Of a stretch of DNA of 52,565 nt, positions 1 through 52,565 are shown one piece after another (the first letter of the stretch is position 1; each line of letters begins with the position of its first letter). The position numbers and the translations under genes are program-made. The notes under the pieces were generated by a model. It ran no database searches and was not told the origin of the DNA. It was given only the letters and a program-made list of their open reading frames with translations. The stretch comes from Thermogemmatispora onikobensis. GTDB lineage: Bacteria; Chloroflexota; Ktedonobacteria; Ktedonobacterales; Ktedonobacteraceae. The stretch covers positions 1 to 52,565 of the forward strand of contig NZ_BDGT01000038.1 of NCBI RefSeq assembly GCF_001748285.1. Reading direction: 5' to 3'.

Positions 1-846
1 ATGTACTCCGATTCTCGACAGTTTGCTGTGGCCAATCCTTTTGGACAAGGAGTAGGAGAAGTACCGCAGGAAGCAGCGATTGTCGCGCGTGATCTCGTGC
101 GTGTTTTTGGCCAGAAGGTAGCGGTCAATCATCTCAACCTGGTAGTGAGGCGTGGCGAGTTCTTCGGCTTTCTCGGTCCCAACGGAGCCGGTAAATCGAC
201 CACTATCAAAATGATGGTGGGCTTGCTGCGTCCGACGGCGGGTCAGGTCTGGGTGGCTGGTGTTGATGTCTGGCAGAGGCCGCTGCAGGCCCGGCGCCTT
301 ATGGGTGTTCTGCCTGAGCAGCTCAACCTCTATGAGCGTTTGACCGGGCGTGAGTTTTTGACTTTCACCGGTCATATGTATGAGCTGCCGAAAGAGGAGG
401 TCAAGCGGCGCTCCTCCGAGCTGCTGCACTTGTTGGCCTTAGAGGACGATGCTGATAAGCTCATCATTGACTACTCGGTTGGCATGCGCAAGAAAATTGC
501 CCTGGCGGCGGCCCTCATCCATAATCCCCAAGTGCTTTTCCTGGACGAGCCATTTGAGGGGATCGATCCAGTTAGCTCACGAGTGATCCGCGATATCCTG
601 CAAGATCTGACCAGACGAGGGACAACCATCTTCTTTTCCTCCCACATTATGGAGCTGGTCGAGCGCCTCTGCTCGCGTGTAGGAATCATCAATCAAGGGG
701 TGCTCGTAGCGGAAGGTACCTTACAGGAGTTGCGTGCGCGAGCGAGTGGCGCCGCAGATATGCCACGTGACGCCACTCTTGAAGACATTTTCTTGAACGT
801 GATCGGGGTGCGCAACGAAGAACATAACCTGAGCTGGCTCGAGTAA
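1..846 (+). CDS. ABC transporter ATP-binding protein
   Basis: ATPase subunit of an ABC exporter; it should power the permease that follows 13 bases downstream. The 281 residues show a Walker A GPNGAGKST (about 59-67), a Q-loop glutamine in LPEQ (about 104-107), an ABC signature written YSVGMRKK (158-165) in place of canonical LSGGQ, Walker B VLFLDEP (178-184) and the switch histidine (215). The DrrA/CcmA-like layout and the ending are typical of drug or lipid export ATPases, but the substrate cannot be told. The frame is open from the first base of the window, so the true start could lie upstream. The 30 or so residues before the core are longer than usual and may or may not be translated. 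Confidence 0.9.
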   Translation: MYSDSRQFAVANPFGQGVGEVPQEAAIVARDLVRVFGQKVAVNHLNLVVRRGEFFGFLGPNGAGKSTTIKMMVGLLRPTAGQVWVAGVDVWQRPLQARRLMGVLPEQLNLYERLTGREFLTFTGHMYELPKEEVKRRSSELLHLLALEDDADKLIIDYSVGMRKKIALAAALIHNPQVLFLDEPFEGIDPVSSRVIRDILQDLTRRGTTIFFSSHIMELVERLCSRVGIINQGVLVAEGTLQELRARASGAADMPRDATLEDIFLNVIGVRNEEHNLSWLE

Positions 847-859
847 AGAGGAGTCTTGT

Positions 860-2632
860 ATGTCATCTCGCCAAAACACGAGCAGCCTGAGTGAATTCAG
901 ACTTGATTCGCATAAGCTTCGTTGGCTGCTTTGGCTGCGTTGGCGCCTCTTTGTGCGCGGCCTGACGCGCAATCCGCAAAGCGCCATTTCATTTGTTGTG
1001 GCGGCCCTGTTCTTGGCTCTGTGTTGCGGCGGCTCAGCCTTTGGTCTGACCATGGCCTATCGTCTGATGGCTCCGCCGGGCAATGTAGAGCTGCTCTACG
1101 TGTCGCTGACTGTGATCACCTTCTTCTGGATTCTCCTGCCTGTCTTCCAGTACGGTCAGAACGAGGGCCTGGACATCTCAAAGTTGCTCCAATTCCCCCT
1201 GACACGTGGGGAAATGATGGTTGGCCTCCTCATTGCTCAGTTTATTGATTTGCTGAGCTTTGGGCTGCTCTTGTGGCTGGCTGCCATTATTCTGGGCTTC
1301 ACGCTCTCCCCCGGGCTGTTGCTTGTGAATATTGTGGCCATGCTCATCTTTTTTGGATTTGCTGTAAGCTGCAGCCAGCTGGTGATGGCCCTTCTCTCAG
1401 GTCTCCTGCAGAACAGGCGCTTCCGTGACCTGAGTTATATGATTGTTATCCTTGGTTTTGCCCTCTTTTACATTGCTCAGCAGTTCTTACTGCGTGGCAT
1501 CTTTGTCCAGAACTTCGCAAAGGGGTTAATGCAGCGTCAGTATTCCCACTATCTGGCCTGGTTCCCTCCCGGTTGGATCGCCCGCGCGATCGAGGCTGGC
1601 CTGGGTGGCAACTGGCTGGCCAGTCTCGGCTGGCTGCTGCTGGCGCTGTTCCTCACGCTGATCTTGCTCTATCTCTGGCTGTGGGTACTAGAGCGGGTTG
1701 TTACGCAGCCTGAAGTGGGAGGAAGGAACCAGGCCGGACGTAGGTCGCAGCGAGTGGCGCCTGTTGTTTCTGGCTCTGGCCTGATGCCGCCTGCTACCGC
1801 AGCGGCAGCGATCCCGACTCTTGCCCAGGGCCAGACCGGAGCCGCCTCCTCCTGGCTCGCACGTTTCCTCTCTCCTCAGACGCTGGCCATTGCCGCCAAG
1901 GATCTACGCTACTTCCGGCGCGATCCCCAGCTGCTGGGACAATTGATCATGCCCCTGGTCGTGGCCTGTGTGGCTCTAGTGGCCCCTTTCCTTGGCAGGG
2001 ATGGCGTTCGCGTCACAGGAAATGACTGGTTCTTTCTCTTCTATCCCCCTTTCATTGTCTTCCTCTACCTCTCTATGCTCTCGATCAACGCTCTAGGGCT
2101 GGAGCGCAAGCCGCTGACGGTCCTGCTCCTCTATCCGATAAAGCCAGAGCGTCTCTTCTTTGGAAAAAACCTGGCTGTTCTTGTGCCTGGCATGATTCTC
2201 CTACTGGCAATGCTGCTGTTTGAATGCCTCTTTCTAGGCCTGTGGCATCTCTTGCTACCGTTCCTGGTGTCTGGATTGGCAAGCATGGGCATTGTGCTCG
2301 GTTGGGGAAACCTGACCTCTGTCTTCTTCCCTCAGCCTGTGATCCAGAGGCGCGGCATGCTGGTGTCAGGCTCCGCCAGCTACAGTGGAGCCGGCTGTAC
2401 GCGAGGTCTGCTCCAGCTGCTGATCCTGGCTATTACCGTGATCTCGCTGGCGCCGGTCATCCTGGCCATGATCCTCCCGATCTGGTTCAACATGACCTGG
2501 ATCTGGATTATCAGCATCCCTGCCTCGCTGGTCTATGGTCTCGCTTTTTATCTCCTCCTCACGCGCTTTGTGGCTGCTCCGGCTCTGCTGCGTCGGGGAC
2601 CAGAGATACTGGAGGCTGTGGTCCGCGATTAG
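860..2632 (+). CDS. ABC transporter permease, polytopic
   Basis: Membrane partner of the preceding ATPase. The start ATG follows an AGAGGAG ribosome-binding site by a few bases and lies 13 bases after the ATPase stop, so the two are an operon. The 590-residue protein has about a dozen hydrophobic segments in two blocks (roughly residues 45-280 and 365-585). A hydrophilic Gly/Ala/Arg-rich linker at about 285-345 separates them. This suggests a fused two-half permease of the ABC-2 or lantibiotic-export kind. No motif names the substrate. No alternative function is evident; the permease call rests on hydrophobicity and on its neighbour. Confidence 0.8.
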   Translation: MSSRQNTSSLSEFRLDSHKLRWLLWLRWRLFVRGLTRNPQSAISFVVAALFLALCCGGSAFGLTMAYRLMAPPGNVELLYVSLTVITFFWILLPVFQYGQNEGLDISKLLQFPLTRGEMMVGLLIAQFIDLLSFGLLLWLAAIILGFTLSPGLLLVNIVAMLIFFGFAVSCSQLVMALLSGLLQNRRFRDLSYMIVILGFALFYIAQQFLLRGIFVQNFAKGLMQRQYSHYLAWFPPGWIARAIEAGLGGNWLASLGWLLLALFLTLILLYLWLWVLERVVTQPEVGGRNQAGRRSQRVAPVVSGSGLMPPATAAAAIPTLAQGQTGAASSWLARFLSPQTLAIAAKDLRYFRRDPQLLGQLIMPLVVACVALVAPFLGRDGVRVTGNDWFFLFYPPFIVFLYLSMLSINALGLERKPLTVLLLYPIKPERLFFGKNLAVLVPGMILLLAMLLFECLFLGLWHLLLPFLVSGLASMGIVLGWGNLTSVFFPQPVIQRRGMLVSGSASYSGAGCTRGLLQLLILAITVISLAPVILAMILPIWFNMTWIWIISIPASLVYGLAFYLLLTRFVAAPALLRRGPEILEAVVRD

Positions 2633-2734
2633 GTAGGAAGGAGAAGCTGTTGAGAGGGCGAGCCGGGTGAGGGGGGGCAGTTGCTGCCGGGTAGCTGCCG
2701 GGCCGTCTCCTGCCTTCTTCACGAGAGGGGAGAC

Positions 2735-2752
2735 GACCCGGTCTTCCGGGTC
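2735..2752. terminator. Possible hairpin between convergent genes
   Basis: A perfect 7-bp stem GACCCGG/CCGGGTC with a 4-base loop sits between the converging ABC permease gene and the beta-propeller gene. There is no clear U-run on either strand, so it would be a weak or factor-assisted terminator. Confidence 0.35.
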
Positions 2753-2766
2753 CACCTCGGCCTTAG

Positions 2767-3978
2767 TTAGCCACTCCGAGACTCGTCCTTGGGCTGCTGT
2801 CGCTGTCCCTGTCCCGAGCGCTGACGCAGCCAGAAGAAGAGTATGGGCGCAATGATCACAAGCCCGGTCAGGGTGTAAAGGGCCACCGTAATGAAACGAT
2901 TGCTTGACTCTGTTGTGGCTGGAGTTGTCCCCAGGGCGGGAGGGTAGAGGCCAGTAATGATGAAATGTGGTGAGCCACCGACGTGGAAGACCTTGACGAT
3001 CTGGCGCGCTGGTACGTCGAGCATAGCTACATCGCCGTTGGCCAGGGCCACAAAGCCAAACTGGCCATCGCTGGTGATGGCCACCGCCTGGGGGGCTGCG
3101 CTGAGCGTGAAGCTGTGGTCTGGCTCCGCTGGCGGTGGACTGCCTGGGACAATTGGGGCCAGGACGGCGAGCTGTCGGCTCGTCTTGTCTGGCACGTAGA
3201 TATCGCCCGTGATGGCGTCGTAATCCATAGTGCCGAAGTCACCACCCCGGAAGAGCGTCGGATAGATTTCGCGCGTCCCCAGGTTGACCGCAATGATCGT
3301 GTGCTGGCGTGTGCTGACATAGGCGATGGAGCCGAGCGGAATGGTAATGGAGAGCGGCCCCTGGGGAACAGCGACAGTGGCCAGGCGCTGACCAGAGGAG
3401 TTATAGACTGCCAGGGCCTGGCTCTCCGAAACCCAGAGCTGGTTGCCCGTGCCGCCCGAGATGCCACTCCCGACTACAGCTACTGCCAGACCAGCGACGT
3501 TGCTCGCCGCGTGTATCGTTCTCAGCAGCCCACAATTCGCAGGATTGAGCACACTAATGAGAGAGGCCTCGGGACCAGCAGCATAGAGCAGATTGGCCCC
3601 TGGATCAAAAGCCATGAAGGAAGGTGCGCCGGGCACATGGGCCGAGCAGACCACCTGTCCTGTGCGGGCTGCGATCATGGTGACTGTGCCAAGCGTGGGC
3701 TGAGTCACGTAGAGGAAGCGCCCATCCAGACTGAGATAGGCCATGTGGGGATCTCCCGCCAGGCGGATCGAGGGCTGGACCTGCTGCTTGACAATGTCGA
3801 TCACGCCGATACCGTTCCCCCCACCAACGACGTAGGCCAGGTTGGGCGCTCCCCCGTCAGCTCTGGCCGTGGGCAGCTCTGCTAATCCTGGAAGAGCAGC
3901 GAGGCTCAGGACCGCCAGTAGCAACAATGAGAGAGACCTCAAAAAAGCTGATCCTCGTCCGACAAATGACATCCGCAT
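2767..3978 (-). CDS. Secreted YncE/YVTN-like beta-propeller protein
   Basis: 403 residues. An N-terminal signal peptide (hydrophobic run about 14-35, Ala-x-Ala-like end) leads into repeated beta-propeller blades. These carry the pattern of a displayed value followed by phrases such as AYLSLDGRFLYV, FMAFDPGANLLY and AITSDGQFGFV. A single transmembrane helix near residue 365-388 and a short basic, Gln-rich tail close the protein, so the propeller is displayed outside and anchored at the C-terminus. It is the last gene of a leftward run after the Asp-box protein and the CopC-CopD fusion. Such propellers often bind partners or act as redox or copper accessory proteins; the actual role is unknown. 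Confidence 0.75.
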   Translation of the reverse strand: MRMSFVGRGSAFLRSLSLLLLAVLSLAALPGLAELPTARADGGAPNLAYVVGGGNGIGVIDIVKQQVQPSIRLAGDPHMAYLSLDGRFLYVTQPTLGTVTMIAARTGQVVCSAHVPGAPSFMAFDPGANLLYAAGPEASLISVLNPANCGLLRTIHAASNVAGLAVAVVGSGISGGTGNQLWVSESQALAVYNSSGQRLATVAVPQGPLSITIPLGSIAYVSTRQHTIIAVNLGTREIYPTLFRGGDFGTMDYDAITGDIYVPDKTSRQLAVLAPIVPGSPPPAEPDHSFTLSAAPQAVAITSDGQFGFVALANGDVAMLDVPARQIVKVFHVGGSPHFIITGLYPPALGTTPATTESSNRFITVALYTLTGLVIIAPILFFWLRQRSGQGQRQQPKDESRSG

Positions 3979-4035
3979 AGTGCCTGTTCCTTGCTTGGCT
4001 TGGCTTGATAGAGCGGCAATGGCTCAGCAGGCTTA

Positions 4036-5229
4036 TCAGGTGCTGGCTGGGGTCAGCGACTGCCAGTGCGCTCCGTTTCCCTGGCCGCTGAGCACGTAGA
4101 CCGCCGTTGGGTAGGAGAGCGAGAGATAGAGCTGGAAAGGATCAGCTGGATCGACAGCCAGCTCGCTCAAATTGCCGCGGATCGTTGGCAGGCTGGTCCA
4201 GCTCTGGCCGTCATCGGTGCTGCGGTAAATGCTAGTGGCGGTTTCGCCGTAAAGTACGTGTGGGTTGCTGGGTGCAGCGACCAGGGAAGTCAGGAGAAAG
4301 AAGGAGCGTGCGCTCGCGTCGCGGGTAGTGGGTGTAAAGGTACGGCCTCCGTCGCGCGAGATATACATGCCAGCATCGCCACTGGCATAGATCGGCTGGT
4401 TGGGGCCGGCGGTCGTGGCATCAAAGATGCCGCCTTTGATGCCAGCAATCAAGCGCCAATGGACCCCACCGTCGCTACTCAGGGCCATCCCCGCGCTGCT
4501 ATAGACCAGCAGGTGACCGGGCGCTCCCGGCAGTGGTAGCAGACCGCTGATCACGGAGAAAGGCAACGTCCCGGCCTCGCGGAAATGGCTGCCGCTATCG
4601 TGGCTGACAAGCAAGCCATGCTCCTGGCGCTCCGAGAGGTAAATATAGACCTCGTCGGGACTGTCGTTGCCGGCGGCGGCCAGGAAAATAGTGGTTCGCG
4701 TCAGACTGGCGCTACTCACCATCAGGTGCCAGGTCCTGCCCTGATCCTTGCTCATATAGAGGCCCGGCGTGCCACGAGCATTGCTCACGCTGGGATAGGT
4801 CAGCACGTAGAGGCGCTGGGGATCGCGGGAGCTGACCGTGAGCGAGTAGGTCATGAGGTCCTCCATGATTTGCCCCTGGCCACCAGCGACCTCCTGCCAA
4901 TGCTGGCCGCCATCTTCCGAGCGGAAGAGGCCATAGTGCGTGGCCAGGAGCAGGACGTGAGCAGGAAGAGCAAGCAGGGAATGCACATGGTTGGCGGCGC
5001 TTCCAAAACCATTGCCCGCTGTGACGACTGTGGGGGTTGAGGACGCTGAACCTGAGCCGCTGCCCGGCGGGTTACAGGCCAGCAGGCCCGCTGGCAGCAG
5101 CCCGAGCAGCAAGATAGCCAGCGCCATTGGTCCGATGTTCCGCCGCAGGCGTCGCCGTGGGCCGTTCCCAGCACCTCCTCTCTCTCTCTGGGAGCGGCCT
5201 CGATACCATTCAACCAATACAACGGCCAT
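4036..5229 (-). CDS. Asp-box (BNR/sortilin-like) repeat lipoprotein
   Basis: 397 residues with a basic N-terminus, a hydrophobic segment (about 35-50) and a lipobox-like LLAC giving a lipidated Cys at about residue 52. At least six Asp-box motifs of the form S-x-D-x-G-x-x-W/F follow (for example SEDGGQHW, SKDQGRTW, SSDGGVHW, SRDGGRTF, STDDGQSW), as in BNR/sialidase or Vps10/YCF48-type propellers. No sialidase catalytic residues were identified, so a binding or scaffold role is more likely than glycosidase activity. It begins 17 bases after the stop of the CopC-CopD fusion gene, which implies co-transcription and possible involvement in copper handling or respiratory complex assembly (inference). 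Confidence 0.75.
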   Translation of the reverse strand: MAVVLVEWYRGRSQRERGGAGNGPRRRLRRNIGPMALAILLLGLLPAGLLACNPPGSGSGSASSTPTVVTAGNGFGSAANHVHSLLALPAHVLLLATHYGLFRSEDGGQHWQEVAGGQGQIMEDLMTYSLTVSSRDPQRLYVLTYPSVSNARGTPGLYMSKDQGRTWHLMVSSASLTRTTIFLAAAGNDSPDEVYIYLSERQEHGLLVSHDSGSHFREAGTLPFSVISGLLPLPGAPGHLLVYSSAGMALSSDGGVHWRLIAGIKGGIFDATTAGPNQPIYASGDAGMYISRDGGRTFTPTTRDASARSFFLLTSLVAAPSNPHVLYGETATSIYRSTDDGQSWTSLPTIRGNLSELAVDPADPFQLYLSLSYPTAVYVLSGQGNGAHWQSLTPAST

Positions 5230-5246
5230 GCTCTTTCGTTTCCTCG

Positions 5247-7265
5247 CTAGAAAGGAGTAAAAAACTTGATCTGTGCCTCGTGCAGCTTATTGTCCAGCGT
5301 CCTGACCTGGATGCGGGCTAACCAATCGCCGCTCATGGTCAAGTCACCGTGACCGCTAAAGCTACCGTCAGCGGCTGGCTGGAGGTTCAACACCTCGGTA
5401 CCCATATCCATATCGAGCATATTCAGGTAAAGGGTCACGCCGATCTGGGTCGCGGGACGCTGCGTTTGGCGATCGCTAACCTTGACGGTAAAGGTATTGG
5501 TCCCGAAGCGGTTCGGCGAGATGGTCAGCGTCACCGTAAAGCGACCGTCGCTGGTAGTAGCGCTGGTCGTCAAAGGCTTCGGAGTAGCGGTAGAGCTGGC
5601 CGTGGGAGCTGTTTGATTGAGCGCCGTAGTAGTAGGGGTCAACGTCCCAGCGAAGATATTCATCAAGCCGACGCAGATCAGCACTCCCACGCCAAGCAGC
5701 GGCTCCCAACGTAGCACAGTCATCAGGCGAGCAGTCAGCCTGGTCAGGCGCTTCTCTCGCAGCTTCAGCTGGCGTGTCCAGCGTCTCTGCTGAATGGCGG
5801 TCTCAGAATCATCGGGAGCCTGTTCGATCTGCTGCGCTATCGGATGCGCCTGTTTCTGCTCCAGGCGTTCAAGGCCGTAGGCATATTTGCCATATTCTTT
5901 TTTCAAGCGGGGACGCAGGAGCAGCACATGGAAAGCACTGGTCGCCAGCAAAGCGGCCACCAGCACAATCTTGATCAGCAGCGCCCGCCCGTAGGCCGTC
6001 GTAATCAGCTCCGCAGGGCTGGTCAAATGGAACGAGGCGCTGAAGGGACCGGTGACAGTCAGTAAGACCACGCCGGCGATCGCCCACGGAGAATAGTAGG
6101 GCAGAACTGTGGTTAAGGATTGTGCGCGCAGTGGAGGGGCATGCTGCTCTAACAGAGGCAGATAGCATGTGACAATATAGAACATGCCCCCGATCCAGAA
6201 AGCCGAGCCGAGCAAGTGCAGCCAGTCAATCAGCACTGAAAAGAGGAAGATGTTGCTGCTTACCGCAGCGGCGTGGCTGGAGAGCGTCATGGCTCCAAAG
6301 AGAGCCAGGCCGAGCAGCAGATTCAGCCAGGCGCAGGCGCGCTCGAAGGGTGCGGGAAGCCGGCGGGCCAGGAGCTGGTAAAGCGCCACCGCCAGGGCGA
6401 GCAGGATGACCACCTCGCGCCCCAACCAGAAGGTGCCAAAGCGGCTGCTGGTGACCATACTCAGCAAGAGGGAGGGAGCCAGGGCGCCGCTCCATTGACC
6501 GTTACTCAGAAAGAGGGCCTGGCCGATGAGTACGCCCAGGTTGGCCACCAGAAGCAGCAGGAGAGTGGGTACAGCAAAGCGGCGGCTGAAGCGTGAAGGC
6601 ATCGCCTCTACGAGAGAGGCCGCCACGGGGTCGTCGCTGTTCTCGCCAGAGGGAACCGCTTCCAGCACAAAAAAGCGCCACAGCTGGGCGCCGACCCAGA
6701 AGATCGCTCCCAACTCGCTCACGGTCACCGCAACCAAATTGAACAGCCCGACGGCATCGATTTGTCCCGTATAAAGACTGCTGGTATTGCCGCCCCCAAG
6801 CAGGTCCTGGCCGGGAGGGGGAGCGTTCCCGTTCAAATGGGGCACCGTCCCGTTGGGTTCGACAATGGTAAAGAGGAACGAGCCGCGAAGGACATGCCCA
6901 TCGACGTTAGAGACGCTGCGCCAGACAACCACGTAGACGTCAGGGGGCAGGTTCGCTTTTAAGCCGAGATCAAGCTCATGGTGATCGCTGGACGAAACAT
7001 GAGCATCTCCTGCATCGACGCGCTGATTATGACTATTGACCACGGCGGCGCTGCTCAGGGCCGGATTCAGATCCTCGCTAAACCAGAGGCGAACCTCTCT
7101 CGGAGCGGTCCGCAAGAGGGCATCCTGCGAGGGATCGGAGCGCAGGAGCACAGCGTGAGCTTCAGCTGTTCCGGGCAAGAACAGGAAGAGAGCCAGAGCC
7201 ACCAGTGCCGCTACCGTTGTCGGGCGCCAGCGGGCCGGGAGGCGCAAATTCTTGCTCATCAGCAT
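5247..7265 (-). CDS. CopC-CopD copper resistance fusion with C-terminal YtkA-like domain
   Basis: 672 residues. After a signal peptide the mature chain should start near the AHAVL motif, the usual N-terminal copper-binding His of CopC. The CopC domain (about 35-137) ends with the family-typical VSNVDGHVLRGSFLF. About eight transmembrane helices of CopD type follow (about 170-445). A further helix (about 515-535) and an extracytoplasmic beta domain (about 565-672) with YLNMLDMDMG, resembling YtkA/FixH-like domains, complete the protein. CopC/CopD take copper across the membrane; the extra domain may hand copper to an oxidase. Two start codons lie in frame (7265 and 7259) and either is possible. 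It heads the leftward run with the two propeller genes. Confidence 0.88.
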   Translation of the reverse strand: MLMSKNLRLPARWRPTTVAALVALALFLFLPGTAEAHAVLLRSDPSQDALLRTAPREVRLWFSEDLNPALSSAAVVNSHNQRVDAGDAHVSSSDHHELDLGLKANLPPDVYVVVWRSVSNVDGHVLRGSFLFTIVEPNGTVPHLNGNAPPPGQDLLGGGNTSSLYTGQIDAVGLFNLVAVTVSELGAIFWVGAQLWRFFVLEAVPSGENSDDPVAASLVEAMPSRFSRRFAVPTLLLLLVANLGVLIGQALFLSNGQWSGALAPSLLLSMVTSSRFGTFWLGREVVILLALAVALYQLLARRLPAPFERACAWLNLLLGLALFGAMTLSSHAAAVSSNIFLFSVLIDWLHLLGSAFWIGGMFYIVTCYLPLLEQHAPPLRAQSLTTVLPYYSPWAIAGVVLLTVTGPFSASFHLTSPAELITTAYGRALLIKIVLVAALLATSAFHVLLLRPRLKKEYGKYAYGLERLEQKQAHPIAQQIEQAPDDSETAIQQRRWTRQLKLREKRLTRLTARLMTVLRWEPLLGVGVLICVGLMNIFAGTLTPTTTALNQTAPTASSTATPKPLTTSATTSDGRFTVTLTISPNRFGTNTFTVKVSDRQTQRPATQIGVTLYLNMLDMDMGTEVLNLQPAADGSFSGHGDLTMSGDWLARIQVRTLDNKLHEAQIKFFTPF

Positions 7266-7500
7266 TGTCCTGTCCTCAGCTGTATAGGCATGATCATAGC
7301 CTTGCTTGGCCTCTCCTTACTACCTACTCTATGGATACGCGAACAGAGCGGGAAAGATCCTAGTCAAGAGGAAGAAAAGAGATCTTCACTACCCCTGGTC
7401 AGTTCCCATTGTCCGATGATTACCACGGGGTGTCAAGAGACAAGGGGCGTCGCTGCGGCCCGAAGGCGTGTCCAGAAGCGTCGATCTGCAAGAGGGAGGC

Positions 7501-7530
7501 TCGACGCCTGCGGCTCAGGTAAGCTATAAT
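7501..7530 (+). promoter_or_regulatory. Promoter of rnc, predicted leaderless
   Basis: TCGACG (7501-7506), an 18-base spacer and a perfect TATAAT (7525-7530). The -10 ends 8 bases before the rnc start codon, so transcription should begin at about 7537, within two bases of the ATG. Confidence 0.7.
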
Positions 7531-7538
7531 AATACTGT

Positions 7539-8261
7539 ATGACGGAGAGCACCAGCGATCTTGCAGAACTCGAAGCTCGATTACAGATTACCTTTCACGA
7601 TCGACGATTGCTGGAGCGCGCGCTGACGCATCATTCCTGCTGTCCTGAGACGGCCATTCGTGACTCGTACGACACGCTGGAATTTCTAGGTGATGCGATC
7701 ATCAGCGCCCACGTCGTGGAGTATATTTATCGCAACTTCCCGGAGGCCTCCGAAGGAGAAATGACCTCGCTCAAGTCGGAGGTAGTCAGCCGGCGGGTGC
7801 TCTCGCGCATTGGACGTCAACTTGGCCTCTTTGATTTCGTGCGGGTCGATACTGCCAGCCTGCGCACCTTCAATGAACGCTCGCGAGATTCTCTGTGCAC
7901 TGATGTCCTGGAGGCGCTGGTCGGGGCCATTCACATCGATCAGGGGCCGGAAATCGCCCGTGAGTTCGTAGCCCGTTGGATTCTGCCAGTTGTCAAAGAG
8001 GTGCACAGGCAGCTCTTCAATAGCAATCCCAAAGGACGCCTGCAAAATATCGTTCTCCAGCGCTCCGGCTGCCTTCCTCGCTATCGTGTCCTGGAGGAAG
8101 GTGGCAGCCGGAATGACCGCACCTTCACCGTCGGGGTCTTCGAGCATGATCTGCTGCTCGGTGTTGGCACAGCTTCCAGCATCAAGGAAGCGGGGCGTCT
8201 GGCAGCGCTCGACGCTCTCCGCTCGCTCCAGCAAGAGAGGCCTCCCGAGACCCCGGCCTGA
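7539..8261 (+). CDS. rnc: Ribonuclease III
   Basis: Double-strand-specific endoribonuclease for rRNA and mRNA processing in the cytoplasm. The 240 residues give the normal family length. The catalytic domain carries the signature TLEFLGDA (46-53; metal ligands E48 and D52) and the second acidic pair in TDVLEA (D122, E125). A C-terminal dsRNA-binding domain runs from about 165 to 235. The start is fixed by the sequence: an in-frame TAA at 7530-7532 leaves this ATG as the only early start. There is no Shine-Dalgarno sequence, and the -10 box overlaps that stop, so the mRNA is probably leaderless. It is divergent from the copper gene cluster. Confidence 0.95.
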   Translation: MTESTSDLAELEARLQITFHDRRLLERALTHHSCCPETAIRDSYDTLEFLGDAIISAHVVEYIYRNFPEASEGEMTSLKSEVVSRRVLSRIGRQLGLFDFVRVDTASLRTFNERSRDSLCTDVLEALVGAIHIDQGPEIAREFVARWILPVVKEVHRQLFNSNPKGRLQNIVLQRSGCLPRYRVLEEGGSRNDRTFTVGVFEHDLLLGVGTASSIKEAGRLAALDALRSLQQERPPETPA

Positions 8262-8586
8262 AGGAGGCATTGGCTCCACACTTGTGGCCTTGCTCCCATT
8301 GACTGGCTGCCTCGCTCAGTCAGGCAGGCTGAGCAGACGCGGCAGCTTGCAGGGACTGGTGGCCCGGTGTAGAATGGTAGTGCTCAATTGGAGATAGGTG
8401 AGTAGCGTACCTGGGGCCTGGTCCTGGGCGGCTTCCGCTACGGCGCGGGGGCTTCCTCCTCGGCCTGCACGGCTACAAGCTGAGCGCGAGCAGTCTGGGC
8501 TGCTGTCTCTGCTCTGTGGCCAGGCTGCCGGGCCATAGGGGGGCCAGGCGCAGGTCTCAGTGAGGTTGGACAAAGGAGTCACCTTT
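8262..8586. other. Intergenic region with promoter and long leader
   Basis: No gene seen. It holds a promoter at 8347-8375 and then about 200 bases of presumed 5' leader before the B12-binding protein gene. I looked for a cobalamin riboswitch (a B12-box-like segment) and could not recognise one. A short TGGCC/GGCCA hairpin lies near 8518-8536. Confidence 0.5.
8347..8375 (+). promoter_or_regulatory. Promoter of the mutase subunit / meaB pair
   Basis: TTGCAG (8347-8352), exactly 17 bases, then TAGAAT (8370-8375). The spacing is ideal for a housekeeping sigma factor. The implied start near 8382 leaves a leader of about 205 nt. Confidence 0.55.
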
Positions 8587-9009
8587 ATGGCTGCAACTCG
8601 TCCCATTCGCGTGTTGGTTGCCAAACCAGGACTGGATGGGCATGACCGTGGCGCGAAAGTGATCGCCCGTGCCCTGCGCGACGCAGGCATGGAGGTTATC
8701 TATACGGGCATTCGACAAACGCCAGAGATGATTGTTGAAGCTGCCATTCAGGAAGATGTCGATGCCATTCTTTTGAGCATCCTCTCCGGCGCCCACATGG
8801 CCCTCTTCCCCCGCATTATGGAGCTGCTGAAGCAGAACGGCGTCACCGATGTCCTCGTGGCCGCCGGGGGCATCTTGCCCGACGAGGACGTCCCCGCGAT
8901 CAAAGCAATGGGAATCAAGGGGTGTTTTGGGCCTGGAACCCCCATTGAGCAAATCATTCAGTTCGTGCGTGAGAACATTCACCCTGAGCGTCTCCAGGTA
9001 GAGGTGTAG
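8587..9009 (+). CDS. Methylmalonyl-CoA mutase-type B12-binding subunit
   Basis: 140 residues forming a stand-alone cobalamin-binding domain like the C-terminal part of methylmalonyl-CoA mutase (split-type small subunit). It carries the base-off motif DxHxxG as D17-G-H19-D-R-G22, a later SILSG segment and an AAGG loop that contact the corrin. The start is chosen at 8587 because AAAGGAG lies at 8572-8578 with 8 bases of spacing; an upstream in-frame start at 8560 has no such site. It is followed after 7 bases by meaB. The large catalytic subunit is not in this window, so it must be encoded elsewhere. Other B12 mutases (ethylmalonyl- or isobutyryl-CoA) use the same domain and cannot be excluded. 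Confidence 0.9.
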
Positions 9010-9016
9010 GTGCGGC

Positions 9017-9979
9017 TTGCAAAACCAGCATCACAATCTGATCGAACGTCTTCTGAGCGGCGACCGGCGCGCGCTGGCTCGTATGGTGACCCTTATCGAA
9101 AATGGGGTAGCTGGTACGCGCGATGCTCTGGCTGAGCTGCATCGACACGCCGGACGCGCTCACATCATAGGCATCACGGGGGCACCGGGGGTAGGCAAGA
9201 GTACCCTGGTGACGCAGCTCACGCGCGAATTCCGTCGTCGTGAGCAACGTGTAGCGGTGATCGCTGTTGATCCCACCAGTCCGTTCTCTGGCGGCGCCTT
9301 GCTTGGCGATCGTATTCGTATGATGGAGCTGGCGGGTGATCCGGGCGTCTTCATTCGCAGCATGGCCAGTCGTGGCAGCCTGGGCGGTCTCTCTGCCGCT
9401 ACGCGCGATGTCGTGCGCGCGATGGACGCCGCTGGTTACGACCCGATTCTCATCGAGACCGTCGGCACTGGACAGGCCGAGGTTGAAATCATGCGCGCCG
9501 CCCATAGTGTCATGGTGGTTTGTGCTCCTGGCCTCGGCGATGAGGTCCAGGCTCTCAAGGCCGGTATTCTGGAGATTGCCGACCTATTTGTCGTCAGCAA
9601 GAAAGATAAGCCGGGTGCCAACCAGACTGCCGCCGAGCTGGCCATGCTCTTGAGTCTGGCTCCCGATCGGCGCACGGCGGCCTGGCGCATTCCGATTGTC
9701 CTGACCAGTGCTCTCAAAGGCGAGGGGATTGATCAGCTAGTAGATGCTCTGGAGCGTCATCGCCGCTTTCTGCAAGAGAGTGGCCTGCTCCAGCAGCGCG
9801 CCCAGCGTCAGATCCGTAGCGAAATCGAAGCGCTAATCCTACAAAAGGTGCTCCAGCAACTTGAAGAGGAGATCAGCCCTGGTGAGTGGCAGCGCCTGCT
9901 GAGCGAGGTCGGCGAGCGAGCGCGCGATCCCTATAGTGTTGCACGCGAGCTAGAGGAGCGTCTCGGCCTGGTGCGCTAA
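9017..9979 (+). CDS. meaB: MeaB/ArgK-type GTPase chaperone of B12-dependent mutase
   Basis: G3E-family GTPase that guards loading and reactivation of methylmalonyl-CoA mutase. The 320 residues show Walker A GAPGVGKST (55-63), the family sequence VDPTSPFSGGALLGDRIRM (about 84-102), the switch/Walker B region ETVGTGQAEVE (147-157) and a guanine-specificity motif degenerate as SKKD. The start is TTG at 9017, 7 bases after the stop of the B12-binding subunit, preceded by a weak GGTG. The tight coupling fits its role, since MeaB works on the mutase holoenzyme. Older databases call this family a lysine/arginine transport kinase (ArgK); the context supports the mutase role. Confidence 0.93.
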   Translation: MQNQHHNLIERLLSGDRRALARMVTLIENGVAGTRDALAELHRHAGRAHIIGITGAPGVGKSTLVTQLTREFRRREQRVAVIAVDPTSPFSGGALLGDRIRMMELAGDPGVFIRSMASRGSLGGLSAATRDVVRAMDAAGYDPILIETVGTGQAEVEIMRAAHSVMVVCAPGLGDEVQALKAGILEIADLFVVSKKDKPGANQTAAELAMLLSLAPDRRTAAWRIPIVLTSALKGEGIDQLVDALERHRRFLQESGLLQQRAQRQIRSEIEALILQKVLQQLEEEISPGEWQRLLSEVGERARDPYSVARELEERLGLVR

Positions 9980-10085
9980 GTGTCGCACCAGTCATCAGGG
10001 AGTCAGGCAACCGCAGTGGTGAAGGAAAGAGGCAGGGGCCTCAGATGGGAGAAGCAGCGGGAGAAAAGAGAGGAGAAGAGCAGGC

Positions 10086-11501
10086 ATGGTTGTAATCGAT
10101 CTACGCGGACGTGATCTTGTCTTGCTGCCACCTGCCGACTGGGGCGCCTTATCGATGGACGAACTGCGGCGGCGCCTCTTTGGGCCGCACCTGCCGGAGC
10201 GGGTGGCGGCCCAGCTCGGGCGTGATCGTCGTCATGGCTTCTTGCGTACGCTTCCTATCCATCTCACAGCCGTCAAGCAGGCTTTGAGTCAGCAGAGAAC
10301 CCCTTTTCAAGTCGTCTTCGATGAGCGTCCGGCTCTACCATTCGTCCCGCTCCCCGCAGTAGAAGCGCGACCTTACCAGCAAGAGGCCCTGGAGCGCTGG
10401 CTGGCGGCGCAGGGAGCGGGTGTCGTAGTTCTGCCGACCGGCGCAGGTAAAACGGTCGTAGCGGCTCTGGCCATCCATTCTCTGCAGCTTTGGACGCTCG
10501 TCGTGGTTCCCACGATTGACCTGCTGCAACAATGGCGGCTGGCTCTGGCCTCCATGCTACAACTGGCGCCGGAGAACATTGGGCTTTTTGGGGGTGGCGA
10601 CAAGGACCTGCAACCGATCACCGTCATCACCTATGACTCGGCGGCCCTCTATCCCCTGGAGCTGCGACGCTTCGGACTGCTCGTCTTCGACGAGTGCCAC
10701 CATCTGCCGGCGCCGACTTATCGTCAGATCGCGCTCAGCGCTTTTACGCCTCACCGGCTTGGCCTCAGCGCCACCCCCGAACGCAGCGACATGGCACACC
10801 TGGAGCTAGAGGAACTCATCGGCCCCGAGGTCTACCGACGTGGTCCGGCAGAGCTAACCGAGGACCGCTATCTGGCCCAGTATCGGGAAATCCGTATCGA
10901 GGTAACGCTTCCCCCCGAGGACCAGCAGCGCTATGACGAGCAGCGAGCTATCTATCGCTCCTTCCTGCGCCGCCGCAGGATTGCCATCCGCTCACCGGAG
11001 GATTTCCAGCAAAAGCTGATCTTTCTCAGCGCTCGCGACAAAGATGCCCGGGCTGCCATGCGCGCCTGGCGGGAAGCGCGTCACATTGCTCTCAACTCCG
11101 CCGCTAAATATGAGCAGATCGAGCAATTGCTCAAACGCCACGCCTGTGACCAGGTCATTCTCTTCTCCGAATACAACCAGGTTGTTGAAGAGATCAGCCG
11201 GCGCTTCTGCCTGCCGAGCGTCACCTACAAAACTGCCGCCGAGGAGCGCCAGCTCATTCTAGAGCGCTTCCGCCGAAGGGAATACACCAAGCTCGTCACT
11301 GGGCGCGTCCTCAATGAAGGGGTGGACCTTCCTGACTGCCGCGTGGCCATCATTGTCAGTGGGAACAGCACCAGGCGTGAATACATCCAGCGCCTGGGTC
11401 GTGTTCTGCGCCCCAAAGAAGGGCAGGCCATCCTCTATGAGCTGGTCACCAGTGGCACCACCGAAGAGGAAATCGCCCGCCGGCGGCGCCAGTCATCCTA
11501 G
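10086..11501 (+). CDS. XPB/Rad25-type superfamily 2 DNA helicase
   Basis: 471 residues, an ATP-dependent DNA helicase or translocase. An N-terminal damage-recognition-like part (about 1-90) precedes a Q-like motif (RPYQQEAL). Walker A LPTGAGKT (about 117-124), DECHH (202-206), LSATPER (227-233), a second RecA lobe with ILFSEYNQVV, and motif VI QRLGRVLRP follow. The overall form is that of archaeal and bacterial XPB. The start has an AGGAG-like site about 10 bases upstream. In archaea XPB works with the nuclease Bax1 (DUF790); the Bax1 homologue lies 2.9 kb downstream in the same direction, separated by an oppositely oriented pseudokinase. A role in DNA excision repair is therefore likely (inference). 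Confidence 0.9.
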   Translation: MVVIDLRGRDLVLLPPADWGALSMDELRRRLFGPHLPERVAAQLGRDRRHGFLRTLPIHLTAVKQALSQQRTPFQVVFDERPALPFVPLPAVEARPYQQEALERWLAAQGAGVVVLPTGAGKTVVAALAIHSLQLWTLVVVPTIDLLQQWRLALASMLQLAPENIGLFGGGDKDLQPITVITYDSAALYPLELRRFGLLVFDECHHLPAPTYRQIALSAFTPHRLGLSATPERSDMAHLELEELIGPEVYRRGPAELTEDRYLAQYREIRIEVTLPPEDQQRYDEQRAIYRSFLRRRRIAIRSPEDFQQKLIFLSARDKDARAAMRAWREARHIALNSAAKYEQIEQLLKRHACDQVILFSEYNQVVEEISRRFCLPSVTYKTAAEERQLILERFRRREYTKLVTGRVLNEGVDLPDCRVAIIVSGNSTRREYIQRLGRVLRPKEGQAILYELVTSGTTEEEIARRRRQSS

Positions 11502-11622
11502 TGCCAGAGAGCAGCCGGTCTGTCTGACCTCTCTTTCGTCTCAGGCGCTAGCTGCGAGGCGCTACCTTCCGGCCTGTGAAAGAGCAGAAGGACTGACCTG
11601 CCTCCCACTGATGGGGACTGAG

Positions 11623-13842
11623 CTAGACCTTTTGCAGTGGGACTGCGGCCAGATACTGGCACTCGATGTAGGCTTGATACATCCCTGCCGAACCCTGATC
11701 CAGAGTAGGCTGATCGTTGGGCGGAATCACCCGTCCCGTATAGGAATCGGCTGCGGCCTTCTTCAACTGCAGTGCCAGGTCGAGTGCGCTTTGACTGCCC
11801 ATCTGCTGCAAAGGTGTCTGAGCGAGCTTAGCACTGTAGGTACGCATATTGGCCACCCACTGGCGCAGATCGCTCAAGGCATTATTAATATGCTGGATAT
11901 GCTGCAGCATCGTGCTATTCTGACCAGCGATCTCCTGCAGATGGCTGATCTCGCTGGCCATCATATCCAGGTAACCCTGAGTAGAAGGGGAAGAAATGAG
12001 ACCGATCGGAATCTGGAGCAGCGTAGGCTGATCAGCGGGAAGATCGCCGCTACTGCGAGCGTAATCGCTGCCGTCGATCATAGTAATAATGCGATTGGCC
12101 TGACGCCAGGCCAGACCGTAGTCGTGGGGACCTTGCAAATCGTCGACGATGCTGCCGGCCTTCTCGTTGATGGACTTGATCGTCTCGAACATTTCCACTG
12201 CGATGCCCACCTTCTCGGGCAGGCCCGGGGCCATATAGAGCAAGTGCTGCAAATAGGGGAGGGCGGCCCTATTCAGATTGCCGGCATAAAGCCTGGACCC
12301 ACTGGGGGCCTGGGGCTGTTGCTGAGCATCCTCCAGAGTAATGAAGAAGCTCACGGCCTGCGAAAGCAAGTTAGTATGCTGGGCATCGCCTGGGTAGACG
12401 AGGCTTGCCTTGCCGTTGCTAAGCGCCAGCTTGCCGAGGGGAATAATGCGGGTGCCGCTGGCCTGCATCCAGGCATAGTAAGCCTGGTTCGCCGCCGGTG
12501 CGGACAGGCCGGAAATCTCGATACGGAGCACATCGGCGTGGCCCAGCGCGTCGTCCTGGAAGAAGACATAGCCGGGCACACTCGGCGTCGCCGCTGGTTG
12601 GCTGCTTGGCTGGCTTTGACGAGGCCAGAGGCTGGCAACACTGGCGCCCAGAATAATGATACAGAGAACAACCCCACTGATAATAGCATAACTAAGAGGA
12701 AACTCCTTCCCGCGTCCGCGCGCTGGAACGGCAGGCAGTACCGCCGTAGTCGCGGGAGGCAAGGCCGGCACCGGAGGCGCGGGCGGGAGAGGCTGAGGAA
12801 AGCGAGCGGGAACAGGGGCCGGCAATGGCGTACTGGGGGCCGCGCCGCTCTCCGGGGTCACCACCGGGATGCGCCGTGTTGTCTGGGCGGTAGCGGCGGG
12901 CAGCGGACCAGAGAGAGCACTGGGGGCCTCCTCGGAGCCGTGGCCATCGCGGAGCAACTCCTCACCCAGCGAAAGCTGACCCGTGGGGAGGGCCGCACAG
13001 GCTTCGGCGACCGCCTCAGCCAGCGCTGAAGCACTGCGGAAGCGCGTCGCCGGGTCCTTAGCGATCGCCCGAAGAATCACCTCTGAAAGCCCTGGCGGGA
13101 TGCTCGAATTAATCAAGATCGGCGGGGTCGGCAGCACATTAATATGCTGCATCATCAGCGCGACGGCGCTCTCGCTGCGGAAAGGCTGCACCCCAGTGCA
13201 CAGCTCGTACAGGATGACACCGAGCGAGTAAATATCGCTTCGCTCAGTAGGGGGCTGGCCACGAGCCTGCTCGGGCGAGATATAGAGGGCACTCTGCAAG
13301 CTGCTCGTCCCTTTGAAAAGCGTAGCGAGGCCGAAATCAGTAATGCGCGGCTCGCCAATCTTACTGTGCAAAGCATGGCGCTGATCCAACAGAATATTGG
13401 AGGGCTTCAGACCGCCATGAATAATCCCCTGTTGGTGAGCGTAATCGAGGGCGGCTCCGAGCGCTTTGAAAAGATAGACCAGGGCAGAAATAGGAGGAAA
13501 GAGTCCCTTGCGCAGAGTATGCTGAATATAATTGGCCAGCGTCTCCCCCTCTACATACTCCAAGGCCATACAGGCCGTTGTGCTGTTGGTCTCCGGCACA
13601 CGGAGCACCTCGAAGCCGAGCAGCGACACAATATTGGGGTGATGCAGGGCGCTCAGCATCTGGCCAGCTTGCTGGAAGCGCGCCAGGAAGTTGGGATCAG
13701 CCTGCAGATCGCTGTGGAACAGCTTGAGCGCGACCACCTGGTTGCGCTCAAGGTCATAGGCCATCCAGACCTCGCCCAAGCTGCCACTGCCCAGTTGCTG
13801 CTGTAATCCATATCTGCCAATGCGGCGCGGGATGGTGCTCAT
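11623..13842 (-). CDS. Receptor-like Ser/Thr pseudokinase, single-pass membrane protein
   Basis: 739 residues. The kinase fold (about 8-275) has the P-loop GSGSLGEV (18-25), the VALK lysine (K40), DFG (169-171) and an APE-like SPEQ. The catalytic loop reads HGGLKPSN (142-149), so the general-base aspartate is Gly144. The alpha-C glutamate position is Ala59. Both are needed for normal phosphotransfer, so this looks like a pseudokinase. A Pro/Ala-rich juxtamembrane stretch (about 305-378), one transmembrane helix (about 384-406) and a 330-residue extracytoplasmic domain follow. That domain has a start resembling anti-sigma-K-type domains (ISGL...YYAWMQ) and then a helical part. It lies antisense between the XPB and Bax1 genes. 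Confidence 0.85.
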   Translation of the reverse strand: MSTIPRRIGRYGLQQQLGSGSLGEVWMAYDLERNQVVALKLFHSDLQADPNFLARFQQAGQMLSALHHPNIVSLLGFEVLRVPETNSTTACMALEYVEGETLANYIQHTLRKGLFPPISALVYLFKALGAALDYAHQQGIIHGGLKPSNILLDQRHALHSKIGEPRITDFGLATLFKGTSSLQSALYISPEQARGQPPTERSDIYSLGVILYELCTGVQPFRSESAVALMMQHINVLPTPPILINSSIPPGLSEVILRAIAKDPATRFRSASALAEAVAEACAALPTGQLSLGEELLRDGHGSEEAPSALSGPLPAATAQTTRRIPVVTPESGAAPSTPLPAPVPARFPQPLPPAPPVPALPPATTAVLPAVPARGRGKEFPLSYAIISGVVLCIIILGASVASLWPRQSQPSSQPAATPSVPGYVFFQDDALGHADVLRIEISGLSAPAANQAYYAWMQASGTRIIPLGKLALSNGKASLVYPGDAQHTNLLSQAVSFFITLEDAQQQPQAPSGSRLYAGNLNRAALPYLQHLLYMAPGLPEKVGIAVEMFETIKSINEKAGSIVDDLQGPHDYGLAWRQANRIITMIDGSDYARSSGDLPADQPTLLQIPIGLISSPSTQGYLDMMASEISHLQEIAGQNSTMLQHIQHINNALSDLRQWVANMRTYSAKLAQTPLQQMGSQSALDLALQLKKAAADSYTGRVIPPNDQPTLDQGSAGMYQAYIECQYLAAVPLQKV

Positions 13843-14357
13843 AGCAACCCCCCTCTGTTCAGGATGGTGGTTGTCCTACAGTGTGTATGCTCTCTCCCTT
13901 ACATAGAACACGGTGGCAAGCGCCCATTTTGTGAGGACAGCGCTGCGCTGCTTCCTTGCCCAACCAGAGCGCCCGAGGGCGAGAGTTGCCGCCAGCCAGC
14001 CCAATGCCCATCCATTGCCTTCCCGTCTGTACTATACCAGATGCGGGACAACCATGCAATGAGATCATACCAATGTCTCTGGGTCAGCTTCTTTACAACC
14101 TTCACGACAAAATTCTTTTGAATAGGAATGATTTTATCGATCATAATGATATTTTATTGCTCTTTGCTCGGCAGAACCCCCGATGTCCCTCATACCCTCA
14201 TGAAATGGGAGAAAGGTCCCGCAACTCGCGCGGCTGCAGACCCCCGCACTAGCCAGCGTGGAGCGAGGAGGTCACTGCTAGGCAGTGCCGCTTGTTTGCG
14301 ATATAATGCCTCTGTCCGTTAGAGAACGACGGGGGCGAGAAGTCAGGGAGATCGTGT
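13843..14357. other. Divergent intergenic region with AT-rich core
   Basis: Separates the pseudokinase gene (leftward) from the Bax1 gene (rightward). The part near 14090-14165 is markedly AT-rich against its surroundings. A perfect TATAAT at 14302-14307 could serve the Bax1 gene, though I see no good -35 at the right distance. A GGGGGGT purine run sits just before the pseudokinase start. I see no gene here. Confidence 0.4.
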
Positions 14358-16412
14358 GTGCGTCTCAGTCTACAAGATGTCAAGAAGCAGGTCTATCGCC
14401 GCGGGGGAGAGCGTTATCTAGCGCTGCACTGGCTGCAGCCGGGAGAGCTGCGCGCTGAGATCGCTCGGCTCCTTGCTTACTATGAAGGGCTGCGTGGGCA
14501 GCCACGGCGTGCCTTTTCGCTGGATGAAGCCCGTGCCTGTATTGGGGACTACCGTCTTGCCGATGGTCTGATTGCCGTTCTTGGAACCTGGTACACCTGG
14601 CAACAGCCGGCCTGGGCCGACGAGCTGAATCGCCTTGCTGTCGGCGAGCAAGCGCTGGTGGCCCTCCAGCAAGCAAGAATCTCCTCCTCCGTTCAGCTCC
14701 GTCTCGCACTCTTCGACTATGTCAACAGCAGCTACGATGGTTTTCTGGCTGGCAGTGAGCGCACAGCGGCCCTCACGGCCTTTGCGGCGCGTTTCTCTCT
14801 CTCGCTCTCCGAGCTAGAGCGACTGCTTGCTCTTGACAACGAAGACGAAGCCTGCCTGGTGCGGGTGAGCGAAAGCGCGCCCCCGCCTGAGCTGATCATC
14901 GCCCATTACAACCAGGCTATCTTTGAGGCGGCTCTCAGCAGCGCAGCTCAGGTGACCTTTCTTCTCGATTCTCGGGTGTTGCCTGCTGCCGAGCCGGTTG
15001 GTCTGGGAGCGGTGATCAAGCGCTTCTGCTATCTGGCCCGCCGTCTTGGCGTCTATTATGATCTGGACTACGCCGAGGAGCTGGAAGGTGATCCTCTGCC
15101 ACTCTCCGAGAATGGCCAGCCCCCGCGTCTGCGCCTGACCTGTTATGGACCCCAAGAAATGACGGGCCTCCCTCAGCAGTATGGGCAGCGGCTGGCGCGT
15201 CTCTGTCGCCTGCTCCTGGAGTACGCGCCCTCTGCTGGACCGGGAGGAGCGAGCAGCCGACGACGAGGGCGCGGCAGCGGCAGCGGCCAACGACTGCGCA
15301 GGGCCATTGTGGCCGCCGAGGCCCTGGTCTATCTGGGGGAACGAGCCTATCGCCTGCCCCTGGACTCTGCGCTGCTCTCCTTGCTAACCCTGCCGGGGGC
15401 GGAAGAGACGGGACGGCCAGCGAGGGTAGACGAAGCTCTCTTTGACAGCGAGCTGGAAAGCGCCTTTGCCGCTGCCTTCCAGGCGCTCGAGCGCAGCCCT
15501 GGTCAAGGACTAGAGGGCTGGTATCTGGAGCGTGAACCTGAGCCACTTCTGCTACGAGAGGGCATCTTTATCCCCGATTTCGCCCTTTCACGAGGGCAAC
15601 AGCGCCTTTATGTCGAGATCCTGGGTTTCTGGACACCTGCCTATCGAGAACGTAAAATACAGAAATTGCAGCAGTTACGAGAGCGTAGCGATATTATTCT
15701 TCTCGTACCTCGCGAGGCGCGGACAGCCTTCGCTGCCCTGGAAGGGGCCTTTCCCATCGTGGGCTACGACGGCCAGGTGGCCCTCAGCGATCTCCTGCAT
15801 CTGCTCCGCAGCCGTTACGATGACTTCGCCAGGCGCCTGGCTCTCCTCGACCGCGAGGCCATACGGCAGCAGATTCGTCGGGAGCACTTCGTAGCTGAGC
15901 GTGACTGCTATCCGTTGCTGCACTGCTACCGGAGAACCGAGCTGGAGCAGGCAGCAGCGGTCATGAGTGATCAGAGCATTCGCTTTCTTCCCGGCGTCGG
16001 CCTCTATACGCAAGAGTGGTTTGAACGCTTTGCCGCCTCATTCGTAAAGTGGATAGAAGAACGTGGCACAACGGCCTGGAGCGCTGTAGTGGCTGAGCTA
16101 CGCCGGCAATGGCCATGCCTGGCAAGCTGTGATGATGCGGCTCTGGAGGCTCTGCTTGAGCAGCTCGAAGGAGTGAGCATTGTGCACAGCTCCATCTTTG
16201 AGGCGCAGATCACCTATCGAGATATGGGGAGCGCAATCACGACCGAAGCCAGCAGCACGAGCAGCGAGTCGCCATCGCTCGCTGTTATAACGAGGGAGCG
16301 GCCAGTGCGAGAAGGCAAGCCGCGTTCTGGCCCTGGAAGCCGGGGCGAGAAAGAGCGTCGCTCGCGCACCTGCGCCTCCCAAGATGTCGCGCAGCCTGAT
16401 CTCTGGGCCTGA
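14358..16412 (+). CDS. Bax1/DUF790-family nuclease (XPB partner)
   Basis: 684 residues. The C-terminal part carries the DUF790 nuclease hallmark, IFIPDFALSRG followed by YVEILGFWTPAYRERKIQKL (about 402-437). Its acidic and lysine residues are arranged as in PD-(D/E)xK enzymes. The N-terminal 290 residues match the usual family start (RRGGERYLALHWL). A low-complexity Arg/Gly/Ser stretch (about 294-314) separates the parts. In archaea Bax1 binds XPB and cuts DNA bubbles in excision repair. Here XPB is encoded nearby on the same strand. The start is GTG at 14358 with AGGGAG 7 bases upstream. The chain is longer than archaeal members; the last 60 residues are Ser/Arg-rich and probably disordered. 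Confidence 0.87.
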   Translation: MRLSLQDVKKQVYRRGGERYLALHWLQPGELRAEIARLLAYYEGLRGQPRRAFSLDEARACIGDYRLADGLIAVLGTWYTWQQPAWADELNRLAVGEQALVALQQARISSSVQLRLALFDYVNSSYDGFLAGSERTAALTAFAARFSLSLSELERLLALDNEDEACLVRVSESAPPPELIIAHYNQAIFEAALSSAAQVTFLLDSRVLPAAEPVGLGAVIKRFCYLARRLGVYYDLDYAEELEGDPLPLSENGQPPRLRLTCYGPQEMTGLPQQYGQRLARLCRLLLEYAPSAGPGGASSRRRGRGSGSGQRLRRAIVAAEALVYLGERAYRLPLDSALLSLLTLPGAEETGRPARVDEALFDSELESAFAAAFQALERSPGQGLEGWYLEREPEPLLLREGIFIPDFALSRGQQRLYVEILGFWTPAYRERKIQKLQQLRERSDIILLVPREARTAFAALEGAFPIVGYDGQVALSDLLHLLRSRYDDFARRLALLDREAIRQQIRREHFVAERDCYPLLHCYRRTELEQAAAVMSDQSIRFLPGVGLYTQEWFERFAASFVKWIEERGTTAWSAVVAELRRQWPCLASCDDAALEALLEQLEGVSIVHSSIFEAQITYRDMGSAITTEASSTSSESPSLAVITRERPVREGKPRSGPGSRGEKERRSRTCASQDVAQPDLWA

Positions 16413-16496
16413 GCAGGGCACAGCAGCGCCACCATCTCTGTTCTCTGCTTGCTTGGTAGTAAAAACAACACGGGAATTGCTTCTTAAGGATAGAGA

Positions 16497-18461
16497 ATGG
16501 ACGTCAATGAGCTTCTAGGCGTGACGCTTGGCACATGTACACTAGAGCGGATCATTGGACGTGGCGGCATGGGAGCGGTTTTTCTGGCGCAGCAATCGCG
16601 ACCTGTACGCACAGTCGCCGTCAAGGTGCTGATTCCTTCCCTCAGCTACGACCCCGAGGAGCAGCGCAATTTCTTAGAGCGCTTTCGTCGCGAAGCTGAC
16701 ACTGTTGCTCGCCTGGAGCATAAAAATATTCTTCCTATCTATGAATACGATGAAGCCCTCGTCGGTAATGAAAGACTGGCTTACCTGGTTATGCCCTACA
16801 TGCGCGGGGGAACATTGCGCGACCGCATCGATGAGATGAAGCGCGAAGGCCGCCACTTTGACCTGCGCATCATCGTCAGCTACATGAGCCAGCTCGCTGA
16901 TGCCCTCAACTATGCCCACAACTTTGGCATCGTCCACCGCGATGTCAAACCCGCAAATTTGCTCTTCCACCTGGATGGGCGCTTACTCTTGAGCGACTTT
17001 GGCATCGTGCGCCTGGAGACCTTGCCGGCCTTGACCGCTATTGGTGACTTCCTGGGCACCGTTGAGTACGCCTCGCCCGAGCAGGTCAGCACCAGCGAGG
17101 TTGATCAGCGCTCCGACATCTATTCAATGGGGGTTGTGCTCTACGAACTCCTGACCGGCGACGTGCCCTTTACCGGTACCACGCCTTTCATCGTCATGAA
17201 CAAGCATTTGAGCGAACCTGTCCCCTTGCCGAGCAAGAGGCGTCCCGACCTGCCGCCAGCGGTCGAAGAAGTCGTTCTCAAGGCCCTGGCCAAGCGTCCC
17301 GAAGATCGCTATCAGAGCGCGCTAGAGCTAGCTGCCGCCCTGCGCAGCGCCGTGCTGGGGGCCTCGCCTGCCCCTGCTTCGGGCGTATTGCGCATCAGCG
17401 GCAATGCCGACAATAGCGATCTGACCGTTGCCGAACCGGTGAGGGAGGCGGTGAGCGAGGTTGTTGGAGCAGGACCAAAAGGCCGGGCGGGAGGCCCCTC
17501 CCCAGAAGGGCGCACTCCCTGGCAGCAAGGGCCACGTCCCTGGGAATGGCCTTCGCAGCAGCAAGTTCAGGAGCAGCTCACGCCGCCTGTTTCGCCGGAT
17601 GAAGAGACCGAGCCTGCCCCGATCTTCCACGAGGGGCGGCGTCTCTTCTACTATAGCCTGATCCTCATCGCCCTGGTGGCCCAGTTCCCGATTCTCGCTC
17701 TACTCTACGGGCTCAGCAGCGGCAAGGGCCTGCTGCTGGCTGACCTCGGGGTCTTGCTGGCCACGGGTGTCAATCTGCTAACCCTCGCCGCTCTCGGATT
17801 CTGCGGCGTGACCCGCTCCTCTCTGCGCAATGTCAGAGGAGCCATCTACCGCACCAGTGCAGCCTCCCTGATTGCCCTGGCCGGCGCCACCCTTTTGGTT
17901 GGGCTGACTGATGCCGCCGCTCCCTGGCTGCCGCTGCTGGCCTATATCCTGCTGTTAGGCAGCAACATCTACGCCGTGCGTCAGCTGGGGCAAGTCGATG
18001 TGGCCCACGATCAGGTCGAAGTCGCGCCCGTCCATTGGCGGGCCGCTGCCGAGGCAGCTCTCACCGGCCTTCTGCCCCTCACCATCATCTTGATCCTGAC
18101 TTTCGCTACCTCAGCCCAGCACCTCTTTGCTTCTCATCTGCTCAATATGCTCGGTTTATTGCTCATAGCTCTTGTGGCTGCTCCGACGCCAGGCGCGGTC
18201 GTAGCCATAGAGACGCGCAAGCTCTCCACGGCCTCCTTCATACGCACCAGTGCCTGTGCTGGTCTCTTCATGTTTCTGGCGGCCTTTCTGCTTGCCTCTG
18301 CCTGGGGGCTACTCATCGCCAGACAGAGCTGGTTCTTTGTCCAGTTTAATCCTCCCTGGATCGCCCTGCTCCTCTGGGCAGGTCTACTGGCCCTGATCGG
18401 CTCCCTGCGCGGCTTACTCGATGCCTATCTCTACCTGCGTATGACCCCGCGCAGCCCTTAA
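16497..18461 (+). CDS. Ser/Thr protein kinase with polytopic C-terminus
   Basis: 654 residues. An intact PknB-type kinase domain comes first: GRGGMGAV loop (21-28), K43 in AVKVL, alpha-C Glu in RREADTV (E66), HRDVKPAN (147-154), DFG (167-169), SPEQ and the RSDIYSMGVVLYELLTG segment. A Pro/Glu-rich linker (about 290-375) leads to about eight or nine transmembrane helices (about 380-648), so this is a polytopic rather than the usual single-pass receptor kinase. It probably senses something in the membrane. The start is ATG at 16497 after AAGGA with 6 bases of spacing, 84 bases after the Bax1 gene. It contrasts with the catalytically dead kinase-like protein encoded upstream, which could be a partner (inference). 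Confidence 0.92.
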   Translation: MDVNELLGVTLGTCTLERIIGRGGMGAVFLAQQSRPVRTVAVKVLIPSLSYDPEEQRNFLERFRREADTVARLEHKNILPIYEYDEALVGNERLAYLVMPYMRGGTLRDRIDEMKREGRHFDLRIIVSYMSQLADALNYAHNFGIVHRDVKPANLLFHLDGRLLLSDFGIVRLETLPALTAIGDFLGTVEYASPEQVSTSEVDQRSDIYSMGVVLYELLTGDVPFTGTTPFIVMNKHLSEPVPLPSKRRPDLPPAVEEVVLKALAKRPEDRYQSALELAAALRSAVLGASPAPASGVLRISGNADNSDLTVAEPVREAVSEVVGAGPKGRAGGPSPEGRTPWQQGPRPWEWPSQQQVQEQLTPPVSPDEETEPAPIFHEGRRLFYYSLILIALVAQFPILALLYGLSSGKGLLLADLGVLLATGVNLLTLAALGFCGVTRSSLRNVRGAIYRTSAASLIALAGATLLVGLTDAAAPWLPLLAYILLLGSNIYAVRQLGQVDVAHDQVEVAPVHWRAAAEAALTGLLPLTIILILTFATSAQHLFASHLLNMLGLLLIALVAAPTPGAVVAIETRKLSTASFIRTSACAGLFMFLAAFLLASAWGLLIARQSWFFVQFNPPWIALLLWAGLLALIGSLRGLLDAYLYLRMTPRSP

Positions 18462-18541
18462 GGCCGACCAGGCTGGTGGCAATGGCCCATCTCCATTGAA
18501 TTGAGTGCTGGAATCTACCCCTCAACATCGAAAAGCGTAGC

Positions 18542-18570
18542 TTGACGAAGAGGGCGCTGTAAGGTATACT
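18542..18570 (+). promoter_or_regulatory. Strong promoter before the FG-GAP-like gene
   Basis: TTGACG (18542-18547), a 17-base spacer and TATACT (18565-18570): close to the sigma-70 consensus with ideal spacing. It lies in the 182-base gap after the kinase gene, so the next gene has its own promoter. Confidence 0.7.
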
Positions 18571-18643
18571 GTCCCTCAAAACTAGAACAAAATTTCTAAT
18601 TCATCCCCGAAGCCTAAGCGGAAGAAAGGAAGCAGGTGACAGT

Positions 18644-19492
18644 TTGAACCCGAGCCATCTTCGGCGAGAAGCGGAGGTTCTCCCTCTGCGTCAGCCCCCG
18701 CGCAGCGATGACGAACTGGCGAGTGCGAATCACGAGGAAGATGACGCCTTTTGGAAGGAGGCGCGTCCCACCAGCGTTGTGCGTCGCTATCAGGCCCTGG
18801 TCGATGTAAAGACTGAGGTTGGCCGGGCCCGCGCCGATGCCCTACCGGAGAGCAGCCTCGTCAGCGCACGGCGTGGCACTGCTCAACGCCAAAGCGAGAT
18901 GAGGACACCCGGACCTGCGCGTCGCCGGGCCAGCGAGCGTCAGCCTGCACCAGGCCCGACAGCCGCTCCATCGGAACGGGCCCGCGAGCGGCGCACTGAG
19001 GAGCCATTGCGGCCAGCACTGCCATCCCAGAAGACCGCCAGGCGCTATCACTGGCTCATGTGGCTGGGCCTCTTCTGGCTCACGATGGTCGTTGGCTGGG
19101 TCGTTCTGAGCGCCCTGGCCGGCTGGTGGCAGACTACGCTCGACGACTGGCGCTATGGGCGTCCACGCACCTTTCAGGTCGATGCTGTGGTGGGACATGG
19201 CGATTCCTCTGCGAACCCAAGCCATTTTATCGCCTTGAATCTCAATCGCCACGTGGAGATTATCGAATTTCCTGGCGGCGATGCTACCAAGGCTCGCATC
19301 TACGTGGGGCCAGTGCTGGTCGGGCCTGGGCAGGATCTGGCACCGGTGACGCTCAGCTTCCAGGACGTCAACGGCGATGGCAGGCCCGATATGGTTGTGA
19401 CCATCGAGGACAGCCACTTTTTCTTTATCAACGAAAATGGTTCCTTCCGCCCCGCTCGCCCTGGTGAGCCGCTCAGGTTCACCTCCCCCTGA
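18644..19492 (+). CDS. Single-pass membrane protein with FG-GAP-like extracellular domain
   Basis: 282 residues. A long charged, Arg/Pro-rich cytoplasmic region (1-134) precedes one transmembrane helix (about 137-162). The outside domain of about 115 residues ends in a calcium-binding-like loop DVNGDGRPD (about 240-248) followed by FFFINENGSF, typical of FG-GAP/VCBS repeats. Translation seems to begin at TTG 18644, with GGTGA a few bases upstream; no nearby ATG fits better. It follows an active membrane kinase and has a disordered basic cytoplasmic tail rich in Ser/Thr, so it could be a substrate of that kinase (inference). Its precise role is unknown. Confidence 0.72.
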   Translation: MNPSHLRREAEVLPLRQPPRSDDELASANHEEDDAFWKEARPTSVVRRYQALVDVKTEVGRARADALPESSLVSARRGTAQRQSEMRTPGPARRRASERQPAPGPTAAPSERARERRTEEPLRPALPSQKTARRYHWLMWLGLFWLTMVVGWVVLSALAGWWQTTLDDWRYGRPRTFQVDAVVGHGDSSANPSHFIALNLNRHVEIIEFPGGDATKARIYVGPVLVGPGQDLAPVTLSFQDVNGDGRPDMVVTIEDSHFFFINENGSFRPARPGEPLRFTSP

Positions 19493-19691
19493 TACGAGAG
19501 CGCTTCCTCGTCCCCAGCCCCAGGGCAGCAGGGTCCACAACCACCCTCTCATCGGGAGAGAGCTGGCCAGGGCCAGCACCTCTCCCCGGCCAGGAAGGCC
19601 ACAACCGACTGGCTGGCGCTGCTTTGCACCCTGGCTGGCCTGCCCCCTTTGCGGAAGAGAGCAAAACAGAGCAGAGCAGACGCGGTCAGAC

Positions 19692-19958
19692 TCAGCTGTC
19701 GCGCTCCGATTGCGCAGCTGCCCCCACGGTTTGCAGCGCCGGCGACTGCTGACGCAGCTGACCTGAAAGCTGAAACTCGGGCACAACACTGACTTCCGCG
19801 GCAGCTGGGAGGGAATAGGCGCGCCCTTCAGTCCCTTCTTTAGTGGACGGTTCTGGGCGTAATGCGAGAACAGCGAAAACGATTATCCATGCAATGAGTA
19901 GTATCAGAAGTGTCCAATATATAATAGTTTGGCTTAGCAGAATAGCGAGACCGCTCAT
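19692..19958 (-). CDS. Small membrane protein of unknown function
   Basis: 88 residues when started at ATG 19958, which has AAGGGA 7 bases upstream; a GTG six bases earlier lies too close to that site. One strong transmembrane helix (about residues 8-32) is followed by a polar tail with Pro, Glu and Gln. I recognise no family. Coding is supported by the ribosome site, the clean hydrophobic helix and isolation in an otherwise gene-poor stretch. Confidence 0.5.
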   Translation of the reverse strand: MSGLAILLSQTIIYWTLLILLIAWIIVFAVLALRPEPSTKEGTEGRAYSLPAAAEVSVVPEFQLSGQLRQQSPALQTVGAAAQSERDS

Positions 19959-20547
19959 GGGCACATCCCTTAGAAGTTTAGATACGCCGACATTCTCGTA
20001 GACGATAACCAGACGACAGTTTAACGATGGCTAGACCAAGGTACCGCCGTAGTTGTTGGCTGCAGGCTGCGAGGATCTTACAAGGACAGAGACAGGCTGG
20101 CCTCGCTCTGTCGAGCGTGATGCCTTCTTCTCCCTTCTGGCTGATAACCTCTAGAGAAGCAACCGACCGTACAGACTCCCCAAGGTTTACAAACGTATCC
20201 TGCTCTAAAAAGTTACGTTGGAGGAAAGGATTTTTCTCCCCTCGATCTCTGGCGAGGTTAGCGGGCGGCATCCGCCCCATGCTCCTGGCAAAAGGGAACT
20301 TGACCTGCGTAGACAGCCGTGGCCTGGCTGGCCTCAGCATCTACTCACCTGGCAAGCAAGCTGGCTCTCTCTAGTAAGATAGCCCTGGAGAAAAGCGCAG
20401 CTTTGCCGGGCAGGCGCTCAATCCAACCCGATCGAGTCTCCCTCCCCTGCTTGTCTTCCCATCGGGAGAGGAGCATAATAGAAGCGGACGATTCCGGTGG
20501 AAGATCGCTTGAGCCAGCGCTAGCTGAGCCTGGTAAGGAGAGAGTGC
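19959..20547. other. Gene-free stretch before the AI-2E transporter gene
   Basis: About 590 bases. Rightward and leftward frames here look non-coding in composition. I see no convincing promoter pair, terminator or structured RNA, only the AAGGAGAG ribosome site of the transporter gene at its right end. Confidence 0.4.
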
Positions 20548-21918
20548 ATGGAGCGTGTCAACTGGCAACGTGTTCGTGATGTCCTCATTAGCATTGTTTG
20601 CATCTGTATTCTGGGCTGGTTAGGGTGGAGCATTTCCGGTCTCTTTTTGCATGCGCTGGTGCTGCTCCTGCTGGCTATGGCCATAGCTTTTCTGGTCTCG
20701 CCCCTTGTCGACAGGCTCCAGCGTTTTGGCCTGCCGCGCTCGCTAGCCACACTGCTCGTCTACGCGGTGGTCCTGGTGGTAGTTGGGAGCCTCTTCTACG
20801 CCTTACTCTTTGCCCTCATTCGTCAGGCCCAGACCTTCTCGGTGACCATCCAGAATTATGCCTATCAGCTTCCTGAGCTTTCGGCAAAGCTGCAAAAATT
20901 CCTTGTTGACCAGGGCATTCCGCAAGAGAAGATCGACAGCGTCTTGACGCAGATCGAGGTGCAGGCGACCGACTTCGCGCGTTCGCTCGTCAACAACATT
21001 GTCGGCTTTCTCTTCACCCTCACCGATCTCATCGTCAATGTCGTTCTGGTGACTGTCCTCAGCTTCTACCTGACCCTGGATGGCAAGCGAATCCGCGACA
21101 GCCTTTTCAAGGTAATGCCGAGGCGCTCGCTCCCTCACTTTCTCCTCTTCGAAGATGCTCTCAACCGCGTCGTCGGCAACTATATTCGCGGTCAGTTAAC
21201 ACTGGCAGTCATCATTGGAGTCCTGGCGGGTCTGGGTTGCGCCACCCCCTGGCTGGGACTCAGAGACTACGCCTTGATTGTGGGGGCCCTGGCCTTTCTC
21301 TTTGAGACCATTCCTATGGTAGGCCCGGCCCTGGCCTCATTGCCGGCGGTGGCCATCTCCCTGCTCTTGCCCGAGCCGTTTCCGCGCACCTTTGTGGTCA
21401 TCGGCTACTTCGTGATCATTCAAATTGTCGAAAGCAATGTGCTGGGTCCGCGCATCGTGGGGCATGCTGTGGGGCTGCATCCAGTGGCCTCGATCCTGGC
21501 CTTGATCATCGGAGCCCAGCTCTTCGGAGCCTTTGGCGCCCTGATCGCCACCCCGATTGTTGCCGCCGCCTGGGTGGTGGTAACCAGCATCTACCGCTCC
21601 CTGGTGAAAGGGGAGAGCGCCGAGCAGATCTTGACCTCGCGTCGTCAGCCGTGGGTCTTACGCCGGCGTCGCACTCAGCAGCAGCCGGGCCTGACCGGTG
21701 AAGCCAGGGCCGCTCAAGGTCTGCCGGTGACAAGCGAGGAGATACTTGAGCGAGGGATGAACCGTGTCAGCGCCGCTCCGGCTATCAAGAAGGGGATCGA
21801 TCTGGAGGAGAAGATCGAGCAGCTCGACCTTCTGCGCCCCTTTCCCGAGCCGCAAGAACAGCGCCACACGGTTGTTCAGGGTGAGCAACAGGAGCAGGAT
21901 GAACCCGTCGAACGCTAA
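20548..21918 (+). CDS. AI-2E family transporter (PerM/YdiK-type)
   Basis: 456 residues. Family layout: two N-terminal helices (about 11-50), a third (about 67-92), a soluble alpha region (about 95-150), then five helices with the family-typical segments LTLAVIIGVLAGLG, FLFETIPMVGPALASLPA and LGPRIVGHAVGLHP (about 205-350). The C-terminal 100 residues are hydrophilic and charged. Members are named for autoinducer-2 export, but many act as Na+/H+ antiporters or have unknown substrates, so the name should not be read as function. The start ATG follows AAGGAGAG. The gene is convergent with the two TrkA-type genes, with 19 bases between. Confidence 0.9.
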   Translation: MERVNWQRVRDVLISIVCICILGWLGWSISGLFLHALVLLLLAMAIAFLVSPLVDRLQRFGLPRSLATLLVYAVVLVVVGSLFYALLFALIRQAQTFSVTIQNYAYQLPELSAKLQKFLVDQGIPQEKIDSVLTQIEVQATDFARSLVNNIVGFLFTLTDLIVNVVLVTVLSFYLTLDGKRIRDSLFKVMPRRSLPHFLLFEDALNRVVGNYIRGQLTLAVIIGVLAGLGCATPWLGLRDYALIVGALAFLFETIPMVGPALASLPAVAISLLLPEPFPRTFVVIGYFVIIQIVESNVLGPRIVGHAVGLHPVASILALIIGAQLFGAFGALIATPIVAAAWVVVTSIYRSLVKGESAEQILTSRRQPWVLRRRRTQQQPGLTGEARAAQGLPVTSEEILERGMNRVSAAPAIKKGIDLEEKIEQLDLLRPFPEPQEQRHTVVQGEQQEQDEPVER

Positions 21919-21937
21919 GGAGGGCAAGCGGCCAGCT

Positions 21938-22600
21938 TTAGCCTAGTGCCCCAAAAGCTTTGCGAATGGCGTCCTCGCCTTCTGGACTCACCAGTGCGAA
22001 GATCTCGTCATCTTCCTCGATCACGGTGTCGGCGTTGGGGATAATGGGCTGGTTATTCCGCACGATCAGGGCCAGGTTGCTATTGCGCGGCAGGTTGATC
22101 TCGCGTAGGGTCTTGCCGATCGTGGGCGACTCCGCGGGAATGCGCAGTTCGACGAAGTCAAGGCCCGCCCTGCGTAGCTTCATGAGCGGCACAAAGCGTG
22201 TTGTTGGTATCTCCGCCTCGATGAGCGAGAGAATCGCCTTGGTTGGGCTGACAGTGATATCGATGCCAAGCTTCTGAAAGATCTTTTCGTGTTTCGGGTT
22301 GTTGAGCCGGGCGATGGTGCGATTAACGTTGAAGCGTCGCTTGGCCATCTGGCAGATGACCAGGTTGTCGTCGTCTTCACCGGTGACGGCGATGACCACA
22401 TCGGCGCGCTTGACACCGGCATCTTCCATAACGCGCGCTTCGCAGGCGTCGCCACGCACGACGGCTTCCCCCAGCTCTTCGCTCAGCGCCTGATAGCGCG
22501 CGGCATCCTTCTCAAGGAGCAAGACCTCGTGTCCCTGGTTCAGGAGCGTTTTGGTGAGGTAGTAGCCGATGTCGCCACCGCCTCCAATGATGATATACAT
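21938..22600 (-). CDS. TrkA/KtrA-type potassium channel regulator (RCK-N plus RCK-C)
   Basis: 220 residues, full length for the family. The N-terminal Rossmann fold (GGGGDIG, about 6-12; acidic ligand in LLLEKD) binds NAD(H) or ATP. The RCK-C domain (about 140-218) contains the typical PAESPTIGKTLREINLP segment. Such proteins gate Trk/Ktr K+ uptake channels from the cytoplasmic side. The gene starts 11 bases after the stop of a second TrkA-type gene, so the two are co-transcribed. No channel subunit gene is in the window. Confidence 0.9.
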   Translation of the reverse strand: MYIIIGGGGDIGYYLTKTLLNQGHEVLLLEKDAARYQALSEELGEAVVRGDACEARVMEDAGVKRADVVIAVTGEDDDNLVICQMAKRRFNVNRTIARLNNPKHEKIFQKLGIDITVSPTKAILSLIEAEIPTTRFVPLMKLRRAGLDFVELRIPAESPTIGKTLREINLPRNSNLALIVRNNQPIIPNADTVIEEDDEIFALVSPEGEDAIRKAFGALG

Positions 22601-22611
22601 AGAGCTATCCT

Positions 22612-23052
22612 CTATTGTTTCTCGTCTTGTTGCGCTGCTTTTGCTGCTGCAGGCTCACCGAGGAGTGCCTCAGCCAGCATCTGCGCCCCTATCGTCGTAG
22701 GACAGAAGGTCTCCAGTCCCAGCTCGTGATAGGTGCGCTCCCGAATCGGGTCGTAAATACGGCAGACGACCTTTTTGACGTGGAAGATTTCCTTGGCGAT
22801 CTGGCTCGCCATGATGTTGCGATTATCGCCATTCGTGACCGCCGCGAAGGCGTCGGCTTCCTTGATACCGGCGCGGATCAGGATGTCCTCATCGACCCCA
22901 TTGCCCAGGATGGTCTCGCCCTTGAAGTCGGGGTCAAGACGCTGGAAGGCTTCGCTGCTATAGTCGATGACCGAGACCTGGTGACCCGCGCGATCCATCA
23001 TATTGGCCAGCGTTGCGCCAACGCGGCCACAACCGAGGATCACTATTTTCAC
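22612..23052 (-). CDS. TrkA-N (RCK-N) domain protein, short form
   Basis: 146 residues comprising one Rossmann RCK-N domain (GCGRVGATLA, about 7-16; VIDYS with the ribose-binding Asp at about 30) and a short Ala/Gln/Glu tail. The RCK-C domain is missing, unlike in its partner encoded directly downstream. The start has AGGAGG about 10 bases upstream. Together the pair could form a hetero-oligomeric gating ring, with only one partner sensing a ligand through RCK-C (inference). Confidence 0.88.
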   Translation of the reverse strand: MKIVILGCGRVGATLANMMDRAGHQVSVIDYSSEAFQRLDPDFKGETILGNGVDEDILIRAGIKEADAFAAVTNGDNRNIMASQIAKEIFHVKKVVCRIYDPIRERTYHELGLETFCPTTIGAQMLAEALLGEPAAAKAAQQDEKQ

Positions 23053-23277
23053 CTGTTGCCTCCTGATCTGCGGTGAGGGCTGGCGTCCCTCCCGCCAGTA
23101 GTACCAGCCTTGACTTGCTGACTGACCGATGCCTTACCTCTCCGCTTGTGGACAGGTGTGCATAGTGGGGAAACCCACCAGACGATATTATATCATTGCT
23201 GTGCCAGTTCGCACGCTCTCCCTGACCGGGCCTCCTCGTGCCTGTCCATCGGCCACCTTTCAGGGCAGGTGTCTCTC

Positions 23278-23305
23278 TTGTCGAAAAGGCTGGGCATGAT
23301 ACAAT
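23278..23305 (+). promoter_or_regulatory. Promoter of the FemAB-family gene, predicted leaderless
   Basis: TTGTCG (23278-23283), 16 bases, then TACAAT (23300-23305) with an extended -10 TG one base upstream. The implied start point (about 23312) is next to the ATG at 23313. Confidence 0.55.
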
Positions 23306-23312
23306 AAGGCCC

Positions 23313-24359
23313 ATGAAGCAAGGCTATATCTTGAAGACGATTGGCGAGCGCCGGGTCTGGGATAGCTTTCTAGAGCATCACGATGGCCATCTGCTGCAGA
23401 GCTGGGGCTGGGGTGAGCTAAAGGCCGAGGCGGGTTGGCGACCGCTGCGCCTGGCGCTCTGCGAGCGGGCGACGGGGCGCATGGTGGCCGCCGCTCAGGT
23501 CCTCTGCCGCGGCGCGCCCCAGGTGCCATACTGGTGTGGTCATCTGGCTTACGTTCCTCGCGGTCCAGTGCTCGACTGGTCTCATGAGGAAAGCTGCTCT
23601 GCTTTCTGGACGGCCCTCCACCGCCTGCTCCGCCGGCGTGGAGCCTTAGCCCTGCGCCTGGAGCCACCGCTCCAGGCCGGTACCGAACTGGGAGAGACGG
23701 TGACCCGTCGCCTGCTGACTTGCAACTTCCGTCCTGTGCGCACCATCCAGCCTCTGCGCACCATCATGGTTGATCTCCATGCCGATGAGGAGACGCTCCT
23801 GGCGCGGATGAAGGAGAAATGGCGCTATAATCTGCGCCTGGCTGCCCGACGGGGTGTCAGGGTACGTGAGGCGCAGACCCTTGAAGATGTGCGCGCCTGG
23901 TACGAGCTATTGAAAGTTACAGCGGCGCGCGATGGCTTTGGCATCCATCATTACGAGTACTATGAGCACGCCTGGCTGATTCTCGCTCCTCGCAACCAGC
24001 TCGATTTGCTCCTGGCCGAGTATGAAGGGCGGCTCTTAGCGGGGATCTTCGTGGGACGGATGGGACGCGAAGCCGTCTATCTCTATGGGGCCTCCAGCAA
24101 CGAGCTGCGCCAGCTGATGCCCAATTATTTGCTCCAGTGGGAAGCAATGCGCCGCGCGCGCGCCGCTGGGGCTCTCCGCTACGATCTATGGGGGATTCCT
24201 GAAACGGAAGACGAACATGAGCCGCTGGCGGGGGTTTACCGCTTCAAGCGCGGCTGGGGTGGCCAGCTAGTCCGCTTCATCGGCGGCTACGAGTATGTAT
24301 ATCGTCCACTCAGTATGAACCTGGCGCGGCGCCTGCTTGGCGAGCGTCTTGCTCTCTAG
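23313..24359 (+). CDS. FemAB-family peptidyltransferase (lipid II bridge-type)
   Basis: 348 residues with the twin GNAT-like fold of Fem/MurM proteins. Recognisable are the LLQSWGWGELK opening (about 24-34), a MKEKWRYNLRLAARRGV segment (about 167-183) typical of the second half, and YDLWGIP...GVYRFKRGWGG (about 289-318). Relatives add amino acids from aminoacyl-tRNA to lipid II or peptidoglycan. The bacterial host here may use it for a different aminoacyl transfer. The start is chosen at 23313; an in-frame earlier start would overlap the promoter. No Shine-Dalgarno is convincing, which fits leaderless translation. It is divergent from the TrkA-type pair. Confidence 0.82.
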   Translation: MKQGYILKTIGERRVWDSFLEHHDGHLLQSWGWGELKAEAGWRPLRLALCERATGRMVAAAQVLCRGAPQVPYWCGHLAYVPRGPVLDWSHEESCSAFWTALHRLLRRRGALALRLEPPLQAGTELGETVTRRLLTCNFRPVRTIQPLRTIMVDLHADEETLLARMKEKWRYNLRLAARRGVRVREAQTLEDVRAWYELLKVTAARDGFGIHHYEYYEHAWLILAPRNQLDLLLAEYEGRLLAGIFVGRMGREAVYLYGASSNELRQLMPNYLLQWEAMRRARAAGALRYDLWGIPETEDEHEPLAGVYRFKRGWGGQLVRFIGGYEYVYRPLSMNLARRLLGERLAL

Positions 24360-24694
24360 GGAGGCGCTCGCCCCCTCCCCACGCACCTACTTACACACCT
24401 GTACTGCTTCCTCCGCTCTCTCGCTGTGCTCGCCTCACTTTGCCCTCTCGGAGCTGTCACCTTCAGGCCGGCTGATCCGTGTCTCTGGAGGGAAGAGCCA
24501 GGTAGAGAGAACAGGCTCTTTGTGATTGGGCTGCCAGTGGGTATATAACATACGTTCTCTCGCTCTGGATATCTTCCCCCTCAAGAGATGCAAGTCGTTT
24601 GCGAGCCGTATGAAGGTCAACAGCAGGCTCATTTTCCGAGTGGCCTGCTTTGCTCTGTTGCCCTGCGCGGGCAGGGTAGTACTAAGGAGGCGCC
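24360..24694. other. Intergenic region before the small PLDc_N gene
   Basis: 335 bases without a convincing gene. It contains the promoter candidate at 24520-24549 and, directly before the ribosome-binding site, a perfect 6-bp hairpin CCCTGC/GCAGGG at 24661-24676 that could influence translation initiation. Confidence 0.4.
24520..24549 (+). promoter_or_regulatory. Candidate promoter
   Basis: TTGTGA (24520-24525) followed by TATATA (24542-24547, spacer 16) or TATAAC (24544-24549, spacer 18). It would start transcription of the small membrane protein gene. Confidence 0.5.
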
Positions 24695-24937
24695 ATGTCC
24701 GGTGAGCGTGGATGTTTATTCAATTCGCTGCTCTTTCTCATAATCGTCTTTGTGCCGATTGTCGGGCACATTATTGAGACGTTCATGATTCTAGAGGATG
24801 ATCATTCAGCTGCGGGCAAGCTCCTCTGGCTGGCAGTCATCTGGCTCATCCCCTTCCTTGGGCCATTGCTCTACCTGCTCTTTGGCCAGAGGCGTCATCA
24901 TGTTGCCTTGGGCCAGCCAAGTTATGGGACGCGCTAA
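24695..24937 (+). CDS. Small membrane protein with PLDc_N-type domain
   Basis: 80 residues with two transmembrane helices (about 9-32 and 41-64). The second ends in the family motif WLIPFLGPLLYLLFG, as in the N-terminal membrane domain of cardiolipin synthase/phospholipase D proteins. No catalytic HKD domain follows, so it is a free-standing membrane unit of unknown job. A strong AAGGAGG site precedes the ATG. Its stop codon overlaps the stop of the convergent acetyltransferase gene. Confidence 0.82.
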   Translation: MSGERGCLFNSLLFLIIVFVPIVGHIIETFMILEDDHSAAGKLLWLAVIWLIPFLGPLLYLLFGQRRHHVALGQPSYGTR

Positions 24938-25584
24938 GACCGGGAAAGGGATGAAGGCGCAGTAGTCCGGGCTTCGCGCAGCATGGCCCACAGGCGCAAG
25001 CCCTGGCTGTGGGGAATGGGCGTCTCGCTGGCCACGCGAAAGCCATGCTTTTCGTAAAAGCCGACGTTGCGCGGATTCTGGGTTTCCAGGTAGCAAGGGA
25101 GATGGCGAGCGTCGGCCTGCTGGAAGACGACTTCCAGCAAAGCGCTGCCGATTCCCTGGCCCTGGTAAGGGGGATCAACGCCCAAGGCCCAGAGGTACCA
25201 GTGTGGCCCATGAGTGTGGAGCGCATGCTGGCGGGCGGCATAGCGCTCGGCCAGGCCGATCCGCCAAAGACTACCCAGGCCGAGGCGCAGAGGAGGAAAG
25301 CGCAGGCCGATGCTCAGCAGGCGCTCCAGCGTTGGGGTCGTCTCTCCCGGTGGCAGCCAGCAAGCGATCCCTTCCAGGCCAGAAGTGGTGTAGACCTGGC
25401 CGTAGCGCAGACAATACTGCACCGTCATGGTAAACAGGCCGGGCAAGACAACGGCCCGTCGCTTCTCCTCGGGAAGCACAAAGACCATCAGTGGATCGCG
25501 TTGGAAAGCCCGGGCCAAAACCTGGCAGGCCTCGGCTGCCTTCTCCGCTGGTAACAACATGGGTTCAGACCTTGACTGATTCAT
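24934..25584 (-). CDS. GNAT family N-acetyltransferase
   Basis: 216 residues from ATG 25584, chosen because AAAGGAAGG lies just upstream; a longer start at 25620 adds 12 charged residues. The acetyl-CoA motif appears as GVDPPYQGQGIGSALL (Q/RxxGxG/A, about 140-155). NVGFYEKHGF and the C-terminal strand follow, typical of GNAT enzymes that acetylate small amines or antibiotics. The substrate is unknown. It is convergent with and overlaps by 4 bases the small PLDc_N gene, and is divergent from the methionine cluster. Confidence 0.88.
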   Translation of the reverse strand: MNQSRSEPMLLPAEKAAEACQVLARAFQRDPLMVFVLPEEKRRAVVLPGLFTMTVQYCLRYGQVYTTSGLEGIACWLPPGETTPTLERLLSIGLRFPPLRLGLGSLWRIGLAERYAARQHALHTHGPHWYLWALGVDPPYQGQGIGSALLEVVFQQADARHLPCYLETQNPRNVGFYEKHGFRVASETPIPHSQGLRLWAMLREARTTAPSSLSRS

Positions 25585-25716
25585 AGCCTTCCTTTCGTCC
25601 TTCTCTTCTTGTTCAGGCAACCTGCCCTACTTCACACCTCTCTGGCCAGCGGGCGAGCGACCTGGAGTGGTCATGAGGCCAGCCAGGCCACGTCGCAGCC
25701 ATCGCCACGCTGACCC

Positions 25717-25745
25717 TTGACAGCGCCAGCCATCTCCGCTATACT
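25717..25745 (+). promoter_or_regulatory. Near-consensus promoter of the methionine cluster
   Basis: Perfect TTGACA (25717-25722), 17 bases, TATACT (25740-25745). Predicted start near 25752, about 40 bases before the SAM riboswitch. A second TATAAT sits at 25756-25761. Confidence 0.8.
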
Positions 25746-25793
25746 AACTAACAACTATAATGTACCCGAACAATTGAACCGACGCGGTTAGCG

Positions 25794-25952
25794 CTCTCAT
25801 CAAGACGGGTGGAGGGAGACGGCCCTGTGAAGCCCGGCAACCCGCCAGCAGAGCTGCTGGCAAGGTGCCAATTCCGGCGGAACACCGTTCCGCAAGATGA
25901 GGGGAACCTGGCAATGATGCTAAAGACCCCTTTTCACAAAAAGGGGTTTTTT
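25794..25952 (+). ncRNA. SAM-I (S-box) riboswitch with expression platform
   Basis: Recognised from the conserved core GGTGGAGGGA, GGCCCTGTGAAGCCCGGCAACC and a following GGTGCCAATTCC segment. The P1 helix is visible: CTCATC at 25796-25801 with GATGAG at 25896-25901. The 3' strand of P1 continues into GGGG (25901-25904), which can pair with CCCC (25927-25930) of the terminator. This gives mutually exclusive antiterminator and terminator states: SAM bound means P1 forms and the terminator stops transcription. It is an OFF switch ahead of a second switch (T-box) and metX. Confidence 0.93.
25925..25952 (+). terminator. Intrinsic terminator of the SAM riboswitch
   Basis: Perfect CCCCTTTT (25927-25934) / AAAAGGGG (25939-25946) stem, 4-base loop, followed by six T (25947-25952). 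Confidence 0.93.
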
Positions 25953-26014
25953 CTTGCCCCGCGTACCGGTACCGGGCGGGTACGAGTGTGCTCACCAGTC
26001 GTCTAGCGGTCAAT

Positions 26015-26372
26015 CGAATCGAGAATGACGTTGACGAGGACGAGTAGACGTCGTGTGCGGCTACAGAGAGTCGGTGGCGCTGAGATGCCGGCGCTGCGGC
26101 GGCGTTGAAAATGCCCTCCGAGTTGCAGGTTGAAGGCCCGCGTTGGCGGGCGAGTAGACTGTGCCGGGTGGCTCCGTTACAGGCTGCAGTGTTGCGAGCA
26201 ACAAGATAGGTCCCAGGCAAGGCAAGGCTTCTGCTGGAGAGGAGAGCCGCGGTCGAGCCTGGGGCGACGTGACTCGGCAACACTCCAAGGCCAGCGTCGT
26301 GAGGCGCTGGCAAAACAGGGTGGTACCGCGAAGAGACTGTCCCTCGCCCCTGGGTAGGGTGAGGGTTTTTTT
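26015..26372 (+). ncRNA. T-box leader, predicted specific for tRNA-Met
   Basis: Stem I shows the GA motif GACGAGGACGAGTAG (about 26033-26047) and the AG-bulge region ACAGAGAGTCGG (about 26063). The specifier loop GAAAATGCCCTCCGAG puts the codon AUG at 26111-26113. A CCGTTA element follows at 26174-26179. The T-box sequence AGGGTGGTACCGCG is at 26317-26330. Its bulge UGGU would pair with an ACCA tRNA end, which fits tRNA-Met with discriminator A. AGGG (26317-26320) can pair with CCCT (26341-26344), which is also the 5' arm of the terminator, so the two structures exclude each other. Uncharged tRNA-Met should permit readthrough to metX. Confidence 0.92.
26341..26372 (+). terminator. Intrinsic terminator of the T-box leader
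   Basis: CCCTCGCCC (26341-26349) pairs with GGGTGAGGG (26357-26365, one G-U), 7-base loop, then seven T (26366-26372). Confidence 0.92.
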
Positions 26373-26401
26373 GTTCCCTTTTTGTTGCAAGGAGTGTGCA
26401 C

Positions 26402-27550
26402 ATGGTGGCTCGCGTCGAGCACAGCGTGGTGACAGGTACACAGCCTGCTCCTGTGAATCACTTGCAAAGCTATACCTTCGACTCGTTGCCGCTTCAGTAC
26501 GGTGGCCAATTTGGCCCCGTGACGCTGGCTTACGAAACCTGGGGGCGCCTCAACGCGGCAGGCGACAATGCCATCCTGATCGCTCATGCCCTGACGGGCA
26601 GTTCGCATGCCCACGATCCTGAGCACCCGGACGACCCGAAGGCCGCCTGGTGGAACCCACTGATCGGTCCTGGCCGGCCCTTCGATACGTCGCGCTACTT
26701 TGTCGTCTGCTCAAACGTGCTCGGCGGCTGCTATGGCAGTACTGGCCCTGCCTCGATCGATCCGAGCACGGGGCAACCCTACGGCATGCGTTTCCCGCTG
26801 GTCACGATCCGCGATATGGTCCATGCCCAGCGCCGCCTGATAGAGCACCTGGGTATTCGCCGCCTGGTTGTGGCCGGCGGCTCGATCGGGGGACAGCAGG
26901 CGCTGGAATGGGCAGTCTGCTACCCGGAGCTGGTGGAGAAGGTCATCGTGGTGGCCGCCACGGCGGCTTTGACTGCTCAGGCTATTGCCTTCAGTGAAGT
27001 GGGGCGCCAGGCCATTATGCTCGACCCGCGCTGGCAGGGCGGCGATTATCCGCCCGGCCAGGGACCCGATGCCGGCCTGGCCATCGCGCGCATGCTCGGC
27101 ATGATTACCTACCAGAGCGAAGAGGCAATGGAGCTGCGCTTCTCCCGTCGCCCGGCTCGCTCTTGTGAGATTCCTACACCGACCCGCACCCCAAGCCTGG
27201 GAAAGCGCTTCGATGTAGAGAATTATCTGTATTATCAGGGCCAGTCTCTGGTGAGGCGCTTCGACGCTAACACATATCTGTATCTGAGTCGCGCAATGGA
27301 TCTCTACGATGTCAGCGAGGGCTACCCTTCTCTGGATGCAGCTCTTGCTCGTATTCGCAGCCGTGCGCTCTTTATCGGCATTCGCTCTGACTTTCTCTTT
27401 CCGGCGGCGCGGGTCCGCTGGCTGGCCGGGCGAGTGCGGGAGCTTGGAGGAGATGCCTCCTATATCGAGTTGGATTCTCCTCATGGCCACGATGCTTTCT
27501 TGAAAGAGTGGGAGCAGATGAGCGCTGCTCTGCGCTGGCTGGAAACCTGA
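26402..27550 (+). CDS. metX: Homoserine O-acetyltransferase (MetX)
   Basis: Alpha/beta-hydrolase enzyme that acetylates (or, in some members, succinylates) homoserine, the first committed step to methionine. The 382 residues carry the nucleophile elbow GGSIGGQQALEW (Ser at about 160), the family stretch HALTGSSHAHD (about 62-72) and the catalytic His in SPHGHDAFL (about 360). The start ATG 26402 has AAGGAG with 7 bases of spacing, 29 bases after the T-box terminator. A GTG at 26396 is too close to that site. Expression should require readthrough of both the SAM riboswitch and the T-box. metY follows after 122 bases. Confidence 0.94.
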   Translation: MVARVEHSVVTGTQPAPVNHLQSYTFDSLPLQYGGQFGPVTLAYETWGRLNAAGDNAILIAHALTGSSHAHDPEHPDDPKAAWWNPLIGPGRPFDTSRYFVVCSNVLGGCYGSTGPASIDPSTGQPYGMRFPLVTIRDMVHAQRRLIEHLGIRRLVVAGGSIGGQQALEWAVCYPELVEKVIVVAATAALTAQAIAFSEVGRQAIMLDPRWQGGDYPPGQGPDAGLAIARMLGMITYQSEEAMELRFSRRPARSCEIPTPTRTPSLGKRFDVENYLYYQGQSLVRRFDANTYLYLSRAMDLYDVSEGYPSLDAALARIRSRALFIGIRSDFLFPAARVRWLAGRVRELGGDASYIELDSPHGHDAFLKEWEQMSAALRWLET

Positions 27551-27642
27551 GCACGTTCCGCCTTGCTGGGGGCCCACCCATTTCCTTGCCCGAAGCGCCG
27601 TTGATTTTCCTGTCCGCCTCTACGGTGGCGGTCTGTCGTTAG

Positions 27643-28998
<1,356 letters not shown>

Positions 28999-29053
28999 GA
29001 AGAAGCGAGGCCAGCAAGTGGTGCCTCGCCTGGGAGATAAAGGGTGATTGTCA

Positions 29054-30535
29054 ATGGATGTTGAGTGTTCGCTCTGTGTGCTAAAGTTTGGTGGTACCTC
29101 TGTTGGCAGTGGCGAGCGTATTCGCCGTGTTGCTCAGATTGTGGCTCAGGCGGCCAGTAAAGCTCTCAACGAGGGGGCGCCTTTCCCCGTCGTGGTGGTC
29201 TCAGCGATGTCGGGCATTACAGATCAGCTGCTGCGCATTGCCCATTTTGCCCGGCGGGGCGAGAGCCTCGAGTGGCGCCGCGAGTTGGCGGCTCTACGTG
29301 ATCGGCATCTTCAGGCCGCTGAGAAGGCTGTTCATGATGGAATGCGCCTGGCGGAGCTGCGCGCCACTCTCGAAGAGGCGCTGGCCGGGCTGGAGCGTGA
29401 GGCCGCTGGCTGTGAGGGCTATGTCGACGCCGTAGCGGCCTGGGGTGAGCGTCTCTCGGTGCTCTTGCTGGCTGCTGCCATCAATGATCTCAGCCTGCCG
29501 GGAGTAGCGGCTGCTCCAGTGCGTGAAGAGGTTATCGTAACGGGAGAGCCGCAGGGCCATGCGCCGAGCGAGCCGGGCGCTGTCATTGGCGCTGAGCCGC
29601 TGGAAGAGGAAACGCGCGCGCGGGCGCAGCAGCTGCTGCTGCCTTTGCTCCAGGGGCGGGGGCGGACGGTCCCGGTGGCCCCGGGCTTTATCGGGCGCAC
29701 ACCTGCTGGTCTGGTCACAACCCTGGGGCGCAACGGCTCCGACTACTCTGCCACTGTCATTGGGGCCGCGATCGACTGCTGCGAAGTTGCCATCTATACC
29801 GACGTGGATGGGGTCATGTCCGCCGACCCGCGCATCGTTGCCAATGCGCGTCTACTGCCGGCCTTGACCTATGCGGAGGCGGCGCGCCTCTCCTGGTTTG
29901 GGGCAAAAGTCTTGCATCCGCGCACCCTGATCCCGGTAGCCCAGCGCAATATCCCTGTGCGTGTGCGTAACACCTTCCGGCCACAGATGCACGGCACGCT
30001 CATTGGGCCGGAGGGCAAGTATCACAGTGGGGCCACGGCCATCACCGTTCGGCGGCGCCTGGCCCTGGTGACCGTTGAGAGTACCAACATGTTTGGTGCT
30101 CCCGAGAACGCTGGTCAAGTCTTTGCTCTGGCGGCTCGCGTTGGGGCGGCCCCCGTGGCCATCTGCTCCTCTTCTGGTCATCATCTCTCGTTTATGGTCG
30201 AAGAGCAGGCCGCGGCCTCTGTTGTCTCCTTGCTTCAGCATGACCTGGGTCACTGGCGAGTTAGCTGTCGCCCGGGTCTGGCGGCCTGTGCCTGCCTCGG
30301 CTCTGGTTTTACGAGCGATCCGATGAGTCCGGCCCGGGCGATCAGCGCGCTGGCGCGCGAGCGCATTCCCGTTATCTCCCAGGGTGCTTCCGAGCAGGGC
30401 ATTATTCTCATCGTTGAAGATGGTGACAGCGAGCGTGCTCTGCGCTGCCTCCATCGAGATTTGATCGCGCCGGTGATTCCTCTTGTACGCCATCCGGCCC
30501 ATGAAAAGCGTCTGGAAGCGCTGAAGGCCCGCTAG
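29054..30535 (+). CDS. lysC: Aspartate kinase
   Basis: Phosphorylates aspartate, the entry step to lysine, threonine and methionine. It shows the kinase start LKFGGTSVGSGERI, the substrate segment FIGRTPAGLVTTLGRNGSDYSA, TDVDGVMSADPRIV and GAKVLHPRTL. Two ACT domains follow (about 335-470), so it should be allosterically controlled by an amino acid. ATG 29054 is preferred, with AAAGGG about 9 bases upstream; a TTG at 29048 is an alternative. It has 493 residues. No homoserine dehydrogenase domain is fused. The gene follows metY by about 50 bases. Confidence 0.92.
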   Translation: MDVECSLCVLKFGGTSVGSGERIRRVAQIVAQAASKALNEGAPFPVVVVSAMSGITDQLLRIAHFARRGESLEWRRELAALRDRHLQAAEKAVHDGMRLAELRATLEEALAGLEREAAGCEGYVDAVAAWGERLSVLLLAAAINDLSLPGVAAAPVREEVIVTGEPQGHAPSEPGAVIGAEPLEEETRARAQQLLLPLLQGRGRTVPVAPGFIGRTPAGLVTTLGRNGSDYSATVIGAAIDCCEVAIYTDVDGVMSADPRIVANARLLPALTYAEAARLSWFGAKVLHPRTLIPVAQRNIPVRVRNTFRPQMHGTLIGPEGKYHSGATAITVRRRLALVTVESTNMFGAPENAGQVFALAARVGAAPVAICSSSGHHLSFMVEEQAAASVVSLLQHDLGHWRVSCRPGLAACACLGSGFTSDPMSPARAISALARERIPVISQGASEQGIILIVEDGDSERALRCLHRDLIAPVIPLVRHPAHEKRLEALKAR

Positions 30536-30581
30536 AATCGAGAGGACGCGCGAGTAGAAGGCATGGGCAAAGGAGGATGCC

Positions 30582-31655
30582 TTGACGATGCAACAGATGC
30601 AACAACGTCTCCCGGTGGCGGTGCTCGGGGCGACTGGCATGGTAGGGCAGCGCTTCATCGAGCTATTGCAAGGCCATCCCTGGTTCGAGCTGGTAGCTCT
30701 GGCGGCCTCTGACGTGCACGGGGGGCGCCCCTATGGCGAGGTAGCGCGCTGGCGTCTTGGTGGCAGCATGCCCGAGCAGGTAGCCCGGCTGCCGGTCTTG
30801 CCTTGCCGCCCGGAGGCCCTGCCAGAGATCAAGATCGCCTTCTCGGCTCTGCCAGCTGAGGTGGCTGGTGAGGTCGAGGCTGCTTTTGCACGGGCCGGCG
30901 TGGCCGTCTTCAGCAATGCCAAGAGCTACCGCATGGAGCCTGATGTACCACTGTTGGTGCCCGAGGTCAATGCTGAGCATGCCCTGGCCATTCAGCAGCA
31001 GCGCAAACGTCGGGGCTGGAGCGGCTGCATTGTGACGAATCCGAATTGTTCGGCCACGCCGCTGGTGATGGCGCTTAAGCCCTTGCAGCAAGCCTTTGGC
31101 CTGCGCAAAGTTCTGGTGACGACCCTGCAAGCGATCTCTGGGGCTGGCTATCCAGGTCTGCCCTCCTACGATATTCTCGACAACGCCATTCCTTTCATCT
31201 CTGGTGAGGAGCCGAAGGTTGAGAGCGAGACGCTCAAGATGCTGGGCGAGTGGCGTGAAGAAGAGGGTTTCAACTGGGCGCCACTGGTTGTGAGCGCGCA
31301 CTGCAATCGTATCGCCACGCGCGAGGGCCACCTGGAGTGCGTGAGCGTCGAGCTAGAGCGCCAGGCCTCACCCGAAGAGGTGATCTCGGCCTGGGAGCAC
31401 TTCCTGCCTGAACCGCAGCGTTTGCAACTGCCGAGCGCTCCTCTGCCACCGCTGATCTACCGCAGCGAAGAGGATCGTCCACAGACGCTGCACGATCGCG
31501 ATGCGGGTCGGGGAATGGCGGTCACCCTGGGGCGCCTGCGTCCCTGCCCCGTCTTGAGCTATAAATTTGTCGCCCTGGCCCATAATACTATCCGCGGTGC
31601 AGCGGGTGGCTCCCTGTTAAACGCAGAGCTATGTGTCAGGAAGGGCCTGCTCTGA
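30582..31655 (+). CDS. asd: Aspartate-semialdehyde dehydrogenase
   Basis: Reduces aspartyl phosphate to the semialdehyde with NADPH, directly after aspartate kinase. The 357 residues show the NADP loop LGATGMVGQRF (about 14-24), the active-site Cys in TNPNCSAT (about 156), the AISGAGYPG segment and the catalytic His in VSAHCNRIATREGH. The longer form with the FKFVALAHN-like C-terminus resembles the archaeal/fungal-type Asd. The start may be TTG 30582 (5 bases after AAAGGAGG at 30569-30576) or ATG 30588. It is the last gene of the met/asp cluster and is followed by a strong inverted repeat. Confidence 0.93.
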   Translation: MTMQQMQQRLPVAVLGATGMVGQRFIELLQGHPWFELVALAASDVHGGRPYGEVARWRLGGSMPEQVARLPVLPCRPEALPEIKIAFSALPAEVAGEVEAAFARAGVAVFSNAKSYRMEPDVPLLVPEVNAEHALAIQQQRKRRGWSGCIVTNPNCSATPLVMALKPLQQAFGLRKVLVTTLQAISGAGYPGLPSYDILDNAIPFISGEEPKVESETLKMLGEWREEEGFNWAPLVVSAHCNRIATREGHLECVSVELERQASPEEVISAWEHFLPEPQRLQLPSAPLPPLIYRSEEDRPQTLHDRDAGRGMAVTLGRLRPCPVLSYKFVALAHNTIRGAAGGSLLNAELCVRKGLL

Positions 31656-31715
31656 CCAGGGTCTGGGGAGGAGGGTCTGGCCCCTGCTGAGGTCAGCAGC
31701 CGATTGACAGACGGA

Positions 31716-31756
31716 CTGGCGCACCTGGGCAAACCTATCCGTTCAAGGTGCGCCAG
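31716..31756. terminator. Long inverted repeat between convergent genes
   Basis: Perfect 11-bp arms CTGGCGCACCT (31716-31726) and AGGTGCGCCAG (31746-31756) with a 19-base loop, followed by CTTTGT on the plus strand. It probably works as a bidirectional terminator for asd and the protease gene. Confidence 0.55.
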
Positions 31757-31796
31757 CTTTGTCTGGCAGCCCGCCTGCTCCCTGGCCGGCGGCGGA

Positions 31797-33146
31797 TTAC
31801 TGACCTGCTGCTGCCAGGGTTGCCTGGGTGCGAATCAGATCGGGAATGAGGTATTGTGCATTGGGGCTGCCCAGCCCGGTCACAGCATCCCAGCCTGCTT
31901 CGGCGGGGTAACCGGGCACATTCACACCCTGGTCGACGCTGTTATCTCCCACAGTAATATCGTGGAAATCGCGCTGGTAGTTCGCTGAAGCAGCAATGGT
32001 ATACAGGGCTGGGTTCAGAAAACCGAGTGGATGACCGGCCATCTGATTGGCAATCGCCGCCAGGGCTGCCCACATTGGAGCGGAGGCGCTGGTCCCACCG
32101 ACCGTCTCCCAGACGCCGTTGAAGTAGAAAGCCAGGTTGGTTGCCGGGTCAGCAGCAGCGGCCACATCGGGAATGCCACGTCGGCCCTGGAAGGCTGCCT
32201 GAGTAGCGGCAGGCAGGGACTTCTGATAGGCTGGCTCCGGGAAGAAGCGACTGAAGCCGCCACCGCTCTTACTCCAGCCGATCTCATGGACCTGCTGCCC
32301 CTGGCGCAGCAACGTTGTCCCCCCCACGCTAGTCACCCAGGGCACGTCGGCGGCGAAACTGGTCGTGGCCTTGGGCGAGAGCCGCGACATATTCAAATCG
32401 GCGTAATCGGTGGCGCCGTTGTCTCCCGAAGAGCTGAAGAAAGTCATATGCTCCTCTAATGTCGCCCGCTGGAGCAGGGCGTTCCACTCTTGGATCTCCT
32501 GCTGACCAGCAGCATCCTCCAGCGTTACCTCGGAAGCCCCCCAGCTTTGGGAGACGATCGTGCCCAGGTGGTGATCGATAGCATACTGAATCAACTGGCG
32601 AAACTCGGGCAACCCGACCGTGCCTTCCGTCTCCGCCACGGGGCTGACCAGTACCACAATCCTGGCGTCGGGAGCCAGCGCATGAATGATCTCCACGTCG
32701 AGTTCGGTTTCTCCGGCCCAGCCGCTCTTATCGTGATGGGGATCGTATTCCGGCTTCTGGACCGGCTGAATCACTTGAACCCTGGTGAGAGGCAGGTGAA
32801 AACGACGACTGAAGACATCGAGATCCTGCTGCAGGGTGGGGCTGCCAAACGAGACGATATCGATAATGGTCTGGCCCTTACCGGTATAGCCACGCTGGAT
32901 CAGCGGCTCGAAGCCGTAGTATTGGCGAAGCTGGAGAGGAGTATAGCAAGTGACTGCAGAGCTGAAGAGGACTGGGGGACAGCTCTCGGCTGCTGCGCTG
33001 GGAGTGGCTGAGCGCGGCGTGGGGGTCGTCGTGGCAGTGCCCCCAGTTCCAGGCAGACCCGCGCAGCCACTGAAGGCGAGTGCGAGGGTAAAGGATATCA
33101 GTAGCCATAGCTTGAGGAAAGGCTTGTATTGGCCGTGGCCTTGCAT
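31797..33146 (-). CDS. S53 (sedolisin/kumamolisin) serine-carboxyl peptidase, lipoprotein form
   Basis: 449 residues from ATG 33146, which has AAGGAG about 7 bases upstream. A signal sequence ends in FSGC (Cys28), so the protein is probably a lipoprotein. The S53 triad is visible: Glu146 and Asp150 in GETELDVE (spacing of four) and Ser353 in GGTSASAP. The oxyanion Asp243 lies in SSSGDNGA. Calcium-site residues occur near the C-terminus (DITVGDN, DAVTGLGSP). The usual propeptide of about 180 residues is absent; only a short Thr/Pro/Ser linker separates Cys28 from the catalytic domain. These enzymes normally work outside the cell at acidic pH. Confidence 0.9.
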   Translation of the reverse strand: MQGHGQYKPFLKLWLLISFTLALAFSGCAGLPGTGGTATTTPTPRSATPSAAAESCPPVLFSSAVTCYTPLQLRQYYGFEPLIQRGYTGKGQTIIDIVSFGSPTLQQDLDVFSRRFHLPLTRVQVIQPVQKPEYDPHHDKSGWAGETELDVEIIHALAPDARIVVLVSPVAETEGTVGLPEFRQLIQYAIDHHLGTIVSQSWGASEVTLEDAAGQQEIQEWNALLQRATLEEHMTFFSSSGDNGATDYADLNMSRLSPKATTSFAADVPWVTSVGGTTLLRQGQQVHEIGWSKSGGGFSRFFPEPAYQKSLPAATQAAFQGRRGIPDVAAAADPATNLAFYFNGVWETVGGTSASAPMWAALAAIANQMAGHPLGFLNPALYTIAASANYQRDFHDITVGDNSVDQGVNVPGYPAEAGWDAVTGLGSPNAQYLIPDLIRTQATLAAAGQ

Positions 33147-33557
33147 CCAGCTCTCCTTCTGGAAAATATCCCTGTCTGCCCTGCTAATCCATGACATGAG
33201 CGGGCACAGACAGCGCAGCTCCCCATAGCGGTTCACTGCGGCCCAATGCGAAAGCAGTATATCGTGATGGCTCAAAAAGGTCAATTCTTCCTCTGAGTGG
33301 TTCGTCTCCTCTCAAGCGATCTCAGAAACTCGACAGAAGGAAGCGACTGCTCCAAAGGGCGCAACAGCGGTGGTGAGCCGATAAGAAGCAGGCGGTTAAG
33401 AAGACTCCTACCTCGCGGTACTATGGTCCTAACAGTAGCAAGGCGCGCTTGACCGCTCTCCTCCTTTCAGAGTACATTCAGGCATGATGACATAGAAAGA
33501 TATCAATGAGAAGGCGCGCAACAACGCGGCTCATAATTTCAACGATAGGAATGCAGC
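33147..33557. other. Divergent intergenic region
   Basis: 411 bases between the protease gene (leftward) and the first CHAP gene (rightward). It holds the promoter candidate at 33450-33479. A short segment at about 33415-33445 resembles part of a 23S rRNA helix, most likely by chance. No gene seen. Confidence 0.4.
33450..33479 (+). promoter_or_regulatory. Candidate promoter of the first CHAP gene
   Basis: TTGACC (33450-33455), 18 bases, TACATT (33474-33479). The leader would be about 70 nt. Confidence 0.45.
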
Positions 33558-34610
33558 ATGCTATCATTTAAGGACCGTCAAGACAGAGTCGCAGAAACGC
33601 AAGAACGAGTTGAGGAGCCGATTCGCATCCCTGGGCTAGTCACCCAGTTGTCGCCGGTTGAGCAACTCGCCTTTCCGGATCAGTCGGTCTCCCTACCTGG
33701 TGCGACTGACCTGAGCGATGGCCGGCAGACGCCTCTCCCGGAAGTGGCGGGTGAGGAAGAAGAGAAGCAAACGGCCTTGTTGCCAGTAGCCAGGGCGGAG
33801 GAGGGGACAGAGTATGCCGTGCCCGAGACCGGGCAACTGCCAGAACTGCAGACGGCCCTGCTGCCGTTGGTCAGCTCCACCAGCGCCAGCGCGGCGCGTC
33901 CCCCGCTCATCATTCGTGGCGATGGCAAAAAGGCGCTCAGGCGTCAGGATGGGGCGCTGCGGCTTCCACGCAAGCGCTGGCATGTCCATGCGGCGGTCCT
34001 GGTCCTGGTTGCGCTGATTCTCACTGGCACCCTGCTCACGGTGCTGCCCGAGAGTCCGGTCGGGGCCCGGAGTGGGGGCGGGCTATTCCAGTCCATTATG
34101 AACATGATCCCGAGCAACAGCGGCAGCTCCAGTACCCTGGATCTGGCCGCTATGCGTGCTGCCACGGCGACGGCCATTGTCCGCAGTGGAGTAGGTTACG
34201 ATCCCGGTCCGAGCAACCCGACTGGCACGCAGTCGGGGCCGGTCGTTGGCAGCAGTGCGGGTGATCCTTTCCCCTATGGCCAGTGCACCTATTGGGCCGA
34301 TTATCGCTATCACCAGCTGACAGGGGTGTGGGTGCCCTGGGGCGGTAACGCCGATGAGTGGGTAGCGGGAGCCAGAGCCAATGGCTGGATGGTCTCCACC
34401 CAGCCGCACATTCCTTCCATCGTTGTGCTGATGCCGGGCGTCCAGGGAGCCAATATCTACTATGGCCATGTGGCTGTGGCTGAGAGCCTGACCTCCGATG
34501 GCGGTGTCTATACAAGTAATATGAACTGGTACGCCAATGGCGGCGGCTGGGGAATCGTCTCCTACTATACATTCTATCCCGGCAGCGGCGTCTATTTTGT
34601 CTGGATCTAG
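33558..34610 (+). CDS. Membrane-anchored CHAP-domain amidase/peptidase, copy 1
   Basis: 350 residues. The first 140 are acidic, Pro/Glu/Gln-rich and probably cytoplasmic. One transmembrane helix follows (about 142-165), then a Ser/Thr/Ala linker and a CHAP domain (about 235-350). The domain has the catalytic Cys243 in YGQCTYWA and His304 in YYGHVAVAE, and the closing GGVYTSNMNWYANG. CHAP enzymes cut peptidoglycan peptides or amide bonds. This one is tied to the membrane with the domain outside. It is paralogous to the gene starting at 35114; the CHAP parts are near identical in pattern while the N-terminal parts differ. A role in cell-wall remodelling is likely (inference). Confidence 0.87.
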   Translation: MLSFKDRQDRVAETQERVEEPIRIPGLVTQLSPVEQLAFPDQSVSLPGATDLSDGRQTPLPEVAGEEEEKQTALLPVARAEEGTEYAVPETGQLPELQTALLPLVSSTSASAARPPLIIRGDGKKALRRQDGALRLPRKRWHVHAAVLVLVALILTGTLLTVLPESPVGARSGGGLFQSIMNMIPSNSGSSSTLDLAAMRAATATAIVRSGVGYDPGPSNPTGTQSGPVVGSSAGDPFPYGQCTYWADYRYHQLTGVWVPWGGNADEWVAGARANGWMVSTQPHIPSIVVLMPGVQGANIYYGHVAVAESLTSDGGVYTSNMNWYANGGGWGIVSYYTFYPGSGVYFVWI

Positions 34611-34681
34611 CCGCCAGGCTTGATGTAGCTAACCTGGCCCACGCTGCCAGATCTAGCTCAGCTCGCCCGCCTGGCAGCAAG

Positions 34682-34721
34682 GAGGAGAGGCCGATCTGAC
34701 AGGAGAGACCGGCTTCTCCTC
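34682..34721 (+). terminator. Terminator-like stem-loop after CHAP copy 1
   Basis: A 12-bp stem (34682-34693 with 34710-34721, one G-U pair) and a 16-base loop; there is no T-run after it. An overlapping upstream GCTGCCAG/CTGGCAGC pair lies near 34644-34680. Confidence 0.4.
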
Positions 34722-35054
34722 GTTCTGTCCTCCTCACTCGCTGTAGTCTCAGGCGCCTCCTTCTGTGAGTACGTGCTCCAGGAGCACTTGCTCTGGTTAG
34801 CTCTCTCCCCTTTCTATGTCCCTCTGGCCGTCCACCCTCTTCCTGGCCGTCTACTGACGTCACTTGACTCCATTTGCTCCTCGCGCTTGCTTCACGGTTG
34901 CAGGCTGCTCAGAGCCTGACAAGACTGGCCCTCAACGACATTCTTCTCAAAACGGGTGTGAAAGACGATTACTGTTTGCTTGCTCTTTAGAGGTGTTTAG
35001 TACAATATTCCCATGTAGGAGCAAGAGCGCCTTGACCGTCAGCGGTCCACTGAG

Positions 35055-35094
35055 TAGAGTCAAACACATACGGAAGGCAACAGGTTTGACTCTA
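35055..35094. repeat. 11-bp perfect inverted repeat in the leader of CHAP copy 2
   Basis: TAGAGTCAAAC (35055-35065) and GTTTGACTCTA (35084-35094) flank an 18-base loop. The right arm ends 19 bases before the ATG and 8 bases before the GGGGAG ribosome site. It may be an operator for a dimeric regulator or an RNA hairpin controlling translation. Confidence 0.6.
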
Positions 35095-35113
35095 GCCAGA
35101 TCGGGGAGCGTAT

Positions 35114-36043
35114 ATGTCATGGTTGAAGGGTCGTCGAGACGGTACCAGTGGAACGGGGATGGAGCAGCAGCAGCACACTGCCGGGCAGGCTGGAGTGAGT
35201 GGAGGGCCAGCGGTGCTTGCCGAGCGGCAAGCGCCACTGCTGGCCTCGGCTGTAGCGACTAAGGCTTGCCCGCTCATCCAGACTCCAGAAAAAGCGCCGC
35301 GAAAGCCACCGACGGAAAGAGAAAGGCCGTCCGCTGCTTCGCCGGTGGTGCATAGTCAGGGGCGCCCACCGCTGGTCATTCACGGCACATCAGCGGGGGG
35401 CACTGGAGGGGGGCCACCAACGCGGCGCCGGCGTTGGTGGCTGCAGCTTGTCACCCTGAGTCTGGTCATATTGATGCTTCTGATAACGTTAATAACTGTT
35501 CTGCCTGTTGGCCCGGGCGACAGCGGCCAGGGCTTCAACCCGTTGCGCTCGGTCATCAGCTTTATTCGCACTGGCCAGGACAACACCTATCAGATCGGAC
35601 CCCAGGCGGCCACGGCCACGGCTGTCACGCAGGACGGCTATGATAGCGGGCCACTGCACTATCCAGGGTTGCCTTTACAGCCGACAGAGGGAGATTTGAA
35701 CCGTTTTGCCTATGGCCAATGTACCTACTGGGCCAACCTGCGCTATCACGAATTGACTGGCTACTGGGTGCCCTGGCAAGGGGATGCCTACCAGTGGGTA
35801 GCGGGGGCGGCACAATACGGCTGGGTAGTCTCTTCGCAGCCGCACGTCCCCTCGATTATCGTCTTGCAACCCGGCGTCCAGGGAGCGAGCGCCTATGGTC
35901 ATGTAGCTGTAGTAGAGCGGATTAATCCCGATGGCAGCGTCTATACCAGTAACTACAACTGGTATGCCAATGGTGGTTGGAATCGTCTTTCCTATGCGAC
36001 CTTCTATCCTGGTCCTGGTGTTGCCTTTGTCTGGCATCCATAA
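35114..36043 (+). CDS. Membrane-anchored CHAP-domain amidase/peptidase, copy 2
   Basis: 309 residues with the same layout as the copy encoded upstream: a basic and Pro/Thr-rich cytoplasmic part (1-105), a transmembrane helix (about 108-131) and a CHAP domain (about 195-309). Catalytic residues are Cys203 in YGQCTYW and His263 in YGHVAVVE; the end is VYTSNYNWYANGG...FVW. GGGGAG at 35103-35108 sets the ATG start. Tandem duplication is the simplest origin. The divergent N-terminal and linker parts suggest separate regulation or partners. Confidence 0.87.
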   Translation: MSWLKGRRDGTSGTGMEQQQHTAGQAGVSGGPAVLAERQAPLLASAVATKACPLIQTPEKAPRKPPTERERPSAASPVVHSQGRPPLVIHGTSAGGTGGGPPTRRRRWWLQLVTLSLVILMLLITLITVLPVGPGDSGQGFNPLRSVISFIRTGQDNTYQIGPQAATATAVTQDGYDSGPLHYPGLPLQPTEGDLNRFAYGQCTYWANLRYHELTGYWVPWQGDAYQWVAGAAQYGWVVSSQPHVPSIIVLQPGVQGASAYGHVAVVERINPDGSVYTSNYNWYANGGWNRLSYATFYPGPGVAFVWHP

Positions 36044-36431
36044 TACTCGCAAGATCGGCCTGGCTGTGTGTCTGGCTATGCATCGGCTGACGCCATGCCT
36101 CTATGGCCCTGCCAGCGGCTGGCAGCCGGCCAGAGCGAGCGGCACAGCCAGGAAGGAGGGGGGTGGCGCGCGCCGGCTGGTGCTGGTCGCTCATGTCGTC
36201 TTCGGGCAAGGCTGATGCATCGACCTTCCCTGTTTGCCAGCCAGGAACATTGCGCATCCTTGCGAGAGAGACATACAATATGGCTGGGTCCGCTGTTATC
36301 AGGCGGGCGCAGACAGAAAGAAGGTCAGGCGAGCGAGCCAGCTAGCAATGCCGCCTGCCTGGCAGTGCCGCCGACAGTCGGTGGCATCCTCAACTCGCAC
36401 ACAAAAACTGATCTGGAGAGAGGAAAGCCCG
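36044..36431. other. Intergenic region before malate dehydrogenase
   Basis: 388 bases. A perfect 7-bp hairpin CTGCCAG/CTGGCAG with a 3-base loop (36109-36125) follows CHAP copy 2 and may help termination, though it has no T-run. A promoter candidate is at 36250-36279. No gene seen. Confidence 0.4.
36250..36279 (+). promoter_or_regulatory. Candidate promoter of mdh
   Basis: TTGCGC (36250-36255), 18 bases, TACAAT (36274-36279). Confidence 0.45.
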
Positions 36432-37358
36432 ATGCGCACCAAGATAACCATTGTTGGCGCCGGTTTTGTTGGAAGCACGCTCGCGCAACGTCTGGCAGAG
36501 CGCGACTATGCCGACGTGGTGATGTATGATATTGTGCCCAATATGCCGCAGGGCAAAGCCCTGGACATGCTCCAGGCTGGCCCCATTCTCGGCTATGATA
36601 GCCTTGTAGTGGGCACCAATGACTATGCCGACACTGCCAACTCCGACCTGGTGGTAATCACCTCTGGCTTCCCGCGCAAGCCTGGCATGTCGCGCGATGA
36701 TCTACTGCGCAAGAATCAGGAGATTGTCACCCAGGTAGTGCAGGAAATCATCAAGTACTCGCCCAACTGCATGCTCATCGTGGTTACCAACCCGCTAGAT
36801 GCCATGGCTCAGCTGGCCTATCATGTCAGCGGCTTCCCGCGCAATCGCGTAGTAGGAATGGCTGGCGTTCTCGACACCGCGCGTTTCCGCACCTTCATTG
36901 CCCAAGAGCTAAACGTCTCCGTACGCGATGTTCAGGCCTATGTCCTCGGTGGCCACGGCGACACCATGGTCCCGCTGGCTCGCATGTGTACGGTCGCGGG
37001 TATACCCATCTCGCAACTGTTGCCCGCCGAGCGGATCGAACAAATTATTCAGCGCACACGTGACGGCGGAGCTGAGATTGTCAACCTGCTGGGGACCGGT
37101 AGCGCCTATTTTGCGCCGTCGGCGGCAGTGCTGCAGATGATCGACTCGATTGTCCTGGACAAGAAGATGATCATGCCCTGCTCGGCCTATCTGCAGGGCG
37201 AATATGGCATTCACAACCTCTTTGTCGGCGTGCCCGTGAAGCTTGGAGCCAACGGTGTGGAACAGATCATCGAGCTGGAGCTGACAGAGGGCGAGCGAGC
37301 TCTCCTGCAGAAGTCTGCAGCGGCTGTGCAGGAACTCATTCAGGTCATGGGCATTTAG
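36432..37358 (+). CDS. mdh: Malate dehydrogenase (lactate dehydrogenase-like type)
   Basis: Interconverts malate and oxaloacetate with NAD in the TCA cycle. The 308 residues show the NAD loop VGAGFVGST (about 8-16) with the acidic ligand in MYDIV. The mobile loop [14 protein letters not shown] has Arg at the discriminating position, which favours malate over lactate. VTNPLDAM, the catalytic ASP/HIS region GVLDTARFR and [10 protein letters not shown] are present. Start ATG 36432 follows GAGGAAAG. A longer frame upstream is non-coding in appearance. It is convergent with rsmI. Confidence 0.94.
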
Positions 37359-37400
37359 CCACCCTCACGCAAGAGCAGTATCGGCCTCACAGGAGTGAGC

Positions 37401-37453
37401 GGCAGGGCCGGCCGTCTGGGTTGCCAGCGGGGCAACGAGCAGGCGGCCCTGCC
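37401..37453. terminator. Nested hairpin between mdh and rsmI
   Basis: Outer perfect 10-bp stem GGCAGGGCCG (37401-37410) / CGGCCCTGCC (37444-37453) encloses a second perfect stem GTTGCC (37420-37425) / GGCAAC (37431-37436). It is symmetric between convergent genes, so a bidirectional terminator is likely. There is no T-run. Confidence 0.5.
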
Positions 37454-37468
37454 TTGCTAACAGGCTGG

Positions 37469-38236
37469 CTACACCTCTTCAGCCTCATCCTCGTCTGGCT
37501 CGTCCACCTCCTCTGAAAAAGGCTCTGCCAGAGTGGTGTCCTCCTGATTGACTGCTGCTTGCTGGCGCGAGGCACCAGCAACCACCAGAACATACTCCCC
37601 GCGGGGCTTCTCCTGAGCGATCATCTCGATCAAAGAAGAGAGCGTTCCGCGATAGACCTTTTCGAACATTTTGGTCAACTCATTGGCCAGAGCTGCTGGT
37701 CGGTCGCCAAAGACCTCCAGGGCGTCGCGGAGAAGGTCAGTAAGCCGATAAGGGCTTTCATAATAGATGAGCGTATAAGGTGAGAGACGGTCGGCCTCCA
37801 GAAAGCGCCGCCGCCGGCCCGCCTTGCGGGGTGGGAAGCCCCGGAAGGTAAAGCTGTGTACCGGAAGGCCAGAGAGCACAAGGGCCATGACAAAAGCGGC
37901 AGGTCCAGGAATCATCGTCACAGGGATCGCTGCCTGGATGGCGCGCTGGACCAGCGTGTAGCCCGGGTCAGAGATGCCGGGCGTGCCCGCGTTGGTCACC
38001 AGAGCCACTGACTTCCCCTGCAGGAGAAGGGCCTCGATCTGCCGTCCTGCTCGCTCCTCGTTGTGCTCGTAAAAAGCGAGCAGTGGCTTGTGAATATCGT
38101 AATGCCTCAAGAGGATGGCCGTCTTGCGAGTATCTTCAGCGGCAATTACATCGACGCTGCGCAGAACCTCTAAGGCCCGCAGTGTAATATCGCCGAGATT
38201 GCCGATTGGAGTCGCAACGAGATAGAGAGTGCTCAT
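37469..38236 (-). CDS. rsmI: 16S rRNA (cytidine-1402-2'-O)-methyltransferase RsmI
   Basis: 255 residues of the tetrapyrrole-methylase fold. Family signatures are [18 protein letters not shown] at the start, AAEDTRKT (about 35-42), [11 protein letters not shown] (about 83-93), IPGPAAFV and YYESPYR. It 2'-O-methylates C1402 of 16S rRNA. The start is set at 38236, where the family N-terminus begins; a longer upstream frame of 67 codons has no family match. The C-terminal 30 residues are acidic and probably disordered. It is convergent with mdh. Confidence 0.93.
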
Positions 38237-38420
38237 TGAACGTGTCCACCTGTTCTGAAACTGACAGAGAGTTCGAGACGGCGACCGGGCCAGTCGCTGC
38301 TCTGCCCAGGCCGGGTCAAGAGCCGCCAGAGCGTCTGGCGGCAAAACTCCATTAGTAATATTGGGATGGTCAGACAGGAGCTGACTAGCCTGAAGCGTTG
38401 TACTAGATGGAAGTTTTGTA

Positions 38421-38487
38421 GCCATGCCAAAGGGCATGGCTGCAGGAATAGGGCCAGTTGCTTACTTGCCGTGGGGGATGCGGCAAG
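38421..38487. other. Two adjacent hairpins in non-coding DNA
   Basis: GCCATGCC/GGCATGGC (38421-38440, 4-base loop) and CTTGCCG/CGGCAAG (38465-38487) are both perfect. Neither has a U-run, so they are not standard terminators. They may be part of the rsmI leader or of a small RNA. Confidence 0.35.
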
Positions 38488-39008
38488 AGGATGATGGTCA
38501 CTGCCAGTGCTGGCATAGTGGGTGAGAACAGCGGCGGGTGGGTGGGAGGGAGAGATCCAATCGCGCGCTGATGGCCATAGAAAAAGAGCATGAGCATTGC
38601 TCATAAGTCTAACTTAGAACCGATCCTTAACTGCTCAAAAGTATGCTGAAATGCTGGCCGGCCAGAGAGATTATAATCGAGAGAGAGACTGTTTCGCTAG
38701 CACTGTAATCGTTGAAATTATTCCAGGCTGAAATGTGGGAAGGCTACCCCCTCTGAAGATCAAGGCGCTGGTACTCGCAAAGCATTTAGCTATTGTTGTA
38801 TAATGATAGAAGAGCTAAGCTTTGCCAGCAGCGTAGTTGCATCTCAAATATGTGAATTTTGTATTCAAATCAAAAGGGAACGGGCCGTATTTTTGCTGCT
38901 CCTGAATCAGGCAAAAAATTAATCCCCTAGGGACAATCAGGCTAGAGAGAAGTACCCATACAGAGAGAACCTATCTGGCTACTCCTTAAACTAATAATGC
39001 ACGATATA

Positions 39009-39037
39009 TTGACCTCGTGCCCTAAGTATGATAGAGT
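39009..39037 (+). promoter_or_regulatory. Candidate promoter of XRE-TPR gene 1
   Basis: TTGACC (39009-39014), 17 bases, TAGAGT (39032-39037), in AT-rich DNA about 260 bases before the gene. Confidence 0.4.
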
Positions 39038-39305
39038 AGACTTGATGTTTTGCTTAGACTGCTCATCCCTGGATGTTGATACATCCCTTGCTTACTGATT
39101 CGCTGCAGCTTGTACAAGCCTGCTGAAAAACCGCTGCTCAGCCAGCCAGGGATGGCAGTGCGGCAGCATCGGACGGGCCTGGTGCATGGAGCGACCTTCG
39201 GTCAGGCAAGGCTGGGGTTTCCTGCGTGGTCTCGGCCAGGAAAGCAAGCAAGAAAGCAAGCATACTTTCGAGAGAGCAAGCGGAATCTCGGAAAGGAAAG
39301 TCCTT

Positions 39306-40688
39306 ATGCCGTCGACAGAAACTGCGAACGTGGGTAAAGCGGTTGCTGCCCGAGTGGGCACCAATATCCGTGAGGTGCGCACGCGGTTGGGCCTCACCCA
39401 GGCGCAACTGGCGTCGCCCGAGTTCTCAATTTCATATATCTCTGCCATTGAGAGGGGCAAGATTCGTCCCTCGCTCAAGGCGCTCTCCATTCTTGCCCGG
39501 CGGCTCGATGTCCCGCTCACCTTCTTGTTAGAAGGCTCGCCCGCGGGGGCGGCTGAGGCGCGTGCTGTTGGTTACTCGCCGGCGGACTCTGGTCCTGACC
39601 AGCGAGTTGAGGTTGATCTATTGCATGCTGGCATTCTCATCCAGCAGCAAGCCTACGAGCAGGCGGCCCAGTTGCTGGCGCCGCTCCAGCCTGAGCGCCT
39701 CACCACCGATCAGGCTTTCCGTCTCTATCTCTTGCGGGGTCTGATCCATCTGGGGGCTGGGGAGTATCAGGAGGCTGTGGTGGATCTGCGTGCTGCGGTC
39801 AACCAGGGCGAGGGCATGAATGAGATCGAATACAGCGAGCGTGCGCGCAACTATCTTGGCAAAGCGTACTTTCTCCTCTATAACTACACGCTGGCCTTAG
39901 AGAACCATCAGCGCTGCCTGGAGGTCATCGAGGCTGGCCAGATTAAGGACCCAATCTTTGCCCTGGAAGTCTTTAGCAATCTGGCCAACGACTACTTCCG
40001 TCTCGGTGACCTGGAGAAGGCGGTGATCTTCTATCATCGTGCTTTAGAAACGCTGGACGAGGTCTATCGCGACAGTCGGGCCTTTGCCCGTCGTTATATG
40101 GAGATCAGCCAGCAGTATCGTAGCGCTGGCAAACTGGCGATGGCGCGCGACTATGCGATGCGCAGTCTGGCCATCTACGAGATGCGCGACGAGCAGCGTC
40201 TGATTGGTCTGACCCATCAGCAGCTTGGCAAAGCACTGGAGAAGCAGAACGATCTGGCGGGAGCTGAGCAGGAGTATCGCCGTGCTATCGAGATCGAGCG
40301 TGAATTAAGCGATGAGGTGGCTGCCTCGCTCTGTCATACCAGCCTGGCAGAGCTGCTACTGAAGGAAGGGAAGCTGGCCGAGGCCGAGCGTGAGGCTCAA
40401 GAGGCGTTCAACCTGGCCCGCGCCAGTCAGGACCCGCGCACGCAGGGGCAGGCCCTGATTGCTCTGGCTCAGATTCGTCACCAGGAGAGCGATTTCTCTG
40501 GCGCTGATGAGCTGTTCCATCAGGCGCTGGACCTGCTCGATCGGGCCAATGCTCATGAGCTGGCGGCCAGTGCCTACTTCCGCTACGCCAATCTTCTGGA
40601 GCAGCGAGGTGAGGTGCAGCGCAGTCTCAATGCCATTAAGAAAGCCTATGAACACCAGCGCCAGGGCAAATTGGGTGATCTAGAGTAG
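39306..40688 (+). CDS. XRE-family HTH regulator with TPR repeats, copy 1
   Basis: 460 residues. The N-terminal helix-turn-helix (about 14-75: ARVGTNIREVRTRLGLTQAQLA, then SISYISAIERGKIRPS) is of the Cro/C1 type. About eight tetratricopeptide repeats (about 95-455) follow, like those of RRNPP-type regulators that bind peptides or partner proteins. Start 39306 has GGAAAG upstream and matches the family N-terminus. A paralogue with the same HTH wording (SISYISAIERG) lies 2.5 kb away on the opposite strand, and a sigma-like and an anti-sigma-like gene sit between them. It may read an intracellular signal and control those genes (inference). Confidence 0.88.
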   Translation: MPSTETANVGKAVAARVGTNIREVRTRLGLTQAQLASPEFSISYISAIERGKIRPSLKALSILARRLDVPLTFLLEGSPAGAAEARAVGYSPADSGPDQRVEVDLLHAGILIQQQAYEQAAQLLAPLQPERLTTDQAFRLYLLRGLIHLGAGEYQEAVVDLRAAVNQGEGMNEIEYSERARNYLGKAYFLLYNYTLALENHQRCLEVIEAGQIKDPIFALEVFSNLANDYFRLGDLEKAVIFYHRALETLDEVYRDSRAFARRYMEISQQYRSAGKLAMARDYAMRSLAIYEMRDEQRLIGLTHQQLGKALEKQNDLAGAEQEYRRAIEIERELSDEVAASLCHTSLAELLLKEGKLAEAEREAQEAFNLARASQDPRTQGQALIALAQIRHQESDFSGADELFHQALDLLDRANAHELAASAYFRYANLLEQRGEVQRSLNAIKKAYEHQRQGKLGDLE

Positions 40689-41095
40689 CCTGCCCGGCCC
40701 GCTACCGCCCGCGTCAGGCGAGCAGTGGGACCGGGAGCTACTCTACGGCTGCCTGCTGTTTCCCTCTTCGGAGATCCTTATTGCCTTGAAAGCGGGCCGG
40801 TCGCTGCTTGTTCGGACTCTTCCCTGGCCTGCTCGCCCCGGGCGCTTCCACCGCGGCGCTGCTATTGCGCGCCACGGTGGTCCTCTCTCCCCTCTTTTTA
40901 TCCCTGCTCTGTTCTCTTTCCGATATGAGAGAAGATAAGGGGCATCATGTTCCACAGAGTTGCAGTATGCTGCTCTGTGCTCAGTCTCCTTGCCGGATGG
41001 CGCAAAAGCAGATATACTGCTGTGAGATCCTGCACACGCTGCCTTTGGGAGAGAGGTGCGCCTGATCCTACAGTCTTTAAAGGGGAATCTTGAGC
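40689..41095. other. Intergenic region before the sigma-like gene
   Basis: About 400 bases without a convincing gene; contains the promoter at 40990-41018. Confidence 0.45.
40990..41018 (+). promoter_or_regulatory. Promoter of the sigma-like / zinc-motif gene pair
   Basis: TTGCCG (40990-40995), 17 bases, TATACT (41013-41018); predicted start near 41025. Confidence 0.6.
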
Positions 41096-42034
41096 ATGCC
41101 ATTCACGGCCCGTGATCTAAGATATGAGCCCGAAAAAAGCCTGCCTGCGCTGCAAGCTTTCCTCCGGCAGCGGGCTCAGCGCTACCTGGGGCCGCTGCAG
41201 TATGATGCTGAAGAAGTCGATCTGGTCGTCAACCATGTGGTCGATCGTCTGGTAGCTTTGGGCCTGCTGGGAGGGGGAAATCGGCAGCCGGAGACCGTGC
41301 TGGACCGCCTGAGCGAAGCTCAGTTCTATGCCTTCCTCAATAACTGTGTGTATCATAAGGCAATCGATCGCCTTCGCCTGCGTCAGCATCAGCGGCAGGT
41401 GACCCTTTTTTCTGCCCTGGAAGAAAGCGAGGAGCGCCAGGGCGAGGCCAACCCTTTGAGCGAGATCACAACATCGCTGTGGGGCAGTCCTCCCTTCGCT
41501 CATCCTGAAGAAGCAGCCCTGGCTGCGGTAACCCGGCAGGAGCTGCGCATTCTGTTGAAGCACTGTATTAAAGCGCTCGCCAGTGCACCACGCCAACTGC
41601 GGGCAGTGTTGCAGGAATTGGAAACGTTAGGGGCTGTGGATCTGGCTCGCGAGGTGGTGGAGGAACTCCAGGCGATGGCTATCACTCTCCTTCCTGCTGA
41701 AACCCCGCTGGCTCACCTGAGCCAGCATCGCGACCACGCTTATAAGAAGCTTCGCTCCTGCCTGCAGTCGCAGAGTTCCAATTTGGCGGTTATTGTTGCT
41801 CTGCGTCTAACAGAGTATGAGGCTTTGCTCTCGTCTCGTAGCAACGAGGCTGCCGGCGAGGTAGCGGTCCCGGTGCAGGATCTGGCGCGCAAGGGGCTGA
41901 CGCTAGCTGAGATCAAGCAAGGGCTGAGACAACTGGCTTTCGAGGGCTTGCTGGACTGGCATGATGGGGATGAGGTCGTGCATCTCGATGCTGCTCGCCT
42001 TCGCCGGTTGGCCCGTTACTATCGGGCTGAATAG
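41096..42034 (+). CDS. Divergent sigma-70-like protein with extra C-terminal domain
   Basis: 312 residues (a TTG six bases upstream is an alternative start; AAAGGGG lies at 41079-41085). Residues about 30-105 look like sigma region 2, ending FYAFLNNCVYHKAIDRLRLRQHQRQ, the pattern where ECF factors have FxxWLxxIxxNxAxDxLR. Residues about 145-225 resemble region 4: LKHCIKALASAPRQLRAVLQELE, then a long insertion, then HLSQHRDHAYKKLRSCL, like the recognition helix and its following basic helix. A winged-helix-like tail (about 255-312, ending LDWHDGDEVVHLDAARLRRLARYYRAE) is unusual. The similarity is by pattern only and remote. The gene is followed by a zinc-motif protein gene after 49 bases. Confidence 0.55.
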   Translation: MPFTARDLRYEPEKSLPALQAFLRQRAQRYLGPLQYDAEEVDLVVNHVVDRLVALGLLGGGNRQPETVLDRLSEAQFYAFLNNCVYHKAIDRLRLRQHQRQVTLFSALEESEERQGEANPLSEITTSLWGSPPFAHPEEAALAAVTRQELRILLKHCIKALASAPRQLRAVLQELETLGAVDLAREVVEELQAMAITLLPAETPLAHLSQHRDHAYKKLRSCLQSQSSNLAVIVALRLTEYEALLSSRSNEAAGEVAVPVQDLARKGLTLAEIKQGLRQLAFEGLLDWHDGDEVVHLDAARLRRLARYYRAE

Positions 42035-42083
42035 ATACAAATCGTGATGACCCCCCGATCCAGAGGAAGGAAGGAGGTTGTGA

Positions 42084-43136
42084 ATGAGCAACCGCAGCAA
42101 CTATGAGTATGAGATGAACCAGCCGCATCCGGATTCTTCTGGGGGACTGGCCCGTTGGTTGCAGGAGTTGATGCTACCCCCCAATGCACCGGCTCCTTCC
42201 CCCTCGTCTACAGGCGACCAGCTCGCTTTGCTCCAGAGCAATGACGACCATCTACGCTTCTATCAACAAATTCCCGATTTTTGCGAAGCACTGCTGCAAC
42301 ATGATGATCAGGTCTACCTGCGCTATGCTGGATTCATCTATCATCTGATTGGTTGCTCGCTCTGCCGAAACGCCTATGTGGAAACCTACAGCGCGCTGGG
42401 AAAAGCCCTGGCGGATCAGCCGCACTCCCCTGAGCAGGAGGCCATTATGCGCCCCCCGACCACGGTTTCACCAGTGCCAGCCCGCTCGCTCGTGCATCTC
42501 TGCCAGGCCCTGATTCGCCAGGCGGAGCTGTTGTTGCGTCGGGCGGAACGCGAGCCGGAGCGCGAAGATCCCCTTATCGCTGCCCGACAGCTGTTGCAAC
42601 GGGCTATTCGCTTGAGCGCGGGCCTGACTCAGCAGCGCGAGCAGGCTTTACGCGATCTGGTGCGGGTGGCAAGTCTGGTGACGGAGCGCGAAGGGCCACC
42701 CCGTGAGCCGCCGCTTTATGCCTACGAGCTACGCCAGCCCAGTGCTGCGGCGCGCTCGGTTCGCAGGAGCGCGGTCCCTTTGACGAGTGCAGGGCTGGCT
42801 GACCAGCGCGGGAGGTCAGCTATTCTCTTGCAGGCTGGTCCCTATGAAGGCAGAATAGAGCAGGAAGGTGACCTTCTTGTTCTCTTCCTTCAAGGATTGC
42901 CCCCGCAACTGCGCGGTCAATTCCTGGAAGCAGCTCTGCCTCTAGGCGCTCTGATTGAGGCAGTGGACTGGTTGGGAGGCAATCCGCAGGCCATTCGCTC
43001 TCCGGAGGAGGTGAATTCTCAGGGCCGGCTACGCTTCCCATTAGGGCGCACCTCCCTTCAGCTCAGCAAGCCAGAAGAGCGCAACATGCTGGAGGTGGCT
43101 TTCATGCGCCTTGAGTTACGTCCCTGCACGGTCTGA
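42084..43136 (+). CDS. Soluble protein with anti-sigma-like HxxxCxxC zinc motif
   Basis: 350 residues. Residues 70-110 read ...LLQHDDQVYLRYAGFIYHLIGCSLCRNAYVETY with HLIGCSLC, the HxxxCxxC core of zinc-binding (ZAS/zf-HC2) anti-sigma factors, and a nearby upstream Cys/His. No transmembrane helix is seen, so it would be cytoplasmic. The middle (about 130-200) is helical and Arg/Glu-rich. The C-terminal 100 residues look like a beta domain (SAILLQAGPYEGRIEQEGDLLVLFL) of unknown type. AAGGAGG precedes the ATG. Next to a sigma-like gene, an anti-sigma or co-regulator role is the best guess. I do not recognise the full-length family. Confidence 0.55.
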   Translation: MSNRSNYEYEMNQPHPDSSGGLARWLQELMLPPNAPAPSPSSTGDQLALLQSNDDHLRFYQQIPDFCEALLQHDDQVYLRYAGFIYHLIGCSLCRNAYVETYSALGKALADQPHSPEQEAIMRPPTTVSPVPARSLVHLCQALIRQAELLLRRAEREPEREDPLIAARQLLQRAIRLSAGLTQQREQALRDLVRVASLVTEREGPPREPPLYAYELRQPSAAARSVRRSAVPLTSAGLADQRGRSAILLQAGPYEGRIEQEGDLLVLFLQGLPPQLRGQFLEAALPLGALIEAVDWLGGNPQAIRSPEEVNSQGRLRFPLGRTSLQLSKPEERNMLEVAFMRLELRPCTV

Positions 43137-43194
43137 TGAGGAGCCGCCGCTGACCCTGAGCGCAGGTACAAGAGGGGAGCAAGTCGATCTTCAT

Positions 43195-44571
43195 TCAGGG
43201 GCGAGTGCGGCGCTGGGCGATCTCGTAAGCGCGGCGGAAGTAGAGAAAAGCTTCGCGTGCCTCTCCTCGTCCCTCAAGCAGGCGAGCATAAGTGCTGTAG
43301 TATTCGGCGAGCTGGTCGCGGTCGAGGTGGAGGCGCTCTAAAAGGGCAAGCGCCTCACGACAGAGCTGATCGCCGTGCTCATACTGGCTCTCCTCGTAAG
43401 CGAGCTGACCGAGAAGGAAAAGGGCCTCGGCCTGAATGAGGTTGTCCCCAAAGGTGCGCGCCAGAGCCAGGGCTTGCTCACTGTAGCGCCTGGCCTCGGT
43501 GAGCTGGTGCTCGTGGTGGAAATGCCAGTGCGCCAGGTGAAAGGCGACGCTGGCAGCCTGCAGCGGTTCTCTTGCCCGCTGCTGCAGGTGTTCTAAGGTG
43601 GCGAGGGCTTGCCGACGGCTGGCCTCGTCTGCGCTTTGCAGCCGGGCGTGGTAGAGCAGATGAGTGATCTCTCCTTGTAGGCGGCTGAGACGACGCTGAG
43701 CCTGCATAGCCAGGGCTTTGTGGGCGCTGAGCAGGGCCAGTGGATAGCTGCCCTGTCGCGCATAGCCAGCGCTTAGCTCATAGTAAGCCTGCTCTGGCGG
43801 TGAAGCGGGCGCTGCTGCCGCCCTCTCGCTCAGTGCTGCCGCCTGTCTCAGTGCGGCGATCGCACGTTCGGCCTCACCGCGTCTCAGATAGTGCTGCCCA
43901 AGGCCGAGATAAGATCGAATTAAAAGAAAGTAGTCTTTCGGAGTAATTCTGTCAGCAATGCTGATACTTTCATTATAGAAAAATTCTGCTAAATAATAAT
44001 TTTGCATAGAGAAATGTACAAGACCAGAAAGATATAAAATACGAGCTTTTAGGGAAGAAGGCTCATAGTCTGCAAGAAGCTGACGGCACTCTTCGAGGGA
44101 GCGCTCAGCCTCGGAGAGGTGCCCGCTGGAGAAGGTGGCAAGGGCGAGAAGATAATAGACCCGCGCCTTATCCTGGCGCGGGAGTATGGCGCTGATCAAG
44201 TCCTGCAAGGCGGCGGTGGCCCGGGCTAGCTCGCCCTCATGAATCCAGATCTCGCTCTCCAGTAGTCGCAAGTGCAGCTCGCTCTCGCTTGCGAGGGCGT
44301 GTCGCCCGTCGCGAGCGACGGCGGCTGGCTGGCCGAGTGGTCCTCCTCCAGTCTCGGCCAGGAGCTGGGCAGGAGAGACGTTCAGCCGGCTGGCCAGAAT
44401 CTCCAAGGCCCGAATAGAGGGTTGAATCTGTCCGCGCTCAATCGCTGAGATATAGCTTATGGAGAAGTCTTGACCGGCCAGCTGGCTCTGAGTCAGTTTC
44501 CTGGCTTGTCTGATCGCTCGCACTCTTGCCCCTACTGAAGACCCGAGGTGGTTGGGCGTCTTTGGTGACAT
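43195..44571 (-). CDS. XRE-family HTH regulator with TPR repeats, copy 2
   Basis: 458 residues. HTH at about 12-68 (ARVRAIRQARKLTQSQLA, SISYISAIERGQIQPSIRALEIL), then TPR repeats to the C-terminus (last helix pair LAEYYSTYARLLEGRGEAREAFLYF). It is a clear paralogue of the regulator encoded at 39306-40688, of the same length and order, read toward the sigma-like pair. It has its own near-perfect promoter (44675-44647). AGGAGGG lies a few bases before the ATG. The convergent, bracketing arrangement suggests that the four genes form one locus. Confidence 0.88.
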   Translation of the reverse strand: MSPKTPNHLGSSVGARVRAIRQARKLTQSQLAGQDFSISYISAIERGQIQPSIRALEILASRLNVSPAQLLAETGGGPLGQPAAVARDGRHALASESELHLRLLESEIWIHEGELARATAALQDLISAILPRQDKARVYYLLALATFSSGHLSEAERSLEECRQLLADYEPSSLKARILYLSGLVHFSMQNYYLAEFFYNESISIADRITPKDYFLLIRSYLGLGQHYLRRGEAERAIAALRQAAALSERAAAAPASPPEQAYYELSAGYARQGSYPLALLSAHKALAMQAQRRLSRLQGEITHLLYHARLQSADEASRRQALATLEHLQQRAREPLQAASVAFHLAHWHFHHEHQLTEARRYSEQALALARTFGDNLIQAEALFLLGQLAYEESQYEHGDQLCREALALLERLHLDRDQLAEYYSTYARLLEGRGEAREAFLYFRRAYEIAQRRTRP

Positions 44572-44646
44572 AGAACCCTCCTACGTACAGCACACTCGTG
44601 AACATGAATGGGGAGTCAATAAATAAATAACTTCCTCATAAAAGAG

Positions 44647-44675
44647 ATTGTAAATTCTTTTTATTGTTGTGTCAA
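44647..44675 (-). promoter_or_regulatory. Near-consensus promoter of XRE-TPR gene 2
   Basis: On the minus strand a perfect TTGACA (44675-44670), a 17-base A/T-rich spacer and TACAAT (44652-44647). The leader is about 70 nt. Confidence 0.75.
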
Positions 44676-44997
44676 TAGCAAGAAAAAATCGGCACGCAAA
44701 AAAGTCCCTTTCTTGTGTTACAACTAAAGCTGTCCAAAGCTGATGGTTCTCTGAATGAACAGCGTATTGCAGCAGTCATCGCAATGCTATGCACAGTTTA
44801 ATTGAAATTCAAGCAGGGGCTACTCTCCGTTTTAGAAGCCCTGTCTGCCAGCCAATCTGCTCGAACTGTATATATCAGTCTTTCTCTATGAGAAAATGGC
44901 GTAGAAGCCCGCCGCGGCTGGTACTATCTTCCTGTGCTCCTCGGCCTGAGTCTGGTCGTTGTCTCCTGGTGAAAGCTGGGGGGAGAGACATCTCCTA

Positions 44998-45026
44998 CTG
45001 ACGGCCTGTCTTTTTCCCTGTATAAT
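44998..45026 (+). promoter_or_regulatory. Promoter of aroC
   Basis: CTGACG (44998-45003), 17 bases, perfect TATAAT (45021-45026). Confidence 0.65.
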
Positions 45027-45062
45027 CAAGGCAACCTGGACTTCTGGGAGGGTGAGTCTCTC

Positions 45063-46226
45063 ATGTTTCGCTTTCTCACCGCGGGTGAATCGCATGGTCC
45101 CTGTCTGACTGTTATTATCGAAGGGCTGCCTGCCGGGCTAGAGATTGATCGTGAAGCTATTGACCGTGATCTTCGTCGTCGTCAGGGTGGCTATGGGCGT
45201 GGGGGACGCATGAAGATCGAGAAAGACAGTGTGCGTTTTCTCTCTGGTATTCGGCATGGGCGGACGCTTGGCTCGCCGGTGACCATGCAGATTGAGAACC
45301 GCGACTGGGTGAATTGGCAGCAAGCTATGAGTGCTGAGCCGGTGGAGGAGCCGCCCGAACCGGTGACGCGCGTGCGCCCTGGTCACGCCGATTTTACGGG
45401 GGCCATCAAGTATGGCCATCGTGATGTGCGCAACGTGATTGAGCGAGCCAGCTCGCGTGAGACCGCGGCGCGTGTGGCTGTTGGGTCCCTTTGCCGCCAG
45501 CTGCTGCGGCCCTTTGGGGTCTCCATTCACAGCCATGTCCTGGCCATTGCCGATGTAGGCTATGAGGAGCCGCGTCCCCTGACGCGGGATGCCTATCCTC
45601 CCAGCCTATGGGAGCAGGTCGAAGCGTCACCGATGCGCTGCGCTGATCCTGCCTTGACCGAGCGCATGATTGCTCGTATTCTAGAAGCAAAGCGAGCCGG
45701 TGATACCTGTGGTGGGGTCTTTGAGGTTGTGGCGCTTGGGGTTCCGATCGGGCTGGGCAGCTACAGCCAATGGGATCGGCGTTTGAGCGCGCGTCTGGGC
45801 CTGGCCATGCTCAGCATTCCCTCGGCCAAGGCGGTCGAGATTGGCGCGGGGCTGGAGGCGGCGCGGCGCACTGGCTCTCAAGTCCATGATGTGCTGCGGC
45901 ATGGTGCTGACGGTAGCTGGTACCATGTGACGAACAACGCTGGAGGCCTCGAAGGGGGGATTACCAATGGTGAGCCACTGGTGGTGCGAGTGGCCCTCAA
46001 GCCCATCCCTTCTTTGGCCCATCCGCTCCCTGCTGTTGATCTGGCCAGTGGCGAGAATATCGACCAGACCCGCTACGAGCGCAGCGATGTCTGTGTGGTG
46101 CCTGCCGGTGGTGTGGTTGGTGAGGCCATGATGGCCATTGTTCTGACCGAAGCCCTGCTAGAAAAGTACGGAGGCGATAGTCTGGAGGAGATGCTGCGTC
46201 ATTTCCAGGCCAGTCAGTCGGCTTAG
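45063..46226 (+). CDS. aroC: Chorismate synthase
   Basis: Last step of the shikimate pathway: it converts EPSP to chorismate with reduced FMN. The 387 residues begin with the family signature TAGESHGP. RRRQGGYGRGGRMKIEKD (about 37-54), the GHADFTGAIKYGHRDVRN...ERASSRETAARVA region and the C-terminal RYERSDVCVVPAGGVVGEAM, all with the flavin and substrate ligands, follow. GGGAGGGTGA upstream includes the ribosome-binding site. It is convergent with the Fur-family gene. Confidence 0.96.
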   Translation: MFRFLTAGESHGPCLTVIIEGLPAGLEIDREAIDRDLRRRQGGYGRGGRMKIEKDSVRFLSGIRHGRTLGSPVTMQIENRDWVNWQQAMSAEPVEEPPEPVTRVRPGHADFTGAIKYGHRDVRNVIERASSRETAARVAVGSLCRQLLRPFGVSIHSHVLAIADVGYEEPRPLTRDAYPPSLWEQVEASPMRCADPALTERMIARILEAKRAGDTCGGVFEVVALGVPIGLGSYSQWDRRLSARLGLAMLSIPSAKAVEIGAGLEAARRTGSQVHDVLRHGADGSWYHVTNNAGGLEGGITNGEPLVVRVALKPIPSLAHPLPAVDLASGENIDQTRYERSDVCVVPAGGVVGEAMMAIVLTEALLEKYGGDSLEEMLRHFQASQSA

Positions 46227-46319
46227 GGCAGGGCCTGCCAGGTCAGCGAGCAAGTGGCGAGAAGGCGCAGCTACGGACGTGCTGGTTCACTGGCTTCGAT
46301 CCGGCGGGGGATGCTTCGC

Positions 46320-46817
46320 TCAGGTCTCGTCTTGGGTGCTGTTGCTCTTCATCTCCGCGGTCGCCTCGCCCGCCGGGAGAAAGGACTGCCTTTTCTGCCA
46401 GCAGGCCGGGCAGTAACCGCTGGCCACCAGGTCCAGTGTCAGGCCATGAAAGCCATACTGCTGCTGCAGGTCTTCATGCAGGTTCCCAAGGAGGTTCTCG
46501 TCAAGATGGATAATGACGCGGCAGCCACGGCAGATCAAATGGTGATGGGCCTTGCCTGGTGCGCGCTCATAGCGTGGCGGCTCGCCCGGAAGGCGGTTCT
46601 CTCGCACCAGCCCTAGCTCCTTGAGGAGTTCGAGGGTGCGGTAGATGGTCGAGAGGCTGACCGCGGGATTCTGCTGCTGAACACGCTCGCTGATCTGTTC
46701 GATACTGAGATGGGCGTCGGCTTCGTGAATAACGTTCAAGATCATCGAGCGCTGCGGCGTGAGACGGTAGCCGCGCTTGCGCAGAAACTCGCTCGACGAC
46801 TTGACAGAGTGATGCAT
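46320..46817 (-). CDS. Fur-family metalloregulator
   Basis: 165 residues. The winged helix occupies about 1-85 (RLTPQRSMILNVI, VSLSTIYRTLELLKELGLV), followed by the metal-binding dimerisation domain with HHHLICRGC (about 98-106) and GYCPAC (about 137-142). The two CxxC pairs form the structural zinc site. Whether it is Fur, Zur or PerR cannot be told: the sensing ligands do not settle it. It is divergent from fdhD, and the intergenic DNA carries a GATC repeat. Confidence 0.92.
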   Translation of the reverse strand: MHHSVKSSSEFLRKRGYRLTPQRSMILNVIHEADAHLSIEQISERVQQQNPAVSLSTIYRTLELLKELGLVRENRLPGEPPRYERAPGKAHHHLICRGCRVIIHLDENLLGNLHEDLQQQYGFHGLTLDLVASGYCPACWQKRQSFLPAGEATAEMKSNSTQDET

Positions 46818-47128
46818 TGCTCAAACCTCGATGTGCAATTGACCTGAGCTGGGCTGTCTTCAGCTCGCCAGGGATAGTCTGACAGCTCTCTTTGCTCTGG
46901 GTGAGAATGCATGAATGGCTGGCTGGATCGATCGATCGATCGATTGGATGCGCAATCTTGCCTGAATCCTAGCATGGCCAGAGGCGAGGCGTCAATCGGG
47001 ATGGGTAGAGACGATCTTGAATGCTTATAGAATAAGAGAAGAACGGCGTGGTCTTCCCGCTTGCCGTTGTGAGCAAGCCTGCTCAGCTGATGAGTGCACA
47101 GTGCGACGAAGCGAAGGAGGATGGCCCT
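46818..47128. other. Divergent region between the Fur-family gene and fdhD
   Basis: 311 bases with a short GATC tandem repeat. I could not recognise a convincing promoter pair or Fur box. Confidence 0.4.
46926..46944. repeat. Short GATC tandem repeat
   Basis: Four GATC units in a row plus a GATT, preceded by repeated GGCT units. A microsatellite-like slip site between the fur-like and fdhD genes. Confidence 0.6.
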
Positions 47129-48010
47129 ATGACTGCTACCCAATTTTGGCGCTCTATCGTTGATCCTCTGCGCGTCATGAGTGCGCGCGTGCTGCACTGG
47201 GAGGGAGAAGATGCTCAGTCGCGCGACGAGGCGCTGGCTGTTGAAGAGCCGCTGGAGGTCCGGCTCAACCAGCGCAGCCTCGCGATCATCATGCGCACCC
47301 CGGGCCACGATCGCGAGCTCGCTCTGGGCTTCCTTTTGAATGAGGGCCTCATTCGCTCGGGGCAGGAGGTGCTGCGTGTCGAGGAAGCTCTCGACGCCGA
47401 TGGTCTCCCGCTGCCCAACGTCATCGAGGTCACTTTGCGCACCAGCGAGGCCCAGGAGGAACAAGCCGATGGTGGTGCCGTCTGCCAGGCTACCTTTGAG
47501 CGCCACTTTGCGGTCTCCTCTAGCTGCGGGCTGTGTGGCAAGAATAGCATTGCGGACCTGCTGAGCTCGCTTGCGCCGCTTGAGCCAGATACGCTGCGCC
47601 TGCGGGCCGAGACCCTCTACGCGCTGCCTGAGCGGCTGCGGGTGGCTCAGGCTGTCTTCTCCCATACTGGCGGCCTGCACGCGGCGGCCCTCTTCTCGCT
47701 CCAGGGTGAGCTGTTGCTCCTACGCGAGGATGTCGGGCGGCATAATGCGGTGGACAAGCTCGTGGGCTGGGGACTGCTTCAGGGCAACTTTCCCTACCGC
47801 GAGCATATTCTCATGGTCAGCGGGCGGACCTCGTTCGAAATTATACAGAAAGCTCTCTCTGCCCGTATCCCTTGTGTTGCGGCGATCTCGGCCCCATCGA
47901 GTCTGGCGGTGGAGCTGGCGGAGCAGGCGGGCATCACGCTCGTTGGCTTCCTGCGAGGGCGTTCAATGAACGTCTACACGCACCCTGAGCGTTTGCTCGC
48001 CGCGGGCTGA
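47129..48010 (+). CDS. fdhD: Formate dehydrogenase accessory sulfurtransferase FdhD
   Basis: Delivers sulfur to the molybdenum/tungsten bis-MGD cofactor of formate dehydrogenases. The 293 residues have the essential CxxC loop in SSSCGLCGKNS (about 130-140), the family segments MRTPGHDRELALGFLLNEGLI and REDVGRHNAVDKLVGW, and a C-terminal SGRTSFEIIQKA. The start is set at 47129 by AAGGAGG (47114-47120, 8 bases away); the longer frame upstream lacks such a site. No formate dehydrogenase structural gene is in the window. Confidence 0.94.
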   Translation: MTATQFWRSIVDPLRVMSARVLHWEGEDAQSRDEALAVEEPLEVRLNQRSLAIIMRTPGHDRELALGFLLNEGLIRSGQEVLRVEEALDADGLPLPNVIEVTLRTSEAQEEQADGGAVCQATFERHFAVSSSCGLCGKNSIADLLSSLAPLEPDTLRLRAETLYALPERLRVAQAVFSHTGGLHAAALFSLQGELLLLREDVGRHNAVDKLVGWGLLQGNFPYREHILMVSGRTSFEIIQKALSARIPCVAAISAPSSLAVELAEQAGITLVGFLRGRSMNVYTHPERLLAAG

Positions 48011-48017
48011 AGTCCTC

Positions 48018-48046
48018 TTGCGTGCTGGGAAGGACGGGGCTATAAT
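48018..48046 (+). promoter_or_regulatory. Promoter of mnmE, probably leaderless
   Basis: TTGCGT (48018-48023), 17 bases, perfect TATAAT (48041-48046). The implied start at about 48053 is one base before an in-frame ATG (48054). Confidence 0.65.
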
Positions 48047-48053
48047 GCGGACT

Positions 48054-49493
48054 ATGCGAGGAGCCATGCAGAGTGACACCATAGCAGCGATCGCTACCCC
48101 TCCTGGTGTGGGAGGCGTAGGCATTGTGCGTGTGAGTGGGGAGGCAGCTTTCTCCATCGTGCTCCCGCTCTTCCGCCGTCCCGGTGGGGAGCAGACGCTC
48201 CCTCCTTCGCACCAGCTGACCTATGGGCGGATTGTTGATCCGCGTAGCGGTGAGGTGCTCGATGAGGTGCTGGTGGCTTTCATGCGTCGGCCCCACACCT
48301 ATACGCGCGAAGATGTCGTTGAGATTCAGGGGCATGGCGGGCCGCTCGTCTTGCAGCGCATGCTGCGCCTCGTGCTGGAACATGGGGCCCGACTGGCGCA
48401 GCCGGGGGAGTTTACGCTGCGCGCCTTTCTCAATGGACGCCTCGATCTGGCGCAGGCGGAGGCGGTCATGGATGTCATCAGCGCCCGCACCGAGGCGGGG
48501 TTGCGGCTGGCCATGCAGCAGCTGCAGGGGCGCGTCTCGGTCCGTTTGCGCGAGGCTCGACAGACAGTGCTGGGGGTCCTGGCCCGTATCGAGGCGAGCA
48601 TTGATTTCCCCGAAGATGATATTCCTACTCCACGCGCCGACGAGTTGCGTCCCCCGATGCTGGCGGCCCTGAGCCTGATCGATGAATTGCTGGCCGGGGC
48701 GGAACAGGGGCGCCTCTATCGTCACGGCCTGCGCACCGTCATCATCGGTCGTCCCAATGTTGGCAAATCAAGCCTCCTGAATGCCCTGCTGCGCAGTGAA
48801 CGCGCCATCGTTACGCCGATCGCCGGCACAACCCGCGATACCGTTGAGGAAGTGGCCAATCTTCGGGGCATTCCTCTACATCTGATCGACACCGCTGGAA
48901 TCACCCCTACCGATGACCCGGTCGAGCAGATTGGTATTCAGCGCAGCCGCGCCGCGGCGGAGAGCGCTGACCTGGTGCTGCTGGTCTTCGACGGCGCTGA
49001 AGATTTCACCGCTCAAGATCGCCAGGTCTGCGAGGAACTCCAGCGTCTGGGGTTTGGCCACGAGGGCAGTGAGGCGGCCAATGGCCGCGCTGGACGCCCG
49101 GTGATTCTGGTGCTGAATAAGATCGATCGCCCGCGCTCGTTGCCGCTTGAGCAGGTGCGCCGCTTCTGGCCCCAGGCTCCACTGGTGATGACCTCAACGC
49201 TGACAGGCGAGGGACTGAGCCAGTTGGAGGAGACGATCGCCAACCTGGTGCTGGCTGGCAGAGCACTGCAAAGCGATAGCGTGCTGGTGACAAACCTGCG
49301 CCATCAGGAGGCCCTGCGCCTGGCCTCGCAGCACTTGCAGGCAGCCCTGGCCACCTTGGAGCAGGATCTGCCCCTCGACTTTGTCTCCATCGATCTGCAG
49401 GCTGCCTGCCAGGCCCTCGGCGAGATCACTGGCGAGACGGCCAGCGCCGACCTGCTTGAACGCATCTTCAGCGAATTCTGCATTGGCAAGTAA
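48054..49493 (+). CDS. mnmE: tRNA modification GTPase MnmE
   Basis: With MnmG it makes the 5-carboxymethylaminomethyl group on wobble U34 of tRNA. The 479 residues have an N-terminal tetrahydrofolate-binding domain (DTIAAIATPPGVGGVGIVR...GEFTLRAFLNGR), a GTPase inserted in a helical domain (P-loop GRPNVGKSS, DTAG, NKID) and the hallmark ending FCIGK. The start may be ATG 48054 (leaderless) or ATG 48066, which has GAGGAG only 2 bases before it. Its partner MnmG is not in the window. Confidence 0.96.
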   Translation: MRGAMQSDTIAAIATPPGVGGVGIVRVSGEAAFSIVLPLFRRPGGEQTLPPSHQLTYGRIVDPRSGEVLDEVLVAFMRRPHTYTREDVVEIQGHGGPLVLQRMLRLVLEHGARLAQPGEFTLRAFLNGRLDLAQAEAVMDVISARTEAGLRLAMQQLQGRVSVRLREARQTVLGVLARIEASIDFPEDDIPTPRADELRPPMLAALSLIDELLAGAEQGRLYRHGLRTVIIGRPNVGKSSLLNALLRSERAIVTPIAGTTRDTVEEVANLRGIPLHLIDTAGITPTDDPVEQIGIQRSRAAAESADLVLLVFDGAEDFTAQDRQVCEELQRLGFGHEGSEAANGRAGRPVILVLNKIDRPRSLPLEQVRRFWPQAPLVMTSTLTGEGLSQLEETIANLVLAGRALQSDSVLVTNLRHQEALRLASQHLQAALATLEQDLPLDFVSIDLQAACQALGEITGETASADLLERIFSEFCIGK

Positions 49494-49554
49494 CAAACGC
49501 TCTTTTTGTTTGATCATGTATTGATTTATTTGTAATAGTCTCTGAAGAAGAAAG

Positions 49555-50796
49555 ATGATCTTTAGAAACAGTCTCAAGCGCTCGACGCTGCTCGTCGTTG
49601 TTGCTATCGTTCTGAGCAGTATCGTCCTGACCGCCCTGGCCTACCGGGTAGCGCTGGCGGGTATGGTAGGGAGCGAGGCCACGCCAACGCCGGTGCCGGT
49701 GGCGCAGCGACCGACGCCGACCCCTTCGCCAACGCCGACCTTCACGCCGACACCCACTCCTTCGCCAACCCCCTCGCCGACGCGCGATCCGGCTACCGTC
49801 CTTGGCGTTGAGGGACGTACTGCTGCCGCGGCTGGAGGCATTGCCTGGGTTCGGCTGGGAGACCACAGCTGTGGTGCTGCTGGTTTACAGGGCAGCGCTC
49901 TCAAAAATGCCGTTGCCAGCATGCATGCGGCTGGTTTCCATGTCTTGCTGACGCTGTGCCAGCCGAGTGCGGGGCCGCCCCGCCTTTACGATGCCAACAT
50001 TATCCAGGATGCCGCTTTAGCGGGGGCGGATGCCATACAATGCGGCAACGAACAGATGAAGCTGGACGCCTGGACAACCTATGTCACTCCTGAACGCTTT
50101 GCGCGCTTCTATGATCTTTGTGCTCAGGCCGTGCAGACCTATGATCCCGGCGCCAAGGTCATTCTCGGCTCGGTTGATCCTCTGGTTGTCCCGGACGACT
50201 ACGGCAAGCTCATGACCCGTGTGGCCTACCTGAATGAGATGCAGACCGCCATGAATACGCTTGTCCATCCAGGTGGTCACTGGAGCTGGCGCAGCCAGAC
50301 CCTGGGCCTCATCGATAGCTGGCACAATGGTTATCCTGGCGATTACGTGAACAATCTCTACGGGCTGCTGGCCTTCTGGGCGCAACAGTTTGGCCTTGAT
50401 CTCAACAGCGGCAAGCTGGGAGAGCACATCTGGGTTGTCGAGGGCACGGGCTGTTTCCAGGGCTGCGGTCTCAACGTCTACAATCCGACTGAGATCGCCA
50501 TCGCCCACATCCTGTCATTGATTAGCGATGTGCGTACGGCGATGGGCTACCGTGTCCCCTTCTTCTACTTCAGTGGGCAAGACTTTATCATCGATGGGCA
50601 ACTCTGGCCGATTGGTGTTGTAGATGTTAGAGGACATCCCAAGCCTTTAAGGCAAGACCTGGGGATGGGAGCCCGTACATTGACGCTCAGCTGTCCACGG
50701 GGAGCGGTTCAGGTCCAGACACAGCCAGCATTGCTCGGGGCGCTCTATCGCGGTTGCCGGCTGCCGGCGAACTATCGGAGCATTCTGGCAAGCTAA
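49555..50796 (+). CDS. Secreted Pro/Thr-stalked TIM-barrel (glycoside hydrolase-like) protein
   Basis: 413 residues: an N-terminal signal anchor (about 9-32), a 35-residue Pro/Thr/Ser stalk (about 42-80), then a 330-residue domain with TIM-barrel features. The GNE-like segment IQCGNEQMK (about 162-170) resembles the acid/base site of clan-A glycoside hydrolases. A second Glu in IWVVEGTGCF (about 296-305) could be the nucleophile. Repeated strand motifs (HVLLTLCQPS, VILGSVDPLV) fit a barrel. I cannot assign a GH family with certainty. An extracellular, wall-tethered polysaccharide hydrolase is the likely role (inference). Confidence 0.65.
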   Translation: MIFRNSLKRSTLLVVVAIVLSSIVLTALAYRVALAGMVGSEATPTPVPVAQRPTPTPSPTPTFTPTPTPSPTPSPTRDPATVLGVEGRTAAAAGGIAWVRLGDHSCGAAGLQGSALKNAVASMHAAGFHVLLTLCQPSAGPPRLYDANIIQDAALAGADAIQCGNEQMKLDAWTTYVTPERFARFYDLCAQAVQTYDPGAKVILGSVDPLVVPDDYGKLMTRVAYLNEMQTAMNTLVHPGGHWSWRSQTLGLIDSWHNGYPGDYVNNLYGLLAFWAQQFGLDLNSGKLGEHIWVVEGTGCFQGCGLNVYNPTEIAIAHILSLISDVRTAMGYRVPFFYFSGQDFIIDGQLWPIGVVDVRGHPKPLRQDLGMGARTLTLSCPRGAVQVQTQPALLGALYRGCRLPANYRSILAS

Positions 50797-50935
50797 AGGT
50801 CTTTCCTGGGACCAGTTGTCGAGTTGCTTCCGCGCTGCCCGCTCAGTCAGAAAGCTACTTAACAAGAGCCGTGAGCGGGGAGAGCAGGCCGCACGCCAGA
50901 GAGTGTAGCGCTCTTCTGCTCCCTCCTCGCTTGCC

Positions 50936-52234
50936 TCAGCCCTGGAGATAGCGCAGAACCTCCGCGCGAGGAACGGCTACCTGCCGGGCCTCCTCCTCGG
51001 CGCCTTCGGCGCGCAGTGAGCGGACAGAGACCAGCCCGTTAGCCAGCTCCTCCTCGCCGAGAATCAGAGCATAGGCGGCGCCCGAAGCATTGGCCTGCTT
51101 CATCTGAGCCTTGGGGCTGCGGTCACCGTAGCTCATCTCGGCCTTGATGCCGGCATGCCGCAGCTCAGCAATCAGACGGACCGCCGCCTCTTTGAGTGCT
51201 GGCTCCTTGCCCATAGAAACCACAAAAGCCCGTGGTCTCTCGGGTGGAGGTGGAACGATCCCCTGGCGCTTCAGCTCCAGAATGACGCGCTCGATCCCCA
51301 TACCGAAGCCAATGCCGGGTGTAGGAGGACCGCCCAAGAGTTCAGCCAGTCCGTCGTAACGTCCCCCGCCGTTGAGCGCCGTATTGTCCATCTCCGAAGT
51401 AAACTCGAAGACTGTACGAGTATAGTAGTCAAGACCGCGCACCAGCAGCGGATTCAGCTCAAAGGGCACCTCATAGAGCTGCAAGAAGCGCTGCACACGC
51501 TCGAAGTGCTCACGGCACGCTTCACAGAGGTAATCGACACTGTGAGGCGCGGCAGCGATCTTGGCCTGATCTTCTGGCTCTTTGCAATCCAGCAGACGAA
51601 GCGGATTCTTCTGGAAGCGAGACTGGCAGTTATGGCAGCACTGGTCAAGCAAGGGGCGATAATAGGCGCGCAGAGCCTCCACGTAACGCGGGCGACAGAC
51701 GGCATCGCCGATGCTATTGAGCTGGACGCGGATACCTCGCAGCCCGAGCTGGCTGTAGACCTGATAGAGCAGGGCAATCAGCTCGGCATCGATCGCGGGA
51801 TCACTCTCGCCGAGGGCCTCACAGCCAAACTGGTGATGCTGGCGATAGCGTCCGGCCTGGGGACGTTCATGGCGAAACATTGGGACGCTGAGATAGTAGA
51901 GCTTGACGGGTTGAGGGAGCTTAAACATCCCATGCTCCAGATAAGCCCGCACCACACCTGCTGTGCCCTCGGGGCGCAGCGTCAGACTCTGGCCGCGGCC
52001 CTCCTTCCCCGGGCGATCCTCGAACGTATACATCTGGTGCTCGACCACGTCCGACGTTTCGCCAGAGGTCTTGAGGAAGACCCCTGTCTCTTCTAGGATG
52101 GGGGTCTCGATACGGCGGTAGCCGTACAACTCGGCCACGGTCGCGGCGGTCTGCTCCACGAAGCGCCAATAGGGCTGCTCATCGGGCAAGATATCGCGGA
52201 AGCCCTGCAAGGCTCGGTACTGCTGTGCTGACAT
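50936..52234 (-). CDS. hisS: Histidyl-tRNA synthetase
   Basis: 432 residues of the class II enzyme. It has the opening GFRDILPDE, motif 2 MFRHERPQAGRYRQHHQFG, the histidine-specific LVRGLDYYTRTVFEF, motif 3 GFGMGIERV and the anticodon domain (VVSMG...RSPKAQMKQANASGA). The start is ATG 52234, since the family N-terminus begins there; a longer frame upstream has no match. A perfect TATAAT on the minus strand (52282-52277) gives a leader of about 43 nt. I see no T-box in that short leader. Confidence 0.96.
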   Translation of the reverse strand: MSAQQYRALQGFRDILPDEQPYWRFVEQTAATVAELYGYRRIETPILEETGVFLKTSGETSDVVEHQMYTFEDRPGKEGRGQSLTLRPEGTAGVVRAYLEHGMFKLPQPVKLYYLSVPMFRHERPQAGRYRQHHQFGCEALGESDPAIDAELIALLYQVYSQLGLRGIRVQLNSIGDAVCRPRYVEALRAYYRPLLDQCCHNCQSRFQKNPLRLLDCKEPEDQAKIAAAPHSVDYLCEACREHFERVQRFLQLYEVPFELNPLLVRGLDYYTRTVFEFTSEMDNTALNGGGRYDGLAELLGGPPTPGIGFGMGIERVILELKRQGIVPPPPERPRAFVVSMGKEPALKEAAVRLIAELRHAGIKAEMSYGDRSPKAQMKQANASGAAYALILGEEELANGLVSVRSLRAEGAEEEARQVAVPRAEVLRYLQG

Positions 52235-52565
52235 AGTCTGGTTCTTTCGCGCCTCCAGATCGGAAATGCACAGCCTATTATAGCAGATGATGTCTAGAGG
52301 AAGGGCCAGGAAGAGTGAGCCAAAGGGCTGGGAAGAGAGGGCCATAAGGAGCAGGCTCAGCTGAGCCGTAATCTGCTGGCTGTTACTCTTGAGCTAAAGC
52401 AGGCGTTACACTCATGGTTAGTTGAGGGGAGGACCACTCTATCTATCGGGCGCTCGCAGGAAGTGAGCGATGAGAAGAGGCCGAGACGACGGGGCTTGTG
52501 GTTGTGGCGACGCGGCAGGGTGCAGCTTATGGCCTAAGAGCCTGTCCTCTGGACATTCTGCCGGG
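52235..52565. other. Upstream region of hisS at the window edge
   Basis: 331 bases holding the hisS -10 box (52277-52282, minus strand). No other gene or structured element recognised. Confidence 0.4.

Follow-up and report, generated by a model that had tools for sequence, protein, structure and literature searches.

The 52,565-nt stretch of Thermogemmatispora onikobensis DNA that we analyzed (contig NZ_BDGT01000038.1, hereafter the window) raises the question of whether two RNA switches placed in series, one sensing S-adenosylmethionine (SAM) and one sensing tRNA, jointly control a single methionine operon. Downstream of both switches, and in the order metX-metY-lysC-asd that a reading of the sequence alone had proposed, four forward-strand genes encode homoserine O-acetyltransferase (metX, 26402..27550, start chosen by eye; NF001209, 454 bits against a cut-off of 331), homocysteine synthase of the O-acetylhomoserine sulfhydrylase type (metY, 27673..28998; NF006096, 757 bits against 726), aspartate kinase (lysC, 29048..30535; TIGR00657, 324 bits against 208.7) and aspartate-semialdehyde dehydrogenase (asd, 30582..31655; TIGR00978, 429 bits against 301.2). 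The gene names rest on these above-cut-off NCBIfam matches to MetX, homocysteine synthase, aspartate kinase and aspartate-semialdehyde dehydrogenase, and the metX shares 97% identity with its T. carboxidivorans counterpart. With lysC and asd in the operon, the entry into lysine and threonine synthesis would come under methionine control as well. Beyond asd, on the reverse strand, an open reading frame at 31797-33284 resembles a secreted sedolisin-type (S53) protease by eye.

The first element of the leader is a complete SAM-I (S-box) riboswitch with a terminator of its own, as the sequence-only reading had it. The aptamer occupies 25794..25903 on the forward strand, with P1 formed by 25794-25801 and 25896-25903, and in an Rfam search of the whole window it matched RF00162 over model positions 1-108 at 80.6 bits (gathering score 44.4; E 1.8e-17). 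An antiterminator (25899..25932, forward strand) pairs GAGGGG at 25899-25904 with CCCCTT at 25927-25932, and so has bases in common with both the 3′ strand of P1 and the 5′ arm of the intrinsic terminator, which with its T run covers 25925..25953 on the same strand (terminator-like site 25928-25946, from folds). For the nascent RNA up to position 25937, the best fold was the antiterminator at −59.4 kcal/mol, compared with −58.1 kcal/mol with P1 forced; because the two forms lie only 1.3 kcal/mol apart, binding of SAM could decide between them. As soon as the terminator is able to form, P1 together with the terminator becomes the best fold of the SAM leader, and across the whole leader folded in its ligand-free state the terminated form is favored (−72.6 versus −63.6 kcal/mol), so that read-through would depend on folding during transcription, as is likewise assumed for other SAM-I switches. 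Folds and alignment together thus show the mutually exclusive P1/antiterminator expression platform that is expected of a SAM-I switch. GAGGGG and its CCC partner did not vary among the 15 family leaders that were aligned, out of 29 leaders across the class that carry both switches; in family f4 GAGGGG is not kept throughout, reading GAGAGG in one leader (L134) and GAGGGA in two (L144, L146).

The second element is a T-box leader extending from Stem I to the antiterminator (26022..26354, forward strand) and matching RF00230 over model positions 1-219 at 82.8 bits (E 2.4e-18), an E-value that rules out a chance match. The Rfam comparison therefore confirmed both predicted RNAs by model, but the T-box score lies below the gathering score of 93, so that this match is seen only when an E-value threshold is applied. 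That cut-off appears strict for the lineage, since of 13 T-boxes detected in the window's genome 12 score below 93 bits while orthologous tandem T-boxes score up to 106 bits (G045); a score of 93 bits is attained by 10 of the class's 29 tandem T-boxes. The RF00230 alignment places the AGAGAG motif in upper Stem I at 26065..26070 and the specifier codon at 26111..26113, both on the forward strand, and a Stem I with an AGAGAG region together with a specifier that fits the operon is what a T-box should show.

At the 3′ end of the leader, the forward-strand antiterminator (26316..26352) folds into helix A1 (CAGGG at 26316-26320 with CCCTG at 26348-26352), a bulge (TGGTACC, 26321-26327) and helix A2 (GCGA at 26328-26331 with TCGC at 26344-26347). 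Its 3′ strands overlap an intrinsic terminator with T run (26341..26372, forward strand; stem 26341-26365), and the two structures compete through 26341-26352, the antiterminator reaching −10.8 kcal/mol when its piece is folded and the terminator stem CCCUCGCCC/GGGUGAGGG −17.3. In known T-boxes termination is the default and tRNA is needed to switch. The UGGU of the bulge matches the tRNA discriminator and the antiterminator overlaps the terminator, again as in a T-box; the complete T-box leader with a second terminator that had been described before metX is thus present, and overlapping terminator and antiterminator strands were borne out by the folds for both switches. We did not take a terminator pattern alone as evidence, because shuffles of the 2-kb region yield 1.4 such patterns by chance against the 2 found. 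A looser script (at least 5 pairs, 5 T in 8) recovered the first terminator in 28 of the 29 tandem leaders (absent in L141) and the second also in 28 (absent in L134); this script sometimes merged adjoining stems, so that the terminator energies derived from it are rough, and for L086 and L104 it gave the second terminator in both columns.

Which amino acid does the T-box read? The specifier column of the alignment holds AUG, and the methionine specificity claimed earlier is upheld by its conservation: ATG occurs six bases before GAG, AAG or TAG in 28 of the 29 tandem leaders. This search was anchored on Stem I, and in L101 and L123, which each gave a spurious second match, the ATG match was counted. 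The exception, L134 (G009), has a weak T-box of 49.8 bits in which the loop differs, yet it contains ATG. Because the window's GAAAAUG can also be parsed GAA-AAU-G, the T-box might instead read another amino acid, for example Asn through AAU one base earlier. We regard this as extremely improbable and reject the AAU specifier, since in those 28 leaders the base preceding ATG varies (A in 12, T in 13, G in 3) while AUG itself is fixed, which sets the reading frame as AUG; moreover, the UGGU bulge, present in all 29 leaders, suits discriminator A, and the product of the operon is methionine. In the tRNA survey (45 genome matches, with 30 loci and 13 regions read by ARAGORN), the window's genome had three tRNAs with anticodon CAU, all with discriminator A. 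Two of these we take to be initiators from a feature of the anticodon stem, and the third is either an elongator tRNA-Met or a tRNA-Ile2.

For the two switches to act on the same RNA, they must be transcribed together. A sigma-70-type promoter, TTGACA-17-TATACT, lies upstream of the aptamer at 25717..25745 on the forward strand and matches the consensus at 11 of 12 positions, in agreement with the near-consensus promoter first noted there; sites of such quality average 0.4 in shuffles of the 2-kb region. All 27 metX leaders of the family with a SAM match have a site of 10-12 matches out of 12 located 75-114 nt upstream of the aptamer, and in family f4 a site of at least 9/12 precedes the aptamer in 4 of 7 leaders, with none of that quality found upstream of it in L141, L144 and L146. 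The gap between the switches (25904-26021) spans 118 nt, which leaves no room for a gene of ordinary size. The sequence-only reading had named a promoter at 25952-26015 as the finding that would separate the switches, and a scan for one promoter type gave no site of at least 8/12 in 25953-26015; the sole linker candidate of that quality, at about 26130, has a spacer of 19 nt and is situated within the T-box. An internal promoter that makes the T-box an independent transcript, leaving SAM in control of only part of the expression, has a precedent in published adenine/T-box-Tyr tandems, for which the available text of PMC9481103 describes a second promoter, and one leader (L085, G019) carries a 9/12 candidate between its switches. 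The other 33 of the 34 leaders scanned for the same promoter type have no inter-switch site of at least 9/12, and the window's own candidate falls within the T-box, which makes this arrangement improbable. The scan thus supports both switches lying on a single transcript.

We consider it very probable that the leader works by transcription termination as an RNA gate with two inputs. From the elements, the mutually exclusive pairings observed in both switches and their conservation, we infer ligand binding, termination and the resulting logic as follows. RNA polymerase would start at the promoter (25717-25745) and make the SAM-I aptamer first. With SAM bound, P1 would be held, the terminator at about 25925-25953 would form, and a short transcript would result; when SAM is scarce, the 3′ strand of P1 would pair with the 5′ arm of the terminator, and polymerase would continue into the T-box. 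By default, transcription would stop at the second terminator (26341-26372). An uncharged tRNA bearing the anticodon CAU would bind the AUG specifier through that anticodon and the UGGU bulge through its ACCA end, thereby stabilizing the antiterminator and letting polymerase enter metX-metY-lysC-asd. Output would accordingly require low SAM and uncharged tRNA-Met, that is, 'NOT A AND B'. The two-signal AND gate proposed for this leader is retained as to its two switches and their order, with the predicted logic corrected to NOT SAM AND uncharged tRNA-Met.

A search for the same order among relatives had been suggested at the outset. In the class Ktedonobacteria (47 genomes), SAM-I matches were found in 43 genomes and T-box matches in 47; the SAM search used stricter filters, with which weak matches can be lost. 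We fetched all 75 listed SAM-match regions, 34 of them before metX, and scanned them for a T-box core. The same order recurs in 29 genomes of the class: before metX in 24 of the 29 genomes of the window's family (f1), covering 11 of its 13 genera, and in 5 of the 11 genomes of family f4 (G009, G014, G015, G016 and G018). All 29 leaders have Rfam matches to both RNAs, and alignments A1 and A2 took in 18 and 15 of them, respectively. Within the window's genus, full-model matches to both RNAs, AUG, UGGU and both terminators are present in 6 of 6 genomes. The remaining f1 genomes comprise three with SAM and no T-box, one with a T-box and a decayed SAM aptamer (G025) and one unreadable (G044); the remaining f4 genomes comprise two with reduced leaders (G011, G013), one cut by a contig end (G008) and three with no readable metX. 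In family f3 (6 genomes), a T-box without SAM precedes metX in the three examined (G002, G005, G006), and in G001 (family f2) neither SAM nor T-box was found before metX. Several genomes entered neither the tandem nor the non-tandem count: G044, where the SAM region consists of N only; G008, whose contig starts after the place of the aptamer; G003, G004, G010 and G012, with no metX at the cut-off; G017, which had no SAM match in the class search and is absent from the metX rows; and G007, with metX at a contig edge. Leader L136 (G011) stands outside the 29, as it has no Stem I and no Rfam T-box match.

In a wider survey of 301 genomes of the phylum, metX was found at E 1e-60 in 105 (33 in the class and 72 outside it). 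None of the 72 metX leaders outside the class held the tandem at E 0.001, some of the stretches being short (L214, for example, has 469 bases); six of them had SAM only and two a T-box only. Below-cut-off microRNA matches in one locus (L230) were taken as chance. Among the named loci with a metX relative, 11 of 15 have a SAM motif, a T-box core and a specifier in order upstream, including Thermogemmatispora carboxidivorans, T. aurantia, T. tikiterensis, Ktedonosporobacter rubrisoli and Ktedonospora formicarum, while the others have a SAM motif only (L200, L206), no SAM motif (L196) or no upstream DNA (L204).

The relatives that lack one module bear on whether both inputs are used. In five genomes of the class SAM precedes metX and the T-box is incomplete or missing, so that the second input can be dispensed with: G011 retains SAM and only the antiterminator stretch of the T-box, and in G020, G029, G030 and G013 SAM is present and the T-box sensor absent. 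In G029 and G030 a stretch resembling the T-box terminator persists, starting with ACGTTTACCCCT and ending with GGGGTTTTTT, with Stem I and core gone, and that of G029 still folds as a terminator at −24.3 kcal/mol; a similarly built second terminator is present in G020 (−14.8 kcal/mol), and the remnant in G013 is weak (−3.3). Judged by sequence likeness, which is clear for G029 and G030 and weaker for G020 and G013, these leftover terminators are probably T-box relics, and such remnants suggest loss of the T-box rather than its later gain. Where the T-box is missing, the second terminator that stayed behind may now act as a fixed brake or be controlled in some other way. The opposite loss is seen in G025, where an Rfam search at E 0.001 gave no SAM-I match before metX, only the T-box; at this locus (L097, G025:C1, within 1715900-1723400) the SAM aptamer has decayed while the antiterminator strands and the T-box are intact, making it a natural knock-out of one input.

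Such losses (G025; G020, G029, G030 and G013; G011) speak for an account in which, in the window too, one switch is a relic and only the other regulates. All six genomes of the window's genus, however, keep the full matches, AUG, UGGU and both terminators, and we accordingly give that account little probability and retain the two-input gate. The other SAM loci of family f1 offer a comparison: 26 of 26 precede metK, with the aptamer 121-301 nt away as measured from the match start, and no T-box core was found within 900 nt at any of the 26. By this arrangement metK, which turns methionine into SAM, would answer to SAM alone and methionine making to both signals; a SAM-only metK in the same family fits such a division of labor. 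More broadly, an old gate in the Ktedonobacteria, with metK under SAM only and the methionine operon under SAM and tRNA-Met, may have been repeatedly reduced to one input by loss of a sensor, some terminators being left behind, an account that could equally well prove right or wrong. If true, these lineages would let the gain and loss of inputs by RNA logic gates be studied as natural experiments.

Several other loci were noted along the way. In families f3 and f4, SAM switches lie, as judged by eye, before a pfkB-type sugar kinase-like gene (L127-L131, L138, L143, L145) and before an mtnA-type isomerase-like gene (L135, L137, L140, L147), with metK 2.5-4.6 kb downstream at 8 loci of these families. 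Two T-box leaders stand in series on the same strand at G000:C8:116539-117401 (minus strand; L004 and L005). At G000:C25:77495-77888 (minus strand; L001, L182), a T-box leader with specifier CUC precedes leuS. Between its Stem II and its antiterminator lies a complete gene for tRNA-Ala(GGC), and a tRNA-Ala(CGC) is found just upstream of the leader, whose relatives are L052, L056, L057, L058, L062, L065 and L070. Among 42 T-box loci compared, the tRNA-Ala insertion is present in 8 of 8 with a LeuS match of at least 78% identity and absent from 6 with weaker LeuS-like matches. Processing of the tRNA would cut the leuS leader between sensor and switch, and our literature search found no paper on a tRNA gene inside a T-box leader.

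How does the leader compare with known systems? Searches pairing Ktedonobacter or Chloroflex with T-box, riboswitch, S-box or metX terms found no paper. The available portion of PMC3766115 does not mention the tandem, and PMC12452182 (Microb Genom 2025) describes contiguous T-box and SAM riboswitches in other operons, Ktedonobacter occurring 0 times in its main text. The pairing in one leader, thought rare in the sequence-only reading, is already in print: Table 2 of PMC9481103 (2022) gives seven examples of SAM-I followed by T box Met and two of the reverse order, the SAM-I/T box Met count being two in section 36 and seven in section 35 of its text. According to the sections available, SAM-I followed by T box Met is 'NOT A AND B' and the reverse order 'A AND NOT B', and the former tandems precede metX and metY. 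This kind of tandem is therefore known, and the window's locus or a relative may be among the seven.

Taken singly, the window's aptamer shares with SAM-I switches (RF00162) the full aptamer, the P1/antiterminator competition and the intrinsic terminator, but precedes a second switch rather than a gene; its T-box shares with Met-specific T-boxes (RF00230) the Stem I with AUG, Stem II, the UGGU bulge and the terminator, but is preceded by a SAM switch and scores under the Rfam cut-off. The present comparison adds the class-wide conservation, the lysC-asd extension, the contrast with metK and the losses of single modules. Most of what is known of tandem RNA logic gates consists of brief lists of examples, and with 11 of 13 genera, SAM-only and T-box-only relatives and a SAM-only metK at hand, the worth of the second input becomes testable by comparing relatives. 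Compared with the tandems in the available text of PMC9481103, the Thermogemmatispora leader shows both RNA classes, likewise ordered, ahead of metX and metY, and differs in that its operon also holds lysC and asd.
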